From Microbacterium phyllosphaerae (GTDB lineage: Bacteria > Actinomycetota > Actinomycetes > Actinomycetales > Microbacteriaceae): DNA of 64,000 nt. Shown piece after piece: positions 1-64,000 of the stretch. Made by a program: the position numbers and the translations under genes. Location: positions 3,286,001 through 3,350,000 of the forward strand of contig NZ_JAGIOA010000001.1 in NCBI RefSeq assembly GCF_017876435.1. Direction: 5' to 3'. The stretch's first letter is position 1. Each line of letters starts with the position of its first letter. The notes under the pieces are model-generated. The model was not told the DNA's origin. It was given only the letters and a program-made list of their open reading frames with translations, and did no database searches.

Positions 1-2091
1 GCCGTGCTCGCGGTGATCGTCGTGACGGCGCTCACCGGCATGTCGGTGCGCACGCTGATGCGCCGCCGGGCCGCCTGGGTGCGCGATCTCGCCACGATCG
101 GTGTGCAGATCCTGGTCGCGGTCGGCACGGTCGTGCTGCTCGTGGCGGGTGACACCGCGGTCTTCGGGGTGATCCCCACCGATGCGACGGTCTTCACCTT
201 CCAGACGCTCGCCGCCGCCGCATGGGAAGAGGTCGCCTTCGGCGCCGCCCCCATCGCGGCCTCCCCCGGACTCGAGGCCGTGATGGGCATCGGCTTCGCC
301 GTGGTCGCGATCCTGCTCGATCAGCTCGTGGCGCAGCGCGGGGCGATCCTCGCGATCCTGCTGACGGGCGTTGTCGGATCCGTGCCGATGATCGTCACCC
401 TCGGGGGCGTGAACATCGTCTGGTTCGTCATGCTCGGCATCCTGATCCTCGTGCTGCTGCGCTACACGGCGGCGCAGGACTCCGAGTCCCCCCGGCGCAC
501 GTCGACGGCCGTCGCCGCCGGAGTCGGGGTCGCGGCGCTCGTGGCGACCGTGATCGTGGCCCCCGTCCTGCCGGTGTCCGCCAGCCTCGCCGGCACCGGA
601 GTGGGCGTCACGGTCGACGCCTCGCTGCGTCTCGGCGACGACCTGCGTCAGCCGAACCCGGTCGAGGTGCTCACGGTGGCGACGACCGCCGACACCGCCC
701 CTTACCTGCGGCTCACGACGCTCTCCGACTTCGACGGACGGGTCTGGGAGCCGGACAGAGGCGACCTGCAGTCGCAGAGCGACGGATTCGGCCCCGAGGA
801 GTGGACCGACGACATCGACACCACCGATCAGAACACGTCGATCAGGGTCATCCGCATGTCGAGCTCGTGGCTCCCCGTGCCCTATCCGGCCACGAGCGTG
901 CAGGGCGCCCCCTCGAGCTGGAGGGTGAGCCCCGAGAACCGCACGCTCGCATCGCGGAGCGCGGATGCCGTCGGCAACGACTACACGGTGCGATCGGTCG
1001 AGGTGTCTCCCACCCTCGAGCAGATCCGCGCCCTCCCCGCCGCCGAGCCGGTCGTCGACCCCGACGCCGAGCCGGTGGATCTGCCGGAGGTGATCGGCGT
1101 CACGGCCGCCGAGGTCACCGCAGATGCAACGAACGACTACGACCGGCTGATCGCGCTGCAGTCGTGGTTCCGCAGCCAGTTCGAGTACTCGCTCGACACC
1201 CCCGTCGATGAGGGTTTCGACGGCACCGGGGCTGATGCCGTGGCGCAGTTCCTCGAGGTGAAGTCGGGCTACTGCATCCACTTCGCCGGCGCGTTCGCCC
1301 TCATGGCCGAGAGCCTCGACATGGATGTGCGCATCGTCGTCGGATACCTTCCCGGCGCACTGACCGACAACACCCGTGGCGCCGAGGCCGTGTACTCGGT
1401 CTCCAGCGACCAGCTGCACTCGTGGCCCGAGGTGCTCTTCCCGGGCATCGGATGGGTGCCGTTCGAGCCGACCGCATCGCTCGGCGTGCCCACCGCTTTC
1501 GCCGCCGGCTCGACCACCGGAGGCAGCTCCGGCGGCTCCACGCCGACTGCTCCGAGCGCCACGCCGAGCGCCACGTCGACGTCCGGGCCGGACATCGAGC
1601 GAGAGGATGCCGGCGACAACGCCTCGTCGAACGCAGAGCTGCGCCGCCTGGATCCCACCCCCGTGATGCTGGTGACGATCGGTGTGCTGGTCCTGCTGCT
1701 GCTCCCCGCTCTGATCCGTCTGTCCGTCGGGGCTGCTCGCCGAGGTCGGGCTCGGCGAGGAGACGCGGCGGCGGCGTGGGAGGAACTCCGCGCCACGGTG
1801 CAGGATCTCGGACTGCCGCTGTCGGATGCGGAGACTCCCCGCATGCGCGGCGACGATCTGATCAGGGACAACGGGGTGGATGCCGGTGCGATGCGCCTCC
1901 TGGTCGATGCGATCGAGCGTGCCAGCTATGCACGGCCCTCGGACGATTCGAGCGACGACCTCGCCAGCCCCCTCGGCGACGTGATCGCCGGGTTGCGCCG
2001 AAGTGTCGACGGCCGTACCCGCGTGGTGGCGTTACTGCTTCCCCGCTCGCTCTTCGTCAGTCGTCGAGCGGACGCAACGCTGACCACCTGA
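1..2091 (+). CDS. membrane transglutaminase-like protein (TgpA/DUF3488 type), 5' end cut by window edge
   Basis: The reading frame is open to the left edge, so the N-terminus is missing; the first in-window start-like codon is GTG at 4. About 695 residues are visible. The first ~200 hold several hydrophobic segments, followed by an extracytoplasmic transglutaminase core with its Cys in SGYCIHFAG (about residue 423), His in QLHSWPEV (about 471) and an acidic residue in the GWVPFEPT segment. A Gly/Ser/Thr-rich linker follows, then one more transmembrane helix (about 554-577) and a basic cytoplasmic tail. This order matches TgpA-type proteins, which in Actinobacteria usually sit beside a MoxR ATPase and a DUF58 protein; those would lie upstream, outside the window. 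The substrate is unknown. Confidence 0.85.
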   Translation, partial: AVLAVIVVTALTGMSVRTLMRRRAAWVRDLATIGVQILVAVGTVVLLVAGDTAVFGVIPTDATVFTFQTLAAAAWEEVAFGAAPIAASPGLEAVMGIGFAVVAILLDQLVAQRGAILAILLTGVVGSVPMIVTLGGVNIVWFVMLGILILVLLRYTAAQDSESPRRTSTAVAAGVGVAALVATVIVAPVLPVSASLAGTGVGVTVDASLRLGDDLRQPNPVEVLTVATTADTAPYLRLTTLSDFDGRVWEPDRGDLQSQSDGFGPEEWTDDIDTTDQNTSIRVIRMSSSWLPVPYPATSVQGAPSSWRVSPENRTLASRSADAVGNDYTVRSVEVSPTLEQIRALPAAEPVVDPDAEPVDLPEVIGVTAAEVTADATNDYDRLIALQSWFRSQFEYSLDTPVDEGFDGTGADAVAQFLEVKSGYCIHFAGAFALMAESLDMDVRIVVGYLPGALTDNTRGAEAVYSVSSDQLHSWPEVLFPGIGWVPFEPTASLGVPTAFAAGSTTGGSSGGSTPTAPSATPSATSTSGPDIEREDAGDNASSNAELRRLDPTPVMLVTIGVLVLLLLPALIRLSVGAARRGRARRGDAAAAWEELRATVQDLGLPLSDAETPRMRGDDLIRDNGVDAGAMRLLVDAIERASYARPSDDSSDDLASPLGDVIAGLRRSVDGRTRVVALLLPRSLFVSRRADATLTT

Positions 2092-2168
2092 CCGTGGGAT
2101 CGTGTCGCGCTCCTCGGGAGCGAGCGGCATGGTTCCCGCGCGCTCGTCGTGCGTGAGGCCGCCTCGGC

Positions 2169-3059
2169 TCAGGCCGCGTGCTGCTCGCAGCGCACCGCGT
2201 CGCACGATTCGCAGACGACGAACTGCGTGCGACACGACAGATCGGGGCAGTTGGCGGTGCGCTTGGTCGCGACACCGCATCCGACGCACTCGCCGATGAC
2301 GGCGGCGTGATCCGAGAAGTCGACGGATCCGCGCTTGTCGAAGACGTAGAGCGACCCGTCCCAGAGGCCGTCGTCGCCGTACTTCTCGCCGTAGCGGACG
2401 ATGCCGCCCTCGAGCTGGTACACCTCGCCGAACCCGCGAGCCGTCATGAGGCTCGACAGAACCTCGCACCGGATGCCGCCGGTGCAGTACGTGACGACCG
2501 GCTTGCCTTTGAGGTCGTCGTACTCGCCGGAGTCGAGCAGCTGCACGAAGTCGCGGGTGGTCTCGGTGTCGGGCACGACGGCTCCGCGGAAGCGGCCGAT
2601 CTGCGCCTCGAGGGCGTTGCGCCCGTCGAAGAACACCACGTCATCCCCGCGTTCGTCCATGAGTTCGTGGAGCTGCTCGGGCGTGAGTCGCGTGCCGCCA
2701 CCGACCACACCCTGCTCATCGACGCGCAGTTCGCCGGGTGCTCCGAACGACACGATCTCGTCGCGCACCTTCACGCTGAGCTTCGGGAAGTCGAGGCTGC
2801 GCCCGTCGGCGTCGACCCCCGTTCCCTCGCTCCACTTGATGTCGGCGTTCTTGAACGAGGCGTACGACCGGAAGGATCTGGCCCACTTCTTGAGAGACAG
2901 CAGGTCGCCCCCGAGCGTGCCGTTGACACCGTCTTTCGAGATCAGGAGTCGGCCACGGAGTCCCAGTGCCTCGCCGAGGTCTCGCTGCCACACCCGGATC
3001 GCTTCGGGGTCGGCGAGCGGGGTGAAGACGTAGAAGAGGACGATCTTGGGGGTTGCCAC
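2169..3059 (-). CDS. trhO: tRNA uridine(34) hydroxylase, rhodanese family (TrhO/YceA)
   Basis: TrhO performs O2-dependent 5-hydroxylation of U34 in tRNA. The 296-residue protein has the family's acylphosphatase-like N-terminal domain (FYVFTPL near residue 9, [12 protein letters not shown] at 40-51) and a rhodanese domain with the active-site loop CTGGIR at 192-197, Cys192 being catalytic. A Cys-rich C-terminal tail (CVGC, then CESC about 20 residues later) looks metal-binding and is common in this family. The GTG start at 3059 has no Shine-Dalgarno; a TAAAAT hexamer ends 6 nt before it, so the message is probably leaderless. That hexamer overlaps the stop codon of the upstream phosphotransferase gene, so trhO can be read on its own or through the upstream gene. 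Confidence 0.93.
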
Positions 3060-3065
3060 CCAGAG

Positions 3066-3071
3066 ATTTTA
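3066..3071 (-). promoter_or_regulatory. -10 element (TAAAAT) of trhO, leaderless
   Basis: TAAAAT lies 6 nt before the GTG at 3059 and includes the TAA stop of the gene upstream. There is no ribosome-binding site between them. Confidence 0.6.
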
Positions 3072-3947
3072 CGTCGTGTGAGCGCCTCCTCCGCGCCGAA
3101 GCGGCATCCGGGTGCCGAGCAGACGGCCGACATGTCGGTGGATCGCGGGCACGAGCTCGCCGTGCTCCCCGGCGTCGGCCCTGGTCAGCAGCTTCGTCAG
3201 CACGTAGAGCTGAGAGATGACACCGCCCTCTGTCTCGAGGTCGCGACGGAACCGGCGGGCGATCTGTTCGGCGACGTGCGGCACTGCCAGCGAGTGGCCG
3301 AGCAGGAATGCGGCGTCGTACCCCTGCGGAGCGAGACCCCACGACTCCCAATCGGCGATCGCGAACGGCTCGCGGTGGAGGTTGTTCCAGTGCAGGTCTC
3401 CGTGGCTCGGCCGCCAGTCACGCTCATCGATGTCGAGATCGACGCCGAAGAACACCGTGATCCGGCGGCGCATGATCTCGGAGTCGAGCAGTGTGCGGTC
3501 GGTCGCCGTCGCGGAGACCCTGTCGAGGCTGCGCTCGAGCTCGACCCACCATGCCTCGTCGAGCCCGGGAGTGCGCTGGAGTACCGCGGTCGGCGCGCAC
3601 GCGCGCCCGGGGAGCAGACTCATGAGCTCGGCCCGGTAGACCAGCGGCCCCTCTTCCCACGCGCGCACATCGAGCAGCCGAGGCTTCTCGACCCCTGCGA
3701 TCGTCGCGGCATCGTGATTGCCCGTCCACCACGCGCTTCGCGCCCAGCCGCGGCGAGCCCACACCACGCGCAGCCAGTGTCGCGTGCCCGCACGCTCGAC
3801 CACGGAGCCGATCGAGCGGTCACGCCAGCCAAATCGCACCCGCCCGATCGCGTCGAGGCCGAAATCGACGAGTGCGCGTGAGTGCGCCATGCGCAGCGCT
3901 GTGCGCACCGCGGTGCTGGTCGATGCCGCCGTGTCGACTGTCGTCAT
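3069..3947 (-). CDS. aminoglycoside phosphotransferase-family (protein-kinase-like fold) protein
   Basis: The 292-residue protein carries the APH/choline-kinase catalytic loop HGDLHWNN at 182-189 and the metal-binding IADWE at 197-201, so it should be an ATP-dependent phosphotransferase. The small N-terminal lobe is weakly conserved, and nothing in the sequence identifies the substrate. An antibiotic target is not implied, since most such actinobacterial genes act on unknown small molecules. The ATG at 3947 follows a GAGGAC ribosome-binding site. It ends 9 bp before trhO, in the same direction. Confidence 0.75.
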   Translation of the reverse strand: MTTVDTAASTSTAVRTALRMAHSRALVDFGLDAIGRVRFGWRDRSIGSVVERAGTRHWLRVVWARRGWARSAWWTGNHDAATIAGVEKPRLLDVRAWEEGPLVYRAELMSLLPGRACAPTAVLQRTPGLDEAWWVELERSLDRVSATATDRTLLDSEIMRRRITVFFGVDLDIDERDWRPSHGDLHWNNLHREPFAIADWESWGLAPQGYDAAFLLGHSLAVPHVAEQIARRFRRDLETEGGVISQLYVLTKLLTRADAGEHGELVPAIHRHVGRLLGTRMPLRRGGGAHTT

Positions 3948-4170
3948 GGATGTCCTCTCGAGGTGGGCGCCGAATCACGGCAGGGGGCCGACGTTGTGGC
4001 CCATACCGAGTACAGGGGGGCGAGTCATATGAGCGCACAACGTCGATGAATGAAGACTATGAACGCGCTGCGCGCGAGCGCAAGGCATCATTGCATCGCA
4101 TACCGGTGCGACGGCATCCCCGCGCTGACGGTGCCGAGCACTCTGGTCAAGGGCACTCGACGCGATCGGA

Positions 4171-4176
4171 TAGACT
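4171..4176 (+). promoter_or_regulatory. -10 element (TAGACT) of tRNA-Ser
   Basis: TAGACT lies 16 nt before the first base of the tRNA, which suits a short 5' trailer removed by RNase P. No convincing -35 was seen at the proper distance. The same hexamer appears upstream of rplK. Confidence 0.5.
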
Positions 4177-4192
4177 GTTCAGGTTGTTCCTT

Positions 4193-4280
4193 GGTGACGT
4201 GTCCGAGCGGCCGAAGGAGCACGCTTGGAAAGCGTGTGTTGTGCAAGCAACCGCGGGTTCGAATCCCGCCGTCACCGCCA
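4193..4280 (+). tRNA. tRNA-Ser (anticodon GGA)
   Basis: A complete class II tRNA of 88 nt. The 7-bp acceptor stem GGTGACG/CGTCACC (4193-4199 with 4270-4276) is followed by discriminator G and an encoded CCA (4278-4280). The anticodon stem CACGC/GCGTG encloses the loop TTGGAAA, with GGA at 4227-4229. There is a long variable arm and a T-loop GTTCGAATC. GGA reads UCC and UCU serine codons. A strong terminator follows at once. Confidence 0.97.
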
Positions 4281-4327
4281 AAAAAGCTAGAGGGTCTCCG
4301 CGCCAGCGGGGGCCCTCTAGCTTTTTT
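4281..4327 (+). terminator. Rho-independent terminator of tRNA-Ser
   Basis: A 14-bp stem (AAAAAGCTAGAGGG pairing with CCCTCTAGCTTTTT) around an 18-nt loop ends in a T run. It starts on the base after the tRNA CCA end. Confidence 0.9.
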
Positions 4328-4391
4328 ATCGAGCGCTGGGGATTCGGGGAGGAGCGAGCGCAGCGAGCACCGGAGTCCCGCCGTCACCGCC

Positions 4392-4439
4392 AAAAAGCAC
4401 GAAGGGTCTCCGCGCCAGCGCGGGCCCTTCGTGCTTTTT
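4392..4439 (+). terminator. second terminator hairpin, in the duplicated tRNA tail
   Basis: A 15-bp stem (AAAAAGCACGAAGGG with CCCTTCGTGCTTTTT) has nearly the same loop as the first terminator. It is palindromic, so it can also stop leftward transcription from the GNAT gene at 4489-5088. Confidence 0.85.
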
Positions 4440-4488
4440 CATCGAGCACTGGGGATTCGGGGAGAAGCGAGCGCAGCGCTGCTGGCCC

Positions 4489-5088
4489 TCAGCCGAATTT
4501 CACTCCATAGCTCTGTCCGCCGGGATCGGCCGGCAACGGTGTCATGCCCAGACGCTCATAGAAGGCGGCGGCGCCGGTGTTGTTCGGGTCCATGCCCAGG
4601 TGCAACCCCGACACTCCGCGGCGGGTGAGCTCGGCGAAGAGCGTCTCGATGAGTCGGCGTCCGAGCCCCTGCCCCTGCGTCTCGGGCAGCAGGTCGATGT
4701 GCAGATGGGCGGGGTACTCCGCTGCGTTCGCGTTGCGCCCTGGCCCCTGGCTGTACCCGTGCTCGATCATCCGCTCCTCGCGAGTCGTGGGCTCGGCTGC
4801 ACGCGGATACCGCTCCTGCCGAGTCGGCCACCACTCGTCACGGAACCAGGTCGCGAAAGCCTCGGTGTCATCGGTCGCGACGATGTAGCCGATCACGCGC
4901 TCGTCATCGGCCTCGACCACCCACGCGAGATCCGGATGCCGCTCGACGTACGGCACGGCGAACAGATCACCCCACAGCGAGTCGTCCGAGAGGATCCCCG
5001 TCGCGTCGGCTCCGGCATCCGCGGTCCTGGTGCAGATGTCGTACATCGCGGTGCGGTCTGACGGGCGATACGGGCGGATGCGCGACAC
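4489..5088 (-). CDS. GNAT-family N-acetyltransferase
   Basis: The 199-residue protein has the GNAT acetyl-CoA pyrophosphate-binding motif QGQGLGRR at 138-145 and the later motif NNTGAAAFYERLGM (169-182), typical of single-domain acetyltransferases. A long insert between the N-terminal strands and motif A (about 80-125) resembles the set related to the C-terminal domain of eukaryotic O-GlcNAcase proteins. The substrate cannot be predicted. GTG at 5088 was chosen because GAGGAG lies 6 nt upstream. It is a single gene between the tRNA-Ser terminators and the PAP2 gene. Confidence 0.85.
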   Translation of the reverse strand: MSRIRPYRPSDRTAMYDICTRTADAGADATGILSDDSLWGDLFAVPYVERHPDLAWVVEADDERVIGYIVATDDTEAFATWFRDEWWPTRQERYPRAAEPTTREERMIEHGYSQGPGRNANAAEYPAHLHIDLLPETQGQGLGRRLIETLFAELTRRGVSGLHLGMDPNNTGAAAFYERLGMTPLPADPGGQSYGVKFG

Positions 5089-5118
5089 TGCTGCTCCTCG
5101 AAGAGATGGGGGGTTCCG

Positions 5119-5754
5119 TCAGCCTATCGGCGCGACCGCCGGGTCCTCTCTCGCCTTCCTGCTCACCCACGGCAACAGCCAGGCCCCGAGCACGAGCACC
5201 ACTCCCGCGCCCACGAGCGCGCCGCCGATCGTGTCGGTGGCCCAGTGCACCGAGAGCAGTGTGCGCGAGACCGCCATCGCGATGATCCAGAGGATGCCGA
5301 GCAGGGCGGTCCACACCCGCGGGAACACCAGCCACAGCACCACGGCGATCGTCGCGGCGTTCGCCGTGTGCCCCGAGGGGAAGGATCCGAAGTCGCTGAG
5401 CACGATCATGTCCTCGGGCCGCGCGCGTCCGAACAACTGCTTCAGCAGCTGCACGGCGCCGGCGCTCGCGAGGAATGCCGCGGCGGCGAAGACCGCCGCC
5501 TGCCATCGTCGAGCGATCAGCAGCGCGATGATCACGAGGAGCGGCACGACGAGGATCGCGACGATCCCGCCGCCGATGTCATTGAGGATCAGGGCGAACG
5601 ACAGCATCCAGTCGGCGCGGTTCTCGATGACCTCGCTGTTCCACCAGGTGTCGAACCCCGGCGGCTCGGTGTACCCGAACACGATCGCCGCTCCGAGGGC
5701 CGTCGCCGCAGCGAGCATCCCTATTCCCCACCACAGCAGCGTGCGTCGTCTCAT
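5119..5754 (-). CDS. PAP2-family membrane phosphatase
   Basis: A 211-residue membrane protein with about six hydrophobic helices. It carries all three acid-phosphatase motifs: K105 with R112-P113 (KQLFGRARP), PSGH at 126-129, and SRTLLSVHWATD at 163-174 holding the catalytic His170 and Asp174. Such enzymes dephosphorylate phosphatidate, undecaprenyl diphosphate or related lipid phosphates on the outer face of the membrane. CAGAAT lies 6 nt before the ATG and no ribosome-binding site is seen, suggesting a leaderless message. It ends 30 bp before the GNAT gene and may be cotranscribed with it. Confidence 0.9.
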   Translation of the reverse strand: MRRRTLLWWGIGMLAAATALGAAIVFGYTEPPGFDTWWNSEVIENRADWMLSFALILNDIGGGIVAILVVPLLVIIALLIARRWQAAVFAAAAFLASAGAVQLLKQLFGRARPEDMIVLSDFGSFPSGHTANAATIAVVLWLVFPRVWTALLGILWIIAMAVSRTLLSVHWATDTIGGALVGAGVVLVLGAWLLPWVSRKAREDPAVAPIG

Positions 5755-5760
5755 CGCACC

Positions 5761-5766
5761 ATTCTG
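5761..5766 (-). promoter_or_regulatory. -10 element (CAGAAT) of the PAP2 gene, leaderless
   Basis: CAGAAT ends 6 nt before the ATG at 5754, the same layout as at the trehalase gene. Confidence 0.5.
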
Positions 5767-5784
5767 CCGGTCGGACGCTGAGAA

Positions 5785-7149
5785 TCAGGGAGCGAGCATG
5801 CCGACAGTCCGAGGACGCACGATCAGCCAGAGCGACAGCACGCCGATCGCCGCGCATCCGACCATCACCGAGGCCATGGTGGTCGCGGTGATTCCGGCCC
5901 CATGCGAGATCCATCCGACGACCGGGGAGATGAGCCCCGCGACGCCGAAGTTCGTGGCTCCGATCACGGATGCCGCGGTTCCCGCCGCCTTGCCGTGCCG
6001 GTCGAGAGCGAGCACCTGCACGTTCGGGAACGTGAATCCGCAGGCCGTCATGAACACGAACAGCGGGATGACCGTGCCCCACAGGCCGAGGCCGAGCTGG
6101 TCGGTCACGATGATGGCGGCCCCGGCGAGCAGCAGCACGGCCGTCGAATAGGCCATGACCCACTGCGGGCCGAATCTCGCGGCGAGCCGCGAGGCCGTCT
6201 GCACCCCGGCGACGACGCCGAGCGAGTTGACCGCGAACAGCAGTCCGTACTGCTGCGCATCGAGCCCGTGCGTCTGCTGGAACAGGAACGGCGACGCCGA
6301 CAGGTACGAGAAGAGACCCGAGAACGTCATGCCGCCGATGATCAGCACGCCGATGAAGACCCGGTCGGAGAAGACCGAGCGGTAGCGCTGCAGAACGGTC
6401 GACCCGCCCTTCTCCTGGCGACGGGCGACGGGAAGGGTCTCGGGGATGAACACCACGGTCGACACCAGCATCACGACGCCGTAGAGGGCGAGCACCACGA
6501 AGATCCCCCGCCAGGGCATCAGGGTGAGCAGCCACGACCCGATCAGCGGTGCGATCACCGGGGCGACGCCCGACACCAGGGCGAGACGCGACAGCATCAC
6601 GACCAGACGGCGACCTCCGAACAGGTCGCGCACGATCGCCATGGCGACGACGCCACCGGCGGCGGCGCCGACACCCATCAGCACGCGCGCGCCGCTGAGC
6701 AGCGGCAGCGTCGGCGCGTAGGCGGCGGCCACGCTGGCCAGCACGTGCAGGGCGGTCACGACGATGAGCGGGATGCGCCGGCCGACCTTGTCACTCAGAG
6801 GGCCCACGACGAGCTGCCCGAGGGCGAAGCCGATCATGGTGCCGGTCAGAGTGAGCTGGATCGCCGCGGCCGTGGTCTCGAAGTCCTGCTCGAGCACCGG
6901 GAACGCGGGCAGATACAGGTCGATCGTGAACGGGCCCAGCGCCGTGAGTGCGCCGAGCAGCACGATGTACAGCGCGCGACGACCGTTCGAGATCGAGTCA
7001 CCGGGGTGCAGCATGATCGGCGCGGTGGCCGGGTTCGATCCGAGGGTGCGGATGGCGCCCGTCGGCGACGGGATGCGGATGCTGCCGGTGGCGGTCCGCT
7101 CAGGAACGGGGCTCGTCTGGCGGGGGTCAGTGTATGGAGCGTCGGGCAC
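5785..7149 (-). CDS. MFS multidrug exporter, Bcr/CflA family (DHA1)
   Basis: A 454-residue, 12-helix transporter. The sequence FTIDLYLPAFP in helix 1 and the loop 2-3 motif GPLSDKVGRR are typical of Bcr/CflA proton-coupled drug exporters (bicyclomycin, sulfonamide, chloramphenicol type). The frame is open further upstream, but GTG at 7149 is preferred because GGAAGG lies about 6 nt before it; the upstream extension is low-complexity. A cytoplasmic tail of about 55 residues precedes helix 1. No regulator is adjacent, and the substrate is not evident. Confidence 0.87.
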   Translation of the reverse strand: MPDAPYTDPRQTSPVPERTATGSIRIPSPTGAIRTLGSNPATAPIMLHPGDSISNGRRALYIVLLGALTALGPFTIDLYLPAFPVLEQDFETTAAAIQLTLTGTMIGFALGQLVVGPLSDKVGRRIPLIVVTALHVLASVAAAYAPTLPLLSGARVLMGVGAAAGGVVAMAIVRDLFGGRRLVVMLSRLALVSGVAPVIAPLIGSWLLTLMPWRGIFVVLALYGVVMLVSTVVFIPETLPVARRQEKGGSTVLQRYRSVFSDRVFIGVLIIGGMTFSGLFSYLSASPFLFQQTHGLDAQQYGLLFAVNSLGVVAGVQTASRLAARFGPQWVMAYSTAVLLLAGAAIIVTDQLGLGLWGTVIPLFVFMTACGFTFPNVQVLALDRHGKAAGTAASVIGATNFGVAGLISPVVGWISHGAGITATTMASVMVGCAAIGVLSLWLIVRPRTVGMLAP

Positions 7150-7330
7150 GACGGTCCTTCCGGAGTTCGAGGGGGGGATGAGATCGAGTCGCGAGAGCGG
7201 TCGGATCGTCGAGGAGTCTCGAAACGATTCGATCCGGGCGAAGTCTCCATGGTACAGCCCCGCCGGACCACGCACGCGGCCCGACGAACACCCGCGCAGC
7301 CCGGATCACTCACACCTGCAGGCCGAAAAT

Positions 7331-7373
7331 GACGGATGCAGGCCGAAACGCGCGGTTTCGACCTGCATCCGTC
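7331..7373. repeat. long imperfect palindrome, terminator or REP-like element
   Basis: GACGGATGCAGG-C-CGAAAC pairs with GTTTCG-A-CCTGCATCCGTC around a 5-nt GC loop (19 positions, one mismatch). Part of the left arm (CTGCAGGCCGAAA) is repeated just upstream at about 7316-7328, and ATGCATCCGT recurs downstream at 7383-7392. It sits just beyond the stop of the metB-like gene and could end that transcript, although there is no T run. Confidence 0.6.
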
Positions 7374-7422
7374 GTCTGACCATGCATCCGTGCGACCTCG
7401 GCGCGCGGATGCGGGTCCGGAG

Positions 7423-8574
7423 TCAACCCAGGCGCGCGAGTCCCTGCTCGAGATCCGCGATGAGGTCGTCGACACCCTCGATGCCGACCGAGAGACGCAC
7501 GACGTTCTCGGGCACGGCGAGGGCCGTTCCGCGCACCGAGGCGTGGGTCATGTCCGGCGGGTAGCCGATCAGCGACTCGACTCCGCCGAGCGACTCGGCC
7601 AGCTGGAAGAGCTCGGTCGACTCCGCGAAGGCCTTGGCGGCCGCAGCCCCCGCCGAGAGGCCCAGCGAGAGCATCCCACCGAATCCGCTCATCTGCCGTG
7701 CGGCGACGTCGTGGCCGGGGTGCGAGGCGAGCCCCGGGTAGTACACGGTCGCGAACTCGGGGCGTGCCGCGGCCCACTCGGCGATCGCCTGCGCGTTCTC
7801 GGAGTGCTGACGCACCCGCACCGCGAGGGTCTTGATGCCGCGGGTCGTGAGCCAGGCGTCGAGCGGGGCCGAGACGGCACCGACCGCGAACTGCTGGAAC
7901 TTGATCTGCTCGAAGAAACGGTCGTCGCCGAAGACCACGGCGCCGCCGAGCACATCGGAGTGCCCGCCGAGGTACTTGGTGGTCGAGTGCACGACCAGGT
8001 CGGCACCGAGCGAGAGCGGCTGCTGCAGCGCGGGAGACGCGAAGGTGTTGTCGACGACCGCGATCGCCCCGGCCGCGTGCGCGATCTCGGCGACGAGAGC
8101 GATGTCGACGATCTTCAGCAGCGGGTTGCTCGGCGTCTCGATCCAGACGATCTTCGTCTCGGGGCGGATCGCCGCGCGCACCGCGTCGACGTCGGACAGC
8201 TCGACCGTCGTGAAGTCGATCCCCCACGGCGAGAGCACACGAGCGAAGAGACGGTAGGTGCCGCCGTAGACGTCGTTGCCGAGCACGACGTGATCGCCGG
8301 GCTTCAGAATGCCGCGCAGCAGCGCGTCCTCGGCGGCGAGCCCCGACGCGAAGGAGAGCGCGTTCGCCCCGCCCTCGAGAGCGGCGAGCTGCGTCTCGAG
8401 CGACGAGCGCGTCGGGTTTCCCGCGCGGTTGTACTCGTACCCGTCGCGGAATCCGCCGATGCCGTCCTGCACGTGCGTGGACGCCTGGTAGATCGGCGGG
8501 ATGATCGACCCCGTGGTCGGGTCAGGCGCCTGACCTGCGTGGATGGCTCGGGTGGCGAAAGCATGCTCGGACAT
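7423..8574 (-). CDS. metB: cystathionine gamma-synthase / gamma-lyase (PLP enzyme)
   Basis: This 383-residue Cys/Met-metabolism PLP enzyme has its Schiff-base lysine at K200 in STTKYLGGHSD and phosphate-binding residues around YEYNRAGNPT (46-55) and SGLAAE (77-82). The family includes cystathionine gamma-synthase (O-acyl-homoserine plus cysteine) and gamma-lyase (cystathionine to cysteine), which cannot be told apart by eye. The neighbouring cystathionine beta-synthase gene favours a role in the homocysteine-to-cysteine direction. The message looks leaderless: TAGGCT is 7 nt before the ATG. Confidence 0.88.
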   Translation of the reverse strand: MSEHAFATRAIHAGQAPDPTTGSIIPPIYQASTHVQDGIGGFRDGYEYNRAGNPTRSSLETQLAALEGGANALSFASGLAAEDALLRGILKPGDHVVLGNDVYGGTYRLFARVLSPWGIDFTTVELSDVDAVRAAIRPETKIVWIETPSNPLLKIVDIALVAEIAHAAGAIAVVDNTFASPALQQPLSLGADLVVHSTTKYLGGHSDVLGGAVVFGDDRFFEQIKFQQFAVGAVSAPLDAWLTTRGIKTLAVRVRQHSENAQAIAEWAAARPEFATVYYPGLASHPGHDVAARQMSGFGGMLSLGLSAGAAAAKAFAESTELFQLAESLGGVESLIGYPPDMTHASVRGTALAVPENVVRLSVGIEGVDDLIADLEQGLARLG

Positions 8575-8581
8575 GTGTCTC

Positions 8582-8587
8582 AGCCTA
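8582..8587 (-). promoter_or_regulatory. -10 element (TAGGCT) of the metB-like gene, leaderless
   Basis: TAGGCT ends 7 nt before the ATG at 8574. It lies in the 76-bp gap after the beta-synthase gene, so the two genes need not share one promoter. Confidence 0.6.
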
Positions 8588-8650
8588 CGTCCGCCCCACC
8601 CCGGGCATCCGCCCCTGTTACGCCCGGCGTCGGTGCCCCGCTGCCCGGCG

Positions 8651-10027
8651 TCAGCGCGAGATGTACGAGAGCAGGTCCTGCCGGGTGAGCACGGTGTGCG
8701 GCTTGCCGTCCATCGTCACGAGAAGCGCGTCGACGTCGGCGAGCGCCGCGCGGGCCTGCGCGATCGGAGCATGGATGCCGATCAGCGGCAGCCGCTCCCC
8801 CACGTGAGCGCCCACGGCATCCGCCGGTTTCGCGTCTCCGCGGAAGAGCAGGTCGAGCAGCCCCTTCTCGTCCACCGTGCCGACGACCTCGCCCATCATC
8901 ACAGGAGGCTCGGCGCTCAGCACCACCAGCTGCGAGACGTCGTACTCGGTCATCATGCCGATGGCCTCGAGCACGGTGTCGGTCGGGTGCGCATGCACGA
9001 GATCGGGGATGCCCTCTCCGAGTCGCGAGGAGCGCGCGGTCAGCACGTCGGCGACCGTCTCGCCCTCCTCCACCTCGCTGAATCCGTACGACCGCATCCA
9101 TCCGTCGTTGAAGATCTTGCTCAGGTAGCCGCGACCGCCGTCGGGCAGGAGCACCACCATCACGGCATCCGCGGGCAGCTCCCGGGCGACGCGCAGCGCG
9201 CCGACCACGGCCATACCGCTCGACCCGCCGACGAGGATGCCCTCTTCGCGGGCGAGGCGGCGGGTCATCGCGAACGACTCGGCGTCGCCGACCGCGACGA
9301 TCTCGTGCGGGATCTTCGGGTCGTAGGCGCCGGGCCAGATATCCTCGCCGACCCCCTCGACGAGATACGGACGCCCGGTGCCGCCGCTGTAGACGCTGCC
9401 CTCGGGGTCGATCCCGACGATGCGCACGCGGTCGTCCGAGATCTCTCGCAGGTACCGTCCGGTGCCCGTGATGGTGCCGCCGGTGCCGACGCCCGCGACG
9501 AAGTGGGTGATGCGCCCGTCGGTGTCGCGCCAGATCTCGGGGCCCGTGGTCTCGTAGTGGCTGCGCGGGCCGTTGGGGTTCTCGTACTGGTTGGGCTTGA
9601 ACGCCCCGGGGATCTCACGAGCGAGCCGATCGCTGACGCTGTAGTACGACTCCGGGCTGTCGGCTGCGACCGAGGTCGGAGTGACCACGACCTCGGCACC
9701 GTACGCGCGGAGGACGTCGATCTTGTCCTCGCCCACCTTGTCGGGCAGCACGAAGACGCACTTGTAGCCGCGCTGCTGGGCGACGAGTGCCAGCCCCACC
9801 CCGGTGTTGCCGCTCGTCGGCTCGACGATCGTGCCACCAGGCTTCAGCTCACCCGATGCTTCGGCGGCGTCGATGATGCGCGAGGCGATGCGGTCCTTCG
9901 CGGATCCGCCGGGGTTGAGGTATTCGAGCTTCACGAGCACCGTGCACTCCACGCCCTCGGTGACGTGCTGGAGCTTCACGAGGGGCGTGTCGCCGACGAG
10001 GTCGACGATGGAGTCTGCGTACTTCAT
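8651..10027 (-). CDS. cbs: cystathionine beta-synthase
   Basis: The 458-residue protein has an O-acetylserine-sulfhydrylase-like PLP domain (PLP lysine K44 in PGGSAKDR, phosphate loop TSGNTG at 71-76) and, from about residue 330, a C-terminal pair of CBS domains. This fits cystathionine beta-synthase (serine plus homocysteine to cystathionine) better than plain cysteine synthase. The frame extends upstream to 10087, but ATG at 10027 matches the family N-terminus and is preceded at 6 nt by TACGCT with no ribosome-binding site, so it is probably leaderless. With the metB-like gene 76 bp downstream it could complete reverse transsulfuration. Confidence 0.9.
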   Translation of the reverse strand: MKYADSIVDLVGDTPLVKLQHVTEGVECTVLVKLEYLNPGGSAKDRIASRIIDAAEASGELKPGGTIVEPTSGNTGVGLALVAQQRGYKCVFVLPDKVGEDKIDVLRAYGAEVVVTPTSVAADSPESYYSVSDRLAREIPGAFKPNQYENPNGPRSHYETTGPEIWRDTDGRITHFVAGVGTGGTITGTGRYLREISDDRVRIVGIDPEGSVYSGGTGRPYLVEGVGEDIWPGAYDPKIPHEIVAVGDAESFAMTRRLAREEGILVGGSSGMAVVGALRVARELPADAVMVVLLPDGGRGYLSKIFNDGWMRSYGFSEVEEGETVADVLTARSSRLGEGIPDLVHAHPTDTVLEAIGMMTEYDVSQLVVLSAEPPVMMGEVVGTVDEKGLLDLLFRGDAKPADAVGAHVGERLPLIGIHAPIAQARAALADVDALLVTMDGKPHTVLTRQDLLSYISR

Positions 10028-10033
10028 GTTCAC

Positions 10034-10039
10034 AGCGTA
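10034..10039 (-). promoter_or_regulatory. -10 element (TACGCT) of cbs, leaderless
   Basis: TACGCT ends 6 nt before the ATG at 10027 and decides that start over in-frame codons further upstream. Confidence 0.6.
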
Positions 10040-10116
10040 CGTGCGACGATGCCGCGACCGGGGTTGTGTTGCACCCGGCCGCGGCATCGTGTGTCACAGA
10101 TGTCGGCGTGAACCGA

Positions 10117-11076
10117 TCAGCCCTTCGTCGAACCCGCCAGGAGTCCGCGCACGAAGTAGCGCTGCAGCGAGAAGAACACGATCAGCGGCACGATGATCGA
10201 CACGAACGCACCGGCGGTGAGCAGGTACCAGCCCTCACCACGACCGGTGATCTCGGCGAGCACCTTGGTGATCGGCGATGCGGCGCCGTCGGCGAACACG
10301 AGTGCGACGAGCAGATCGTTCCAGACCCAGAGGAACTGGAAGATCGCGACCGACGCGATCGCCGGCATCGTCAGCGGCAGCACCACCCGGAAGAAGATCT
10401 GCCCACGAGAGGCACCGTCGACGCGCGCGGCCTCGATGATCTCGCCCGGGATCTCCGACATGAAGTTGTGCAGCAGGTAGATCGCCAGCGGCAGCGCGAA
10501 CATCGAGTGCGCGATCCACACCTGCGCGTAGCCGCCCGAGATGTCGAGCCCCTCCGTCACCTGGATCCCGAAGAGGTTGATGCCCCGCGAGAACGAGGAC
10601 AGCAGCGGAACGAGAGCCATCTGGATCGGCACGATCTGCAGCGCGAACACGAAGATGAACAGCGCGTTGCGACCCTTGAACTCGATCCACGAGAACGCGT
10701 ATGCGGCCATCGCGGCAATCATCAGCGGGATGACCGTGGCGGGGATCGTGATCACGATGGAGTTGAAGAACGACTCCAGGATGGTCAGCTGCGTGGTGCC
10801 CGACTGCAGCACGGCCGCGTAGTTGTCGAGGGTCAACTGCGGGTTGGTGAAGAAGGTCCACCAGCCGGTGGTCTCGATCGCATCCCTCTCACGGAACGAC
10901 GAGATGAAGAGTCCGAGCGTCGGGATCGTCCAGAGGACGGCGATGACGATCGAGGCGACTGTCGCCCACGGCCGACTGAGGCGCTTGCGCGCTCGCCCTG
11001 CGGAGGCTTCGAAGCGTCCGGCGGTGGTGATCGCCCTCGTGCTCTGGCCGGTGTCTGAGTTCACGGTGTCGGTCAT
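10117..11076 (-). CDS. carbohydrate ABC transporter permease, MalG type
   Basis: The 319-residue inner-membrane permease has six predicted helices and the cytoplasmic EAA loop EAARVDGASRGQIFFRVVLP that docks the ATPase. It is the last gene of the binding protein - MalF-type - MalG-type operon and overlaps the MalF-type gene by 4 bp, implying coupled translation. No ATPase gene is present; in Actinobacteria such importers commonly share one MsiK-type ATPase encoded elsewhere. The sugar is not known. Confidence 0.92.
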   Translation of the reverse strand: MTDTVNSDTGQSTRAITTAGRFEASAGRARKRLSRPWATVASIVIAVLWTIPTLGLFISSFRERDAIETTGWWTFFTNPQLTLDNYAAVLQSGTTQLTILESFFNSIVITIPATVIPLMIAAMAAYAFSWIEFKGRNALFIFVFALQIVPIQMALVPLLSSFSRGINLFGIQVTEGLDISGGYAQVWIAHSMFALPLAIYLLHNFMSEIPGEIIEAARVDGASRGQIFFRVVLPLTMPAIASVAIFQFLWVWNDLLVALVFADGAASPITKVLAEITGRGEGWYLLTAGAFVSIIVPLIVFFSLQRYFVRGLLAGSTKG

Positions 11077-12212
11077 CGGATCTCCCGCTGCTTCTTGATC
11101 TGGCGCGCGTTGTAGATCACGATCGGCAGCACCAGGATGAACAGGATGACGGAGAGCGCAGCGCTGCGTCCCGCCTCGAACTTGGAGAACTGCGTGTACA
11201 TCTCATTCGCGAGCACGGACGTGCCGTAGTTTCCACCGGTCATCGTGCGCACGATGTCGAAGACCTTCAGCGATGCGATCGAGATCGTCGTCAGGACCAC
11301 GATGAGAGCCGGTCGGATCGACGGGATCGTCACCGACCAGAAGCGCTCCCAGGCGTTCGCGCCGTCGAGCTCGGCCGCCTCGAGAAGCTCCGCAGGGACT
11401 CCCTTGATCGATGCCGAGAGCACGACCATCGCGAAACCGGTCTGCACCCAGATCAGCACCACGATGAGGGCGAGGTTGTTCCACGGCCCGTTGAGCAGGA
11501 ACTGCTGCGGTTCGCCGCCGAACCACACCAGGATCTGGTTGAGGAGACCGATCTGCTCGAAGTCGGGGCCGCGGTAGGCGTACACGAAGCGCCAGATGAT
11601 GCTGGCACCCACGAACGAGATGGCCATCGGCATGAAGACCAGCAGCTTGTAGATCTTCTCGCCGCGGGTCTTGTCGATGAACACCGCGTAGGCGAGGCCG
11701 ATGAGGGTCGACAGGGTCGGCACGAGCAGCACCCAGACGATCGTGTTCACGACCGAGGTCACACCGTCGGACTGCGTGAAGATCCACAGGTAGTTCGAGA
11801 AGCCGACGAAGTCACTGCCCGTCGAGTTCCAGAACGACGCGTAGACCGTCTGGATCGACGGGAGGATGAGCCCGGCCAGGAGCAGCAGGATCGCCGGCGC
11901 CATGAACGCGACCAGCTGGATCAGGTATCCCACACCGTCGCGCGATCGGTAGTCCAGGAAGAAGAACAGGGCGCCGACGGCGACCGCGACTCCCATCGCC
12001 CAGTAGTAGGAGTTGAAGAACCACATCACCGCGAGCGGGATGAGGAGGCACATCGCGAGGCGGATGCCGGTGTAGAGCGCGCCCTTGCGGGGCGCGATGT
12101 CGACGAGAAGCAGGATCACCACGACCACCACCGCGAAGGCGATGACGACGGCGAGAGCCTGGACGATCGGGGGCAGAGACCCGATCCATTGGAAGAACAC
12201 AGTCGCGTTCAT
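11073..12212 (-). CDS. carbohydrate ABC transporter permease, MalF type
   Basis: At 379 residues this permease is longer than its partner because of extra N-terminal helices. It has the EAA loop EAAELDGANAWERFWSVTIP. It would form the membrane heterodimer with the product of 10117-11076. The gene follows the binding-protein gene after a 108-bp gap that holds two perfect hairpins, so it is probably expressed at a lower level than the binding protein. Confidence 0.92.
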   Translation of the reverse strand: MNATVFFQWIGSLPPIVQALAVVIAFAVVVVVILLLVDIAPRKGALYTGIRLAMCLLIPLAVMWFFNSYYWAMGVAVAVGALFFFLDYRSRDGVGYLIQLVAFMAPAILLLLAGLILPSIQTVYASFWNSTGSDFVGFSNYLWIFTQSDGVTSVVNTIVWVLLVPTLSTLIGLAYAVFIDKTRGEKIYKLLVFMPMAISFVGASIIWRFVYAYRGPDFEQIGLLNQILVWFGGEPQQFLLNGPWNNLALIVVLIWVQTGFAMVVLSASIKGVPAELLEAAELDGANAWERFWSVTIPSIRPALIVVLTTISIASLKVFDIVRTMTGGNYGTSVLANEMYTQFSKFEAGRSAALSVILFILVLPIVIYNARQIKKQREIR

Positions 12213-12243
12213 GGATTCCCCTTCATGAGACGGAGCTGATCAG

Positions 12244-12269
12244 CGGTCCGCGCGACGATGCGCGGACCG
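12244..12269 (-). repeat. intercistronic hairpin 1 (binding protein / permease)
   Basis: A perfect 10-bp stem (CGGTCCGCGC/GCGCGGACCG) with a 6-nt loop, between the permease start and hairpin 2. Confidence 0.7.
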
Positions 12270-12283
12270 GTTGGGAGATGAGA

Positions 12284-12313
12284 AGGTGGGCCACCCGTTC
12301 GGGTGGCCCACCT
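12284..12313 (-). terminator. intercistronic hairpin 2, probable partial terminator or RNA-stabilising stem
   Basis: A perfect 13-bp stem (AGGTGGGCCACCC/GGGTGGCCCACCT) with a GTTC loop lies 7 bp after the binding-protein stop codon. There is no T run. Hairpins here in sugar ABC operons commonly raise binding-protein mRNA over permease mRNA. Confidence 0.7.
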
Positions 12314-12320
12314 CATCCGG

Positions 12321-13637
12321 TCAGCTGGACGGCCAGCCGGTCTCGATCTGCGTCAGCACCTCATCGGTCGAGGTTCCGTTGATCCACGCGACCATGCCCT
12401 TCCAGAACGTGCCCGAGCCGACAGCACCCGGCATCTGGTCGGAACCGTCGAAGCGGAAGGTGACCGAGTCGTCCTGCAGCAGCTTGATCGACTCCTGGAG
12501 GATCGGGTTCTCGACGGCCTCGATGTCGACGCCCTTGTTGGCCGACGTGACGCCACCGAGAGCCAGACGCTTGTCAGCCCACTCGGGGCTCGACAGGTAC
12601 TCGAGCACCTTCTGCGTCGCCTCGTCGTCGCTGAACGCGCCGACGATCTCGCCACCACCGGTGATGAACGTCTCGTCCTCGCTCTTGCTCGGGAGCAGGA
12701 AGGCCCAGACGTCGCCGTCCTCGGAGATGTCCGTGCCGTCGGGGAAGAAGCCCGAGAGGAAGGATGCCTGGTGGGTCAGCGCGCACTCGCCGCTCGCGAC
12801 CTTGGGTGCGACGTCGCCGAACGCGGTCGAGTTGATCGAGCGCACGTCGCCGAAGCCGGCGTTGACGTAGTCGGGGTTGAGCAGGAGCTCACCCGTGGCG
12901 TCGAACGCCTCCTTGATCTGGGGGTCCGTGAACGGGACCTCGTTCTTGACCCACTGGTCGTAGACGTCGGCACCGGCGTTGCGGAGCACGAGGTCCTCGA
13001 TCCAGTCGGTTCCGGGCCAGCCGGTCGCCACACCCGACTCGAAGCCGGCGCACCACGGAGCCGTGCCGCTCTTCTCCTGGATGGTCTTGGTGAGCGTGAG
13101 CAGCTCATCCCAGCTCGTGGGCTCCTGGACGCCCCACTCGGCGAACTTCTTGGGCGAGTACCAGACCCAGCCCTTGACGCTCGCCATGAGCGGTGCGCCG
13201 TAGAACTCGTCCTTGTACGTGCCGAAGTCGACCCAGCCCTGCGTCCAGTACTTCTTCGCGTTGGCCTCGACCGCGTCGGGAGCCGGCTTCAGGAAGTCGC
13301 GAGCCGCGTAGTCCGCGAACAGACCCGGCTGCGGGAAGATCGCGATGTCGGGCGGGTTGCCGCCCTGTGCGCGGGTGCCGAGCTGCGTCTCGAAGTCCTG
13401 GCTGCCCTCGTACTTGATCGTGATGTCGTTCTCCTTCTCGAAGTCCGACCACGACTCCGCGAGGAGCTCCGCCTCTCCCTCGACGATCGTGCCGTAGATG
13501 GTGACGGTGTTGTCGCCGCCGCCTCCTCCGCCGCCGCCCGTCGATCCGCCGGGAGCACCACAACCGGCGAGCGCGATGCCCGCGACTCCCAGCAGGGCGA
13601 TCGGCGCGTAACGCCGCGAACGCTGTGACAGACCCAT
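12321..13637 (-). CDS. extracellular sugar-binding lipoprotein of ABC importer
   Basis: The 438-residue family 1 solute-binding protein has a short basic N-terminus, a hydrophobic core and the lipobox LAGC with lipid-modified Cys26. A Gly-rich linker follows (about 27-45), then the mature domain starting NTVTIYG. It would be anchored on the outer face of the membrane and deliver an oligosaccharide to the two permeases downstream. The ATG at 13637 follows an AGGAG ribosome-binding site. It is divergent from a LacI regulator; at least one LacI-type palindrome lies upstream of its start. Confidence 0.92.
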   Translation of the reverse strand: MGLSQRSRRYAPIALLGVAGIALAGCGAPGGSTGGGGGGGGDNTVTIYGTIVEGEAELLAESWSDFEKENDITIKYEGSQDFETQLGTRAQGGNPPDIAIFPQPGLFADYAARDFLKPAPDAVEANAKKYWTQGWVDFGTYKDEFYGAPLMASVKGWVWYSPKKFAEWGVQEPTSWDELLTLTKTIQEKSGTAPWCAGFESGVATGWPGTDWIEDLVLRNAGADVYDQWVKNEVPFTDPQIKEAFDATGELLLNPDYVNAGFGDVRSINSTAFGDVAPKVASGECALTHQASFLSGFFPDGTDISEDGDVWAFLLPSKSEDETFITGGGEIVGAFSDDEATQKVLEYLSSPEWADKRLALGGVTSANKGVDIEAVENPILQESIKLLQDDSVTFRFDGSDQMPGAVGSGTFWKGMVAWINGTSTDEVLTQIETGWPSS

Positions 13638-13703
13638 GTGAATTCTCCTCTTCGAGTTTCACGGCCCCCCGCTCATTCTGCGCCGCCCCTCGGCACAGAA
13701 TCG

Positions 13704-13715
13704 GGAACCGATTCC
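13704..13715. promoter_or_regulatory. LacI-type operator candidate, proximal to the binding-protein gene
   Basis: GGAACCGATTCC is a 12-bp near-perfect palindrome with a central CG, one base different from the copy at 13828. It lies 67 bp upstream of the binding-protein ATG. Confidence 0.6.
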
Positions 13716-13802
13716 AGGACAACCTATCGGGGTCGAACACCCCGACACAACACGCCAGGATCACAAGCTCGCAACCTTTTCGACTCCGCGGATCGCCCGC
13801 AT

Positions 13803-13814
13803 GGGAGCGCTCCC
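13803..13814. promoter_or_regulatory. palindrome GGGAGCGCTCCC, LacI-type operator candidate
   Basis: A perfect 12-bp palindrome of the GAGCGCTC class bound by many LacI-family regulators, 25 bp centre-to-centre from the 13828 site and 105 bp before the LacI gene. Confidence 0.6.
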
Positions 13815-13827
13815 TCACTTTCGGACT

Positions 13828-13839
13828 GGAACCGGTTCC
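13828..13839. promoter_or_regulatory. LacI-type operator candidate, proximal to lacI-like gene
   Basis: GGAACCGGTTCC is a perfect 12-bp palindrome in the divergent intergenic region. With the 13704 site (124 bp away) it would permit looping and autoregulation. Confidence 0.65.
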
Positions 13840-13918
13840 TTTCCCCGCGACGAGCGGCTACGCTGTCATCGGCGCGCAGGAGGGGCTGAGGCGCCGGACG
13901 CATGGTCGAGGAGGACCG

Positions 13919-14923
13919 ATGAGCACGATCGCGGACGTCGCGGCGCGCGCAGGCGTGTCGAAGGCCACCGCGAGCCGAGCACTGAGCGGTCGCGGCTACG
14001 TCTCGGAGGGCACTCGCAAGAGGGTCGCGGACGCTGCGGACGAACTGGCGTACGTCGCCCACTCCTCCGCCACGAGCCTCGCCACCGGCCGTACGCAGAC
14101 CGTCGGCGTGATCATGCCCCCGGTCGACCGCTGGTACTTCTCCGAGCTGCTCGCCGGCATCCAGGAGTCGCTGTTCGCCCTCGACTACGAACTCGCCCTG
14201 TACGGGATCCGCGAGGGCACCGAGACGAGGCAGCGGCTCTTCGACACGGTGCTCCCCGGGCGGCGGTTCGACGGGATCATCGCCGTCGGCATCCAACCGA
14301 GCGCGCAGGAGCTCGACCGGCTGCACCGCTCCGAGCGGCCGCTGGTCAGCGTGGGCCCCTACAGCGAAGGCTCCAGTGCCGTGTCGATCGACGACGTCGC
14401 CGCCGCGCGGATCGCGACGGAGCACCTCATCGAGCTCGGACACACCGACATCGCCTTCGTCGGGGGCGCGGCGGACCCCGACGACCTCAGCTTCGGCGAC
14501 GCCCAGCGGGTCGAGGGCTATCTCGAAGCCCTCGCCGCGGCGGGGCTCGAGGCCGTCGCGCGAATCGCGGATGCCTCCCCCACGATGCCCGGCGGCTACG
14601 CCGCCGCCGTCGAGCTGCTGGCCGATCGCCGGGGCCGCCCCACGGCGATCGTGGGCGTGTGCGACGAGGCCGCGATCGGGGCGATGATCGCCGCACGCCG
14701 CCTGGGCATCGCGGTGCCCACGGAATTGAGCATCGTCGGGGTCGACGACCATCAGCACGCCGAGATGTTCGCGCTGACCACCATCAAGCAGTCGCCGCGC
14801 GAGCAGGGGCACGAGGCGGTGCGCCTGCTGCAGCAGCAGATCGACCATCCGGACTCGCCCCGGGAGCGCACCGTCACGGCATCCGCTCTGGTCGTGCGCA
14901 GCTCCACCGCCGGGCGCCGCTGA
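13919..14923 (+). CDS. LacI-family transcriptional regulator of the adjacent sugar importer
   Basis: The 334-residue protein starts with a classical LacI helix-turn-helix (TIADVAARAGVSKATASRAL, residues 3-22) and hinge helix, followed by a periplasmic-binding-protein-like effector domain (VGVIMPP near 63, then VGVDDH late in the chain). The frame is open back to 13625, but ATG at 13919 follows GAGGAGG and begins exactly at the HTH. It is divergent from the sugar ABC operon and should repress it until the sugar or a derivative binds. Three palindromes in the shared region are likely targets. Confidence 0.92.
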   Translation: MSTIADVAARAGVSKATASRALSGRGYVSEGTRKRVADAADELAYVAHSSATSLATGRTQTVGVIMPPVDRWYFSELLAGIQESLFALDYELALYGIREGTETRQRLFDTVLPGRRFDGIIAVGIQPSAQELDRLHRSERPLVSVGPYSEGSSAVSIDDVAAARIATEHLIELGHTDIAFVGGAADPDDLSFGDAQRVEGYLEALAAAGLEAVARIADASPTMPGGYAAAVELLADRRGRPTAIVGVCDEAAIGAMIAARRLGIAVPTELSIVGVDDHQHAEMFALTTIKQSPREQGHEAVRLLQQQIDHPDSPRERTVTASALVVRSSTAGRR

Positions 14924-14944
14924 ACCCGATCTCGCTCCCGGACG

Positions 14945-14978
14945 CACGAAAGCCCCGGGCGGACCCGGGGCTTTCGTG
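14945..14978. terminator. bidirectional terminator between lacI-like gene and rplL
   Basis: A perfect 15-bp stem (CACGAAAGCCCCGGG with CCCGGGGCTTTCGTG) and CGGA loop, between convergent genes. Confidence 0.85.
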
Positions 14979-15029
14979 AAGCGTTCAGACGCTTCCAGGG
15001 CGAGGCGCTATGCCGCGACCTGGAACGGA

Positions 15030-15407
15030 TTACTTGAGGGTAACCGTGGCGCCTGCCTCTTCGAGGGCAGCCTTGGCCTTCTCGGCTGCTTCCTTGTTCG
15101 CGCCCTCGAGCACGGCCTTGGGAGCACCGTCGACGACAGCCTTGGCCTCGCCGAGACCCAGCGAGGTGAGCTCGCGGACGGTCTTGATGACCTGGATCTT
15201 CTTGTCGCCAGCAGCCTCGAGGATGACGTCGAAGGAGTCCTTCTCCTCAACCTCTTCAGCAGCTCCGCCACCTGCGCCGGCAACGGCGACGGGGGCAGCA
15301 GCGGTGACCTCGAACTTCTCCTCGAACGCCTTGACGAAGTCGTTGAGCTCGACGAGGGTCAGGCCGGCGAACTGCTCGAGCAGCTCCTCAGTGGTGAGCT
15401 TAGCCAT
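15030..15407 (-). CDS. rplL: 50S ribosomal protein L7/L12
   Basis: A 125-residue acidic protein with the usual N-terminal dimerisation domain, an Ala/Gly/Val hinge (about 36-49) and the C-terminal factor-binding domain ([34 protein letters not shown]). It forms the ribosomal stalk with L10 and recruits translation factors. Second gene of rplJ-rplL, 50 bp after rplJ, and followed by the bidirectional terminator. Confidence 0.98.
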
Positions 15408-15457
15408 GATGTATCTCCTAGATAGATGGGGTTTGTTGAACGAGAACGTCAGGTCGC

Positions 15458-15946
15458 TTACGCGGCCTCGGCGGTCTCCAGCTTTTCGCGAAGAGCATCG
15501 ATGGTGGCGGCAGCCTTGCCCATCGTGGCCTTCATCATGCCCGCAGCCTTCGCCAGCAGAACCTCACGGCTCTCGAGCGCGGCGTACTTGTTGACCTCGT
15601 CGGCGGTGAGGGCGTTGCCCTCGAAGATGCCGGACTTGATCACGAGAAGCGGGTTGGCCTTGGCGAAGTCACGCAGAGCCTTTGCAGTGGCGACGAAGTC
15701 ACCGTGCACGAACGCGACGGCCGACGGACCCTTGAGGTCGTCGTCCAGCGCGGTGATGCCAGCCTTGTTGGCGGCGATCTTGGTCAGCGTGTTCTTCACC
15801 ACGGCGTACTCAGCGTCCTGACGGATGCTGTTGCGCAGCTCCTTGAGCTGGGCAACCGTCAGACCGCGGTACTCGGTCAGCAGAACGGCAGTCGAGTCCT
15901 CGAATGACTTCGTGAGCTCGGCGACCGATGCATCCTTCTGCGCCAT
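15458..15946 (-). CDS. rplJ: 50S ribosomal protein L10
   Basis: The 162-residue L10 has the typical start ([15 protein letters not shown], then [15 protein letters not shown]) and a C-terminal helix that binds L7/L12 dimers. ATG at 15946 was chosen over an open extension to 15991 because AAGGAG lies 5 nt upstream and it matches the family N-terminus. The L10-L12 complex usually represses its own mRNA by binding the leader, and a structured leader is present here. rplK and rplA lie about 14 kb away. Confidence 0.97.
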
Positions 15947-16133
15947 GGTCACTCCTTGGTGTGTACGAGGTGCCTCACGGCGGTGAGGCACCGGTTCCGA
16001 CCCCTGGCAACAGAAAAGCTCCGGCGCAAGCGCACGGAGCTTTGAGAAGTTCGTGTCCTGCGCGGGCCCCTGCTGAGCAGAGCTTCAATCCTCATGCGCT
16101 TGCGCACACGACGATGACCAGCGGTCTTCGGTT
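15947..16133 (-). ncRNA. rplJ leader RNA (L10-leader-like autoregulatory region)
   Basis: Between the likely promoter and rplJ lie two hairpins: a 9-bp stem AAAGCTCCG/CGGAGCTTT with inner GCGC pairs (16015-16043), followed in the transcript by a short U run as in an attenuator, and a perfect 10-bp stem GGTGCCTCAC/GTGAGGCACC (15969-15992) just before the ribosome-binding site. An 11-nt segment at 16095-16105 is exactly complementary to the loop region of the first hairpin (16024-16034), giving an alternative fold. Position and layout fit the L10 leader; the class was not tested with a covariance model. Confidence 0.65.
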
Positions 16134-16139
16134 ACGACA

Positions 16140-16168
16140 ACTGTACCCCACGGCACCCTCGGCCCCAA
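16140..16168 (-). promoter_or_regulatory. promoter of rplJ-rplL
   Basis: -35 TTGGGG (16163-16168), 17-bp spacer and -10 TACAGT (16140-16145) read leftward, giving a leader of about 185 nt. Confidence 0.5.
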
Positions 16169-16179
16169 ATCGGTCGGGA

Positions 16180-17973
16180 TCACCGACGGTGCGCCGCGCG
16201 ACCTCCGTGGCCCGCGAGCGCGTCGGCGGCGCGGATGAGGCTCAGGTGCGAAAGCGCCTGCGGGGTGTTGCCCGCCTGCCGCGCGTTCGCGACGTCGTAC
16301 TCCTCCGACAGCAGTCCGAGGTCGTTCGTCATCCCGATCAACCGCTCCATCAGATCGCGCGCCTCGTCGACACGACCGCTCGTCGCATACTGCTCGACCA
16401 GCCAGAAGCTGCACGCGATGAAGGGATGCTCATCGCCGTCGAGCCCGTCCACACCCGACTCCGTGCGGTAGCGACGGAGGAATCCGTCGGTGAGCAGGGT
16501 GCGCTCGATCTGCTCCACGGTGCGGAGCATCCGCGGGTCGTCGGCGGCACAGTACCCGACCTGTGGGAGCACGAGCAGCGAGGCGTCGACCTCGGTGGAG
16601 CCGTAGTGCTGGATGAAGTATCCGTGGTCCGCGTCGACGCCGCGCTCGTCGATCTCGCGGCGCAGACCGTCGCGCACCGTCGCCCAGCGATCGGCGTCAC
16701 CGGCGAGGCCGCGCTCCCGCACGGCGCGGACGCCGCGGTCGAGAGCCGCCCACATCATGACCCGGGAGTGGGTGAACCACTGCGGCTCGCCCCGGATCTC
16801 CCAGATGCCGTTGTCCGGGCGGTCGATGGACGCGATCACCTGCTCGATGAGCGCCCGCTGCAGGGGCCACGAGAAGTCGCCCTCCTCGAGACCTGCGATC
16901 CTGGCGCACTCGAGCGCGACGAGCACCTCGCCGATCACATCTCCCTGGTACTGGTCGACCGCGCCGTTGCCGATCCGCACCGGCGCCGCCCCTCCGTAGC
17001 CGGGCAGGCTCGTGAGCTCGCGCTCGATGAGGTCGCGCTCCCCGGCGATCCCGTACATGATCTGCACCTCGTTCGGCTCACCGGCGACGGCTCGGAGCAG
17101 CCATCGACGCCAGTGATGGGCTTCGGTGAGGAATCCGTGGGCGATGAGCGCCTCGAGCGTCAGCGCGGCGTCCCGCAGCCAGACGAAGCGGTAGTCCCAG
17201 TTCCGCGAGCCGCCGAACTCCTCGGGGAGCGACGTGGTCGCCGCGGCCACGATGCCACCGGTGTCCTTGTTCGTGAGCGCCCGCAGCACGAGCAGGGAGC
17301 GCACGACCTCGCCACGGTACGCACCGTCGTGCTGGATCCCGCTCGCCCAGCCCTGCCACCACGCTCGCGTGGCGGCGATCGCGTCGTCGACGTCGAGCGG
17401 TGCCGGGTGATGCTCGTGCGAGGGGAACCAGCTGAGAGTCAGGTCTCGGACCTCTTCCGCCGAGACCGTGAGCGTCCCCCGATGCCTGTGATCCTCCGCG
17501 ACGAGCCGCACTCCGCGCACGATCACCGCCTCCGGTCCGGCCGTCGCGCGCAGGGCCGGCTGCTCGCTCGTACCCACCTGACGCACCCACGGAAGCCTGC
17601 GGGAGTAGTCGAAGTGCAGACGCAGCTCGGTGACGAACTCGACCTGACCTGTGATGCCGACGATCCGACGCACGACGTCGCTGCGCGTCGGATGCAGCGG
17701 CATGAACTCGTGCACCTCCGCGACACCGTCCGACGTCTCCCACCGGGTGACGAGGATGAACGTGTCCGACACGTAGTGCCGCTCGGAGGTCGCCGTCTCA
17801 TCGAGCGGACGCAGTGTCCAGCATCCGTTCGGCGCCTCCCCCAGCAGCGCTCCGAACAGCGACGGCGCATCGAACCGAGGCAGGCACAGCCAGTCGATGC
17901 TGCCCTCCTTCGAGACGAGCGCGCCGGTGCGGCAGTCGCTGAGCAGGGCGTAGTCCTCGATGGGAGCGGGCAT
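16180..17973 (-). CDS. GH15-family trehalase (glucoamylase-like glycoside hydrolase)
   Basis: The 597-residue protein starts with the family N-terminus (IEDYALLSDCRTGALVSKEG, then SIDWLCLPRFDAPSLF) and contains the (alpha/alpha)6 catalytic region with NKDTGGIVAAATTSLPE, GGSRNWDYRFVWLRDA and GYCAADDPR. This set matches actinobacterial GH15 trehalases such as mycobacterial Rv2402, rather than starch glucoamylases. No signal peptide is seen, so it acts in the cytoplasm on trehalose. CAGAAT is 6 nt before the ATG. The frame runs on upstream over the divergent G6PDH-like gene, but that extension has no family similarity. Confidence 0.88.
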   Translation of the reverse strand: MPAPIEDYALLSDCRTGALVSKEGSIDWLCLPRFDAPSLFGALLGEAPNGCWTLRPLDETATSERHYVSDTFILVTRWETSDGVAEVHEFMPLHPTRSDVVRRIVGITGQVEFVTELRLHFDYSRRLPWVRQVGTSEQPALRATAGPEAVIVRGVRLVAEDHRHRGTLTVSAEEVRDLTLSWFPSHEHHPAPLDVDDAIAATRAWWQGWASGIQHDGAYRGEVVRSLLVLRALTNKDTGGIVAAATTSLPEEFGGSRNWDYRFVWLRDAALTLEALIAHGFLTEAHHWRRWLLRAVAGEPNEVQIMYGIAGERDLIERELTSLPGYGGAAPVRIGNGAVDQYQGDVIGEVLVALECARIAGLEEGDFSWPLQRALIEQVIASIDRPDNGIWEIRGEPQWFTHSRVMMWAALDRGVRAVRERGLAGDADRWATVRDGLRREIDERGVDADHGYFIQHYGSTEVDASLLVLPQVGYCAADDPRMLRTVEQIERTLLTDGFLRRYRTESGVDGLDGDEHPFIACSFWLVEQYATSGRVDEARDLMERLIGMTNDLGLLSEEYDVANARQAGNTPQALSHLSLIRAADALAGHGGRAAHRR

Positions 17974-17979
17974 CGACCG

Positions 17980-17985
17980 ATTCTG
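17980..17985 (-). promoter_or_regulatory. -10 element (CAGAAT) of the trehalase gene, leaderless
   Basis: CAGAAT ends 6 nt before the ATG at 17973. Confidence 0.5.
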
Positions 17986-18012
17986 GCACGACTGTCGACG
18001 GGGTGGACGGGT

Positions 18013-18018
18013 TACGGT
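18013..18018 (+). promoter_or_regulatory. -10 element (TACGGT) of the G6PDH-like gene, leaderless
   Basis: TACGGT ends 6 nt before the ATG at 18025. The divergent trehalase promoter is only 28 bp away. Confidence 0.6.
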
Positions 18019-18024
18019 GGGGTC

Positions 18025-19389
18025 ATGGCCGATGCGACGACGCTCGTGATCTTCGGAGCCGGTGGCGATCTCGCCTCCCGTCTCCTCCTTCCCGCGCTGG
18101 GACAGCTGCTGATGAGAGAGCCCGCTCGCTCGGTCAGCATCGTCGGCGCCGACCGCGAGGAGCTGACCGACGCCGATCTCGAGGCCGTCGTCCGCACGGC
18201 GTTCGCGACGATGGATGCCGAGGCCGCCGCCTCCCGCGTCGACGTGGAATACGTGCGGACCGACATCACGAAATCCGATGACCTGCGCGCGGTGCTGAAG
18301 GACCGCGCCGGGCAGGTGGCGATCTACTTCGCCGTGCCACCCTCGGTCGCGGCGGCCTCGATCGCGGCGCTGACGCCCGACATGCTGCCCGACGGCGCCG
18401 TCCTCGTCATGGAGAAGCCGTTCGGCACCGACGAAGAGAGCGCGCGAGCGCTGAACCGCACGCTCACGGCGCTGGTCCCCGAGAGTCAGGTCTTCCGGGT
18501 CGATCACTTCCTCGGTCGTTCGACCACTCTCAACCTGCTCGGCGCGCGCTTCGCCAACCGCATCCTCGAACCGCTGTGGTCGGCCGAGAGCATCGAGTCG
18601 GTCGACATCGTCTACGACGAATCGCTCGCTCTGGAGGGCCGCGCCGGGTACTACGACTCGGCCGGGGCGCTGGTCGACATGATCCAGAGCCATCTCCTGC
18701 AGGTGCTCGCCGTGCTGGCGATGGAGGAGCCGACGACGCTCGACGAGGTCGACTTCCGCGCGGCGACGAGCGCCGTGCTCCGGGCGACCACGGTGTGGGG
18801 CGACGACCCGGTGGCGTCGTCGCGCCGGGCTCGGTACACGGCCGGCACGGTCGGCGGTGCCGAGAAGCCGTCGTACGTCGACGAGCCCGGCGTCGACCCC
18901 GAGCGTCAGACCGAGACCCTCGCCGAGGCGACCTTCGAGGTGCGCAACAGCCGCTGGGCGGGGACGCCGTTCCGGCTGCGATCCGGCAAGGCGCTCGGCA
19001 CGCCGGCGACCGAGATCGTCGTGCACTTCCGTCCCGTCAGGCACCTGCCGACCGGACTGACCGGCTCGTCTGCGGGCGCCGCCCTCCGCTTCTCGCTCGG
19101 CCCCGACCGGATCTCGCTCGACCTGAACCTGAACGCCGCGGAGGATCCGTTCGAGCTGGAGCGCGCGACGCTGTCGGCAGAGCTCGGCGAGGGGGCTCTC
19201 AAGGCGTACGCCGAAGTGCTCTCCGGGGTGCTCGACGGCGACCCGCTGCTGGCCGTGCGCGGCGATGCCGCCGAGCAGTGCTGGCGGATCGTCGCGCCCA
19301 TCCTCGAGGCGTGGCACCGAGGCGAGGTACCCCTCGAGGAGTACGTCGCCGGCTCACCCGGACCCGACGGCTGGCCCGCCCTCGGCTGA
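18025..19389 (+). CDS. glucose-6-phosphate dehydrogenase family protein, divergent
   Basis: The 454-residue protein has a Rossmann start (IFGAGGDLASRLLLPAL), EKPFG at 130-134 and the active-site segment RVDHFLGRSTTLNLL from 158, with the catalytic His at 161. Canonical enzymes have DHYLGKE; here the substrate-binding Lys is Arg and the next residues differ, and the Lys of the N-terminal GDLAKRKL motif is Ser. It is therefore probably a G6PDH-like paralogue with altered substrate or activity rather than the main Zwf. It is divergent from the trehalase gene, so a role in glucose made from trehalose is plausible. Confidence 0.8.
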   Translation: MADATTLVIFGAGGDLASRLLLPALGQLLMREPARSVSIVGADREELTDADLEAVVRTAFATMDAEAAASRVDVEYVRTDITKSDDLRAVLKDRAGQVAIYFAVPPSVAAASIAALTPDMLPDGAVLVMEKPFGTDEESARALNRTLTALVPESQVFRVDHFLGRSTTLNLLGARFANRILEPLWSAESIESVDIVYDESLALEGRAGYYDSAGALVDMIQSHLLQVLAVLAMEEPTTLDEVDFRAATSAVLRATTVWGDDPVASSRRARYTAGTVGGAEKPSYVDEPGVDPERQTETLAEATFEVRNSRWAGTPFRLRSGKALGTPATEIVVHFRPVRHLPTGLTGSSAGAALRFSLGPDRISLDLNLNAAEDPFELERATLSAELGEGALKAYAEVLSGVLDGDPLLAVRGDAAEQCWRIVAPILEAWHRGEVPLEEYVAGSPGPDGWPALG

Positions 19390-19458
19390 GTGACGTCCGG
19401 ACGGAACGAGGGATGCCGCGGAGCGGCGTGTACGGGAACGAGAGTCCCTGACCGGGGT

Positions 19459-19464
19459 TACGCT
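19459..19464 (+). promoter_or_regulatory. -10 element (TACGCT) of the YqaJ-like gene, leaderless
   Basis: TACGCT ends 6 nt before the GTG at 19471 and decides the start. Confidence 0.6.
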
Positions 19465-19470
19465 CGATGG

Positions 19471-20163
19471 GTGACCCCGGAACTCCAAGCTCGCATCGTC
19501 GCGGACTCCCGCGACCGCGTGGCCTGGATGCGGGCCCGCTCGCGCGGGATCACCGCGACGGATGTGGCCGGTCTCACGAGCGAGCGATCGATCGCACGCG
19601 CAGCAGACTCGAAGCTCGGCGGCGGTCCCCGTTTCGGCGGCAACGCGTACACGGATCACGGTCGGCGCCGCGAGCCCGAGATCGCCGCCTGGGTCGCTGC
19701 GACGCACGGCATCCTTCCCTCCTCCGCCCTGTTCCGCGCCGAGGTCGAACACCGCCACCTCGCCACTCCCGACGGCATCGCCGTCGATGCGGGCGGACGC
19801 GTCGAGCTCGCCGAGATCAAGACGACGAACAAGGCGTTCCGCGGCATCCCCCGCACCTACCTCCGTCAGGTGTGGTGGCAGCAGCACGTGCTCGGCGCCG
19901 AGCGCACGCTGTTCGTGTGGGAGGAGCACGTCGACTTCTCCCCCATCCACGACGAGCCCAAGTGCGTCTGGATCGACCGCGACGACCGCGAGATCGCGAA
20001 GCTGGTGGGCTTGGCGACCGACCTCATCGACGAGCTGTACCGGCGCACCACCGGCATGCAGGTGCCGACGCGGATCGCCGAAGCCACGGCCGCCGCAGCC
20101 GCCAGCCGCCGTGAGCACCTCCGCGAGCGCGACGCCTTCCGCGCGCTCGCCCTCGCCGACTGA
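19471..20163 (+). CDS. YqaJ-like (lambda-exonuclease-fold) nuclease
   Basis: The 230-residue protein has the YqaJ/lambda-exonuclease pattern: GNAYTDHGRRREPEIAAWV (57-75) with Glu68, TPDGIAV with Asp101, then ELAEIKTTNKAF with Glu115-x-Lys117, making a full PD-(D/E)xK catalytic set, followed by a Gln-rich helix (RQVWWQQHVLG). Such enzymes degrade or resect DNA and in phages work with a single-strand annealing partner. No annealing protein, phage gene or DNA-modification gene is adjacent, so this chromosomal copy stands alone. GTG at 19471 is preferred over an upstream extension because of the leaderless promoter. Confidence 0.75.
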   Translation: MTPELQARIVADSRDRVAWMRARSRGITATDVAGLTSERSIARAADSKLGGGPRFGGNAYTDHGRRREPEIAAWVAATHGILPSSALFRAEVEHRHLATPDGIAVDAGGRVELAEIKTTNKAFRGIPRTYLRQVWWQQHVLGAERTLFVWEEHVDFSPIHDEPKCVWIDRDDREIAKLVGLATDLIDELYRRTTGMQVPTRIAEATAAAAASRREHLRERDAFRALALAD

Positions 20164-20178
20164 ATCTCGCGGGCCGCG

Positions 20179-20712
20179 TCACGTCCCGTTCGCCGGGGTG
20201 CACGAGACCGCCGTCGACAGAAGCGGCGCGTTGTAGGTGACCGTGGTGGGTGTCGTCGAGGTCTTCCAGGTGCCGTATGTGGTGCGCATCTCGAGGACGA
20301 TGTCGGCTCCGAGCAACGACCCGAGCAGTCCGCTGAGCAGACCGGTGGTGATGTCGGCGGTGTAACGGCCCTGCGCGTCCGGGCCGGTCACCGTGGGGAC
20401 GATCACGTTGGTGCCCACCCGCCATTCGACATTGCTGCCGGAGAAACTCGAGTAGGGGGTGACCGCCGGCCACTCCCACGTGACCTTCATGAACGATCCG
20501 CCCAGCACGGGAGGGCGGATGCAGGTGGGGATGCTCGTGATCTGCGGCGGCAGGAGACGGGCGGTGAAGGTGGTCTGCGCCTGCTCCGCATCGGTGAAGG
20601 ACGCGTCGGACACCTGGGCGGCGGGAGCGAGTCCGATGCCCACGAGAAGGGCCGCCCCCGCGATCGCGGCGAGCGCGCGGCGACGGCGCGAGCTCTCTGC
20701 GAGGTCCCTCAT
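20179..20712 (-). CDS. TasA/CalY-like secreted protein with SipW-type signal peptide (third copy)
   Basis: The 177-residue protein has a basic start (ESSRRRRALAAIAGAALLVG), a hydrophobic core and then VSDASFTDAEQAQTTFTA, a weaker version of the A-x-(W/F)-x-D-(S/A)-E segment that follows SipW-cleaved signals. The mature part is Thr/Ser/Val-rich with a Trp-containing beta-like pattern. It is the last gene of the surface operon; its ATG overlaps the stop of the LAxTG gene and follows GGAGG. The product is likely exported and assembled at the cell surface. Confidence 0.7.
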   Translation of the reverse strand: MRDLAESSRRRRALAAIAGAALLVGIGLAPAAQVSDASFTDAEQAQTTFTARLLPPQITSIPTCIRPPVLGGSFMKVTWEWPAVTPYSSFSGSNVEWRVGTNVIVPTVTGPDAQGRYTADITTGLLSGLLGSLLGADIVLEMRTTYGTWKTSTTPTTVTYNAPLLSTAVSCTPANGT

Positions 20713-21356
20713 GGGGCATCCTCCCCCGCCGTCGATCCTCGACGCGTGCGGGCGGCGATCGTGAGCCCGCCACCGACCAGCACCGCCGCGACGCCGAGCG
20801 ACCACGGAACGACCGGTGTGAGCCCGGTCGTCGCGAGACCGCCGTCGGGTCCGACGACGACGGTTTCTCCGGCACCCGAGGCGTGCACGCGCACCTGAGT
20901 CGTCCCCGGGTCCGCTCGCTCGAGTCTGACCTCAAGGCGCAGGTGCATGACCTCGGAGTCCGTCATCTCCGCGAGCGGGGTCTCGGTGCCGTCGCGGGGC
21001 ACCGGCCAGGCGGCCATGAGCTCGGAGGCGCCGCTCGAGCATCCGGTCGGATCCCACTCCTGCGCGCAGGCGCGCACGTCGACCACGATCGCGGCATCAC
21101 CGCTCGCGCTCACGCCGACCCTGATGACGCCGGGATCCGACGCCTCGGCGCTCACCGTGACGTCCCACTGCATGGTCTGTCCGGGGAGCATGTCGGACGC
21201 GGCCTCCCAGTCGGCGACCGAGACGATCCGCAGCACATCGCCCTGCACGATCTCCGTCGTCGGCGCCGCCCATGCGGGCGGTGCACACACGACGGCTGCC
21301 GTCGCGCCGAGCACGATGGCAAGGATGCGCGACGCCACCGCCCTCGCGTCCGTCAT
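20709..21356 (-). CDS. secreted cell-wall-anchored protein with LAxTG sorting signal
   Basis: The 215-residue protein has an N-terminal signal peptide ending APPAWA-AP (about residue 30), a beta-rich extracellular domain with one Cys pair (ACAQEWDPTGCSS), and a C-terminal sorting signal: LATTG at 174-178, a hydrophobic helix, then RTRRGS. LAxTG is the motif of class E sortases in high-GC Gram-positives. No sortase gene is in the window. It overlaps the genes on both sides by 4 bp, so it is translationally coupled to SipW and to the third TasA-like protein, and may be the anchor or cap of a surface fibre. Confidence 0.75.
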   Translation of the reverse strand: MTDARAVASRILAIVLGATAAVVCAPPAWAAPTTEIVQGDVLRIVSVADWEAASDMLPGQTMQWDVTVSAEASDPGVIRVGVSASGDAAIVVDVRACAQEWDPTGCSSGASELMAAWPVPRDGTETPLAEMTDSEVMHLRLEVRLERADPGTTQVRVHASGAGETVVVGPDGGLATTGLTPVVPWSLGVAAVLVGGGLTIAARTRRGSTAGEDAP

Positions 21357-21979
21357 GGCGCCCTCGGGGTGTCGTCGTCACGGCGTTGCCGTGATGAACG
21401 CGGCCAGAACGCCCAGACGACGAGCACCGACGCTCCGATCGTGAGACCGCCGAGCACCAGCGGGTCGCCCATGGCCACGATCACGGTCGCGATGCCGGGC
21501 ACGGAGAAGAGCACGACGCGCACCGTCTGCACGGTGTAGGGGTAGGGGTCGTCCGCCGCGTTCGCATCTCCGCGCATCGTGATCACGCGCTGGGCGTCGG
21601 TCGGGCCGGCAGAGACCGAGGTGACTCGGTGGGTGACGGGCAGATCCCCTTCTCGGTCGACCGTGACCACGTCTCCGACGTCGATCTCGGAGGCAGGGAC
21701 GCTCTGCACGACGGCGACGGAGCCGGCCGGGATGGTGGGAGACATGGAGCCGGTGCGGAACATGATCAGCGTGATGTTCGCCGTGAGCGCGAGCACCACC
21801 AGCACCATGCAGAGCACTCCGGCCGCTGCAGCGACCCAGAGCAGGGCGTCCCCGAGCATCCGTCCGATCCCGCGATGCCGCGCACGAGGGAGAGAGGACG
21901 ACACAGCCACGGATGCCGAGGGCTCGCCGACCGTCGACGCCTGCTCCCGCAGGCTCCGCCTCGTCGGCTGCACGGTCAT
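21353..21979 (-). CDS. sipW: SipW-type (ER/archaeal-like) signal peptidase I
   Basis: The 208-residue membrane protein has a long polar N-terminus, a transmembrane helix (about 44-68), the catalytic Ser78 in TGSMSPTIPAG, His117 in PVTHRV where ordinary bacterial signal peptidases have Lys, and Asp138 in MRGDAN. A second helix lies near the C-terminus. The Ser-His arrangement defines the SipW/ER-type class, which processes TasA-type fibre precursors. It lies between two TasA-like genes and the LAxTG gene in one transcription unit, so these are its likely substrates. Confidence 0.88.
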   Translation of the reverse strand: MTVQPTRRSLREQASTVGEPSASVAVSSSLPRARHRGIGRMLGDALLWVAAAAGVLCMVLVVLALTANITLIMFRTGSMSPTIPAGSVAVVQSVPASEIDVGDVVTVDREGDLPVTHRVTSVSAGPTDAQRVITMRGDANAADDPYPYTVQTVRVVLFSVPGIATVIVAMGDPLVLGGLTIGASVLVVWAFWPRSSRQRRDDDTPRAP

Positions 21980-22007
21980 CGTTCGTTCCCTCTTCTTCGC
22001 CGTCGCC

Positions 22008-22625
22008 TCAGGACGAGGTCCCGGTGATCTGCCACGTCTGGATCGCCGTCAGCCCCTGCGCGGTGTTGAGCGTGCCCGCGGGCAGTGTGACCGCGAAGCA
22101 GTAGTTGACCGTCGACGTGCCGTTGGCCGCGACGGCCTGGGTGCCGGTGCCGGCGGTGCCGATCGCGGAGTTGTCGGGCACCACCGCGGTCCCGGCCGTG
22201 TATGTGGTCGCGTTGCAGGCGACTCCCGCGATCGACCGCACCCCGTAGCGCAGGTACGTGCCCAGGCCTGTTCCCCCGGTCGACGCCACGCTGAGCTGCA
22301 GCGTCCCTGCGACCGACGGATTGGCGGTCTTGACGCTGAACAGCGCATAGACGGTCGACCCCGGCGCGAGCGCGTTGAACGGAGTGCTGAACGACAGCGC
22401 GCCCGGCGTGCCGACGGGGTGATTCGTGAACGTCGTACCGTCGACCGCACCGACGATGTCGAATCGACCCGCGGTGAAGGTCGCGGTGCCGTACTCCGAG
22501 TCGTTCCAGGCGGCGAGAGTGGCCGTCGTGCCGATGCCGAGCACCAGCCCTCCCGCGAGCAGGGCGCGCACCCGACGCACGAGCAGCCGCTTCCGCTCCC
22601 GCATGCGTCTGCGGGTCTCGGCCAT
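22008..22625 (-). CDS. TasA/CalY-like secreted protein with SipW-type signal peptide (second copy)
   Basis: The 205-residue protein has a very basic start (MAETRRRMRERKRLLVRRVR), then LLAGGLVLGIGTTATLAAWNDSEYGTATF split over residues 22-50: the hydrophobic core plus the AAWNDSE element typical of SipW-dependent signals. The mature domain is Thr/Ala/Gly-rich with two Cys, and paralogous to the first copy. It starts 2 bp after that gene ends and has no clear ribosome-binding site, so it is probably translationally coupled. Likely a fibre or matrix subunit. Confidence 0.78.
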   Translation of the reverse strand: MAETRRRMRERKRLLVRRVRALLAGGLVLGIGTTATLAAWNDSEYGTATFTAGRFDIVGAVDGTTFTNHPVGTPGALSFSTPFNALAPGSTVYALFSVKTANPSVAGTLQLSVASTGGTGLGTYLRYGVRSIAGVACNATTYTAGTAVVPDNSAIGTAGTGTQAVAANGTSTVNYCFAVTLPAGTLNTAQGLTAIQTWQITGTSS

Positions 22626-22627
22626 GA

Positions 22628-23251
22628 TCAGTTCGCGGTCGACGTCGCCGTGAACTTCCAGGTCGCGGTGGCCGATGCGCCCTGAGTCAGGCCGGCGCCT
22701 CCGGTGACCGCGAAGCAGAGCTGGACGGCGGTTCCGGCCGTTCCCGCGGTGGCCCCCTTCGTGAGCGGTACCGACGTGGGCGCGGTCTGGGCGCTCAACG
22801 TCGTGCCCGTGGCCACGACGGTGCCCGTCGCTCCCGCACCGCAGGTGGCTCCCGGCGCTATGGCTGTGACGACGTAGGAGAGATTGGCCTCATTGCCACC
22901 GGTGCCGGCGGTGACACCCGTCGGGAGCAAGGTCGCACTGTTGGTCGTGGTGCTGTCGAGACGCACCCAGAACGGTGCGTAGACGACATCGCCGGGGGCC
23001 ATGGACGACGCCACCGCAGGCAGCTGGAAGACGAGCGACGCGGCGGAACCGCCCGTGTCGACGTTGTGACTCGCGTAGCCTCCCGTCGCGCTCGTCGTCG
23101 AGCCCTCGAGGTTGAAGGATCCGGCGGTGAACGTGCCCGTCGCGAACTCCGAGTCGTTCCAGGCGGCGAGCGTCACCCCGATCCCGACGCCGAGCACGAG
23201 CCCTCCGGCCAACACTGCGAGCACTTTCCTTTGCGTGTCCTTCGTTGACAT
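22628..23251 (-). CDS. TasA/CalY-like secreted protein with SipW-type signal peptide (first copy)
   Basis: The 207-residue protein carries the signal LAVLAGGLVLGVGIGVTLAA followed by WNDSEFATGTFTAG, nearly the same as the next gene's product. The mature chain is low in charge and rich in Thr, Ala, Gly and Ser, as expected of a self-assembling surface subunit. ATG at 23251 is preferred over the open extension to 23275 because GAGGGGGA lies just before it. It is first in the five-gene operon and so probably the most abundant product. The two paralogues suggest a local duplication. Confidence 0.8.
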   Translation of the reverse strand: MSTKDTQRKVLAVLAGGLVLGVGIGVTLAAWNDSEFATGTFTAGSFNLEGSTTSATGGYASHNVDTGGSAASLVFQLPAVASSMAPGDVVYAPFWVRLDSTTTNSATLLPTGVTAGTGGNEANLSYVVTAIAPGATCGAGATGTVVATGTTLSAQTAPTSVPLTKGATAGTAGTAVQLCFAVTGGAGLTQGASATATWKFTATSTAN

Positions 23252-23565
23252 TGCACATTCCCCCTCAGGAATCACGACCCGCGGATGACTGGGGATGGCC
23301 GCCCCTCAGCGGCCCACATCGACGTCGTCGCTTCGTTTCGGTCAGTTTTGTCCAAGACATCTCGTATATCAAGGCCGTGTCGATCACGATCGCACATCGC
23401 TCCCCGCATTTCCCGACGAAACGTCTGTGCCAAGCACGAACCGATGGGCCGGTCGACGATGGTTGACGAACATCAACCACTTGCGTATAGTTGACGAAGT
23501 TCAACCATCTATCCGCCGCGCCAGAGCTGACGCAGCACGACCCAGCGACTCGCGAAAGGCTCCGC
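23252..23565. other. 314-bp divergent intergenic region (surface operon / DHA2 exporter)
   Basis: No gene is seen here. The right third holds the exporter promoter with its two operators. The left part should hold the promoter of the surface operon, but no clear -35/-10 pair was found. It is visibly more AT-rich than the flanking genes near 23340-23420. Confidence 0.6.
23460..23507 (+). promoter_or_regulatory. promoter with two MarR-type operators, exporter operon
   Basis: -35 TTGACG (23463-23468), 17-bp spacer and -10 TATAGT (23486-23491). Two 16-bp dyads of the form GTTGACGAANNTCAAC lie at 23462-23477 and 23490-23505, 28 bp apart. The first covers the -35 and the second starts in the -10 and runs over the expected start point. 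Repression by the downstream MarR protein, relieved by a drug ligand, is the obvious reading. Confidence 0.8.
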
Positions 23566-25245
23566 ATGACCACGGACTCCCCCACTCGGATGACGCACCG
23601 CCAGGTGCTCGAGGCCCTGACCGGCCTGCTCCTCGGCATGTTCGTCTCGATGATCGCCACCACGGTGGTCTCGACCTCCATGCCCGTCATCGTCCACGAC
23701 CTCGGCGGAGATCAGGCCGCCTACACCTGGGTCATCACCGCGACGCTCCTCACCACGGCGATCTCGACGCCGGTCTGGGGCAAGCTCGCCGATCTGTTCA
23801 ACCGCAAGCTCCTCATCCAGCTCGCGATCGTGATCTTCGTCGGTGCCACCGCCGCCGCGGGCTTCGCGCAGGACACCGACACGCTGATCGCGTTCCGTGC
23901 CATCCAGGGCATCGGCGGTGGCGGTCTCGCCGCCCTCAGCCAGGTCATCATGGCCGACATCATCAGCCCGCGAGAGCGCGGCCGCTACATGGGACTCTTC
24001 GGCGCGGTCATGGCCGTCGCGACCGTGGGCGGCCCGCTGCTCGGCGGCTGGGTCACCGACACGATCAACTGGCGCTGGAACTTCTTCGTCGCACTGCCCT
24101 TCGCCGTCGCCGCGCTCATCATCCTGCAGAAGACTCTGCACATCAGCACCGAACGCACCCGCAAGGCATCCATCGACTACCTGGGCATCGTGCTGCTCTC
24201 CGCCGCGGTGTCCCTGCTTCTCATCTGGGTGACGAACGCCGGCACGACGTTCGACTGGTGGGGCACCGAGACGGTGCTCATGGTCGGCGGCGCCGTCGTC
24301 GCCACGATCGCGTTCATCATCGTCGAGATCAAGGTCAGAGAGCCCCTGATCCCGCTGTCGCTGTTCCGCGGCCGCACCTTCACGCTGTCGGTCGTCGCCT
24401 CGATCTCGATCGGCGTCGCCATGTTCGGCACCTCGGTCTACCTCGCTCAGTACATGCAGCTGTCGCGGGGGGCCTCGCCGACCGAGGCAGGCCTGATGAC
24501 GCTGCCGATGATGGCCGGGCTGCTGATCTCGTCGATGGTGATCGGCCAGCTCGTGACGCGCTTCGGCAAGTGGAAGGGGTACCTGATCCTCGGCTCGGTG
24601 CTGCTGATCGCGGGCTCCACGATGCTGTCGACCCTGCATTACGACACCAACTTCGCGCTCGTCTCCCTGTACATGTTCCTCACCGGAGCCGGAGTGGGCA
24701 TGACCATGCAGAACCTCGTGCTGATCGTGCAGAACGTCGCGAAGCCGACCGAGATGGGAGTCGCGAGCTCCGGTGTCACCTTCTTCCGCAGCCTCGGCGG
24801 GACCATCGGCGTCTCGGTCATGGGCGCCGTGCTGGCGAACTCGCTCACAAGCCTGTTCAGCGACGGCAAGGAGAAGATCGGCGCGGCCATCGCCCAGCTC
24901 GGCGACAAGGGCGCGGAGGTCGCAGCTCAGCTGTCCAGCGGGACGCTCCCCGAGGTGCGTCTGCTTCCCGAGCCCGTGCGGTCGATCATCGAGGACTATT
25001 ACGCACAGGCCATCTCGCACGCGTTCCTGATCGGCATCCCGCTCGCCGTGATCAGCCTGATCGCGATCCTGTTCCTGCCGAACAAGCCGCTGACCCGCAT
25101 GACCACGAGCGAGCGTGCGAAGGCCGACTCCGAGAAGGGCGCAGGCACCGTCGAAGGCGCCGCCGACGTCGCGATCGCCGACGCCGAGGCGCTCACCGGA
25201 TCTCCGACCGGGACCGTGAACGTCGTACCGCGGAACGATCGGTAG
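23566..25245 (+). CDS. MFS drug exporter, DHA2 (EmrB/QacA) family, 14 helices
   Basis: The 559-residue transporter has motif GKLADLFNRK in loop 2-3, the DHA2 pattern GGGLAALSQVIMADI-PRERGRYMG in helices 4-5, and LLGGWVTDTINWRWNFF. An extra loop with LPEVRLLPEPVR precedes the last helices, as in actinobacterial DHA2 exporters. It should expel drugs or toxic metabolites using the proton gradient. ATG at 23566 follows GAAAGG. It is cotranscribed with a MarR regulator that starts 11 bp downstream. Confidence 0.9.
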   Translation: MTTDSPTRMTHRQVLEALTGLLLGMFVSMIATTVVSTSMPVIVHDLGGDQAAYTWVITATLLTTAISTPVWGKLADLFNRKLLIQLAIVIFVGATAAAGFAQDTDTLIAFRAIQGIGGGGLAALSQVIMADIISPRERGRYMGLFGAVMAVATVGGPLLGGWVTDTINWRWNFFVALPFAVAALIILQKTLHISTERTRKASIDYLGIVLLSAAVSLLLIWVTNAGTTFDWWGTETVLMVGGAVVATIAFIIVEIKVREPLIPLSLFRGRTFTLSVVASISIGVAMFGTSVYLAQYMQLSRGASPTEAGLMTLPMMAGLLISSMVIGQLVTRFGKWKGYLILGSVLLIAGSTMLSTLHYDTNFALVSLYMFLTGAGVGMTMQNLVLIVQNVAKPTEMGVASSGVTFFRSLGGTIGVSVMGAVLANSLTSLFSDGKEKIGAAIAQLGDKGAEVAAQLSSGTLPEVRLLPEPVRSIIEDYYAQAISHAFLIGIPLAVISLIAILFLPNKPLTRMTTSERAKADSEKGAGTVEGAADVAIADAEALTGSPTGTVNVVPRNDR

Positions 25246-25256
25246 CGCGACACCCG

Positions 25257-25751
25257 ATGTCCGACGCAGAGATGATCCCCGCCCCTGCGCGGGGTTCCGA
25301 AGGGGTGCGGGCCCACGCGGTCCACGCCCTCGAAGCCGAGTTCAGCGAACTGATCACCCACTTCCGTCGGCTGATCATGGAGAACGCCGATCGGGTGAGC
25401 CCCGGCATGCTCCCCGGGGCCTACAAGACCTTCACGACGATCGCGCGGTGCGGCCAGGTCACCGCCTCGGCCCTGTCGGAGCGGATGCTCGTCGACAAGG
25501 GCCAGATCAGCCGCACCGTTCGCGAGCTCGAGTCCCTGGGTCTGATCGAACGCTCCCCCGACCCGAAAGACGGACGCTCCTCACTGCTGAGCCTCACCCC
25601 GCACGGTGAGGCGAAGCTCGCCGAGGCGCGGCTCCCGCAGGAGGGGCTGCTGATGCGGCACCTGTCGGAGTGGAGCGTCGACGACATCGACAACCTCACG
25701 CGGCTGCTGCACGCCCTCGGCTCCGGCCGCACCCCCGACACCGGGGGCTGA
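25257..25751 (+). CDS. MarR-family regulator of the upstream exporter
   Basis: The 164-residue winged-helix protein has the MarR DNA-binding core (TASALSERMLVDKGQISRTV, then RELESLGLIERSPDPKDGRS with the wing Asp-x-Arg-Ser) and helical dimerisation ends. It is second in the operon and most likely represses the operon promoter by binding the two GTTGACGAANNTCAAC dyads. This gene has no strong ribosome-binding site; translation may depend on the exporter gene 11 bp upstream. Confidence 0.88.
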   Translation: MSDAEMIPAPARGSEGVRAHAVHALEAEFSELITHFRRLIMENADRVSPGMLPGAYKTFTTIARCGQVTASALSERMLVDKGQISRTVRELESLGLIERSPDPKDGRSSLLSLTPHGEAKLAEARLPQEGLLMRHLSEWSVDDIDNLTRLLHALGSGRTPDTGG

Positions 25752-25763
25752 CACCCGCCCCGG

Positions 25764-25792
25764 CCGCTCGGTTGTCAGCACCGACCGAGCGG
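25764..25792. terminator. hairpin between convergent marR-like and lysG genes
   Basis: A perfect 9-bp stem CCGCTCGGT/ACCGAGCGG with an 11-nt loop, between convergent stops. Confidence 0.6.
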
Positions 25793-25794
25793 GC

Positions 25795-26673
25795 TCAGTG
25801 AGCCAGAACGCGTCGGGCTTCGGCGGCGACCTCGTCGGCGATGGTGTCGAGCACGCGCGACCGCAGGTTCCACTGTTGCCAGTACAGGCGCACGCGCAAC
25901 GGCGGCCCGCCGAGTGACACGAGCTGATGGTCTGACTGCTGCAGGAGCGGCATCATCCCCCACCCCAGCCCGAGGCGGACGGCGAGGGCGTAGTCATGGG
26001 ATGCGGGGACGTAATGCCTCGGCACGCCCTGTGGCGTCACACCCATGGCCGTCAGCCACTCGTGCTGCAGAGTGTCTCGCCGGTCGAAGTCCACGAACGG
26101 CGCGGCCTCCAATGCATCGCGGGTCACCCCTCGTGGAAACCAGCGTTCGACGAAGGCGGCCTCACCCATCGCGTGATACTCCAGCACCCCGAGCGCTGAC
26201 ACCGAGCATCCGGCGACCGGCGCCGACTCGCTCGTGACGGCGGCCATCACCGTCCCCGACTCGAGCAGCCTGGCGGTGAAGTTCTGATCATCCCGGTGCA
26301 GGTCGAAGTCGAGATCGTGTGCTGCGGAGAGCCGAGCGAGCGGGGGCAGGAACCACGTCGCCATCGAGTCGGCGTTGACAGCGAGAGGGATGCGGGTGCG
26401 CGTCGTCCTCTCCGACTCGAGGCCCAGTTCGCCGAGCGCGTCGTGCTCGAGCAGCGCGATCTGACGCGCGAGCCGCACGACCGCCTCCCCCGCCTCGGTG
26501 AGGCGCGCCGGCTTCGAGCGCACGACGAGCACTCGACCCAGCTGCTCCTCGAGGGCTTTGAGACGCTGACTCACCGCAGACGGAGTCACCTGAAGCAGAC
26601 GAGACGCCGCATCGAGTGTTCCCTCGTCTGCGACGGCGGCGACGGTGGCCGCGAGCTCAGGATCGATCTTCAC
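25795..26673 (-). CDS. lysG: LysR-family regulator LysG/ArgP
   Basis: The 292-residue LTTR has an N-terminal HTH (AASRLLQVTPSAVSQRLKAL) and effector domain with LAVNADSMATWFLPP and VAGCSVSALG, which match LysG of Corynebacterium and ArgP. It should sense lysine or arginine and activate the divergent lysE. An in-frame ATG at 26718 has a fair ribosome-binding site, but GTG at 26673 fits the family N-terminus and has TAGCAT 7 nt upstream, giving a leaderless message and freeing the intergenic space for control elements. Confidence 0.87.
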   Translation of the reverse strand: MKIDPELAATVAAVADEGTLDAASRLLQVTPSAVSQRLKALEEQLGRVLVVRSKPARLTEAGEAVVRLARQIALLEHDALGELGLESERTTRTRIPLAVNADSMATWFLPPLARLSAAHDLDFDLHRDDQNFTARLLESGTVMAAVTSESAPVAGCSVSALGVLEYHAMGEAAFVERWFPRGVTRDALEAAPFVDFDRRDTLQHEWLTAMGVTPQGVPRHYVPASHDYALAVRLGLGWGMMPLLQQSDHQLVSLGGPPLRVRLYWQQWNLRSRVLDTIADEVAAEARRVLAH

Positions 26674-26680
26674 ATAAGTG

Positions 26681-26686
26681 ATGCTA
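26681..26686 (-). promoter_or_regulatory. -10 element (TAGCAT) of lysG, leaderless
   Basis: TAGCAT ends 7 nt before the GTG at 26673 and supports the shorter LysG. Confidence 0.55.
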
Positions 26687-26732
26687 ATGGTTCGACAGTA
26701 ATCCTCGCTGGTGCTCATGTTCGAGTCCCCCC

Positions 26733-26738
26733 TACCGT
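26733..26738 (+). promoter_or_regulatory. -10 element (TACCGT) of lysE, leaderless
   Basis: TACCGT ends 6 nt before the ATG at 26745. The LysG-binding site should lie just upstream, in 26687-26732. Confidence 0.6.
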
Positions 26739-26744
26739 GGACCC

Positions 26745-27425
26745 ATGCTCTCCGTCTTCTCGGGCCTCGGACTCGGCCTGTCCCTCATCGTCGCCATCGG
26801 CGCGCAGAACGTCTTCGTGCTGCGCCAGGGCATCCGTCGCGAGCACGTGCTGCCGGTCGTCGTCATCTGCGCCCTGTCCGATGCCCTGCTGATCGCCGCG
26901 GGTGTCGCGGGCCTCGGGTTCGTCATCTCGGCCGCCCCGTGGCTCGTCGTCGTGGCGCGATGGGCGGGTGCCCTGTTCCTCCTGGCGTACGGCATCCTCG
27001 CCGCACGACGCGCATGGCTCGGCGGCGAGGAGCTGCGGGTGGATTCCGCGGATGCCGACGCCACTGCCTCGGCGCCGACCGCCCCCGGCGTCGCGACGGC
27101 GACGCGGCCGCGCGCCGCCACCCGCACCGCTCTCGGGCCGGTGATCGCGACCATCCTCGCCCTGACGTGGTTGAACCCGCACGTCTACCTCGACACGGTG
27201 CTGATGCTCGGCTCGATCGCCGCGACGCACGGCGACGAGCGCTGGCTGTTCGCGGCGGGCGCCATCGCCGCCAGCATCCTGTGGTTCACCGCCCTCGGCT
27301 TCGGCGCGCGCTACCTGGGCCGGTGGCTGCGCACCGAACGCTCGTGGCGCATCCTCGACGCCCTCATCGCCGTCGTGATGATCACGCTCGCCGTCAGCCT
27401 GGTCCTGCCGGTCATCGGCGGCTGA
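26745..27425 (+). CDS. lysE: LysE/ArgO-family basic amino acid exporter
   Basis: The 226-residue membrane protein with about six helices has the LysE hallmarks: GLSLIVAIGAQNVFVLRQG in helix 1, a conserved basic loop, and ATILALTWLNPHVYLDTV in the fourth helix. It exports L-lysine and/or L-arginine, protecting against excess during growth on peptides. A charged linker (about 95-125) rich in Ala, Asp and Arg separates the helical halves and is longer than in Corynebacterium LysE. It is divergent from its regulator lysG. Confidence 0.92.
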   Translation: MLSVFSGLGLGLSLIVAIGAQNVFVLRQGIRREHVLPVVVICALSDALLIAAGVAGLGFVISAAPWLVVVARWAGALFLLAYGILAARRAWLGGEELRVDSADADATASAPTAPGVATATRPRAATRTALGPVIATILALTWLNPHVYLDTVLMLGSIAATHGDERWLFAAGAIAASILWFTALGFGARYLGRWLRTERSWRILDALIAVVMITLAVSLVLPVIGG

Positions 27426-27440
27426 CCGAGCGAGCCGTCG

Positions 27441-28262
27441 TCAGTCCCCGTCGAGGGGGCGCAGGATGCGGGTGAGGAACCGCTGCGTGCGCTCGTGCTG
27501 AGGAGCGCCGAAGATCTCGGAGGGCGGGCCCTCCTCGATGACGACTCCCGCATCCATGAAGAACACCCGATCAGCCGCCTCACGAGCGAAGCTCAGCTCG
27601 TGCGTGACGACGACCATGCTCCATCCCTCATCGGCGAGCTCCTTGATCACGAGCAGCACCTCGCCGACGAGCTCGGGATCGAGTGCGCTGGTCGGCTCGT
27701 CGAAGAGCAGGAGGTCGGGGCGCAGCGCGAGCGCGCGCACGATGCCGACCCGCTGCTGCTGCCCACCGGACAGCTCGTGCGGGCGAGCATCCGCCTTGTC
27801 GGCGAGCCCCACCCTGGCGAGGAGCGCCTGCGCCTCCGCGACCACCTCGGCCTTGGGGCGCCCCTGCACGCGCCACGGCCCCTCGATCACGTTCTCGAGC
27901 ACCGAGAGGTGAGGGAAGAGGTTGTGGTGCTGGAAGACCATCGCCGAGCGATCACGCAGCGCCAGACGCTTCTGCTTGCGCTCACGCGGTTTCACCGGCG
28001 AGCCCGGTGCGAAGTCGATGTCGGGACCCCCGGCGACGACGATCGTGCCGGAGTCCGGCGTCTCGAGGCCGTTGAGGGCTCGGAGCACGGTGGTCTTTCC
28101 GGATCCACTCGGTCCGATCAGCACCACGACCTCGCCGCGGTGCAGCGTCAGGTCGATGCCCCGGAGCACCTCGTTGTCGCCGAAGCTCTTGCGCAGGCCG
28201 CGCGCGGTCAGCAGCGCGTCGGTCGTGGGCTCACCCGAGCCGGCGGGATCACTGGGCGACAT
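27441..28262 (-). CDS. polar amino acid ABC transporter ATP-binding protein
   Basis: The 273-residue ATPase of the GlnQ/HisP type has Walker [10 protein letters not shown], signature LSGGQQQR, Walker [13 protein letters not shown] and the switch His in [10 protein letters not shown]. It drives import through the permease whose gene overlaps its start by 14 bp. Third gene of the binding protein - permease - ATPase operon. It ends 15 bp from the convergent lysE with no clear terminator between. Confidence 0.95.
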
Positions 28263-28914
28263 TGCGGTCGAGCCTCCTCTCGAGGGCGCTCTGCCCGAAC
28301 GACAGCACCAGACAGATCACCCAGTACACCAGCGCCGCCGCAAGATAGACCACCATGAAATCGAGGGTGGCCGATGCGATCTGCTGCGCGACCTTGAACA
28401 GCTCGGTGACGAGGATCAGGGATGCCAGCGAGGTGTCCTTGACGAGCGAGATGAACGTGTTCGACAGCGGCGGCACCGAGACCCGAGCGGCCTGCGGGAG
28501 GATGACGCGGGTCAGAGTGCGTGTCCGATTCATCCCGACCGTGTACGCCGCCTCCCACTGCCCCTTCGGCACCGATTGGATCGCAGCACGGACGACCTCG
28601 GCTCCGTACCCGCCGACGTTGAGTGACAGGGCGATGATGGCGCTCGGCCACGGGTCGAGCTTGAGCCCGATCGACCCGAGGCCGTAGAAGATCACGAACA
28701 GCTGCACGATCATCGGCGTTCCGCGGATCACGGAGATGTAGAACCGCGCGATGCCCGACACGATCGGGATGACCGAGATCCGCATCAGGGCGACGCCGAT
28801 CGCGATGACGAGCCCCAGCGCGAACGACACGAGCGCGAGCGGCACCGTCACCGTCACCCCCGCCAGGGCGATGGGCCCGAGTGACGAGAGGAACAGCTGC
28901 CAGGGGTTCTCCAT
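28249..28914 (-). CDS. polar amino acid ABC transporter permease
   Basis: The 221-residue HisM/GlnP-type permease has the family loop RGTPMIVQL and the EAA-like segment [20 protein letters not shown] that contacts the ATPase. As it is the only permease gene in the operon, it probably works as a homodimer. It begins 3 bp after the binding-protein stop. Confidence 0.95.
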
Positions 28915-28917
28915 GGG

Positions 28918-29736
28918 TTACTGGGTGACGTCTTCGCCGAAGTACTTGTCGCTGATCTCGGCGAGGGTGCCGTCGGCGCGCAGCTCGTCGAGAGCTCCGT
29001 CGATCGCCTCGACGAGCGCCGTCTTGTCCTTCGTGAACACGAAGGCCTGCTTTCCGGCGTCGTCGGTCTCGGCGGCGATCTTGAGCCCGGAGGGGCTGTT
29101 CGTCTTCTCGTAGTCGAGGAAGGTCAGCTTGTCGTTGACGGTCGCATCCACACGACCCTGGCGCAGCAGCTCGACGGCCTGCGCCCAGCCCTCCACTCCC
29201 TCGACCGTGGCACCGGAGTCGGTCGCCAACTCGTACCAGTTGCTCGTGAGGGACTGCGCGGTCGTCTTGCCCTTCAGGTCGTCGAACGACGAGATCGAGT
29301 CGTCGTCCTCGGCGACCACGATGACTCCGGGCGAGACGGTGTACGGCTCACTGAACAGGTACTTCTCCTCACGCTCGTCGTTGATGCTCACCTGGTTCGC
29401 GATCACGTCGAAGCGCCCCGCATCGAGGCCCGCGAAGATCGCGTCCCACTGGGTCTCCTGGAACTCGACCTCGAGGTCGAGCTTGTCGGCCACGGCCTGG
29501 ATGATCTCGACGTCGAAGCCCGTGAGGTCGCCGGTGCCGCCGTCGGCATGGAAGCTGAACGGACGGTAGGTGCCCTCGGTCGCGACCGTGAGGACGCCGT
29601 CCTTGACGAGTCCGAAGCTGCTGTCCGCCGCGCCCTCGCTCGAGCTGCTCTCGGAGGGGGTCGTGCTTCCGCTGCATGCGGTGAGTGCTGCGGCGGCGAC
29701 GACCAGTGCGGTGACGGCGATGAGGCGACGGGACAT
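28918..29736 (-). CDS. polar amino acid-binding lipoprotein of ABC importer
   Basis: The 272-residue family 3 solute-binding protein has a signal peptide with lipobox LTAC (Cys21) and a Ser-rich linker. The two-lobed domain contains TEGTYRPFSFHAD, TGFDVEIIQAVADKL and WDAIFAGLDAGRFDVIAN. It resembles cystine- and glutamine-type binders, but the ligand cannot be fixed by eye. ATG at 29736 follows AGGAGG; an upstream extension of the frame was set aside. First gene of the operon. Confidence 0.93.
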   Translation of the reverse strand: MSRRLIAVTALVVAAAALTACSGSTTPSESSSSEGAADSSFGLVKDGVLTVATEGTYRPFSFHADGGTGDLTGFDVEIIQAVADKLDLEVEFQETQWDAIFAGLDAGRFDVIANQVSINDEREEKYLFSEPYTVSPGVIVVAEDDDSISSFDDLKGKTTAQSLTSNWYELATDSGATVEGVEGWAQAVELLRQGRVDATVNDKLTFLDYEKTNSPSGLKIAAETDDAGKQAFVFTKDKTALVEAIDGALDELRADGTLAEISDKYFGEDVTQ

Positions 29737-29858
29737 GTGAGTACCCTCCTGGGGTGCGATGTGAGGCGCGTGTGCTGTGGCGCGGAACTCACCCACAGTA
29801 CGTGGCATCCGGCCCGCATCCCAACATCTGATGACGCTCGATGTCGTCGTGGGATGCA

Positions 29859-29889
29859 GAAAGGCCCCCGCGCGATGCGGGGGCCTTTC
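29859..29889 (-). terminator. terminator after rplK-rplA
   Basis: A perfect 13-bp stem GAAAGGCCCCCGC/GCGGGGGCCTTTC with a 5-nt loop, 11 bp beyond the rplA stop codon. Confidence 0.85.
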
Positions 29890-29900
29890 AGGAATCACAC

Positions 29901-30590
29901 TCAGATGGCGTTGACATCCAGCGGGATGCCGGGGCCGAACGTGGTCGACACCGCACCCTTCTGGATGTAACGGCCCTTCGAGCTCGACGGCTTGAGGCGG
30001 ACGATCTCCTCGAGCGCTGCGCCGATGTTCTCGTCGAGCTGCTCGGCCGAGAACGACGACTTGCCGACGACGAAGTGCACGTTGGCGTGCTTGTCGACGC
30101 GGAACTCGATCTTTCCGCCCTTGATCTCCTCGACGGCCTTGGCCGTGTTGGGGGTCACGGTGCCGGTCTTCGGGTTCGGCATGAGTCCACGCGGACCCAG
30201 GACCTTTCCGAGACGACCGACCTGGCCCATGAGCTCCGGGGTCGAGACGGCCGCGTCGAACGCGGTCCAGCCTGCGGCGACCTTCTCGATGAGCTCGGCG
30301 CCGCCGACCTCATCTGCACCTGCGGCGATCGCTGCCTCGGCCGCGGGGCCGGTGGCGAAGACGATGACGCGGGCGGTCTTACCGGTGCCGTGGGGCAGGA
30401 TGACGGTGCCGCGCACCATCTGGTCTGCCTTGCGGGGGTCGACCGAGAGCTTCAGCGCGACCTCGACGGTCGAGTCGAACTTCGACGAGCCGGTCTCCTT
30501 GGCGAGGGCGACTGCCTCGGTGGGAGTGTAGAAACGGTCTGCCTCGATCTTCTCGGCGGCAGCCTTGTAAGCCTTGGACTTCGTAGCCAT
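29901..30590 (-). CDS. rplA: 50S ribosomal protein L1
   Basis: The 229-residue L1 is recognisable from start ([20 protein letters not shown]) to the RNA-binding segments ([35 protein letters not shown]). It binds 23S rRNA at the stalk and in many bacteria represses its own operon. ATG at 30590 matches the family; the open upstream extension overlaps rplK and is not coding. Second gene of rplK-rplA, 11 bp after rplK. Confidence 0.98.
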
Positions 30591-30601
30591 GATTATTCTC
30601 C

Positions 30602-31033
30602 TCAGCCCTCGACCGTGATGCCCATGGAACGGGCGGTGCCGGCGATGATCTTCGAGGCAGCCTCGATGTCGTTCGCGTTCAGGTCGGCCTGCTTGGTCTC
30701 GGCGATCTGACGGACCTGGTCCTTGGTGATCTTCGCGACCTTGACCGTGTGAGGCGTCGACGAGCCCTTGGGCACGCCGGCGGCCTTCTTGATGAGCTCC
30801 GCGGCCGGCGGGGTCTTCAGGATGAACGTGAAGCTGCGGTCCTCGTAGACGGTGATCTCGACGGGGATGACGTTGCCGCGCTGCGACTCGGTCGCGGCGT
30901 TGTACGCCTTGCAGAACTCCATGATGTTGACGCCATGCTGACCGAGCGCGGGGCCGATCGGCGGCGCCGGGTTGGCTGCACCGGCGTTGATCTGAAGCTT
31001 GATCAGGCCGGTCACCTTCTTCTTCGGTGCCAT
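30602..31033 (-). CDS. rplK: 50S ribosomal protein L11
   Basis: The 143-residue L11 has the N-terminal Pro-rich thiostrepton-binding domain ([20 protein letters not shown]) and the C-terminal rRNA-binding domain with the usual GTARSMGI end. ATG at 31033 follows AAGGAAGAGG. It is separated from nusG by a terminator, so rplK-rplA has its own promoter. Confidence 0.98.
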
Positions 31034-31143
31034 ATCCTCTTCCTTTCATCGAACGGATGCGGGTGCATCCGCTCTCCCGCGAACCCGGCATCTCCGGGCT
31101 GCGGTCGTCTGCGCGCACGCCGAAGCGGCACACAAACCACATA

Positions 31144-31149
31144 AGTCTA
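31144..31149 (-). promoter_or_regulatory. -10 element (TAGACT) of rplK-rplA
   Basis: TAGACT reading leftward lies about 110 bp before rplK. The -35 position is not convincing. The hexamer is the same as at tRNA-Ser. Confidence 0.45.
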
Positions 31150-31175
31150 CCTGATCCGAAGGCATGCCTCATACG

Positions 31176-31211
31176 CGAGAACGGCCGCCCCGGAGGGGAC
31201 GGCCGTTCTCG
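31176..31211 (-). terminator. terminator after nusG
   Basis: CGAGAACGGCCG-C-CCC pairs with GGG-A-CGGCCGTTCTCG (15 pairs and one mismatch), just after the nusG stop at 31224. Confidence 0.8.
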
Positions 31212-31223
31212 TGGAAGCGTGTG

Positions 31224-32264
31224 TCAGATCATCTTGGTGACCTGGTCGAACGACAGCTCGACCGGGGTCTCACGCTCGAAGAGCGAGACGAGGACCGTGA
31301 GCTTGCCGCTCTCGGGCTTGATCTCGCTGATCGAACCGGGAAGCCCCGCGAACGAGCCCTCCTTGATCGTGATGGTCTCGCCGACCTCGAAGTCGACCTC
31401 GGCGGGAAGCGGCCGAGCGACGGCGACGCCGCCCTTCGATGCGATGTTCTTGGCGGTCGGGACGTCCTTGACCTCGACGAGGGACTTCAGCATGTTGAAG
31501 GCCTCTTCGAAGCGCAGCGGCGTCGGGTTGTGAGCGTTGCCCACGAAGCCGGTGACGCCAGGCGTGTGACGGACGACGGACCAGGTGTCTTCCGTGAGCT
31601 CCATGCGCACGAGCACGTAACCCGGGATGCGCACGCGGGTGACCATCTTGCGCTGGCCGTTCTTGATCTCGACGACGTCCTCCATCGGGACCTCGATCTG
31701 GTAGATCTCGTCCTCGACCTCGAGCGTCGACTTGCGCTGCTCGATGTTCGCCTTGACCTTGCGCTCGAAGCCCGCGTACGAGTGGATGACGTACCACTTG
31801 CCCGGGAGCATCCGCAGGTCGAGGCGGAACGCCTCGTACGGGTCTTCCTCGGCGTCGTCGTCGGACTCGTCCTCGTCGGACTCGGCGTCTTCGTCGCCGT
31901 TCACGTCGGGACCGTCGTACGGGGTGACCTCGTCGGCCTCTGCGGCCTCGAGCTCGGCGGTCTCTTCCGCCACAGAATCGTTGAGGACCTCAGCGGCAGC
32001 CTCAGACTCAGCCGCTTCGTCCAGGTTGAGAGCGTCGTTCACGATCGCGTCGGCCTCCGGGTCGTCGATCTCGATGTCGGTGTCGTCCTGCGTGTCGGCG
32101 TCTTCGTCGCCGTCGACGTCCTCGATGTGGAGGGCGACGTGCTCAGCCGAAGTGACCGAGTTCTCCTCCGCAGCGAGGACGTTGCCCTCCTGGGCCTCGT
32201 CCTCTTCGCTGGACTGCTCGGCAGCCGTCGCCCAGTCGGCGTCGTCGGAATATCGTTCAGACAC
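31224..32264 (-). CDS. nusG: transcription termination/antitermination factor NusG with long acidic N-terminal extension
   Basis: The C-terminal ~180 residues are a normal NusG: NGN domain ([20 protein letters not shown], then [14 protein letters not shown] and [11 protein letters not shown]) and KOW domain ([20 protein letters not shown]). The preceding ~165 residues are an acidic, Asp/Glu/Ala-rich region with no predicted fold, much longer than in mycobacterial or E. coli NusG. GTG at 32264 was chosen with GGAAAG about 8 nt upstream. NusG links RNA polymerase to Rho or to ribosomal S10. Cotranscribed with secE. Confidence 0.95.
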
Positions 32265-32305
32265 GTTGTTTCTTTCCAATCACTGCGGCCGGGGCCGCGA
32301 GGGCG

Positions 32306-32578
32306 TCAGGCGCCCGGGACCCCGAAGACGATGTGCGTCACCCAGGCGAACAAGGTGTCCAGTCCGTAGACGATGCCCATGACGATCAGAACGAAGACGA
32401 GCACCACTGCGGTGAACTTGACCAGTTCCTTGCGGGTCGGCGTGACGACCTTGCGCAGCTCTGCGATGACCTGACGGAAGAACAGGGCGATGCTCCCGAA
32501 GAAGCCTGCGATGCCACGCTTCTTCTCGCGGGTGGCTCCTGACGCGACGACCTCGCCGCGCGGTTCGTCCTGATCCAT
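32306..32578 (-). CDS. secE: preprotein translocase subunit SecE
   Basis: The 90-residue protein has one C-terminal transmembrane helix preceded by the amphipathic signature GSIALFFRQVIAELRKVVTP and TRKELVKFT. It stabilises SecY in the protein-export channel. The gene lies between tRNA-Trp and nusG, the standard bacterial order, 41 bp before nusG. Confidence 0.96.
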   Translation of the reverse strand: MDQDEPRGEVVASGATREKKRGIAGFFGSIALFFRQVIAELRKVVTPTRKELVKFTAVVLVFVLIVMGIVYGLDTLFAWVTHIVFGVPGA

Positions 32579-32617
32579 CCTGAATGTACCTTTCGTGTGT
32601 CAGCGTGTGCTGACGCG

Positions 32618-32690
<73 letters not shown>

Positions 32691-32846
32691 AGAGACCGGG
32701 AGGTCTCGGGGTGTCATCTTCATCCTGCCACCGCAACCGGACCGGAAGGACCGGGGCACGGCGAAAGAATGCAGACAACAACTGCTCGTCAAGCATACGG
32801 CATCCATCGGCCGGTGCCGAACCGGGCCCGGCCCGGGCGTTGTTGT

Positions 32847-32852
32847 TAGGCT
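32847..32852 (+). promoter_or_regulatory. -10 element (TAGGCT) of the HSP90-TPR operon
   Basis: TAGGCT lies 30 nt before the GTG at 32883, leaving a short leader with the GGAGGGA ribosome-binding site. No good -35 was seen. Confidence 0.45.
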
Positions 32853-32882
32853 CGGCGGGCGGATGCAATCGGAGGGAGCGCA

Positions 32883-34706
32883 GTGAGCGCTGACGTGCAG
32901 CAGTTCCAGGTGGACCTGCGCGGGGTCGTCGACCTTCTGAGTCGCCACATCTACTCGAGCCCTCGGGTCTACCTGCGGGAGCTGCTGCAGAACGCCAGGG
33001 ACGCGATCACGGCCCGACGCGAGGTCGACGGCGAGGGCGGACGCATCCGCATCACCCCGCTGACCGAAGCCTCGGGCGAGTTCGTCCTGCGCGACGACGG
33101 CGTGGGTCTGACCGCCGACGAGGTGGCCGACCTGCTCGCCACCGTCGGGCGCAGCTCGAAGCGGGACATCTTCGACCTGCCCCGCAGCGATTATCTCGGC
33201 CAGTTCGGCATCGGACTCCTCAGCTGCTTCATGGTCGCCGACACGATCGTGATCCGCTCCCGCAGCGCACGCGGCGGCTCGGCCGTCGAGTGGACGGGCA
33301 GCGCCGACGGCACGTTCCGCGTGGTCGAGATCGACGACGACCTGCCGATCGGCACGAGCGTGCACCTGGTGCCGCGGTTCGACGCCGATGATCTCCTGCG
33401 CCCCGCAGCCGTGCGGGCGCTCGCGACGACGTTCGCCGAGTTCCTCCCCGTGCGGGTCACGCTCGACACCCCGGTCGGCGACGTCGAGGTGACCCGGCGC
33501 GCACCCTTCCTCGACGTCGCCGAGAACATCGACGACGCGGTGCAGTACGGGCGCGATCTCCTCGGCGCCTCCCCCCTCGATGCGATCGAGCTCTCGGAGC
33601 CGGCCACCGGCACCCGCGGACTCGCCTACGTGCTCCCGTACGCTCCCCCGCCCGGCGCCCGACAGGCGACGCGCATGTACCTCGGCCGGATGCTGCTCGG
33701 CGAGCGCGTCGACGACGTGCTTCCGGAGTGGGCGTTCTTCGTGCGCGCCGTCGTCGATTCGACCGGCCTCGCCCCGACGGCGAGCCGTGAATCGCTCGTC
33801 GACGATGCGGCGCTCGAGCGCGTGCGCGAGCAGTTCGGCGCCGGCATCCGTCGCTGGGTCCTCGAGCTGGGCCTGCGCGAGCCGCACCGGCTCGCCCAGT
33901 TCGTCGCGATCCATGAGGTCGGCCTCAAGTCGCTCGTGCGACACGACGAAGAGCTCGCGCGGTTCATCACCCGATGGCTGACCCTCGAGACCACGCACGG
34001 CACCCTGCGCATCGGCGACCTCGTCGAGCGGTACCCGCACGTGCGCTTCGCCCCGTCGGTCGACGAGTTCCGCCAGGTCGCCGGCATCTCGCCGAGCTCG
34101 GAAGTACTGGTCAACGGCGGTTATCTGTACGACGCCGACCTCGTGCGGATGCTGCCCGACCTCTACCCGCACGTCACGGTCGAACTCGTCGACGTCACCG
34201 GCGAGCTCGACCGCCTCGACCCTCCTCCCCTCGATGACCGCGATGCGGCGGTGGCACTCGAGGCTCGCGCAGGCGCGGTGCTCACGGCGTCCGGATGCTC
34301 GGTCACGGTGCGCTCGATCGACCAGCCCCAGCTCGCCGCCCTCTACGTCGCCGACCCCGAGGTGCTCCGCCGCATCGACCGGGGCCGCACCAAGGGCATC
34401 ACCGGTTCGCTGTGGGGCGGAGTGCTCGACCGCATCGACTCGACGCTCTCGTCATCCCGCGACGACGACCTGAGCGCACGGCTCTGCCTGAACTGGTCGA
34501 ACCGGGTCGTACGCGCCCTCGTCCGGGTGCAGGACGACGCGGTGTTCGCCCGCACGGTGCAGCTGCTCTACATCCAGGCGCTCCTCGCCGGGCACCACCC
34601 GCTCTCCGATGCGGACCGCACCCTGATGACCACGGCACTCACCGATCTCGTCTCGCTCTCGGCCGGCATCGAAGAGGACTCGGTCCCCTTCGACGACGCG
34701 CTCTGA
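32883..34706 (+). CDS. divergent HSP90-family (HtpG-like) ATPase
   Basis: The 607-residue GHKL ATPase has all HSP90 motifs: N-box ELLQNARDAI (33-42; Glu33, Asn37, Asp40), DDGVGL (71-76), the lid segment ATVGRSSK and GQFGIGLLS (106-114). The middle domain keeps LPEWAFFVRAVVDSTGLAPT followed by ASRESL, whose Arg303 matches the catalytic Arg of HtpG SREILQ. ATP hydrolysis is thus likely. The C-terminal part is short and unlike HtpG, and there is no MEEVD-type tail. GTG at 32883 follows GGAGGGA. A TPR gene starts 27 bp downstream. Client proteins are unknown. Confidence 0.88.
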   Translation: MSADVQQFQVDLRGVVDLLSRHIYSSPRVYLRELLQNARDAITARREVDGEGGRIRITPLTEASGEFVLRDDGVGLTADEVADLLATVGRSSKRDIFDLPRSDYLGQFGIGLLSCFMVADTIVIRSRSARGGSAVEWTGSADGTFRVVEIDDDLPIGTSVHLVPRFDADDLLRPAAVRALATTFAEFLPVRVTLDTPVGDVEVTRRAPFLDVAENIDDAVQYGRDLLGASPLDAIELSEPATGTRGLAYVLPYAPPPGARQATRMYLGRMLLGERVDDVLPEWAFFVRAVVDSTGLAPTASRESLVDDAALERVREQFGAGIRRWVLELGLREPHRLAQFVAIHEVGLKSLVRHDEELARFITRWLTLETTHGTLRIGDLVERYPHVRFAPSVDEFRQVAGISPSSEVLVNGGYLYDADLVRMLPDLYPHVTVELVDVTGELDRLDPPPLDDRDAAVALEARAGAVLTASGCSVTVRSIDQPQLAALYVADPEVLRRIDRGRTKGITGSLWGGVLDRIDSTLSSSRDDDLSARLCLNWSNRVVRALVRVQDDAVFARTVQLLYIQALLAGHHPLSDADRTLMTTALTDLVSLSAGIEEDSVPFDDAL

Positions 34707-34733
34707 CCCCCACTCCGTTCGAAGGAACCCCGC

Positions 34734-37532
34734 ATGGCACGTCCGCAGAAGCGCTTCACGCAGCTCATCGAGGAGATCGACCGCACCCCGTGGGGCCCGG
34801 CGGAACAGGCACTGGTCGCCGAGGCCGTCGCCCTCGCCGTCGAGCTGGGCGACGAGCAGCTCGAGTACGAGGCCCGGATGCGCCAGACCGCGTCGGCGAA
34901 CATGAACGGCGCGACCGACGTCATGCTGAACTCGTTCGCGTGGTGCCTCGCCCGGCACGACGCCGACCCGCAGCGCTTCCCCGCCGACCTCGAGTACGGC
35001 GGCGCCGACCTGATGTGGCAGTTCAAGTGGATGGCCTCGTCGCTGCGCTCGTCGCCCGCCTTCTCGCTCGATCAGATCGCGGCGGTGCTCGACGACATGG
35101 AGGAGCACTACCGCGCGGCAGGGCTCGGCATCAGCGGCGTGCTCACGGCGCGATTCGAGGATGCCTGGGACGCCGGTCGCATCGATGAGGCCGAGGCTCT
35201 GCGCGTGCAGCTGGAGGCCACTCCCCGCGACGACCACAGCCACTGCGACGCCTGCGGCCGCAGCCAGGTCGCGGGCTTCTTCGCCGAGACCGACCGAGAT
35301 GCCGAGGCCATCCGGCTCGTCGAGGAGATGCTCGAGGGCGGATTCTCGTGCGGAGAGGAGCCCGAGCACGCGCTCTCCCGCGTTCTCGTGCCGTACCTCC
35401 GAGCCGGGCGCCCTGATGACGCGAAGAGCGCGCACCTGCGCAGCTATCGCCTCGCGAAGGACAACCCCGACAACCTGCGCATCGTCGCGAACAACATCGT
35501 GTTCTCGGCACTGACCGGCAACGAGGCACGCGCTCTCGCGCAGATCGAGCGCCACATCGGGTGGCTCGCGCACGACGGACTCAACGTCGACGCGCACTTC
35601 GCCGCCCTCGCCGCGTTCGCCTTCGCGCTCGACCGCGTGACGGCGGCCGGCCATGCCCACACGCCCGTGCGCGGCGCCGACTCCCCCGCGCTCATCGTGT
35701 TCTTCGAAGACCATGAGGGCCCCTGGGGTGCCGCCGACCTGGCCGCGGCCGCCTGGGCGTCCGCCGAGCGCATCGGAGCCGAGTTCGACCACCGCGACGG
35801 CACAGACGGCCACGCCCGTGCACTCGTGCGCCTCCGGGCTCTCGCCGACGAGAGCTACGACGTGCCCATCCGATCGGATGCCTTCGTCTCGTCCCCCGAC
35901 AGCACGACGCCCGCTGACGCGGACGCGTGGTTCGACCGGGTCATGGACCTCGCACAGTTCGGAGCGGAGCACGAGACGCTGCAGGCGCTCCCCCACGCCC
36001 TGGCCGTGGAGGATCCGTCGAAGCTCGCTCAGCTCATGTCGATGCGCCTCGGCATCCTGATCGCCCTCGACCGCGCCGACGAGGCCGCAGAGCTCCTCCC
36101 CGCACGGATCGACGCGCTCCGCGCCGCGGGGCTCGACGTGCAGGCAGACCTCGAGCAGCGGCTGGGCCTCGCGACGTTCGGGCTCGACACCCCGGAGGCC
36201 GCGGCAGCCCTCGAAGACGAGCTGGCGACCGCAGCATCCCTTCCCGCGTGGTCGCGCGGAGACCTCGCGATCAGCCGAGCCTCGCTGCACATGCACGCGG
36301 ACGAGCCCGGTGCAGCGCTCGACATGGCCGAGATCGCCGCTCGGGCGTTCGCGGAAGCGGGAGACGTGCGGCTGTCGAACACCACCACGCTCGTCGCGAT
36401 CGCCGCGGTGCTGCAGAAGGGCGACATCGAGGCGGCCGCCGCCCTGCTGGATCGCTTCCTCGACCAGGACGACCTCAGCATCGGGCACCGCGCGCAGGCG
36501 CTGCAGACCCGCGCCAGGGTGCGCGGCGGCAGTGAGGCGTTCGTGGAGGGTGCGGCGGATGCCGACGAGGCCACGCGCCTGCTCGCCGGCCTCGGCGCGA
36601 CCAAGGCACTGGCGGCGGCGCATCTGCTCGCCGGGGCGCTCTGGGAGGACGCCGGCGACCCCGAGAAGGCCGTGACCCGGTATCGCGTCACGTCTCGGCT
36701 CGTCGCCCAGGAGGGCGGCGATCAGGCGGGAGCCGACTTCCGCCTCGCCAGGGCCATGCTGGCGGCGGGTGACGCCGAGGTCGCGGCCGAGCTCTTCGGC
36801 CAGGTGCTCGAGAGCGAGGAGCAGGCCGAGGTCCACGCCGCGTCGCGGGCGATGACGGCATCTCTCCTCGCTCGCGCGCTGGCCGCTTCGGGCGAGTTCG
36901 GGCAGGCCGTCGGCGCCTTCGGATACGCGGCGGAACTGTTCGGCGAGGCCGAGGAGCACGCAGACCAGGCCGTGGCTCTGACCGAGCGTGCGAAGATCCT
37001 CGCCCGCTTCGACGAGAACGATGAGGCGATCGAGACGCTGGAGGCGGCATCCGAGATCGTGCGCAAGGCACCGGACGCCGTCGGCGCTCTCGCCGACGTG
37101 CTGCACAACCTGGGCCAGGCCTACGGGGCGCGGCAGGATGATCGCGCCTTCGCCCTCTTCGACGAGGTCGCAGCGCTCGCGCAGGAGCACGGGGCCGGCT
37201 GGCTGCTCGCCGACGTCACCGACTCGCGCGGCCGTGCGCTCGCCCAGTTCGGACGCACGGAGGAGGCGGTGGCCGCCGCGCTGACCGCCGCCGACGGGTT
37301 CGCCGCGATCGGGGATGCCGGTTCGGCCGGGGGCTCCGAGCTGTTCGCCGCCCGCCTGCTCGCCGGCGACGACCGTGCCGCGGATGCCGTGCCGATCTAC
37401 CGCAGCGCGCTCGAGCACGCCGCCGAGGTCCCCCCTCTTCGGCAGGTCTCAGCCCTCGAGCTGGGCACCGTGCTCGAGTCGCTGGGCCGACACGTCGAGG
37501 CCGCCGAGGTGCGCGCTCTGCTCGACGCCTGA
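34734..37532 (+). CDS. large tetratricopeptide-repeat protein, partner of HSP90-like ATPase
   Basis: A 932-residue soluble, almost all-helical protein rich in Ala, Glu, Asp, Leu and Arg. Helix pairs with the TPR pattern (for example ALAQIERHIGWLAHDGLNVD, AFGYAAELFGEAEEHADQAV, AIETLEAASEIVRKAPDAVG) are spread through residues 20-930, clearest after 560. An N-terminal unit contains a CDAC pair (Cys171, Cys174) in a His-rich stretch (DDHSHCDACGRSQ), a possible metal or redox site. No signal, membrane segment or enzyme domain is seen. The gene follows the HSP90-like gene by 27 bp with GAAGGA, so they probably act together, TPR proteins being classic HSP90 partners. Confidence 0.8.
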   Translation: MARPQKRFTQLIEEIDRTPWGPAEQALVAEAVALAVELGDEQLEYEARMRQTASANMNGATDVMLNSFAWCLARHDADPQRFPADLEYGGADLMWQFKWMASSLRSSPAFSLDQIAAVLDDMEEHYRAAGLGISGVLTARFEDAWDAGRIDEAEALRVQLEATPRDDHSHCDACGRSQVAGFFAETDRDAEAIRLVEEMLEGGFSCGEEPEHALSRVLVPYLRAGRPDDAKSAHLRSYRLAKDNPDNLRIVANNIVFSALTGNEARALAQIERHIGWLAHDGLNVDAHFAALAAFAFALDRVTAAGHAHTPVRGADSPALIVFFEDHEGPWGAADLAAAAWASAERIGAEFDHRDGTDGHARALVRLRALADESYDVPIRSDAFVSSPDSTTPADADAWFDRVMDLAQFGAEHETLQALPHALAVEDPSKLAQLMSMRLGILIALDRADEAAELLPARIDALRAAGLDVQADLEQRLGLATFGLDTPEAAAALEDELATAASLPAWSRGDLAISRASLHMHADEPGAALDMAEIAARAFAEAGDVRLSNTTTLVAIAAVLQKGDIEAAAALLDRFLDQDDLSIGHRAQALQTRARVRGGSEAFVEGAADADEATRLLAGLGATKALAAAHLLAGALWEDAGDPEKAVTRYRVTSRLVAQEGGDQAGADFRLARAMLAAGDAEVAAELFGQVLESEEQAEVHAASRAMTASLLARALAASGEFGQAVGAFGYAAELFGEAEEHADQAVALTERAKILARFDENDEAIETLEAASEIVRKAPDAVGALADVLHNLGQAYGARQDDRAFALFDEVAALAQEHGAGWLLADVTDSRGRALAQFGRTEEAVAAALTAADGFAAIGDAGSAGGSELFAARLLAGDDRAADAVPIYRSALEHAAEVPPLRQVSALELGTVLESLGRHVEAAEVRALLDA

Positions 37533-37549
37533 CCGTCAGCGCGCTCGGC

Positions 37550-39274
37550 TCAGAGGAGCTGACGCCAGTTGGCCCGCGCGAGGTCGAGCAATTCGTCGCC
37601 CTTGCCCGACATGACCGTGCGGATCGCGTACAGCGCGAAGCCCTTGACCTGCGCGGCCTCGATCGCCGGCGGCATCGACAGCTCCTGACGCTCGGTGACG
37701 ACGTCGAGCAGCGCGGGGCCGTCGTGGGCGAGCACCTCGCGCACAGCATCCGGCAGGTCTTCGCTGTTCTCGACCCGACGGGCGAAGATGCCCATGGCCT
37801 CCGCGATCGCCGCGAAGCTCGGGTTGTCGAGCGACGTGCCGTAGTTCACGAAGCCGGCGGCCTTCATCTCGAGCTCGACGAAGTTCAGCGACGAGTTGTT
37901 CACGACGATCGTCTTCACCGGCAGCCTGTTCTGCGTGAGGGTCAGCAGCTCCCCCAGCATCATCGCGAGCCCGCCGTCACCGGCGAGGGCGATCACCTGG
38001 CGGTCGGGGTGCGAGACCTGCGCGCCGATGCCGTGCAGCAGCGCGTTGGCCATCGACCCGTGCGTGAACGAGCCGATCAGTCGCCGGTTCTCGGTCATCG
38101 ACAGGTACCGGGCCGCCCACACGGTGGGCGAGCCGACATCGGCGGTGAAGACCGCGTCGTCCGCCGCCTGCTCGTTCAGCAGTCGGGCGAGGTACTGCGG
38201 GTGGATCGGACGGCCGGCCTTCGTCGGCGTCGCGAGGTCGTCGAGCTTCGCCCTGGTCTTGCGATAGTGCGCCGTCGAGTCGTCGAGGTGGCCACGATCG
38301 GTCTTCGCCGCGAGGCGAGGCAGCAGCGCCGCGGCGGTCGCTCCCACGTCGCCGACCAGACCGAGATCGAGCGGATGCCGTTTGCCCAGCTGTGACCCGC
38401 GGATGTCGACCTGGATGGTCGTGGCGTGATCCGGATAGAACTGTTCGTACGGGAAGTCGCTGCCGAGCACCAGCAGGGTGTCGGCCGCCTCCATGGCCCG
38501 ATAGCCGGAGGCGAAGCCGAGAAGCCCGGTCATGCCGACGTCGAAGGGGTTGTCGTACTCGATGAACTCCTTGCCGCGGAGCGCGTGCACGATCGGGGCG
38601 CCGAGGCGATCGGCCAGCGCGATGACCTCGTCGTGCGAGCCCTCGACACCCGCACCCGCGAGGATCGTCGTCTTCGTCGAGGCGTTCAGCAGGGTCGCCG
38701 CCCGCTCGAGCTCGTCGCCGCTCGGCACGATCACCGGATGCGTGCGCTCGATCACCACGGCGCGGTCATCCGCGATCTCGGCGAGTGCGACGTCACCGGG
38801 GATCACCAGCACCGCGACTCCGCGCTGCTCGATGGCCGCACGCATCGCGATCTCGAGCAGGCGCGGCATCTGCTGGGGGTCGGCGACGTACTCGACGTAG
38901 ACGCTGCACTCGCGGAACAGCTCCTGCGGGTGCGTCTCCTGGAAGTACCCGGTGCCGATCTCGGTGGTCGGGATGTGGGCCGCGATCGCGAGCACAGGCA
39001 CGCGCGAGCGGTTGGCGTCGTACAGGCCGTTGATCAGGTGCAGGTTGCCAGGGCCGCAGGATCCTGCCACCACAGCGAGGTCGCCGGTGAGCGCCGCATC
39101 CGCCGCCGCCGCGAACGCCGCCGACTCCTCGTGCCGCACGTGCACCCACCGGATGCTCCCGTCCTTGCGGAGCGCGTCGGTGAATCCGTTGAGGGAGTCG
39201 CCTGGGAGGCCGTAGACACGGTCGATCCCGTTGGCGCGGAGGGTCTTGACGATGTTCGCTGCGACGGTTGCCAT
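37550..39274 (-). CDS. poxB: pyruvate oxidase / pyruvate:quinone dehydrogenase (ThDP enzyme)
   Basis: The 574-residue ThDP-dependent flavoenzyme has the activating Glu50 in RHEESAAFAAAADA, the middle FAD-type domain, and the ThDP-Mg motif starting GDGGLAMMLGELL and ending with VNNSSLNF. N-terminal VYGLPGDSLNGF and DANRSRVPVLAI match PoxB, which converts pyruvate to acetate and CO2 with electrons going to quinone. Acetolactate synthase is less likely because the pairing of motifs and the PoxB-type C-terminus differ. TAGGTT lies 6 nt before the ATG. Confidence 0.88.
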   Translation of the reverse strand: MATVAANIVKTLRANGIDRVYGLPGDSLNGFTDALRKDGSIRWVHVRHEESAAFAAAADAALTGDLAVVAGSCGPGNLHLINGLYDANRSRVPVLAIAAHIPTTEIGTGYFQETHPQELFRECSVYVEYVADPQQMPRLLEIAMRAAIEQRGVAVLVIPGDVALAEIADDRAVVIERTHPVIVPSGDELERAATLLNASTKTTILAGAGVEGSHDEVIALADRLGAPIVHALRGKEFIEYDNPFDVGMTGLLGFASGYRAMEAADTLLVLGSDFPYEQFYPDHATTIQVDIRGSQLGKRHPLDLGLVGDVGATAAALLPRLAAKTDRGHLDDSTAHYRKTRAKLDDLATPTKAGRPIHPQYLARLLNEQAADDAVFTADVGSPTVWAARYLSMTENRRLIGSFTHGSMANALLHGIGAQVSHPDRQVIALAGDGGLAMMLGELLTLTQNRLPVKTIVVNNSSLNFVELEMKAAGFVNYGTSLDNPSFAAIAEAMGIFARRVENSEDLPDAVREVLAHDGPALLDVVTERQELSMPPAIEAAQVKGFALYAIRTVMSGKGDELLDLARANWRQLL

Positions 39275-39280
39275 GCTTCC

Positions 39281-39286
39281 AACCTA
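39281..39286 (-). promoter_or_regulatory. -10 element (TAGGTT) of poxB, leaderless
   Basis: TAGGTT ends 6 nt before the ATG at 39274. Confidence 0.55.
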
Positions 39287-39326
39287 CGCCCGGGTGCCTG
39301 TGCGGGCTCCGGTCCGAAGACGACGA

Positions 39327-39354
39327 AGGGACGGATGCCGAAGCATCCGCCCCT
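39327..39354 (-). terminator. hairpin after the last gene of the putrescine/GABA operon
   Basis: AGGG-A-CGGATGC and GCATCCG-C-CCCT pair around a CGAA loop, 18 bp past the stop at 39372. Confidence 0.6.
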
Positions 39355-39371
39355 CCTGTCGTGCGCGTCGC

Positions 39372-40736
39372 TCAGCCGATGCGGATGAGCTTCTTGTTGA
39401 CGAACTCGTCGGCCGCGAGGTGGCCGAGCTCACGCGAGGTGCCGCTGCGCTTGATGCCGCCGAACGGCAGCTCGGGGCTGTCGGCGAGCACGAGGTTGAC
39501 GTAGACCATCCCCGCCTCGATGTTGTCGGCCACGCGCTCGGCCTGCTCGGCGTCGGTCGTGAAGACGTACGAGCCGAGGCCGAAGGTGGTGTCGTTCGCG
39601 AGGGCGACCGCGGCGTCCTCGTCGGCGACCCGGTAGACGACGGCCGCGGGGCCGAAGAGCTCCTCGCGGTAGACGTTCATCTCGGGCGTCACGTCGGCCA
39701 GCACGGTCGGAGCGAAGAACGCGCCGTCGCGCGTGCCGCCGGTGAGAAGGGTGGCACCCTGCTCGACGGCCTGGTCGATCTGCTTCTGCAGGTTCTCAGC
39801 CGCCGTCTCGGACGAGACCGGGCCGAGCACGGTGTCATCGAGCGTCGGGTCGGTCGCCGTCACCGACGCCATCGCGGCGGTGAACTTCTCGACGAACGAG
39901 TCGTACAGACCGTCGACGATGATGAAGCGCTTGGCGCCGTTGCACGCCTGACCGTTGTTGTCGAGTCGTGCGTCGACGCCGGCCTGAACCGTGGCGTCGA
40001 GGTCGTCGGTCGACAGCACGATGAACGGGTCGGATCCGCCGAGCTCGAGCGCGACCTTCTTGAGGTTGCGCCCTGCGATCTCGGCGACCGCCGCACCGGC
40101 GCGCTCGGACCCCGTGAGGGACACGCCCTGCACGCGCGGGTCGGCGATCATGTCGGCGATCTGGTCGTTCGTCGCGAGGACGTTCTGGTACGCGCCCTTC
40201 GGGAATCCGGCGTCGTGGTAGATCGCCTCGATGGCGGTCGACGACTCCGGGCACTGCGGGGCGGGCTTGAGCAGGATCGTGTTTCCCACGATCAGGTTCG
40301 GCGCTGCGAAACGCACGATCTGATACGCCGGGAAGTTCCACGGCATGATGCCGACGAGCGGTCCGAGCGATGAGCGACGGACGATCGCCGAGCCGTCTCC
40401 GAGGATGGCGATCGGCTGGTCGGCCATGATCGCCTCGGCCTGGTCGGCGTAGTACTCGGCGATGTCGGCGGCGAAGTCGACCTCTCCGAGCGCGGCCTCG
40501 CGCGGCTTGCCCATCTCGCGCACGAAGACGTCGGCGAGTTCCTCGCGGCGTTCGCGGTGCAGCTCGGCCGCACGGCGCAGCAGGGCTGCGCGCTCCGCCA
40601 CGGTCGACGAACGGGACCACTCGCGGTGCGCCTCGTCGGCGGCCGCGACGGCCTCCTCGATCTGCGCATCCGTGAACGTGTCGAAGGACGCCAGCGTCTC
40701 TCCGGTGGCGGGGTTGATGACGGCGTAATCGGTCAT
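39372..40736 (-). CDS. succinate-semialdehyde dehydrogenase, Sad/GabD1-like (aldehyde dehydrogenase)
   Basis: The 454-residue aldehyde dehydrogenase has the general base Glu231 in ALELGGSDPF and catalytic Cys265 in NNGQACNGAKRF. The compact length and the segment GSERAGAAVAEIAGRNLKKV match the Sad (YneI) branch, which in E. coli takes part in putrescine and GABA breakdown. In this cluster it could oxidise 4-aminobutanal made by the amine oxidase, or succinic semialdehyde alongside the second dehydrogenase; the sequence does not decide. 25 bp downstream of that second gene. Confidence 0.85.
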   Translation of the reverse strand: MTDYAVINPATGETLASFDTFTDAQIEEAVAAADEAHREWSRSSTVAERAALLRRAAELHRERREELADVFVREMGKPREAALGEVDFAADIAEYYADQAEAIMADQPIAILGDGSAIVRRSSLGPLVGIMPWNFPAYQIVRFAAPNLIVGNTILLKPAPQCPESSTAIEAIYHDAGFPKGAYQNVLATNDQIADMIADPRVQGVSLTGSERAGAAVAEIAGRNLKKVALELGGSDPFIVLSTDDLDATVQAGVDARLDNNGQACNGAKRFIIVDGLYDSFVEKFTAAMASVTATDPTLDDTVLGPVSSETAAENLQKQIDQAVEQGATLLTGGTRDGAFFAPTVLADVTPEMNVYREELFGPAAVVYRVADEDAAVALANDTTFGLGSYVFTTDAEQAERVADNIEAGMVYVNLVLADSPELPFGGIKRSGTSRELGHLAADEFVNKKLIRIG

Positions 40737-40761
40737 GTTCTCTCCTCCTCTGGCCGACCGG

Positions 40762-42228
40762 TCAGGAGACCGGGATCAGCGTGTACTTGGTGGACAGGTA
40801 CTCGTGGATGCCCTCGAGACCGCCCTCACGACCGACGCCGGACTGCTTGACGCCGCCGAAGGGGGCTGCCGCGTTCGACACCACGCCCACGTTGAGACCC
40901 ATCATGCCGGTCTCGAGCTTGTCGATCATCCGCTGACCGCGCTGCAGGTTCTCGGTGAACACGTACGACACCAGCCCGTACTCGGTGTCGTTCGCGAGAC
41001 GCACGGCGTCGTCCTCGGTGTCGAAGGTCGCGATCGCGAGCACCGGTCCGAAGATCTCCTCGCGGAGGATCGCGGAGCCGGCGACGACGTCGGTGAGCAC
41101 GGTCGGCTCGTAGAACGTGCCGGTGCCCTCGAGCGCCTTGCCGCCGGCGAGCAGCGTCGCGCCGCGCTCGACGGCATCGTCGACGAGCTCTCCGGTCTTC
41201 GCCACAGCGCCCTCATCGATGAGCGGACCGATGGCGACTCCCTCTTCGGTGCCGCGGCCGATCTTCATGGCGTTGACCCGCTCGGTGACCTTGCGGGCGA
41301 ACTCCTCGGCGACGTCCTTGTGGACGATGAAGCGGTTCGCCGCGGTGCAGGCCTGACCGATGTTGCGGAACTTCGCGGCCAGCGCGCCGTCCACGGCCTT
41401 GTCGAGGTCGGCATCGTCGAACACGACGAACGGGGCGTTGCCGCCGAGTTCCATCGACACTCGCAGCACGCCCTCGGCGGCCTGCGCGATGAGCTTGCGT
41501 CCGACCTCGGTCGAGCCGGTGAACGACAGCTTGCGCAGGCGAGGGTCGGCGATGATCGGGGCCGACAGCGCCGAGGACTTCGACGTCTGCACGACGTTGA
41601 CGACGCCGGCGGGCAGGCCCGCCTTCTCGAGCAGCGACGTGAAGAAGATCGTCGTCAGCGGCGTGAGTGCCGGGGGCTTGATGACCACCGTGCAGCCGGC
41701 GGCCAGCGCGGGGGCGATCTTGCGCGTCGCCATCGCGAACGGGAAGTTCCACGGCGTCACGAAGAACGACGGACCCACCGGGCGCTGCGAGACGACCATG
41801 TGGCCGGTGCCCTCGGGGTTGATGCCGTAGCGGCCGCTGATGCGCACCGCCTCCTCGCTGAACCACCGGAGGAACTCGCCGCCGTAGGCGACCTCTCCGC
41901 GTGCCTCGGCGAGCGGCTTGCCCATCTCGAGCGTCATCAGCAGCGCCAGGTCCTCCTTGTGCTCCTGCACGAGGTCGAACGCGCGGCGCAGGATCTCGCT
42001 GCGGGTGCGAGGAGCGGTGGCCGCCCACGCGTCCTGCGCGGCGACGGCTGCGTCGAGGGCACGGATGCCGTCACCGGGCGTCGCGTCCGCGATCGTGCGG
42101 ATGACCGCACCGGTCGCCGGGTCCTGCACGTCGAACGTGCCACCGGTCTCGCCGTCGATCCACTCGCCACCGATGAAAAGGCCGGTGGGGATGCTGTCGA
42201 GCAGCGCCTGCTCTGTCTGAGTGCTCAT
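40762..42228 (-). CDS. gabD: succinate-semialdehyde dehydrogenase, GabD type
   Basis: The 488-residue aldehyde dehydrogenase has Glu260 in SMELGGNAPF and catalytic Cys294 in NIGQACTAANRF. The stretch GGNAPFVVFDDADLDKAVDG is almost the E. coli GabD sequence. It oxidises succinic semialdehyde to succinate, the last step of GABA catabolism. ATG at 42228 was chosen by family length, with AAAGAGAA upstream; the frame extends much further only by chance over the permease gene. Confidence 0.9.
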   Translation of the reverse strand: MSTQTEQALLDSIPTGLFIGGEWIDGETGGTFDVQDPATGAVIRTIADATPGDGIRALDAAVAAQDAWAATAPRTRSEILRRAFDLVQEHKEDLALLMTLEMGKPLAEARGEVAYGGEFLRWFSEEAVRISGRYGINPEGTGHMVVSQRPVGPSFFVTPWNFPFAMATRKIAPALAAGCTVVIKPPALTPLTTIFFTSLLEKAGLPAGVVNVVQTSKSSALSAPIIADPRLRKLSFTGSTEVGRKLIAQAAEGVLRVSMELGGNAPFVVFDDADLDKAVDGALAAKFRNIGQACTAANRFIVHKDVAEEFARKVTERVNAMKIGRGTEEGVAIGPLIDEGAVAKTGELVDDAVERGATLLAGGKALEGTGTFYEPTVLTDVVAGSAILREEIFGPVLAIATFDTEDDAVRLANDTEYGLVSYVFTENLQRGQRMIDKLETGMMGLNVGVVSNAAAPFGGVKQSGVGREGGLEGIHEYLSTKYTLIPVS

Positions 42229-42260
42229 GGATTCTCTTTCTGTGGGGACGTGGGTGGGGA

Positions 42261-43805
42261 TCAGCGGCGGCGGGCGCTCGGCGGCGCGTCGACGCCGAGG
42301 GTCTCGCCGCGGAAGAAGGCGGGGCGCTTGATCGCCTGCCAGATCATGATCACGATGCCGATCACGATGATGCCGACGCCGAGGACGAACACGAGGCCGA
42401 GGCCGCCGATGCTCGAACCGCTGCCGTAGGCCGGGTCCATCGAGTCGATGAGCGTGGTCACGAACAGTACCGCGAGGATCGCGCCGCCGACGAGCGGGAA
42501 CAGGAACGTGAAGAAGAAGCTCCTCGCCGAGTCGAACCACTGCTTGCGGAAGTACCAGACGCACGCGAACGCCGTGAGCCCGTAGTAGAAGCAGATCATC
42601 ATGCCGAGTGACAGGATCGTGTCGGTGAGCACGTTCTCGCTCAGCAGGCGCATGACGGCGTAGAAGACGGAGGCGACCACCGCCGACACGATCGTCGAAT
42701 ACCCGGGCGTGAAGAACCGGGGGCTGACCCGTGCGAACTTCTTGGGCAGGGCGCCGTAGTGCCCCATCGCCAGCAGCGTGCGAGCGGGGCCGACAGCCGT
42801 CGACTGCAGCGAGGCCGCGGAGCTCGAGAGCACCGCGAGCGAGACCAGGAACGCGAGCGGGCCCAGGATCGGGTCGGACAGCGCGAAGAACACGTTCGCC
42901 GAGATGTCCTCGTTGGCGAGACCGTAGTCGCCCGTGCCGACGCCTGCGAACATGATCAGGCCGATCGCGAGCAGCAGGTAGAGCGCCACGACGACCACGA
43001 CCGTGACCATCGCCGCGCGACCGGGGGTCTTGGCCGGGTCCTTGGTCTCCTCGTTCATGGTGAGGACGACGTCCCAGCCCCAGAAGATGAAGATCGACAG
43101 CGAGAGGCCGGCCGCGAAGGCGCTGAACGACGGGACCTCGAACGGGTTGAACCACGACCACGAGAACGCGGTGGGCTCGGGGGCGTCGCCCGAGACGGCC
43201 TTGACGATCGCGACCGTCGCGAAGATGACGAGCACGAGCACCTGGAAGCCGACCAGGATGTACTGGAACTTCTGCGTGGTCTGCATGTCGCGGTACGACA
43301 CCAGCGTCGCGCCGAGCATGAAGAGCAGACAGACGACCACGTTGATGATCGGGTTGAACGCCAGATCGGCGATCGCGGGGTTGCCGCTGACCTGGGCGAT
43401 CAGCAGGAAGAGGAACTCGACGGCGATGCCGGCGAGGTTCGACAGCACGATGACCGTGGCGGCGATGAGCCCCCAGCCGGTCATCCAGCCGATCCAGGGT
43501 CCGAACGCCCGCACACCCCAGGTGAACGAGGTGCCGGAATCGGGCATCATGCGGTTGAGCTCGCGGTATCCGAACGCGGTGAGGAGCATCGGGATGAAGC
43601 CGACGAGCATGATCGCGGGCACCTGGGTGCCGACGACCGCGACCGTCGGTCCGAGGGATGCCGTGAGCGTGTATGCGGGGGCGATCGTGGAGACGCCGAT
43701 GACGACGGCGCCGAGCACGCCGACGGCGCCGGCGCTCAGACCCTTCTGGGAGATGCCGGTCGTCACACCGGATTCGGGCTCCGTCGCCCGGTTCGAGCTG
43801 CTCAT
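42261..43805 (-). CDS. APC-family amino acid / polyamine permease
   Basis: The 514-residue, 12-helix APC transporter has helix 1 GAVVIGVSTIAPAYTLTASL and helix 2-3 MMPDSGTSFTWGVRAFGPWI, a pattern common in actinobacterial APC permeases for amines and amino acids. Its place between the oxidase/stress-protein genes and gabD suggests uptake of putrescine or a related amine. ATG at 43805 overlaps the stop of the upstream UspA gene, so translation is coupled. Confidence 0.88.
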   Translation of the reverse strand: MSSSNRATEPESGVTTGISQKGLSAGAVGVLGAVVIGVSTIAPAYTLTASLGPTVAVVGTQVPAIMLVGFIPMLLTAFGYRELNRMMPDSGTSFTWGVRAFGPWIGWMTGWGLIAATVIVLSNLAGIAVEFLFLLIAQVSGNPAIADLAFNPIINVVVCLLFMLGATLVSYRDMQTTQKFQYILVGFQVLVLVIFATVAIVKAVSGDAPEPTAFSWSWFNPFEVPSFSAFAAGLSLSIFIFWGWDVVLTMNEETKDPAKTPGRAAMVTVVVVVALYLLLAIGLIMFAGVGTGDYGLANEDISANVFFALSDPILGPLAFLVSLAVLSSSAASLQSTAVGPARTLLAMGHYGALPKKFARVSPRFFTPGYSTIVSAVVASVFYAVMRLLSENVLTDTILSLGMMICFYYGLTAFACVWYFRKQWFDSARSFFFTFLFPLVGGAILAVLFVTTLIDSMDPAYGSGSSIGGLGLVFVLGVGIIVIGIVIMIWQAIKRPAFFRGETLGVDAPPSARRR

Positions 43806-44689
43806 CAGCGGACTCCTGCTTCGGCGCGGGTGCGCGGGACGACGATCATGGGTACGGGCAGTTCGTGCAGCATCTTCGCTGCGGTGGAGCCCAGGAACAG
43901 GCGGCGGGGCTGCGCCAGACGGCTGGAGCCGACGAGCACGACCTCTCCGGGAAGCCACGAGAGGTTCGCGACCGCGTCCTCGACCGTGTCGCCGGGTGCT
44001 TCCTCGAGCTCGGCGGTGAGCTCGTCAGGGAGCAGACCCTTCGCGGCGGCGAGCACGTCGTGCCCGTGCTCGTTGCCGACCACCCGGATCGCGCCGGTGT
44101 CGAGGCCCGGAGGCACGTCGAACGGCACGAGCGAGACCAGACGCAGGCCGACCCGCGACTCGGTCGCGATCGCCGCAGCCTCGTCGAGCAGGTTGTCGGC
44201 GCCGGGGCGGGTGCCGATCGCGACCGTCAGCCGCGGGAGCACGTGATCGTCCTGCGCGGCCGTGCCCGACGGCGCGAGCGCGACGGGGATCGTCGACGAG
44301 TGCAGCAGCTCGGAGGCGACGCTGCCGAGACGGTGGCGGCCGAAGATGCTGCCGTTGGCCGTGCCGACGACGATCAGGCGCGCATCGAACTCCTCGCCGG
44401 CCGCGATGAGCCCCTCGGCGAACGACTCGGCGAAGCGCACGTGTCCCGTGCGCGTCAGCTCCTGCGGCAGCCGGACGACCGCATCCTCGAGCCACTCCTT
44501 CGCCTGGCGGCGGATGTGGTCCTCGTAGGCGCGCTCCGGCGGCACGGCCGCGCTGCGGGTGCCCTCGAAGGGCAGCACGATCACCAGATGCAGGACCGCG
44601 CCCAGGCTGCGGGCGAGCCGGGCTCCGAGCGCCGCGGCATCCGCTCCCGCATCCGTCGCCGTGTAGCCGACGACGACCGCACCGGTCAT
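43805..44689 (-). CDS. universal stress protein with two UspA domains
   Basis: The 294-residue protein holds two tandem UspA folds: TGAVVVGYTATDAGADA at the start, with its ATP-binding-type GTANGSIFGRHRLGSVASELL (about 115-135), and a second from LTVAIGTRPGADNLL with VGSSRLAQPRRLFLGSTAAKML. The second copy keeps the G-x(2)-G-x(9)-G/S spacing poorly. Its ATG overlaps the amine oxidase stop and its stop overlaps the permease start, so it is locked in the catabolic operon, perhaps as a regulator of the transporter. Confidence 0.88.
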   Translation of the reverse strand: MTGAVVVGYTATDAGADAAALGARLARSLGAVLHLVIVLPFEGTRSAAVPPERAYEDHIRRQAKEWLEDAVVRLPQELTRTGHVRFAESFAEGLIAAGEEFDARLIVVGTANGSIFGRHRLGSVASELLHSSTIPVALAPSGTAAQDDHVLPRLTVAIGTRPGADNLLDEAAAIATESRVGLRLVSLVPFDVPPGLDTGAIRVVGNEHGHDVLAAAKGLLPDELTAELEEAPGDTVEDAVANLSWLPGEVVLVGSSRLAQPRRLFLGSTAAKMLHELPVPMIVVPRTRAEAGVR

Positions 44690-46071
44690 CAGCCGGCCTC
44701 GACCGTGTCGCCCGCTGCGCGGCTCGACTCGACGATGTTCGACGCGACGAGGTGCCCCATGCGGATCGCGCCGTCGACGTGCTGGTAGCCGGCGCCGGCG
44801 AGGTCGCTGCACGCGAAGTGGATCGGTCCGACGGCCGAGCGAAGGTCAGCACCGTAGCGGTGCAGGCCGCCCATGTCGAAGCTCGCGGCGTACGCACCGC
44901 GGGTCCACTCCTCGGTGCCCCAGTCGCTCTCGTAGTAGACGACCGGGTTCTTGGCCTCGGGGCCGTAGTAGTGCGACAACGACTCGAGGATCCGCTCCTT
45001 GCGCTCCTCAGCCGTGAGCGCGAAGAGATCGTCGGCGTTCTGGTCGCTGACGAAGCCCACCAGCGTGCCGCGCTCGTCGCCGTGGTTCGTGTTGTCGTAC
45101 GCCTCGTGCGACAACTCGTACGGGCTGAACGCGGTGCCGCTGAGGCCCTGCTCGCGCCAGAACGGGCGGTCGTAGACGGCGTGCACCTTGATGACGAAGC
45201 CCATCGAGATGTGCTGGTGCATCTGGTGCTGGCGACGCGGCAGCGGCGGCACGAAGGCGATGCGGCTGTAGAGCACCGGAGCGTGGGCGAGGATCGCGAA
45301 GCGCGCACGCACCGTGAGCTCGTCGGTCGTGGCGGTCACGCCGTCGGCGCTCCACTCGAGCGAGCGCACAGGCTGGTTCAGGTAGACGTCGTCGCCGAGG
45401 CGCTCGGCGAGCAGCTGCGGCACCTTCTGCAGGCCGCCGACGACGCGCTTGTCGAGGATGAAGTCGGCGTCGACGAGGTTCGAGTAGGAACCTGCGGATG
45501 CCGCCATCAGCAGCGACTGCAGCAGCGAGAACGAGTGCGTGGGCTTGGTGAGCATCGCGGATCCCGTGGCGAAGGCCAGGTTGCGCACGGCCTCGTCGTC
45601 GTCGGTCTGAGCCCGCAGCCAGGCGTCCCACGTGACGGAGTCCCATTCGGCGGCGTTCGCGTGCGCCCAGGGGCGATCCGGGTCGATCTCGGCGACCATG
45701 GCGTCGAGTCGCTCGGTGATCTCGGCGATGACCGCCTCGGTCTCAGCCGACACCGGGAACATCTCGCCCGTGAAGCGGTGCGTCTGACCGTCGGGGCCGA
45801 CGTACACGCTGTCGCCCTCGCGGTAGCGGCTGTAGGTCTCGAGCCCCAGCTCCTCGATCGTGTCCTTCAGCGCATCCTGATCGGGCGAGACCCACTGGCC
45901 GCCGAGCTCGAGCATCGCGCCGTCGATGACGTCGGTCCACAGACGCCCGCCGACGCGGTCGCGGGCCTCCAGCACGGCCACCGACAGGCCGGCCTTGCGC
46001 AGGTCGTTCGCCGCCGTGAGCCCTGCGGCTCCCGCACCGACGATCAGCACGTCACGAGTGATCTCAGCCAT
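44689..46071 (-). CDS. puo: flavin amine oxidase, putrescine-oxidase-like
   Basis: The 460-residue FAD enzyme has the dinucleotide motif VGAGAAGL (11-18), DRVGGR (38-43), LGGQWVSPDQ and a C-terminal FAD-contact segment GAGYQHVDGAIRMGHLVA. It belongs to the monoamine oxidase family and resembles actinobacterial putrescine oxidases (Rhodococcus, Kocuria), converting putrescine to 4-aminobutanal, NH3 and H2O2. The surrounding GABA genes support putrescine as substrate, though tyramine-type oxidases are close relatives. Confidence 0.83.
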   Translation of the reverse strand: MAEITRDVLIVGAGAAGLTAANDLRKAGLSVAVLEARDRVGGRLWTDVIDGAMLELGGQWVSPDQDALKDTIEELGLETYSRYREGDSVYVGPDGQTHRFTGEMFPVSAETEAVIAEITERLDAMVAEIDPDRPWAHANAAEWDSVTWDAWLRAQTDDDEAVRNLAFATGSAMLTKPTHSFSLLQSLLMAASAGSYSNLVDADFILDKRVVGGLQKVPQLLAERLGDDVYLNQPVRSLEWSADGVTATTDELTVRARFAILAHAPVLYSRIAFVPPLPRRQHQMHQHISMGFVIKVHAVYDRPFWREQGLSGTAFSPYELSHEAYDNTNHGDERGTLVGFVSDQNADDLFALTAEERKERILESLSHYYGPEAKNPVVYYESDWGTEEWTRGAYAASFDMGGLHRYGADLRSAVGPIHFACSDLAGAGYQHVDGAIRMGHLVASNIVESSRAAGDTVEAG

Positions 46072-46102
46072 CTGCTTCTCCTTCGTTGGAAAGTGGGTAG
46101 TG

Positions 46103-46143
46103 CCGGTCGCGATCCGAAATCCCCCGATACGGATCGCGACCGG
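46103..46143 (-). terminator. perfect hairpin between GABA permease and amine oxidase genes
   Basis: A 14-bp perfect stem CCGGTCGCGATCCG/CGGATCGCGACCGG with a 13-nt loop containing AAATCCCCC, in the 80-bp gap inside the cluster. It may be a partial terminator setting two expression levels. Confidence 0.65.
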
Positions 46144-46151
46144 ACGTGTGT

Positions 46152-47630
46152 TCAGGTCGCGACGGCGTCGCTTCCCGATGTCTCAGGCGCCTGTGCGGCG
46201 TTGCGCTTCTTCAGATTGCGGCGCACGAACGGCCAGAAGAGCACGAGCACGCCGGTGGCGATGAGGCTCGTCCAGACCTGGGTGCGTCCGCCCTCGGTCG
46301 TGAGCATCACCACGAGCACCGCGGCGATGCAGGCGATCAGCAGGATGTTGAGCCACGGGTGGAGCCACATCTTGAGCTTGAGGTTCGCGACCTCCTCCGG
46401 CGTCATCTTCTGACGCAGCCGCCACTGGGTCAGCGCGATGAAGACATAGACGAACAGCGCGACGAGACCCGCCGAGTTCATGATGAAGTCGAAGATGCCG
46501 GAGCCGGGCGTGAAGAAGTTGACGAGGGTGGCGATGAGGCCGCCGATGGTCGAGGCGAGCAGCGCCATGACAGGTACGCCGCTCTTCGACTTCTTCGTCA
46601 TGATCTTCGGCGCGAAGCCCTGCTCAGCCAGCGCCGAGAACATGCGCGACGCGGAGTACAGGCCGGAGTTCAGCACCGAGATGACCGCGGTGAAGATGAC
46701 GAGCTGCATGATGATGCTCGCGCCGGGGATGCCGAACTGCTCGAGCGCGTACGTGAACGGCGCGTTCGCGACGTCGGTCGGCACGGGGAGCTCGTCCCAC
46801 GGCACGACGGTGACGATGATGAGCACCGAGCCGACGAAGAACAGCAGGATGCGCCAGATGATCGTGCTCGTGGCCTGGCGGATGCCCTTGGCCGGGTTCT
46901 CGGACTCGGCGGAGGCCATCACCGCGATCTCCGTGCCGAAGTACGAGAAGATCACCAGCGCGACGCCGGTGAACGCGACGCCGTAGCCGTTCGGGGCGAA
47001 ACCGCCGTGCTCCCACAGGTTCGAGACCGAGACCTCGGAGTTCGGCCACAGTCCGAAGGCGAAGAGCAGACCGGCACCGAGGAACACGACGATCGCGAGC
47101 ACCTTGATGCTGGCGAGCCAGAACTCGACCTCGCCGAACGTGCGCACCGAGATGACGTTCGTCCCGACGAAGATCCCGATCAGGATCAGCGACCAGGCCC
47201 ACGACGGCACCACCGGGAACCAGCTGGCCATGGTCTCGCCGCCGAGCACCGCCTCGTAGGCGAGCACGCCGACCCAGAAGTACCAGTACAGCCAGCCCAC
47301 GAGGTAGGCGGCCCAGTTGCCGAGGCCGACCCTGGCGTACTCCATGAACGATCCGATGGCCGGACGCGAGGCCGCCATCTCGCCGAGCATGCGCATGGCG
47401 AGGAACACCAGCAGACCGCCGATGAGGTACGACAGCACGGCGGCGGGTCCGACGGCGCGGATCACGTTGCCGGATCCGACGAAGAGGCTCGCGCCGATGA
47501 TCCCGCCGAGCGTGATCATCGTGACGTGACGGGACCGCAGTTTCTTCGTGCGCGGGTTCGCGCCGGCGAAACCGGCCGACGTCTCAGGAGAGACGGGCCG
47601 ATCCCACTGCGATTCCGGTTCGGTCGACAT
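46152..47630 (-). CDS. gabP: amino acid permease, GABA permease-like (APC/AAT family)
   Basis: The 492-residue transporter has the AAT-subfamily start RHVTMITLGGIIGASLFVGSG and helix 3 EMAASRPAIGSFMEYARVGLG, about 12 helices and a basic cytoplasmic tail. The family includes GabP, AnsP and CycA. Immediate coupling to gabT (stop and start 1 bp apart) points to GABA uptake. Confidence 0.85.
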   Translation of the reverse strand: MSTEPESQWDRPVSPETSAGFAGANPRTKKLRSRHVTMITLGGIIGASLFVGSGNVIRAVGPAAVLSYLIGGLLVFLAMRMLGEMAASRPAIGSFMEYARVGLGNWAAYLVGWLYWYFWVGVLAYEAVLGGETMASWFPVVPSWAWSLILIGIFVGTNVISVRTFGEVEFWLASIKVLAIVVFLGAGLLFAFGLWPNSEVSVSNLWEHGGFAPNGYGVAFTGVALVIFSYFGTEIAVMASAESENPAKGIRQATSTIIWRILLFFVGSVLIIVTVVPWDELPVPTDVANAPFTYALEQFGIPGASIIMQLVIFTAVISVLNSGLYSASRMFSALAEQGFAPKIMTKKSKSGVPVMALLASTIGGLIATLVNFFTPGSGIFDFIMNSAGLVALFVYVFIALTQWRLRQKMTPEEVANLKLKMWLHPWLNILLIACIAAVLVVMLTTEGGRTQVWTSLIATGVLVLFWPFVRRNLKKRNAAQAPETSGSDAVAT

Positions 47631-47631
47631 G

Positions 47632-48993
47632 TCAGGCCGCAGCGAGCGCTGCCGCGACGACGTCGAGGCCCTCGTTCAGAAGGGCGTCGCCGATCGCGAG
47701 CGGCGGCAGGAAGCGGATGACGTTGCCGTACGTGCCGCAGGTGAGGACGATGACGCCCTGGGCGACGCACGCCTTGGCGACGGCTGCGGTGAGCGCGGCA
47801 TCCGGCGCCTTGGTCTCGGGGTCGATGAACTCGGCCGCGATCATCGCGCCGTATCCGCGGATGTCGCCGATGCGGGCATCCTTCTCCTGCATCGCGCCGA
47901 GGCGCTGCGTGAGGATCTCTCCGATCTCGCGTGCACGCTCGATCACGCCGTCGTTCTCGAAGACGTCGATCGCCGCGAGGGCTGCCGCGCAGGCGATCGG
48001 GTTGCCGCCGTAGGTGCCGCCGAGGCCGCCCGAGTGCGAGGCGTCCATGATCTCTGCGCGGCCGGTGACGGCGGCGAGCGGCAGGCCGCCCGCGATGCCC
48101 TTGGCCGTGGTGATCAGGTCGGGCTCGATGCCGAAGATCTCGCTCGCGAACATGTGGCCGGTGCGGGCGAAGCCCGTCTGCACCTCGTCGGCGATGAAGA
48201 CGACGCCGTTCTCGCGGCACCACGAGGCGATCGCCGGCAGGAAGCCCTCGGCGGGGACGATGAAGCCGCCCTCACCCTGGATGGGCTCGATGATCACGGC
48301 GGCGAGGTTGTCGGCGCCGATCTGCTTCTCGAGCTGGAGGATGACGCGGGATGCCGCCTCGGGGCCGGCGAGTCCGTCGCGGAACGGGTAGGACATCGGA
48401 GCGCGGTACACCTCGGGGGCGAACGGACCGAAGCCGCTCTTGTAGGGCATCGACTTGGCGGTCAGCGCCATGGTGAGGTTGGTGCGGCCGTGGTAGCCGT
48501 GGTCGAAGGCGACGACCGCCTGGCGACCGGTGTGCTTGCGGGCGATCTTGATCGCGTTCTCGACGGCCTCGGCGCCGGAGTTGAACAGCGCGCTCTTCTT
48601 CGCGAAGTCGCCGGGCGTGAGGCGGTTGAGTGCCTCGGCCACACCGATGTACGACTCGTACGGCGAGATCATGAAGCAGGTGTGGGTGAACTGCGCGGCC
48701 TGGGCGGCGACGGCGGCCGCGACCTTCGGGTGCGCGTTGCCGACCGTGGTCACGGCGATGCCGGATCCCAGGTCGATGAGCGAGTTGCCGTCGGCGTCGA
48801 CGACCACTCCTCCACCGGCGGCGACGGCCGCGACGGGAACCGTGTGTCCGACTCCGGCTGCCACCGCGTCGGCCTTGCGTGCGAGGATCTCCGCCGACCG
48901 CGGGCCGGGAAGGTCTGTCACGAGGCGACGCTCCTGGGGGAGCTCGGGTCCGCCGAGGGGAACTGCAACAGCTGCGTTGTCGAGGAGTGCCAT
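47632..48993 (-). CDS. gabT: 4-aminobutyrate aminotransferase
   Basis: The 453-residue class III aminotransferase has the PLP lysine K298 in TTAKGIAGGLPL, the phosphate-binding NSGAEAVENAIKIAR (138-152) and FIADEVQTGFARTG (266-279). It moves the amino group of GABA to 2-oxoglutarate, giving succinic semialdehyde for GabD. First gene of the leftward cluster, with TACGCT 7 nt before the ATG (leaderless), and divergent from the PucR-type regulator. Confidence 0.94.
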   Translation of the reverse strand: MALLDNAAVAVPLGGPELPQERRLVTDLPGPRSAEILARKADAVAAGVGHTVPVAAVAAGGGVVVDADGNSLIDLGSGIAVTTVGNAHPKVAAAVAAQAAQFTHTCFMISPYESYIGVAEALNRLTPGDFAKKSALFNSGAEAVENAIKIARKHTGRQAVVAFDHGYHGRTNLTMALTAKSMPYKSGFGPFAPEVYRAPMSYPFRDGLAGPEAASRVILQLEKQIGADNLAAVIIEPIQGEGGFIVPAEGFLPAIASWCRENGVVFIADEVQTGFARTGHMFASEIFGIEPDLITTAKGIAGGLPLAAVTGRAEIMDASHSGGLGGTYGGNPIACAAALAAIDVFENDGVIERAREIGEILTQRLGAMQEKDARIGDIRGYGAMIAAEFIDPETKAPDAALTAAVAKACVAQGVIVLTCGTYGNVIRFLPPLAIGDALLNEGLDVVAAALAAA

Positions 48994-49000
48994 GTGGGCG

Positions 49001-49006
49001 AGCGTA
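49001..49006 (-). promoter_or_regulatory. -10 element (TACGCT) of gabT, leaderless
   Basis: TACGCT ends 7 nt before the ATG at 48993. The CTGTACAA repeats begin about 33 bp upstream, near the expected -35. Confidence 0.6.
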
Positions 49007-49038
49007 CGACCCGAGCGGCGACCGCCGCATTCACCCGG

Positions 49039-49076
49039 CTGTACAATCTGATCGAGATCATCGCCGGTCTGTACAA
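49039..49076. promoter_or_regulatory. pair of CTGTACAA direct repeats, candidate PucR-type regulator sites
   Basis: CTGTACAA occurs at 49039-49046 and 49069-49076, exactly 30 bp apart (about three helical turns, same face), in the divergent region between gabT and the regulator gene. Confidence 0.6.
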
Positions 49077-49109
49077 GTGTGCCGCGCGAGTCGGAGAGGA
49101 GCGCAGGAC

Positions 49110-50618
49110 ATGGATGCCGCCGAGCAGCCCACGCTGCGAGCCCTGCTCAGCCGTCGCGACCTCGGCCTGGGTCTCATCTCGACGGAGGGCGACCTTCCAC
49201 CCGGTGCGCTCGATCACCCCCTGCGCTGGGTGCACAGCTCCGACCTCGCCGACCCGACTCCGTTCCTCGCCGAAGACCTCGCGCTGCTCACCACCGGCAC
49301 CCAGTTCGACGCCGGCACCGACTTCGACGTCTACGTCGGACGCCTCTCCGACCGCGGAGTGCTCGGTCTCGGATTCGGCACGGACGTGCATCGGGCAGGC
49401 ATCCCCGATGAGCTCGTCACCGAATGCGCCCGCCGCGGGATCCCCCTGTTCGAGGTCCCCTATCGCACGCCGTTCATCGCCGTCGCCCGCGCACACTCCG
49501 AGGCGATCGCCGCTCAGGCGTACGCCCGCCGATCGTGGGCGCTCGACACGCAGCGGGCACTGGCACTCGCCGCGCTCCGCCCGCACGGCCTGGATGCGAC
49601 CGTCGCCGAACTCGGCCGACGCCTCGGCGTCTGGGTCGGCATGTACGACGCCTCCGGCGCTCTGCAGCTGTCGCACCCGCGAACGTCTATGTCCGCGGGT
49701 CGGCTGGCTTCGCTCGGCGAGCGGGCCACCGAGGTCCTCACCCGCGGGCTCGAGGCCGGCCAGTCGCTCACGATCGACGAGCAGACGTTCATGCTCTTCA
49801 CGGTCGGCCGCGGTGGACAGCTGCGCGGCGTGATCGCGCTCGCGGTCGATGCGCTCGACCCCGAAGCGCGCACGGTCGTCACCTCGGTGATCGCGATGGC
49901 GGGGCTCGCCCTCGAGCAGAGCGACCAGCTGGCCCGCAGCCGACGCCGCCTCAACTCCCAACTGCTGAGCTCCCTGCTCGACGATGATCCGACTCTCGCC
50001 AGGAGAGTGCTCGGCAGCATGCCCGCCGCGCCCGTCGTGGTGGCGATCGCGGCCGACGCCCCCGCCGGCCCTCTGAGCGACTGGTGGGAGCGGCGACGCT
50101 CGGAGCACGGCACCGCGAGCTTCCTCGCGGAGTCGCCGGAGGGCGTCGTCGTCTGCCTGTCGATGGCCGACGAGTCGCTGCTCGACGAGATCGCCACCCG
50201 CTTCGGCATCCGCATCGGGGCGTCCGGGTCGGAGTCGTACGACGCGTTCTCCCGAGCGCACGCACAGGCGCTCGCTGCGCTGCGCCAGCAGTCGGATGCC
50301 GGGGTGTTCCACTTCGCGGATGCGGCAGGGTCCAGCATCCTCAGCGCACTGGCGACCGACGAGGCGCGGTTGGTCGCCGAATCCCGTCTCGCCCCACTGC
50401 GAGATCACGACGCGCGATCGGGCAGCGACCTCGAAGGCTCACTGCGCGTCTGGCTCGAGCACGACGCAAAAGCCGAACCGGCGGCCGCAGCCCTCGGCGT
50501 GCATCGCCACACGCTCCGATCGCGCATCGCGCAGGCCGGTGCGCTGCTCGCATCCGACCTCTCATCGTTCCCCGCCCGCGCCGAGCTGTGGACGCTGCTG
50601 CAGACCGCGCGGGACTGA
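49110..50618 (+). CDS. PucR-family transcriptional regulator of the GABA cluster
   Basis: The 502-residue protein has an N-terminal PucR domain (LRALLSRRDLGLGLISTEGD, then LRWVHSSDLADPTPFL), a central GAF-like/GGDEF-derived region, and a C-terminal PucR-type helix-turn-helix (AAAALGVHRHTLRSRIAQAG). Relatives activate purine, proline or GABA catabolism in response to the substrate. It is divergent from gabT. ATG at 49110 follows GGAGAGGAGCGCAGGA; the open frame upstream lacks similarity. Confidence 0.87.
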   Translation: MDAAEQPTLRALLSRRDLGLGLISTEGDLPPGALDHPLRWVHSSDLADPTPFLAEDLALLTTGTQFDAGTDFDVYVGRLSDRGVLGLGFGTDVHRAGIPDELVTECARRGIPLFEVPYRTPFIAVARAHSEAIAAQAYARRSWALDTQRALALAALRPHGLDATVAELGRRLGVWVGMYDASGALQLSHPRTSMSAGRLASLGERATEVLTRGLEAGQSLTIDEQTFMLFTVGRGGQLRGVIALAVDALDPEARTVVTSVIAMAGLALEQSDQLARSRRRLNSQLLSSLLDDDPTLARRVLGSMPAAPVVVAIAADAPAGPLSDWWERRRSEHGTASFLAESPEGVVVCLSMADESLLDEIATRFGIRIGASGSESYDAFSRAHAQALAALRQQSDAGVFHFADAAGSSILSALATDEARLVAESRLAPLRDHDARSGSDLEGSLRVWLEHDAKAEPAAAALGVHRHTLRSRIAQAGALLASDLSSFPARAELWTLLQTARD

Positions 50619-50700
50619 ACGCGCCCTCTCGGTCAGCCGGCTGACGTTCTCCCGCCTGGCGGCGAATCCGGATGCCCTCGCCCAGCCATCCGGGGATCGC

Positions 50701-51330
50701 TCAGCCGTCCGTCCCCTCGGCGGGATGCAGGTACCGTCCGACGAACTCCTCGAACAGGGCCACCATGTCGACGGAATCGTCCAGCAGCCACTGCAACTGG
50801 ATGCCGTCCATGACCGCGCTGATCAGGCGCGCCGCGAGCGCGGGGTCGATGTCGTCGCGCACCTCTCCGTCGAGCTGGCCGCTGCGGAGGATCTCCTCGG
50901 CCTCGGCGGCGCGGTCGCGGTACCGGGCGGCGAAGTCGGAGTGCGACGGGTGGCCGGGATCCGTCGCTTCAGCCGAGACGATCGCGTACAGCGACGTCAG
51001 CCCTCTCGACGTCCGGTTGTGGGCGACGACCCGCTTCGCCTGCTCGATCAGCGTGTGCTCCGCGGGATCCCCTGCCGCCTCTCGCACCTTCTCGTCGCGC
51101 TGGTGGATCACCTCGGCGAACAGCTCCTCCTTGTCGGCGAAGTGGTGGAGCAGGCCGGTGGGCGTCACGCCCACGCGCTTCGCGATCTCCCGCAGGGATC
51201 CTCCGCGGAATCCCGTGCGCGAGAAGACCGCGAGCGCTTCGTCGACGATCGCCTGCCGGCGCGCCTGCCCCGTGGCATAGGGGCCTCGGGGCCTGCGCGC
51301 CGGCGTTCCCTGCTGCTCATCCGTGCTCAT
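50701..51330 (-). CDS. TetR-family transcriptional regulator
   Basis: The 209-residue protein has an N-terminal TetR HTH (GGSLREIAKRVGVTPTGLLH, residues 43-62) after a basic arm, then a helical ligand domain. It lies 37 bp downstream of the secreted glucoamylase-like gene in the same direction and may control it. The dyad GACACAACCGTGTC at that gene's promoter is a candidate target. Confidence 0.85.
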   Translation of the reverse strand: MSTDEQQGTPARRPRGPYATGQARRQAIVDEALAVFSRTGFRGGSLREIAKRVGVTPTGLLHHFADKEELFAEVIHQRDEKVREAAGDPAEHTLIEQAKRVVAHNRTSRGLTSLYAIVSAEATDPGHPSHSDFAARYRDRAAEAEEILRSGQLDGEVRDDIDPALAARLISAVMDGIQLQWLLDDSVDMVALFEEFVGRYLHPAEGTDG

Positions 51331-51367
51331 TGCCCGCTCCCGTCGTCGGCGCGGGTGAGGCGGAGCC

Positions 51368-52921
51368 TCAGCCGTGGTGGCCGTTTCCCGATCCCCATGA
51401 CGAGCCGAATACCTGCTGCTTCATCGCGGGCCGCAGTCGCTGTTCCATCTCGCGGTCCACGAAGTAGTCCTTGAGTGTATCTTTCGTGAGCTCATTGCCG
51501 ATCGCCGCCATGATCATCGACTGATCGAGAGACAGATAGCGCTCGGCGATCGTGCCGCTCTTGACAGCCACGGCATCGTAGAAGCCGCCGGGCCCGTAGG
51601 CGTCGAGCTCGTCCTCTATGCCGTGGAGGTTCTTGAGTGCACCCTTGCGGTCGTACGGCAGCGCGAGGAACGCCGCGTGAGGCGTCACCACTCCGTCGCC
51701 GAACTCGGGGGACGGATTCGTTCCCGTCGTGCATCCGGGCCGGTCGACGTCGACGTCGGTCTTCTCCGCATCCGACGTGTAGCCGTCGGATCGCATGCCG
51801 GCGATGTCGACTCCGTACTCGGCGTAGCCGCCGAAGGGATCGCTCGCGGGCGAGAAGCCCCAGTAGCCGTACCCGGTCTCGTCGAGCCCGTGCTGCTTCT
51901 GCACGGCGACCGTGATCGGGTGGTTGAGCTTCCACGACTTCGGTCCCCACTTGGTCTCCGGCACCAGGAGGTCGGGCATCAGCGACTCGAACATGCTGCC
52001 GCCCCAGCTCGGGACGAACGACATCCCGTCGTAGTCGTACACGCCCTCCCAGACCTCGACTCCGTCGTAGGTGCGGTAGTCGCCGTGCGGGAGCTGCTCC
52101 TGCCAGGCCCAGTCGCAGCCGGGAGGCATCGTGCGATGCGTCCCGGAGAGCGCAGTGGCGGGGATCTGCCCGTTGGCGATGCCGAGATAGGTCGCGATGC
52201 GGCTCTCGCTCACGGTCGTGTCGTAGTGGTGGCACGTGTAGTAGGCGGTCTCGCCCGAGCCGTTGTACATGGGCGCCTCGACACTGCAGTCCGGCGGAGC
52301 CGCATCCCAGAACCCTCCGCGGTTCGTGCCCGCAGGCAGGCCGGCGGCGCCGGCAGGATCGAAGAACGCCCCGAAGTCCATCGAGTCGTACAGGGCGTCC
52401 GCCTCGGTCGCGAGCTCCGGCTCCGCCTCGCGGACGATGCGGAGGGCAGCGGCGAGCCATCCGTTGTCGACCGTGCTGAGGAACGGGTGCACGGTGTCGC
52501 CCGAGTCCGGCCAGGTCGTCAGCTTCTCGCCCGTCGTCGGCGAGTACCAGTTGTAGAACATCCCGCTGGCGTCGTTGCGCTCGAGCCCCGCGAGGGTGTC
52601 GAGCGTGGTCGACAGGCGACTGCGCGCCTCGTCGTCGGTGATGATCCCCAGGTCGCGGGCCGTGACCGTCGACCACAGGTAGCCGCCGATGTTCGTCGGC
52701 GACGTGTAGTCGCCCGGTGTCTCGAGATCACCGGTCACATTGTCGGCGGGCAGACCCGTCTGCTCGTCCGTCATCGCGTCCAGGGATCGCCAGGTGTCCG
52801 TCGCCCAGCGGTTCAGGTCTTCGGTACCCGGCCGCCCACCGCCCGCGGTCGCGGGTCCGGCGAGGCTCAGCCCCGCGACCACCAGTCCGGCCGTCGCCAC
52901 TGCGCTCATCCATCGCTTCAT
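51368..52921 (-). CDS. secreted glucoamylase-like (glycoamylase-fold) protein
   Basis: The 517-residue protein has a signal peptide (MKRWMSAVATAGLVVAGLSL, cleavage near ATAGG, residue 26-27). The mature part is an (alpha/alpha)6-type domain with motifs TSPTNIGGYLWSTVTARDLG, FYNWYSPTTGEKL, TVDNGWLAAALRIV and ETGYGYWGFSPASDPFGGYAEYG, as in the glycoamylase-like family that includes GH144 endo-beta-1,2-glucanases. It probably acts on an extracellular or wall glucan; the true substrate is unknown. Confidence 0.8.
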   Translation of the reverse strand: MKRWMSAVATAGLVVAGLSLAGPATAGGGRPGTEDLNRWATDTWRSLDAMTDEQTGLPADNVTGDLETPGDYTSPTNIGGYLWSTVTARDLGIITDDEARSRLSTTLDTLAGLERNDASGMFYNWYSPTTGEKLTTWPDSGDTVHPFLSTVDNGWLAAALRIVREAEPELATEADALYDSMDFGAFFDPAGAAGLPAGTNRGGFWDAAPPDCSVEAPMYNGSGETAYYTCHHYDTTVSESRIATYLGIANGQIPATALSGTHRTMPPGCDWAWQEQLPHGDYRTYDGVEVWEGVYDYDGMSFVPSWGGSMFESLMPDLLVPETKWGPKSWKLNHPITVAVQKQHGLDETGYGYWGFSPASDPFGGYAEYGVDIAGMRSDGYTSDAEKTDVDVDRPGCTTGTNPSPEFGDGVVTPHAAFLALPYDRKGALKNLHGIEDELDAYGPGGFYDAVAVKSGTIAERYLSLDQSMIMAAIGNELTKDTLKDYFVDREMEQRLRPAMKQQVFGSSWGSGNGHHG

Positions 52922-52974
52922 CGTGTCTCCTCATCGAGAACGGCGCTGCGGGCAGCAGCGCACCGATGCACGAA

Positions 52975-53010
52975 AACCTAACACCTGTATACCTTTGACA
53001 CAACCGTGTC
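52975..53010 (-). promoter_or_regulatory. promoter of the glucoamylase-like gene with overlapping dyad
   Basis: Read leftward: -35 TTGTGT (53003-52998), 17-bp spacer and -10 TAGGTT (52980-52975). The dyad GACACAACCGTGTC (52997-53010, 5-bp arms) covers the -35 and may bind the TetR protein encoded downstream. Confidence 0.5.
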
Positions 53011-53073
53011 GTTGAGCAGTGCGGGCTTCACGCCGCACTCAGCGCCCCGCCCTCCGTTGTCCGCGGCCGGGGG

Positions 53074-53079
53074 TACCGT
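53074..53079 (+). promoter_or_regulatory. -10 element (TACCGT) of the methyltransferase gene, leaderless
   Basis: TACCGT ends 6 nt before the ATG at 53086. A GTG at 53080 is in frame but would lie inside the promoter gap. Confidence 0.55.
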
Positions 53080-53085
53080 GTGCGC

Positions 53086-53712
53086 ATGTCCGATCCGACG
53101 CTCTGGGACCATGAAGCACCCACCTTCGACGACGCGTGGGACCACGGCCTGCGCCGCGACGATGCGCGTCACGCCTGGGAATCGCTGCTCCTGCCGCTCG
53201 TCGGCGACGCGCCCGCACGGGTGGCGGATCTCGGCTGCGGCACGGGCACACTCTCACTCCTGCTCGCGAGCCACGGTCACGATGTCGTCGGCGTCGACTT
53301 CTCGCCCCGCATGATCGAGCTCGCGCGCACCAAACAGCAGGCCGAGGGAGCCGACGCGACCTTCATCTGCGCAGATGCCGCGGATCCACCCCTCACCGAC
53401 GGGGACTACGACGTGGTGCTGAGCCGGCACGTCCTGTGGGCCATGCCCGACCCCGCCGAGGCGCTGCGTGTCTGGGGTGCACTCCTTCGCCCCGACGGCA
53501 TCGTGATCCTCGTCGAGGGCCGATGGCACACCGACGCGGGTCTCACAGCCGCGCAGACCGTCGCACTCCTCGAGCAGTGCGGGTTCCGAGGGGTCACCGT
53601 GAGGCATCTGCCGGAGGCTGAACTCTGGGGACGAGACATCCCCGACGAGCGCTACGTCGTGACCGCGCGGCCCCCGCTGCCGCGGGCCGCGAGTCATCCC
53701 TCAGCCGCGTGA
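53086..53712 (+). CDS. class I SAM-dependent methyltransferase
   Basis: The 208-residue protein has SAM-binding motif I VADLGCGTGTLSLLL (46-60), an acidic residue at the end of strand 2 (VVGVDFSPRMIELA), motif III YDVVLSRHVLWAMPDP and strand 5 GIVILVEGRW. It resembles UbiE/COQ5-like small-molecule methyltransferases; the substrate cannot be told. Its last 19 bp overlap the end of the convergent metallo-hydrolase gene, so the two messages can pair at their 3' ends. Confidence 0.87.
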   Translation: MSDPTLWDHEAPTFDDAWDHGLRRDDARHAWESLLLPLVGDAPARVADLGCGTGTLSLLLASHGHDVVGVDFSPRMIELARTKQQAEGADATFICADAADPPLTDGDYDVVLSRHVLWAMPDPAEALRVWGALLRPDGIVILVEGRWHTDAGLTAAQTVALLEQCGFRGVTVRHLPEAELWGRDIPDERYVVTARPPLPRAASHPSAA

Positions 53713-54407
53713 GTCGAGGGCATCGAGCAGGTCGACTGCCGTCCCGTGAACTCGGGGCCGTGACCCGGGAAGATGCGGGTCTCCCGAAGCGCCCGAAGCC
53801 TCTCCAGGCTGCGACGAGTCTGCGCAGGGTCGTCGCTGAACGGCGCGAGCCGCGCGCCCTCCACCCCGGTGAGCACGTGCCTGGTGGTGATCGCATCTCC
53901 GAGGAACAGCGCGTCGACCGCCGACACCCGGATCGCCGCAGAACCCTTCGTGTGGCCGGGGATCGCGATGACCTCGGGCGCGCCGGGCAGATCGAGCACG
54001 TCGCCGTCAGCCATGGGCACGACGATCGACGGACGCCTGGTGCGCATCGCTCCTCGACGCAGCCCCGTCCAGATGAAGCCGAGCAACGGACCGACCTTCC
54101 AGGCATCGGCCTTCACGCCGCGCGCCGGCACCGCGCCCGTGGCGAGCTCGGCATCCGCCTGCAGGATGTGCACGGGAACGCCGTGCTGCGAGCGCAGGGC
54201 CTCGGCGATGCCGATGTGGTCGGTGTCACCGTGAGTGAGCACGACCCCACGGATGTCGTCGAGCGAACGCCCGACTCCCGCGAGCGCCGCGGTGAGGATG
54301 CCGAGGTCTCCCGAGAGTCCGGCATCGATGAGAGTGACGCCGTCGTCAGTGACGATCGCGTGGATGGCGATGATGTCGTCGCCGATGCGGAGGAGCTGAG
54401 CTGTCAT
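53694..54407 (-). CDS. metallo-beta-lactamase-fold hydrolase
   Basis: The 237-residue MBL-fold protein has the zinc motif THGDTDH (His59, Asp61, Asp63, His64), a second metal His in IPGHTKGS, and the bridging Asp in FLGDAI; the last His is in IFPGHGPEF. Note that the usual first His-x-His is His-x-Asp here. The family covers glyoxalase II-like and lactonase-like enzymes; the substrate is unknown. It is divergent from a TetR gene with two operator dyads lying between its start and that gene. Confidence 0.87.
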   Translation of the reverse strand: MTAQLLRIGDDIIAIHAIVTDDGVTLIDAGLSGDLGILTAALAGVGRSLDDIRGVVLTHGDTDHIGIAEALRSQHGVPVHILQADAELATGAVPARGVKADAWKVGPLLGFIWTGLRRGAMRTRRPSIVVPMADGDVLDLPGAPEVIAIPGHTKGSAAIRVSAVDALFLGDAITTRHVLTGVEGARLAPFSDDPAQTRRSLERLRALRETRIFPGHGPEFTGRQSTCSMPSTHAAEG

Positions 54408-54410
54408 GTT

Positions 54411-54449
54411 GGCTACAGTACATAGCCTTGATGGCTACAGTCAATAGCC
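54411..54449. promoter_or_regulatory. two TetR-type operator dyads (GGCTA-N7-TAGCC)
   Basis: GGCTACAGTACATAGCC (54411-54427) and GGCTACAGTCAATAGCC (54433-54449) are 17-bp dyads 22 bp apart. They fill the 55-bp gap between the divergent hydrolase and TetR genes, the second ending 1 bp before the TetR -10. Confidence 0.8.
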
Positions 54450-54450
54450 T

Positions 54451-54456
54451 TATGCT
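54451..54456 (+). promoter_or_regulatory. -10 element (TATGCT) of the tetR-like gene, leaderless
   Basis: TATGCT ends 6 nt before the ATG at 54463. Confidence 0.6.
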
Positions 54457-54462
54457 GAGAGC

Positions 54463-55020
54463 ATGCCCGCACCGCAGAGAGTGAGCACTCCCGCGCTCGT
54501 CACCGCCGTCCGCACGATCGCCGAACGCGACGGAGTGGATGCCGTCACCATGAGCGCCGTCGCTGCGGCCGTCGGCGTTCGCGCCCCGAGCCTCTACAAG
54601 CGCGCGGCGAACCGGCATGACCTTCTCCGTCTGGCGGCCGACGATGCCGCGGCAGAACTCGGCGTCGCGGTCGACGAGGTCGTCGAGAACTCCACCGACG
54701 CGCGCGAGGTCCTCGCCGGCGTCGCCCGCGCGCTGCGCGCCTTCGCGACCAGGTCGCCCCGCGTGACCACCCTGCTGTTCAACTCGCCGAGTCCCGAGGC
54801 GACACCCTCGCAGGAGACCCTGGCCCCGCTGATGACGACCCTGCTCGGCGCGGTGAGCGCACTGACGACGGCTGATCCGCTCCCCGTCGCGCGCACCCTC
54901 ACGGCCTGGGCATACGGTTTCTGCATGATGGAGCAGAACGGCGGGTTCCGTCAGGGCGCCGACGTCGACGAGGCGTTCGACCGCGGGCTCGAGATCGTCC
55001 TGCGCGGCATCGAGGCCTGA
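54463..55020 (+). CDS. TetR-family transcriptional regulator
   Basis: The 185-residue protein has the TetR HTH (TMSAVAAAVGVRAPSLYKRA, about 27-46) and a C-terminal WHG-type helical domain (ALRAFATRSPRVTTLLF). It is divergent from the metallo-hydrolase gene and most likely represses both genes through the two GGCTA-N7-TAGCC dyads. It ends 13 bp from the convergent ramB-like gene. Confidence 0.88.
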   Translation: MPAPQRVSTPALVTAVRTIAERDGVDAVTMSAVAAAVGVRAPSLYKRAANRHDLLRLAADDAAAELGVAVDEVVENSTDAREVLAGVARALRAFATRSPRVTTLLFNSPSPEATPSQETLAPLMTTLLGAVSALTTADPLPVARTLTAWAYGFCMMEQNGGFRQGADVDEAFDRGLEIVLRGIEA

Positions 55021-55033
55021 ACCGCCCGAGTCG

Positions 55034-56485
55034 TCAGCGGGGCGCGTGCGCCTCGAGGAACTCGTACACGTCGGTGGTGTCGACGCCCGGGAACGAGCCT
55101 GTCGGCAGGGTCGCCAGCAGCGTGCGCGGGGTCTTCACGTTCGGCCAGGAGTTCTCGCGCCAGCGCCCTTCGAGGTCGGCCGGGGCCCTGCGGCAGCAGA
55201 CTTCGACCGAGTGCTTCGACACTCCGCGATGCGGGGTGTCCCGACCGACGAACCATTTGGTGTCGTCGAAGCGCACGCCCACGCTGACCGAGTGCAGTCC
55301 CTCGCTCGACGCCTCGACCCGGGCCGTGCACCAGTACGTGCCGTTGCCGGTGTCGGTGTACTGGTAGTACGGATTGAAACGGTCGTCCTCGTCGAACACG
55401 ACGCGACTCGTCCACCGGCGACAGCACATCTGCCCCTCGATCGCGCCGAGCCGATCGGTCGGGAAGTTGACGTCGTCGTTCTCGTACGCCTTGGTGATCG
55501 TGCCCGACTCGTGCACCTTGAGGAAGTGCACGGGGATGTCGAGGTGGCGCGTGGCCAGGTTCGTGAAGCGATGCGCGGCGGTCTCGTACGAGACCGAGTA
55601 GGCGTCGCGCAGATCCTCGATCGAGATGGCCCTTCGTGTCTTCGCATCCTTCAGCGCGGGAACCACGTGCGCTTCGGGCACCAGCAGCGCACCGGTGAGG
55701 TAGTTCGTCTCCACGCGCTGCCGCAGGAACTCGGCGTAGCTGCGCGGCTCCGAGTGTCCGAGGATGCGGCTCGACAGGGCCTGCAGCACGGCCGTCCGCG
55801 CGTCGCCCTTGGCGGGAACACTGCTCGACAGATACAGACGCCCGTGCGCGAGGTCGGCGACGCTGCGAGTGGTCTGCGGCAGGTCCGGCGCATAGTGCAG
55901 CGTGAACCCGAGATAGGCGGCGATCTCGGAGGCCGTCCGCTGGGTGAGCGGGCCGCCCGGATGCCCGACGGCTGCCAGGATCTCGGCGGCCTTCTGCTCG
56001 AGGTCGGCGAAGTGGTTGTCCTGTCGGCGCATGAGGTGGCGCAGTTCGACGTTCGCACGCCGGGCCTCCTCCGGAGTGGCGGCCCGCTCGTCCTTGAGCC
56101 GGTCGATCTCTCCGTGCAGTGCGAGCAGCGCCTTGAGGGCATCCGTCGGCATGCTCTTCGCGATCCGGAACGGCTCGATCCCGAGCGCCTGGAACGTCTG
56201 GCCCTTCATGGCGCGTTCGAGGGCGATCTCGATCGCGCTGCGCTCATCGAGCGGCTCGCCCTCCAGGAGCGCGTCGATCGTCACGCCGAGCGCCCGTGCG
56301 ATCGCCTGCAGCTGGGTGAGCTTCGGTTCGCGCTTGCCTGTCTCGATCATCGACATCTGGCTCGGGGCCCGGTCGACGGCGGCAGCGAGGTCGTCGAGGG
56401 TCATCCCGCGCGCCGTGCGGAGCTGACGGATGCGGCGTCCGATCGTGAGGGCGTCGGCGTATTCTTCGACCGCTGAGGTGCTCAT
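55034..56485 (-). CDS. ramB: RamB-type regulator of acetate/glyoxylate metabolism (XRE family)
   Basis: The 483-residue protein has an N-terminal XRE HTH ([20 protein letters not shown], then [15 protein letters not shown]; about 19-53), a central IrrE-like region whose HExxH metal motif is not preserved, and a C-terminal Cys-containing domain (GQMCCRRW and TYWCTARVE), the plan of RamB/ScfR-family short-chain fatty acid regulators. In Corynebacterium and Mycobacterium RamB controls aceA and aceB, which lie divergently here. CAGAAT lies 7 nt before the ATG, within an operator-like palindrome. Confidence 0.87.
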
Positions 56486-56492
56486 GCGCCCG

Positions 56493-56506
56493 ATTCTGTC
56501 ACAGAA
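56493..56506 (-). promoter_or_regulatory. -10 of ramB overlapping a 13-bp palindrome
   Basis: TTCTGTCACAGAA (56494-56506) is a perfect palindrome around a central C, followed by another ACAGAA at 56507-56512. The leftward -10 CAGAAT (56498-56493) lies within it, suggesting autorepression. Confidence 0.55.
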
Positions 56507-56621
56507 ACAGAATTTCCAGCGATCTTCACAGGCAGATCGGTCAGGTGAGCGCGACTTCTTCACCCACAGTGGAAACACGCCACCCGGCTTCACGGTCCGG
56601 GCATCCAACGGAGGAGACACC

Positions 56622-57947
56622 ATGACGACCACCGCTCAGAACCACGCACCTCGCCCCGTCGGCCTGCGCGCCGGCGACCAGGTTCAGACGGCCGCCGAGC
56701 TCCGGGAGATCTGGGAGACGGATCCCCGTTGGGACGGCGTCGAGCGCACCTACTCGGCCGAAGACGTCATCCGCATCCGCGGATCGGTCCGCGAGGAGTC
56801 CATCCTCGCCCACCGCGGTGCCGAGAACCTCTGGAACCTCCTGCACACCGAGGACTACGTGCGGGCGCTCGGCGCCTACACCGGCGGCCAGGCTGTGCAG
56901 CAGGTCCGGGCGGGCCTCAAGGCGATCTACCTCTCGGGCTGGCAGGTCGCGGCCGACGGCAACCTCGCCGGCCAGACCTACCCCGACCAGTCGCTCTACC
57001 CCGCGAACTCGGTGCCTGCGGTCGTACGTCGCATCAACAACGCGCTGATCCGTCAGGACCAGCTCGAGCACGCCGAGGGTGACGTCACCCAGGATTGGCT
57101 CGCGCCCATCGTGGCCGACGCCGAAGCAGGCTTCGGTGGGCCGCTGAACGCCTACGAGCTCGCGCAGTCGCTGATCCAGTCGGGCGCCGCCGGCATCCAC
57201 TGGGAGGACCAGCTCGCGAGCGAGAAGAAGTGCGGCCACCTCGGCGGCAAGGTGCTCGTGCCGACCCAGCAGCACATCCGCACCCTGAACGCGGCGCGCC
57301 TCGCGGCCGACGTGGCCGGGGTCCCGACGGTCATCATCGCCCGGACGGATGCTCTCGCCGCCGATCTGCTCACCAGCGACGTCGACGAGCGCGACCAGCG
57401 GTTCACCACCGGCGAGCGCACGACCGAGGGCTTCTACCGCATCCGCCCCGGCATCGAATCGGTCATCAGCCGAGGTCTCGCCTTCGCGCCGTACGCCGAC
57501 CTGCTGTGGGTCGAGACGGGTGAGCCCGACATCGAGCTGGCTCGCGACTTCGCCGCCGCGATCCACGCGCAGTTCCCGGGCAAGCTGCTCGCCTACAACT
57601 GCTCCCCGAGCTTCAACTGGAAGCGCCACCTGTCGGACGCCGAGATCGCGACGTTCCAGCAGGAGCTGGCTGACCTGGGCTACAAGTTCCAGTTCATCAC
57701 GCTCGCCGGCTTCCACGCCCTGAACCACTCGATGTTCGACCTCGCCCGCGGCTACGCCGAGCGCGCCATGAGCGCGTACGTCGAGCTGCAGGAGGCCGAG
57801 TTCGCCGCCGAGGCGAACGGCTACACCGCCACCAAGCACCAGCGCGAGGCGGGCACCGGCTACTTCGACGTCATCTCCACCGCGCTCAACCCCGACAGCG
57901 CGACCCTCGCCCTGGCCGGCTCCACCGAAGCCGCGCAGTTCCACTAA
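56622..57947 (+). CDS. aceA: isocitrate lyase
   Basis: The 441-residue enzyme has the catalytic loop KKCGHLGGK (202-210, Cys204), DAEAGFGG (166-173) for metal binding, [12 protein letters not shown] and [13 protein letters not shown]. It cleaves isocitrate to glyoxylate and succinate, the first glyoxylate-shunt step needed for growth on acetate or fatty acids. ATG at 56622 follows GGAGGAG. It is followed after 21 bp by malate synthase and is divergent from ramB. Confidence 0.97.
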
Positions 57948-57968
57948 GCCATCCCAAGGACTCAGATC

Positions 57969-59639
57969 ATGACCACTCCCACCGCTCCCCCGACCACCGC
58001 TCCGATCCAGACGACGCAGCAGGGCCCGGCGATCACCGTCACCGGTCCCCTGCGCGACCGCTACGACGAGATCCTCACCCCTGAGGCGATCGCGTTCCTC
58101 ACCGAACTGCACCACCGCTTCGCCTCCCGTCGTCACGACCGGCTCGCCGACCGCATGCGTCGACGGTTCGAGATCGGCAACGGCCACGACCCGCGGTTCC
58201 GCGACGACACGGCTCACATCCGCGAGGATGCCGAGTGGCGGGTCGCCGGCGCAGGCCCCGGTCTCGAAGACCGACGCGTCGAGATCACCGGACCGACCGA
58301 CCCCAAGATGACGATCAACGCCCTGAACTCGGGCGCTCGGGTGTGGCTCGCCGACCAGGAGGATGCCACGAGCCCCACCTGGAAGAACGTCATCGAAGGG
58401 CAGCTGTCCTTGCGTGACGCGATCCGCGGCGAGCTCTCCTTCACCGGCCCCTCGACCGCGTCGGGTCCGGGCAAGGAGTACCGCGTCACCGCCGAGCGCA
58501 CCCCCACGATCGTGATGCGGCCCCGCGGCTGGCACCTGCCCGAGAAGCACCTGCAGTTCATCGATCGGGCGGGGCGCCGCACCGCGGCATCCGGCTCGCT
58601 CGTCGACTTCGGGCTCTACTTCCTGCACAACGCGACCGAGCTCATCGCGAACGGCCGCGGCCCGTACTTCTACATCGCGAAGATCGAGTCGAGCGAGGAG
58701 GCGAAGCTCTGGGACGACGTGTTCTCCTTCAGTGAGGAGTACGTCGGCATCCCGCACGGCACGATCCGGGCGACGGTGCTCATCGAGACGCTGCCCGCGG
58801 CGTTCGAGATGGACGAGATCCTGTTCGAGCTGCGCGACCACTGCGCGGGCCTCAACGCCGGACGCTGGGACTACATCTTCTCGATCATCAAGAACTACCG
58901 CGGCCGAGGGGCACGATTCGTGCTCCCCGACCGCAGCGAGGTCACCATGACCGTCCCGTTCATGCGGGCCTACACCGAGCTGCTCGTGCAGACCTGCCAC
59001 AAGCGGGGCGCGTACGCGATCGGCGGCATGAGCGCCTTCATCCCCAACCGACGAGACCCCGAGGTCACGGCCCGGGCGTTCGAGAAGGTCTCGGCCGACA
59101 AGAAGCGCGAGGCCGGAGACGGCTTCGACGGCACCTGGGTGGCCCACCCGGATCTGATCCCCACGGCTCAGGCGGAGTTCGATGCCGTGCTCGGTGAGCG
59201 ACCGAACCAGGTCGACCGGCAGCGTCCCGAGGTCACGGTGTCCGCGGCGCAGCTGCTCGATGTGCACATCGGACGCCCGATCACGGCGAGGGGCGTGCGC
59301 GACAACGTCTCTGTGGCGATCCGCTACCTCGAGGCATGGTTGCGAGGCCTCGGTGCCGTCGCCATCGACAACCTGATGGAGGATGCCGCCACCGCCGAGA
59401 TCAGCCGCTCCCAGGTGTGGCAGTGGATCCACCAGGACCGCACCACGGAGGACGGAACGCCGATCACCGCCGAGTACGTCGAGGGACTGATCCGCGATGT
59501 GCTCGCTCAGGCGACGCGATCGGCCGGCGACCGCTTCGACGATGCGGCATCCGTGTTCCGCGAGGTGGCTCTGCAGGAGGAGTTCCCGGCCTTCCTCACC
59601 CTCGGCGCGTACAGCCGCTTCCTCGTCGACGAGGCCTGA
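57969..59639 (+). CDS. aceB: malate synthase A
   Basis: The 556-residue enzyme of the short (A) form has the signature KDYSCGRWDYIF-like segment here as AGLNAGRWDYIFSIIKNYRG, VMRPRGWHLPEKH, and MTVPFMRAYTELLVQTCHKR. It joins glyoxylate and acetyl-CoA to malate. Many mycobacteria and corynebacteria use the G form, so the A form is worth noting. Start by AAGGA 8 nt upstream; in an operon with aceA. Confidence 0.96.
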   Translation: MTTPTAPPTTAPIQTTQQGPAITVTGPLRDRYDEILTPEAIAFLTELHHRFASRRHDRLADRMRRRFEIGNGHDPRFRDDTAHIREDAEWRVAGAGPGLEDRRVEITGPTDPKMTINALNSGARVWLADQEDATSPTWKNVIEGQLSLRDAIRGELSFTGPSTASGPGKEYRVTAERTPTIVMRPRGWHLPEKHLQFIDRAGRRTAASGSLVDFGLYFLHNATELIANGRGPYFYIAKIESSEEAKLWDDVFSFSEEYVGIPHGTIRATVLIETLPAAFEMDEILFELRDHCAGLNAGRWDYIFSIIKNYRGRGARFVLPDRSEVTMTVPFMRAYTELLVQTCHKRGAYAIGGMSAFIPNRRDPEVTARAFEKVSADKKREAGDGFDGTWVAHPDLIPTAQAEFDAVLGERPNQVDRQRPEVTVSAAQLLDVHIGRPITARGVRDNVSVAIRYLEAWLRGLGAVAIDNLMEDAATAEISRSQVWQWIHQDRTTEDGTPITAEYVEGLIRDVLAQATRSAGDRFDDAASVFREVALQEEFPAFLTLGAYSRFLVDEA

Positions 59640-59657
59640 CCCGCACGACACAGGAGT

Positions 59658-59688
59658 CCCTCGGATGCCGGACCGCGGCATCCGAGGG
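59658..59688 (+). terminator. terminator after aceA-aceB
   Basis: A perfect 12-bp stem CCCTCGGATGCC/GGCATCCGAGGG with a 7-nt loop, 18 bp beyond the aceB stop. Confidence 0.75.
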
Positions 59689-59717
59689 GCTCCGCCCTGC
59701 CCCCTGCCGACCGGGCG

Positions 59718-59723
59718 TAGCCT
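59718..59723 (+). promoter_or_regulatory. -10 element (TAGCCT) of the gene at 59730, leaderless
   Basis: TAGCCT ends 6 nt before the ATG at 59730. Confidence 0.55.
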
Positions 59724-59729
59724 GAGATC

Positions 59730-60164
59730 ATGAGCGACGCCTGGTCCGACATCTCCTCCGAGTTCCTGCACCTGTATCCGCGAGGACGACGGCTGGTCGT
59801 GGTCGCCGGAGCGGATGCCGATCGGTCGCGCCAGGCGGCTGACGGCCTCGCACAGGCCCTGACCGCCGCCGGCCAGCAGGTCGCGCGGCAGCATTCGGCT
59901 GACGGCGACGAACAGGCGCTGCGCGCCGACGTCATCGCCCCGTTCCGCGACTCGGGTGACGACGCCGGCATCCTCATTGTCTCGGGACCGCCCGCGCTGC
60001 TGAGCGAGACCGCGCGAGGGCTCTGGAACTTCATCGTGTGGCAGCTCGCCGGCGACGAGGCTCCGCACGCGATCGCCTCGGCTCTCGTCGACCTGACCGA
60101 CCCCGCGAATCCGACCCGCCGCTTCGCGGACTACTGCGCGCTGCCCTCGTCGTTCGAAGCCTGA
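59730..60164 (+). CDS. small protein of unknown function
   Basis: 144 residues, soluble, no signal peptide. RRLVVVAGADADRSRQAADG (19-38) resembles a beta-strand plus P-loop of nucleoside/uridine kinases with the Gly-Lys-Ser/Thr lost, and ALLSETARGLWNFIVWQLAG is a helical segment. It may be a degenerate kinase-like protein, but no function can be assigned. It stands alone between terminators, with its own leaderless promoter, so it is likely to be expressed. Confidence 0.6.
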   Translation: MSDAWSDISSEFLHLYPRGRRLVVVAGADADRSRQAADGLAQALTAAGQQVARQHSADGDEQALRADVIAPFRDSGDDAGILIVSGPPALLSETARGLWNFIVWQLAGDEAPHAIASALVDLTDPANPTRRFADYCALPSSFEA

Positions 60165-60569
60165 GGTCCGTCTCCGAGAAGGTCGCGGATGCCCCGGTCC
60201 CCCCGACCGGAGCATCCGCACGTCCACCTGTGCTCCCGCGCAGGTGGTCCGTCATGCCCGACGCTCGCGCGCCTGTCCCCGAGCTTCCGGACGGGCGAGA
60301 CCGCCACGTCCGGAAGCCGTGACGGACGGGCGAATCGGGAGCCGCGGCTCCTTCCTCCCCCGCCGTCATGACCCGCCTGGGGACACGGGCAGGCCCAGGT
60401 TATGGACGCCTGCACGGCCTCGGAAGAGGTTCGGCAGCTTCTGTCACCGGGTGCGCCGACCCCGGCACTCAACACCGCACTTGGCACGCGATTCGCGACC
60501 GCCTGGCACCCGAGGCACCCGAGAAGCACGGCCGCACCCACGGCTCGCCGCAGCACCGGGTGATGCGAG
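60165..60569. other. 405-bp intergenic region between convergent genes
   Basis: Apart from the hairpin at 60185-60219 and a second 9-bp stem CTTCCGGAC/GTCCGGAAG (60284-60292 with 60308-60316), no feature is supported. Open frames here on both strands have unusual composition and no ribosome-binding site or leaderless -10. Confidence 0.5.
60185..60219. terminator. terminator hairpin after the gene at 59730
   Basis: GCGGATGC-C-CCGGTC pairs with GACCGG-A-GCATCCGC (14 pairs, one mismatch) around a C5 loop. Confidence 0.7.
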
Positions 60570-61655
60570 TCAGAGCGTCGGGCCGGACTGTTCGTCGGTG
60601 AGCAGCATCGCCTCGGCCAGTCGCGGCGGCTGCGTGCGTGCGGCCAGACGGAAGGCGCTCGGACTCAGACCGACGTGACGGGAGAACTGTGCTCGAAGCG
60701 CCGCAGCGTCGGCGAACCCCGACCTCAGGGCGACCGCGGCGAGGTCCTGCGGTGGAGTCGACAGCAGCTCCTCTCGGGCCGTGATCAGACGGCGGCGCAG
60801 CAGTCTGCCGGCAAGGCTCTCGTCCGTTCCCGCGTAGAGGCGGAAGAGCTGGCGGCGGCTGACATGAAGTTCCGCGGCGAGCGCCTCGATGTCGAATCCG
60901 GCGTCGCGATGCCGCCGCTCGATGATCCTCCCCGCCTCCGCGCGGAGCTCGCTCGCGCGATCGGTCTCGCCGTCGCCGGGGAACTGCCGGAACAGGCCCC
61001 GGACCAGCGCGAGGAGCGCCGCCTCGGTGCCGGCCAGAGCTCCCGCGCCCTGATCGGGGTCCTTGGCCCACTCGAACAGCATCCGCCCGAACGAGGCACC
61101 CGCCGCCCGCGTGAGAGGGGTGTCGGGGAACATCTCCGCACCCCGGGCCAGCACATGCCGGTACCCGGGGATCGCCGCGACCGGGACGACGACTCCCGTC
61201 GTGTCGCTGACGGCGAGATGCTCGACCGCGGAGGCCCCCATGCTCGACATGAAGCCCATGCGTCCGACGCTCATCAACTGGACGCCTGCGGCCGTGCGCA
61301 GTCGCTGACCACCCTGGTTCGACATCCCGACGATGACGATGTCCTCATCTTCGGGGGAACCGCGGTCGTAACTGACCGTGTGCGGGGTCTCGAGCGTGCT
61401 GTAGAGCATGGTCGCGCCGATCGATCTCCGCAGCAGCGCGGCCTCGAAGGCGTCCGGGTCGTCGGCCCGCATGGTTCCGAAGTTCGAGAGCTGGAGCATC
61501 CCGAGGTTGCCGTCGAGACGGATCACCTCTGCGGAGAACCAGGACGGAAGCCCGGGGCCGCTTTCGGCGGCCGCGCCACCCGCCGGCGCCCACAGGCCAC
61601 CGGACAGACGGCCCAGCCACGCGGCCAGCTCGGCATCATCGATCATGCGCCCCAT
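60570..61655 (-). CDS. AraC-family transcriptional regulator
   Basis: About 361 residues: an N-terminal AraC-binding-like domain (LPSWFSAEVIRLDGNLGMLQ region, with SYDRGSPEDEDIVIVG) and a C-terminal double HTH (IEALAAELHVSRRQLFRLYA, then LAAVALRSGFADAAALRAQF and GLSPSAFR). The start is uncertain: ATG at 61655 has GGGGGA 5 nt upstream; ATG at 61667 and starts up to 61739 are in frame. The effector and targets are unknown; no neighbour looks like a regulated operon. Confidence 0.82.
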   Translation of the reverse strand: MGRMIDDAELAAWLGRLSGGLWAPAGGAAAESGPGLPSWFSAEVIRLDGNLGMLQLSNFGTMRADDPDAFEAALLRRSIGATMLYSTLETPHTVSYDRGSPEDEDIVIVGMSNQGGQRLRTAAGVQLMSVGRMGFMSSMGASAVEHLAVSDTTGVVVPVAAIPGYRHVLARGAEMFPDTPLTRAAGASFGRMLFEWAKDPDQGAGALAGTEAALLALVRGLFRQFPGDGETDRASELRAEAGRIIERRHRDAGFDIEALAAELHVSRRQLFRLYAGTDESLAGRLLRRRLITAREELLSTPPQDLAAVALRSGFADAAALRAQFSRHVGLSPSAFRLAARTQPPRLAEAMLLTDEQSGPTL

Positions 61656-61791
61656 CGCATCCCCCATCGGGTGCGGGCCGCGTGTGCGACGAGAGCCCGA
61701 TCCCGCCCTCACCATATTCACGCGGACGAGGTCGTGCAATATACGTTGACGCCCGCGCCGCTGCTGTCGACGCCGAGCGCCGACGGCGGAC

Positions 61792-62301
61792 TCAGCGGAA
61801 CGAGGCCGCGACCGAGTTGCGGTGGTAGTCGAACACGATGCTGGTCCTGGTCGAGGCCACGCTGCTCTGCGCCGACAGGTGCTCGAGCACGAACTCCCGC
61901 ATCTCCGACGAGTCGGCCACGGCGATGTGCAGCAGGAAGTCGTCGTCTCCGCCGAGGAAGAACACCTGGATCACCTGCGGAAGCGCTCGCACGCGGTCGG
62001 CGAACTCGACGATGCTCTCGCGCCGAGCACTCGGGCGGAGGCTCACCCCGATGATGGCCTGCAGGCCCGCACCCAGCTTGCGCTCGTCGACGCTCGCGTG
62101 GAAACCGCTGATCACCCCGCGGTCGACGAGCGCACGCAGACGGGCGTGCGCGGTCGACGGTGCGACACCGAGGTGGCCGGCGAGCTCGGCGTTGGTCATC
62201 CGCCCGTCGGCACTCAGCAGCTGCACGATCCGTGCATCGATCGGATCGAGCGCCGGAGCCCGAAGGGTGTTCGGCTGAGGGGTCTCGGACGTCGTCTCCA
62301 T
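61792..62301 (-). CDS. Lrp/AsnC-family regulator (AldR-like)
   Basis: The 169-residue protein has the Lrp HTH (MTNAELAGHLGVAPSTAHAR, about 35-54) and a C-terminal RAM ligand domain (VIQVFFLGGDDDFLLHIAVA). It is divergent from alanine dehydrogenase, the same pairing as mycobacterial aldR-ald, where alanine switches the regulator to activate ald. CATAAT lies 7 nt before the ATG, suggesting a leaderless message. Confidence 0.9.
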   Translation of the reverse strand: METTSETPQPNTLRAPALDPIDARIVQLLSADGRMTNAELAGHLGVAPSTAHARLRALVDRGVISGFHASVDERKLGAGLQAIIGVSLRPSARRESIVEFADRVRALPQVIQVFFLGGDDDFLLHIAVADSSEMREFVLEHLSAQSSVASTRTSIVFDYHRNSVAASFR

Positions 62302-62308
62302 GCGAACG

Positions 62309-62314
62309 ATTATG
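62309..62314 (-). promoter_or_regulatory. -10 element (CATAAT) of the lrp-like gene, leaderless
   Basis: CATAAT ends 7 nt before the ATG at 62301. The remaining gap to ald (62315-62416) has several TTCTG/CAGAA-like half sites (near 62349, 62370 and 62379) that could bind the Lrp protein. Confidence 0.5.
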
Positions 62315-62416
62315 CAGGATCCGCTGGACGAACGAATGTTCTTCAGGCATTCTGTCGATCAACCGACGTTTCTGCGATTCTGAAATGCACTCACGCAACC
62401 GTACTTTGGAGGATCG

Positions 62417-63511
62417 ATGAAGATCGGCGTGCCCACAGAGGTCAAGAACAACGAGAACCGCACCGCGCTCACCCCCGCGGGGGCCGACCGCCTGGTCCAC
62501 GAGGGCCACCGTGTGCTCGTGCAGTCCGGAGCGGGTGTCGGGTCGGGCATCTCCGACGAGGCCTACCGCATCGCGGGCGCCGAGATCGTCGAGACCGCCG
62601 AAGAGACCTGGGGCGAGGCGGATCTTCTCATCAAGGTGAAGGAGCCGATCGCCCAGGAGTACGGCTTCCTGCGCCCCGACCTCACACTGTTCACCTACCT
62701 GCATCTCGCGGCAGACCGCGCGCTCACGTCCGCGCTCGTCGATGCGGGCACCACCGCCGTCGCCTACGAGACCGTGCAGCTGCCTGACCGCAGCCTTCCG
62801 CTGCTGGTGCCGATGAGCGAGATCGCCGGGCGCCTGTCGGTCACGATGGGCTCGTACTCGCTGATGCGATCCGCCGGAGGACGCGGCGTGCTGATGGGCG
62901 GCATCGCGGGAGCTCCTCGCGCCAAGACGGTGGTGATCGGCGGAGGCGTCGCCGGCGAGCATGCGGCGGCGAACGCACTCGGACTCGGTTCTCAGGTGAC
63001 CGTGATCGACATCTCGCTTCCGCGACTTCGCGAGCTCGAGCACCGCTACGGCGGCGCCCTGCAGACCCGCGCGTCGAGCAGGTACGACATCGCCGAAGAG
63101 CTGGCGAGCGCCGACCTCGTGATCGGCTCGGTCCTGATCCCCGGCGCCGCGGCACCGAAGCTCGTCACCGACGACATGGTCGCCACGATGAAGCCCGGCT
63201 CGGTACTCGTCGACATCGCGATCGACCAGGGCGGATGCTTCGAGGGGTCCCGCCCCACCACTCACGACGACCCCACGTTCGCCGTGCACGACTCGATCTA
63301 CTACTGCGTCGCGAACATGCCCGGGGCTGTGCCCGAGACGGCCACCCGCGCGCTGACCAACGCCACGCTCCCATACGTGTCGGCCATCGCCGGCAAGGGC
63401 TGGGAGCGCGCGGCGTCGGACGATGCGGCCCTCGCCAAGGGGCTCAACGTGCAGGGCGGCCGCATCACCCTCGATGCCGTCTCCCGCGCGCACGGCTTCG
63501 CGAGCGCCTGA
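62417..63511 (+). CDS. ald: alanine dehydrogenase
   Basis: The 364-residue NAD enzyme has the N-terminal MKIGVPTEVKNNENRTALTP, catalytic Lys75 in LIKVKEP and His96 in YLHLAAD, at the same positions as in the mycobacterial enzyme. The NAD-binding segment is VVIGGGVAGEHAAANALGLG. It interconverts alanine and pyruvate plus ammonia. ATG at 62417 follows GGAGG. Confidence 0.96.
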   Translation: MKIGVPTEVKNNENRTALTPAGADRLVHEGHRVLVQSGAGVGSGISDEAYRIAGAEIVETAEETWGEADLLIKVKEPIAQEYGFLRPDLTLFTYLHLAADRALTSALVDAGTTAVAYETVQLPDRSLPLLVPMSEIAGRLSVTMGSYSLMRSAGGRGVLMGGIAGAPRAKTVVIGGGVAGEHAAANALGLGSQVTVIDISLPRLRELEHRYGGALQTRASSRYDIAEELASADLVIGSVLIPGAAAPKLVTDDMVATMKPGSVLVDIAIDQGGCFEGSRPTTHDDPTFAVHDSIYYCVANMPGAVPETATRALTNATLPYVSAIAGKGWERAASDDAALAKGLNVQGGRITLDAVSRAHGFASA

Positions 63512-63546
63512 CCGCTCCGAGCGACGGGCAGGACAGCGCACGCGAG

Positions 63547-63575
63547 AAGGGCCGGGGACCATCTCCCCGGCCCTT
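63547..63575. terminator. bidirectional terminator between ald and the FAH-family gene
   Basis: A perfect 12-bp stem AAGGGCCGGGGA/TCCCCGGCCCTT with a 5-nt loop and TT tail, between convergent genes. Confidence 0.85.
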
Positions 63576-63598
63576 TTCCGTCCCCGACGGTCGCGCGC

Positions 63599-64000
63599 CT
63601 AGGGCCCGTCGTCGAATCGGATGGTGTTGCGCAGCGCGCCGATCCCCTCGATCTCGGTGGTGACGACATCGCCGTCGCGGAGCCACCGCGGCTCCGGCAT
63701 GCCGAGCGCCACTCCCCCCGGCGTCCCGGTGAGAACGATGTCGCCAGGACGCAGGACCGTGATCTGCGACACGTACGCGATGAGGTCGGCGGCGTCGAAG
63801 ACGAGGTCGGCCGTGTCCGCGTCCTGCACGAGCTCGCCGTTCACCGCGCAGGTGATCCGCAGACCGCCGTTCGGGTCGATCTCGTCGGCGGTGACCACCC
63901 ACGGTCCGACCGGTGTCGTGGCGTCGAACGCCTTGCCCTGCAGCCATTGCAGTGTGCGCTGCTGCCAGTCGCGCATCGAGATGTCGTTCGAGACGGCGTA
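63599..64000 (-). CDS. fumarylacetoacetate hydrolase-family protein, 5' part outside window
   Basis: The C-terminal ~133 residues are visible and the frame is open to the right edge (the last codons read YAVSNDIS before MRDWQQ). GPWVVTADEI, IAYVSQITVLRPGDIVLTGTPGGVA and GDVVTTEIEGIG are typical of the FAH fold, which uses Mg2+ to hydrolyse or decarboxylate C-C bonds in aromatic and sugar-acid breakdown (acylpyruvases, ureidoglycolate lyase-like). The substrate cannot be inferred. The methionine at 63976 is internal. Confidence 0.88.
   Translation of the reverse strand, partial: YAVSNDISMRDWQQRTLQWLQGKAFDATTPVGPWVVTADEIDPNGGLRITCAVNGELVQDADTADLVFDAADLIAYVSQITVLRPGDIVLTGTPGGVALGMPEPRWLRDGDVVTTEIEGIGALRNTIRFDDGP

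Follow-up and report, generated by a model that had tools for sequence, protein, structure and literature searches.

The Hsp90C-ND gene pair of Microbacterium phyllosphaerae, a candidate Hsp90 and co-chaperone machine in bacteria

To our knowledge, bacterial Hsp90 is usually taught as working without TPR co-chaperones of the eukaryotic type. An ortholog of Hop is described as missing from bacteria in the part of the source available to us (PMC7688965). Two neighbouring genes of Microbacterium phyllosphaerae bear on this view. They lie in a stretch of 64,000 nucleotides (hereafter the window) from a genome that consists of a single contig of 3.73 Mb, and a preliminary description had seen in them a divergent HSP90 and a giant TPR protein that might form a dedicated machine. 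All parts of the operon located below, and its promoter-like element, are on the forward (+) strand of the window.

The locus and its Hsp90

The two-gene arrangement of the preliminary description is confirmed. The first ORF (32883..34706, GTG start, 607 aa) encodes a member of NF010683 ('HSP90 family protein'), hereafter Hsp90C, and the second (34734..37532, 932 aa) encodes the partner protein, made of an ND domain and a C-terminal TPR array. The 27-nt spacer that separates them (34707..34733) bears a Shine-Dalgarno-like GAAGGA. Upstream and divergent from the pair are tRNA-Trp, secE (read from the sequence) and nusG, while a gene encoding a thiamine-pyrophosphate enzyme is located downstream and is convergent. 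Since both genes are on the same strand, separated by 27 nt and flanked by divergent and convergent genes, they presumably constitute one bicistronic unit. Comparison of 14 aligned Microbacterium upstream regions gives weak evidence for a -10-like TAGGCT (32847..32852) ahead of the operon and reveals no sigma-H-like promoter by pattern. Furthermore, a sigma-70 scan upstream of the operon returned no match, the operator scan found no CIRCE heat-shock operator and the only HAIR match (at 28660) is at chance level. Among the matches listed, the named proteins closest to those of the pair are mostly from Microbacterium, and the search with the Hsp90 reported 4673 relatives in all.

The window Hsp90 reaches 683 bits against NF010683 (cut-off 455) over residues 5-595 and is therefore a full-length member of this family, whereas it obtains only 148 bits against the canonical HtpG model NF003555, under the cut-off of 371. 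It is the only Hsp90 gene found in this genome: the HtpG model returns the window gene alone, searches with the HtpG and NF010683 profiles found no ordinary HtpG, and the other NF010683 match is weak, partial and located inside a 1549-aa frame. In a tree, 21 Hsp90C proteins (clade supports of 0.90 and 0.999) are split from 14 canonical HtpG, with two distant plasmid proteins in between. A clade apart from canonical HtpG is also what has been published, in the parts of the papers available to us, for hsp90C or HTPG group C. Chen et al. 2006 (PMC1525184) describe there this group as having short variable regions and as present in Actinobacteria and Firmicutes, and report that S. coelicolor has two HtpG copies of 638 and 615 aa belonging to different groups. 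As the length of S. coelicolor HTPG2 (615 aa) and the statements of Chen et al. fit, we infer that the window Hsp90 belongs to this paralogue. The study of Press et al. 2013 (PMC3708813) was restricted to hsp90A and omitted hsp90B and hsp90C, and the available parts of both papers do not mention a partner of hsp90C. The description of the NF010683 model (PRK14083) gives a family name without function and does not include the constant partner; PRK14083 is named in one paper found, on fish Hsp genes. The Hsp90 half of the pair is thus already known, as an annotated family and, by inference, as a published paralogue.

All the residues of E. coli HtpG that we take to be catalytic (E34, N38, D80 and R336) have their counterpart in Hsp90C. 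The N-box helix (32976..33005) carries E33 and N37, equivalent to E. coli E34 and N38, the DDGVGL nucleotide-binding motif (residues 71-76, 33093..33110) carries D71, equivalent to D80, and the catalytic-loop arginine is R302 (33786..33788), equivalent to R336; these four residues are conserved without exception in 21 Hsp90C proteins and in 14 canonical ones. In addition, the GQFGIG ATP-lid motif (residues 106-111, 33198..33215) aligns with E. coli HtpG G121-G126, its Q107 being replaced by R in at least one member of the Hsp90C family. The ATPase motifs are thus intact, as first described, with the single correction that the arginine had been numbered 303.

The C-terminal region had been described as short and unrelated to that of HtpG, a view against which the profile comparison speaks. 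With 607 aa, Hsp90C comes close in length to E. coli HtpG (624 aa), and a C-terminal dimerisation-helix motif (LCLNWSNRVVRAL...LLYIQALLAGHHPL, 34482..34616) is detectable by a collinear HHalign match to the canonical C-terminus. The comparison relied on a forced global alignment followed by local profile alignment with shuffled controls, one of the 80 Hsp90 sequences, which has a stop in the frame taken, being dropped from the global alignment. For family residues 525-607, the match covers positions 622-667 of the canonical actinobacterial HtpG profile (684 positions), which is the collinear place (score 35.7, E 1.1e-4, probability 57%), and residues 480-607 score 36.3 versus at most 20.8 in ten column-shuffled versions. 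In local alignment against the profile of 20 canonical HtpG proteins, residues 1-230 and 231-440 match with E-values of 2e-33 and 1e-10, respectively, and residues 340-480 alone give no detectable match. Moreover, most of the HtpG model is covered by the Listeria member (positions 3-601 of 614) and by the Paenibacillus member (2-595). Hsp90C shares with canonical bacterial HtpG the N domain, the large middle domain, the catalytic arginine and apparently the C-terminal helix motif. Concerning the extreme C-terminus, the reported absence of a MEEVD tail extends to the family: EEVD is found in the last 15 residues of none of 79 members, and the ten tails inspected are variable.

Linkage of Hsp90C with its partner and distribution of the pair

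The association of the two genes was analysed in several samples. The first consists of the 80 named loci that rank best among at least 568 relatives, fetched by Hsp90 alone via two peptide patterns; 49 of these loci belong to Microbacterium (32) or Actinomadura (17). The partner is located downstream of Hsp90 in 79 of these loci, and the 80th (L076) is cut off by a contig edge 86 nt past the Hsp90 stop. This count comes from an iterated partner HMM trained on the same downstream segments that it scored; a single-sequence partner search is independent of the HMM, but its rough gene caller missed or merged genes. A candidate start of the partner overlaps the Hsp90 stop in 45 of the 80 loci and lies within -45 to +100 nt in 30 more. 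The partner is farther away in only four loci (L066, L079, L094 and L099), with another gene between Hsp90 and ND in L079 and L099.

In a sample of 149 genomes from the order, Hsp90C exceeds the cut-off in 25 genomes (26 copies) and the alignment of 20 partners (A2) finds a match in 26. Both are present in 23 genomes, whose 24 Hsp90C copies are all linked to the partner within 1.5 kb. The two genomes that have Hsp90 only according to A2 (G434 and G435) encode adjacent proteins, downstream and upstream respectively, with weak ND matches (3e-17 in several stretches and 7.8e-9). Hence, linkage concerns 26 of the 26 copies if these weak matches are included and 24 of 26 if they are not. The partner-only genomes are G311, where the match is N-terminal and lies in a protein of 1451 aa, G313 (C-terminal part, at a contig edge) and G359 (C-terminal part only). 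In the phylum sample (296 genomes), 12 copies exceed the cut-off in 10 genomes and ND adjoins all 12, while G204 and G171 have ND without Hsp90C. Conversely, ND occurs in only one (G204) of the 28 genomes of this sample in which all Hsp90 matches are under the NF010683 cut-off, these Hsp90 being read from their scores as canonical HtpG; this distinguishes Hsp90C from HtpG, as does its score. Fisher tests that ignore kinship give p values of 1.2e-21 for the order sample and 5.4e-17 for the phylum sample. Furthermore, the pair is kept in Paenibacillus, Listeria and a planctomycete. The Hsp90C-ND pair is thus real, present in three phyla and nearly obligate in the samples examined. In none of these samples are the two genes mostly unlinked, the outcome that would have told against the pairing initially proposed. 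Such near-constant adjacency, from soil actinobacteria to Listeria and a planctomycete, suggests a dedicated two-part machine for protein handling.

Mere old synteny devoid of functional coupling would also keep two genes together, and the mirror-tree correlation between Hsp90C and partner (0.94), being confounded by common descent, is consistent with coupling but says no more. The two trees share 32 supported splits (of 46 and 48) and conflict for seven splits per tree, L094 being left out. However, the linkage lasts across three phyla and, among the 51 loci that were clustered, no third gene is general to the loci, the largest neighbour cluster spanning 11 genus groups. This makes simple synteny an extremely improbable explanation.

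The pair is accessory, since it is found in 25 of the 149 order genomes. The site next to tRNA-Trp, secE and nusG is occupied by it in the window as well as in G257, G385 and G399, all from one genus; this site is empty in G371 and contains other genes in G357, which lacks the pair. In the plasmid collection, the pair is also present on three large records from Streptomyces. Among IMG/VR viral contigs, none of 34 pattern matches was confirmed as a relative, and a phage origin was therefore rejected. An unverified 6.6-kb 'Bacteriophage sp.' scaffold from human faeces (MT837560, L136) bears an Hsp90C-ND pair; in our judgement, this scaffold is probably bacterial. Likewise, a Microbacterium-like partner and Hsp90 recorded under Penicillium discolor and Bradysia odoriphaga (P0101 and P0185) are likely to result from bacterial contamination of eukaryotic assemblies.

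A patchy distribution, the pair being either there or cleanly missing at one site, is what an anti-phage or conflict system could also display. PADLOC gives only partial ATPase-domain matches for Hsp90C (TmtA and REase_II), with no model covering the protein, and none for the partner. The neighbourhood was scanned with PADLOC on 112 proteins from 30 loci (113 were listed, the one at 29904-31172 of the window being left out); at E 1e-8, it yields ten families with one member each, a figure to which no control set corresponds. In the Pfam tally of neighbours (first 25 of 156 families), aldehyde dehydrogenase comes first with six members and YbjN second with four. On the basis of these 30 loci, a defence island was rejected. 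Besides, a Pseudanabaena plasmid (ABRG53a, L147 6213-11795) encodes a distantly related 877-aa Hsp90-like protein, next to genes for a ThsB-like TIR protein and for a TPR protein; its C-terminal tail weakly resembles CAP12/Pycsar-TIR (E 0.001, under the Pfam cut-off), and it is a possible conflict-system cousin of Hsp90C. This relative speaks for a role in conflict, whereas the PADLOC results and the lack of a confirmed IMG/VR relative speak against it, and we consider such a role very improbable for the pair.

The ND domain, the TPR array and YbjN

The part of the partner that is constant corresponds to its first ~380 residues, both in A2 and in a second alignment (A5), for which 24 ND domains were taken from Actinomycetota, Bacillota and Planctomycetota. 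In the window, this ND domain (aa 1-382, 34734..35879), delimited by A5 and by HMM matches in Listeria and Paenibacillus, belongs to no Pfam family and is probably made of helical repeats. Its PDB matches are designed PPR proteins, a TPR protein and a designed helical protein (best E 3.5e-9), consistent with an alpha-solenoid. Eleven residues are invariant in A5: F68, G148, A153, D166, C171, C174, C206, P210, A230, D352 and R354. Three of them, D166, C171 and C174 (35229..35255, 24 of 24 sequences), delineate a putative metal or redox site, the two cysteines being the CDAC pair already seen in the 932-residue protein; C206 (35349..35351) is a third conserved cysteine. The domain is closed by an FDxR signature (F351-D352-x-R354, 35784..35795), whose F351 is conserved in at least 90% of sequences. 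In L095, a member of A2 outside A5, all three cysteines are lost together, as expected if they form one site.

The giant TPR protein proposed as partner was only partly right. A TPR array is present at the C-terminus, its best TPR_12 match (aa 745-818, 36966..37187; 38.1 bits for a cut-off of 30.1) being the only Pfam match above cut-off in the window partner. However, this array is optional and ND occurs alone in short partners from Paenibacillus (L134, 353 aa), a planctomycete (L099, 369 aa), Dermabacter (L079, 382 aa) and two other loci (L120, 383 aa; L121, 368 aa), which excludes a giant TPR protein as the essential partner. In Listeria, two tandem ND genes encode proteins of 324 and 320 aa as annotated, both 'hypothetical protein'. 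According to gene numbering, one of them is probably lmo0941, a 'hypothetical protein' gene for which the available part of one paper reports signals of selection (PMC6901971). In this locus (L133), the tandem genes are followed by a gene of the SMI1/KNR4 (SUKH) family (9882-10628).

Other arrangements were also observed. In L116 (G353), a gene for a TPR protein of 380 aa comes after Hsp90C and precedes two tandem ND-TPR genes, and match coordinates suggest the same order in G395, G409 and G423. The 1451-aa ND relative of G311 (L115, 5788-10143), found without Hsp90C, contains a long low-complexity Pro/Ala-rich linker, and its Cys site is not recognisable on reading. Finally, plasmid pXVH29 of Xanthomonas vasicola (L148, 7947-12170) encodes an Hsp90-like ATP-binding protein that is only distantly related (277 bits against NF010683, less than the cut-off). 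The next gene specifies a TPR protein of 774 aa in which no clear match to ND is seen; the Hsp90-TPR theme may thus recur.

Some loci encode a possible third component. YbjN-domain genes (PF10722) are located at the Hsp90C locus in six genera (L118, L126, L127, L128, L129 and L130), i.e. at six of the 110 Hsp90-bearing loci scanned, and were found at none of the other 104, a count that excludes L075a, L075b and L130b, which are not YbjN. Pfam confirms seven of the YbjN proteins encoded at these loci, and 10 of the 13 YbjN genes of the six genomes sit there. The YbjN stop and a candidate Hsp90 start overlap by 4 nt in L129 and L130. Six further genomes were searched: YbjN is located elsewhere in G376 and G338, which have the pair, is present in four copies in G204 and was not found in G000, G427 and G400. 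The genome of the window yielded no YbjN. In G204 (L145, 7532-9609), which lacks Hsp90C, a YbjN gene is followed by an ND-YbjN fusion in one open frame. The available parts of the literature indicate that YbjN has a fold like that of type III secretion chaperones, that YbjN proteins are thought to work through protein contacts (PMC5398634) and that, in multicopy, E. coli ybjN suppresses a temperature-sensitive mutant (PMC3181261).

The conserved CxxC...C of ND, the Pfam entry for YbjN as a putative sensory regulator and the protein contacts attributed to YbjN would all suit a signalling switch: ATP would drive Hsp90C between conformations, ND would sense redox state or metal, and the pair would not serve as a general chaperone. 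Nevertheless, among recognised neighbour families (the largest cluster being outside these), no regulator other than YbjN is recurrently linked to the pair, and the pattern search gave no sigma-H-like promoter. We therefore view this explanation as improbable.

The main rival of a machine is that the ND/TPR protein would be a dedicated client, i.e. the sole substrate that Hsp90C folds or gates, for instance a large signalling scaffold. One-to-one linkage fits a chaperone-client pair equally, ND is found alone in a few genomes, and this model accounts for the linkage nearly as well. However, partners reduced to ND (~320-380 aa), tandem ND genes and the association with YbjN fit a machine subunit better, and no Pfam effector domain was found in the few partners scanned. 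A dedicated client appears unlikely to us on balance, while deserving more credit than a switch.

A putative Hsp90C machine and its relation to known systems

We favour the hypothesis, with a probability of about 0.6, that the two genes specify a dedicated chaperone machine built on Hsp90C, in which the predicted ND solenoid is an obligate co-chaperone. Hsp90C would be a GHKL ATPase dimer running the usual Hsp90 clamp cycle. Since no common C-terminal peptide was found in the family (EEVD absent, tails variable), the alpha-solenoid would dock on the Hsp90 body, through its N, middle or C domain, rather than on a tail peptide. The Cys3(+Asp) site of ND may serve structure or sensing, and ND would present clients or set the rate of the Hsp90C cycle. 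The client-binding surface would be enlarged by the TPR array, where there is one, and by YbjN subunits in certain lineages. What is observed is the linkage of the genes, their conservation, the intact ATPase residues, the signature of ND, the association with YbjN and one ND-YbjN fusion; that Hsp90C dimerises and binds ND, that ND binds metal, and that the pair acts as a chaperone on clients and has a physiological role are predictions.

Several observations count against such a machine: ND exists without Hsp90C in G311, G204 and G171; YbjN is missing from most loci and from the genome of the window, and is encoded elsewhere in G376 and G338; a gene intervenes in L079 and L099; the three cysteines are lost in L095; and signs of heat-shock regulation (CIRCE, HAIR, sigma-H-like pattern) were not found. 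As for the dedicated HSP90-TPR machine of the preliminary description, the linkage strongly supports a pair made of an Hsp90 and a repeat protein, but its constant element is ND rather than TPR and its Hsp90 family was already annotated. No earlier description of the Hsp90C-ND pair was found in titles and beginnings of abstracts of the open-licence literature, and one may exist elsewhere.

The pair resembles eukaryotic Hsp90 and its TPR co-chaperones (Hop, FKBP51) in that an Hsp90 is associated with a helical-repeat protein. It differs from them in that the MEEVD tail is absent and that ND, rather than a recognised TPR clamp, is the invariable element; we do not claim a shared ancestry. In the SGT1/RAR1 system, a TPR protein and a Cys-rich metal-binding helper dock on the Hsp90 body. 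This parallel with the pair is an analogy only.

More tentatively, and at a little less than even odds, the pair may represent an ancient second bacterial Hsp90 system, in which hsp90C would work only with the Cys-site solenoid ND and, in some lineages, with YbjN, as a three-part ATP-driven machine loading clients via the Hsp90 body. According to the available part of the paper, hsp90C had previously been set aside in a genome-wide functional study (PMC3708813), and a near-obligate genomic partner across three phyla provides a concrete and testable handle on this paralogue. If this hypothesis is true, co-chaperone-dependent Hsp90 would not be a eukaryotic invention and would have arisen at least twice.
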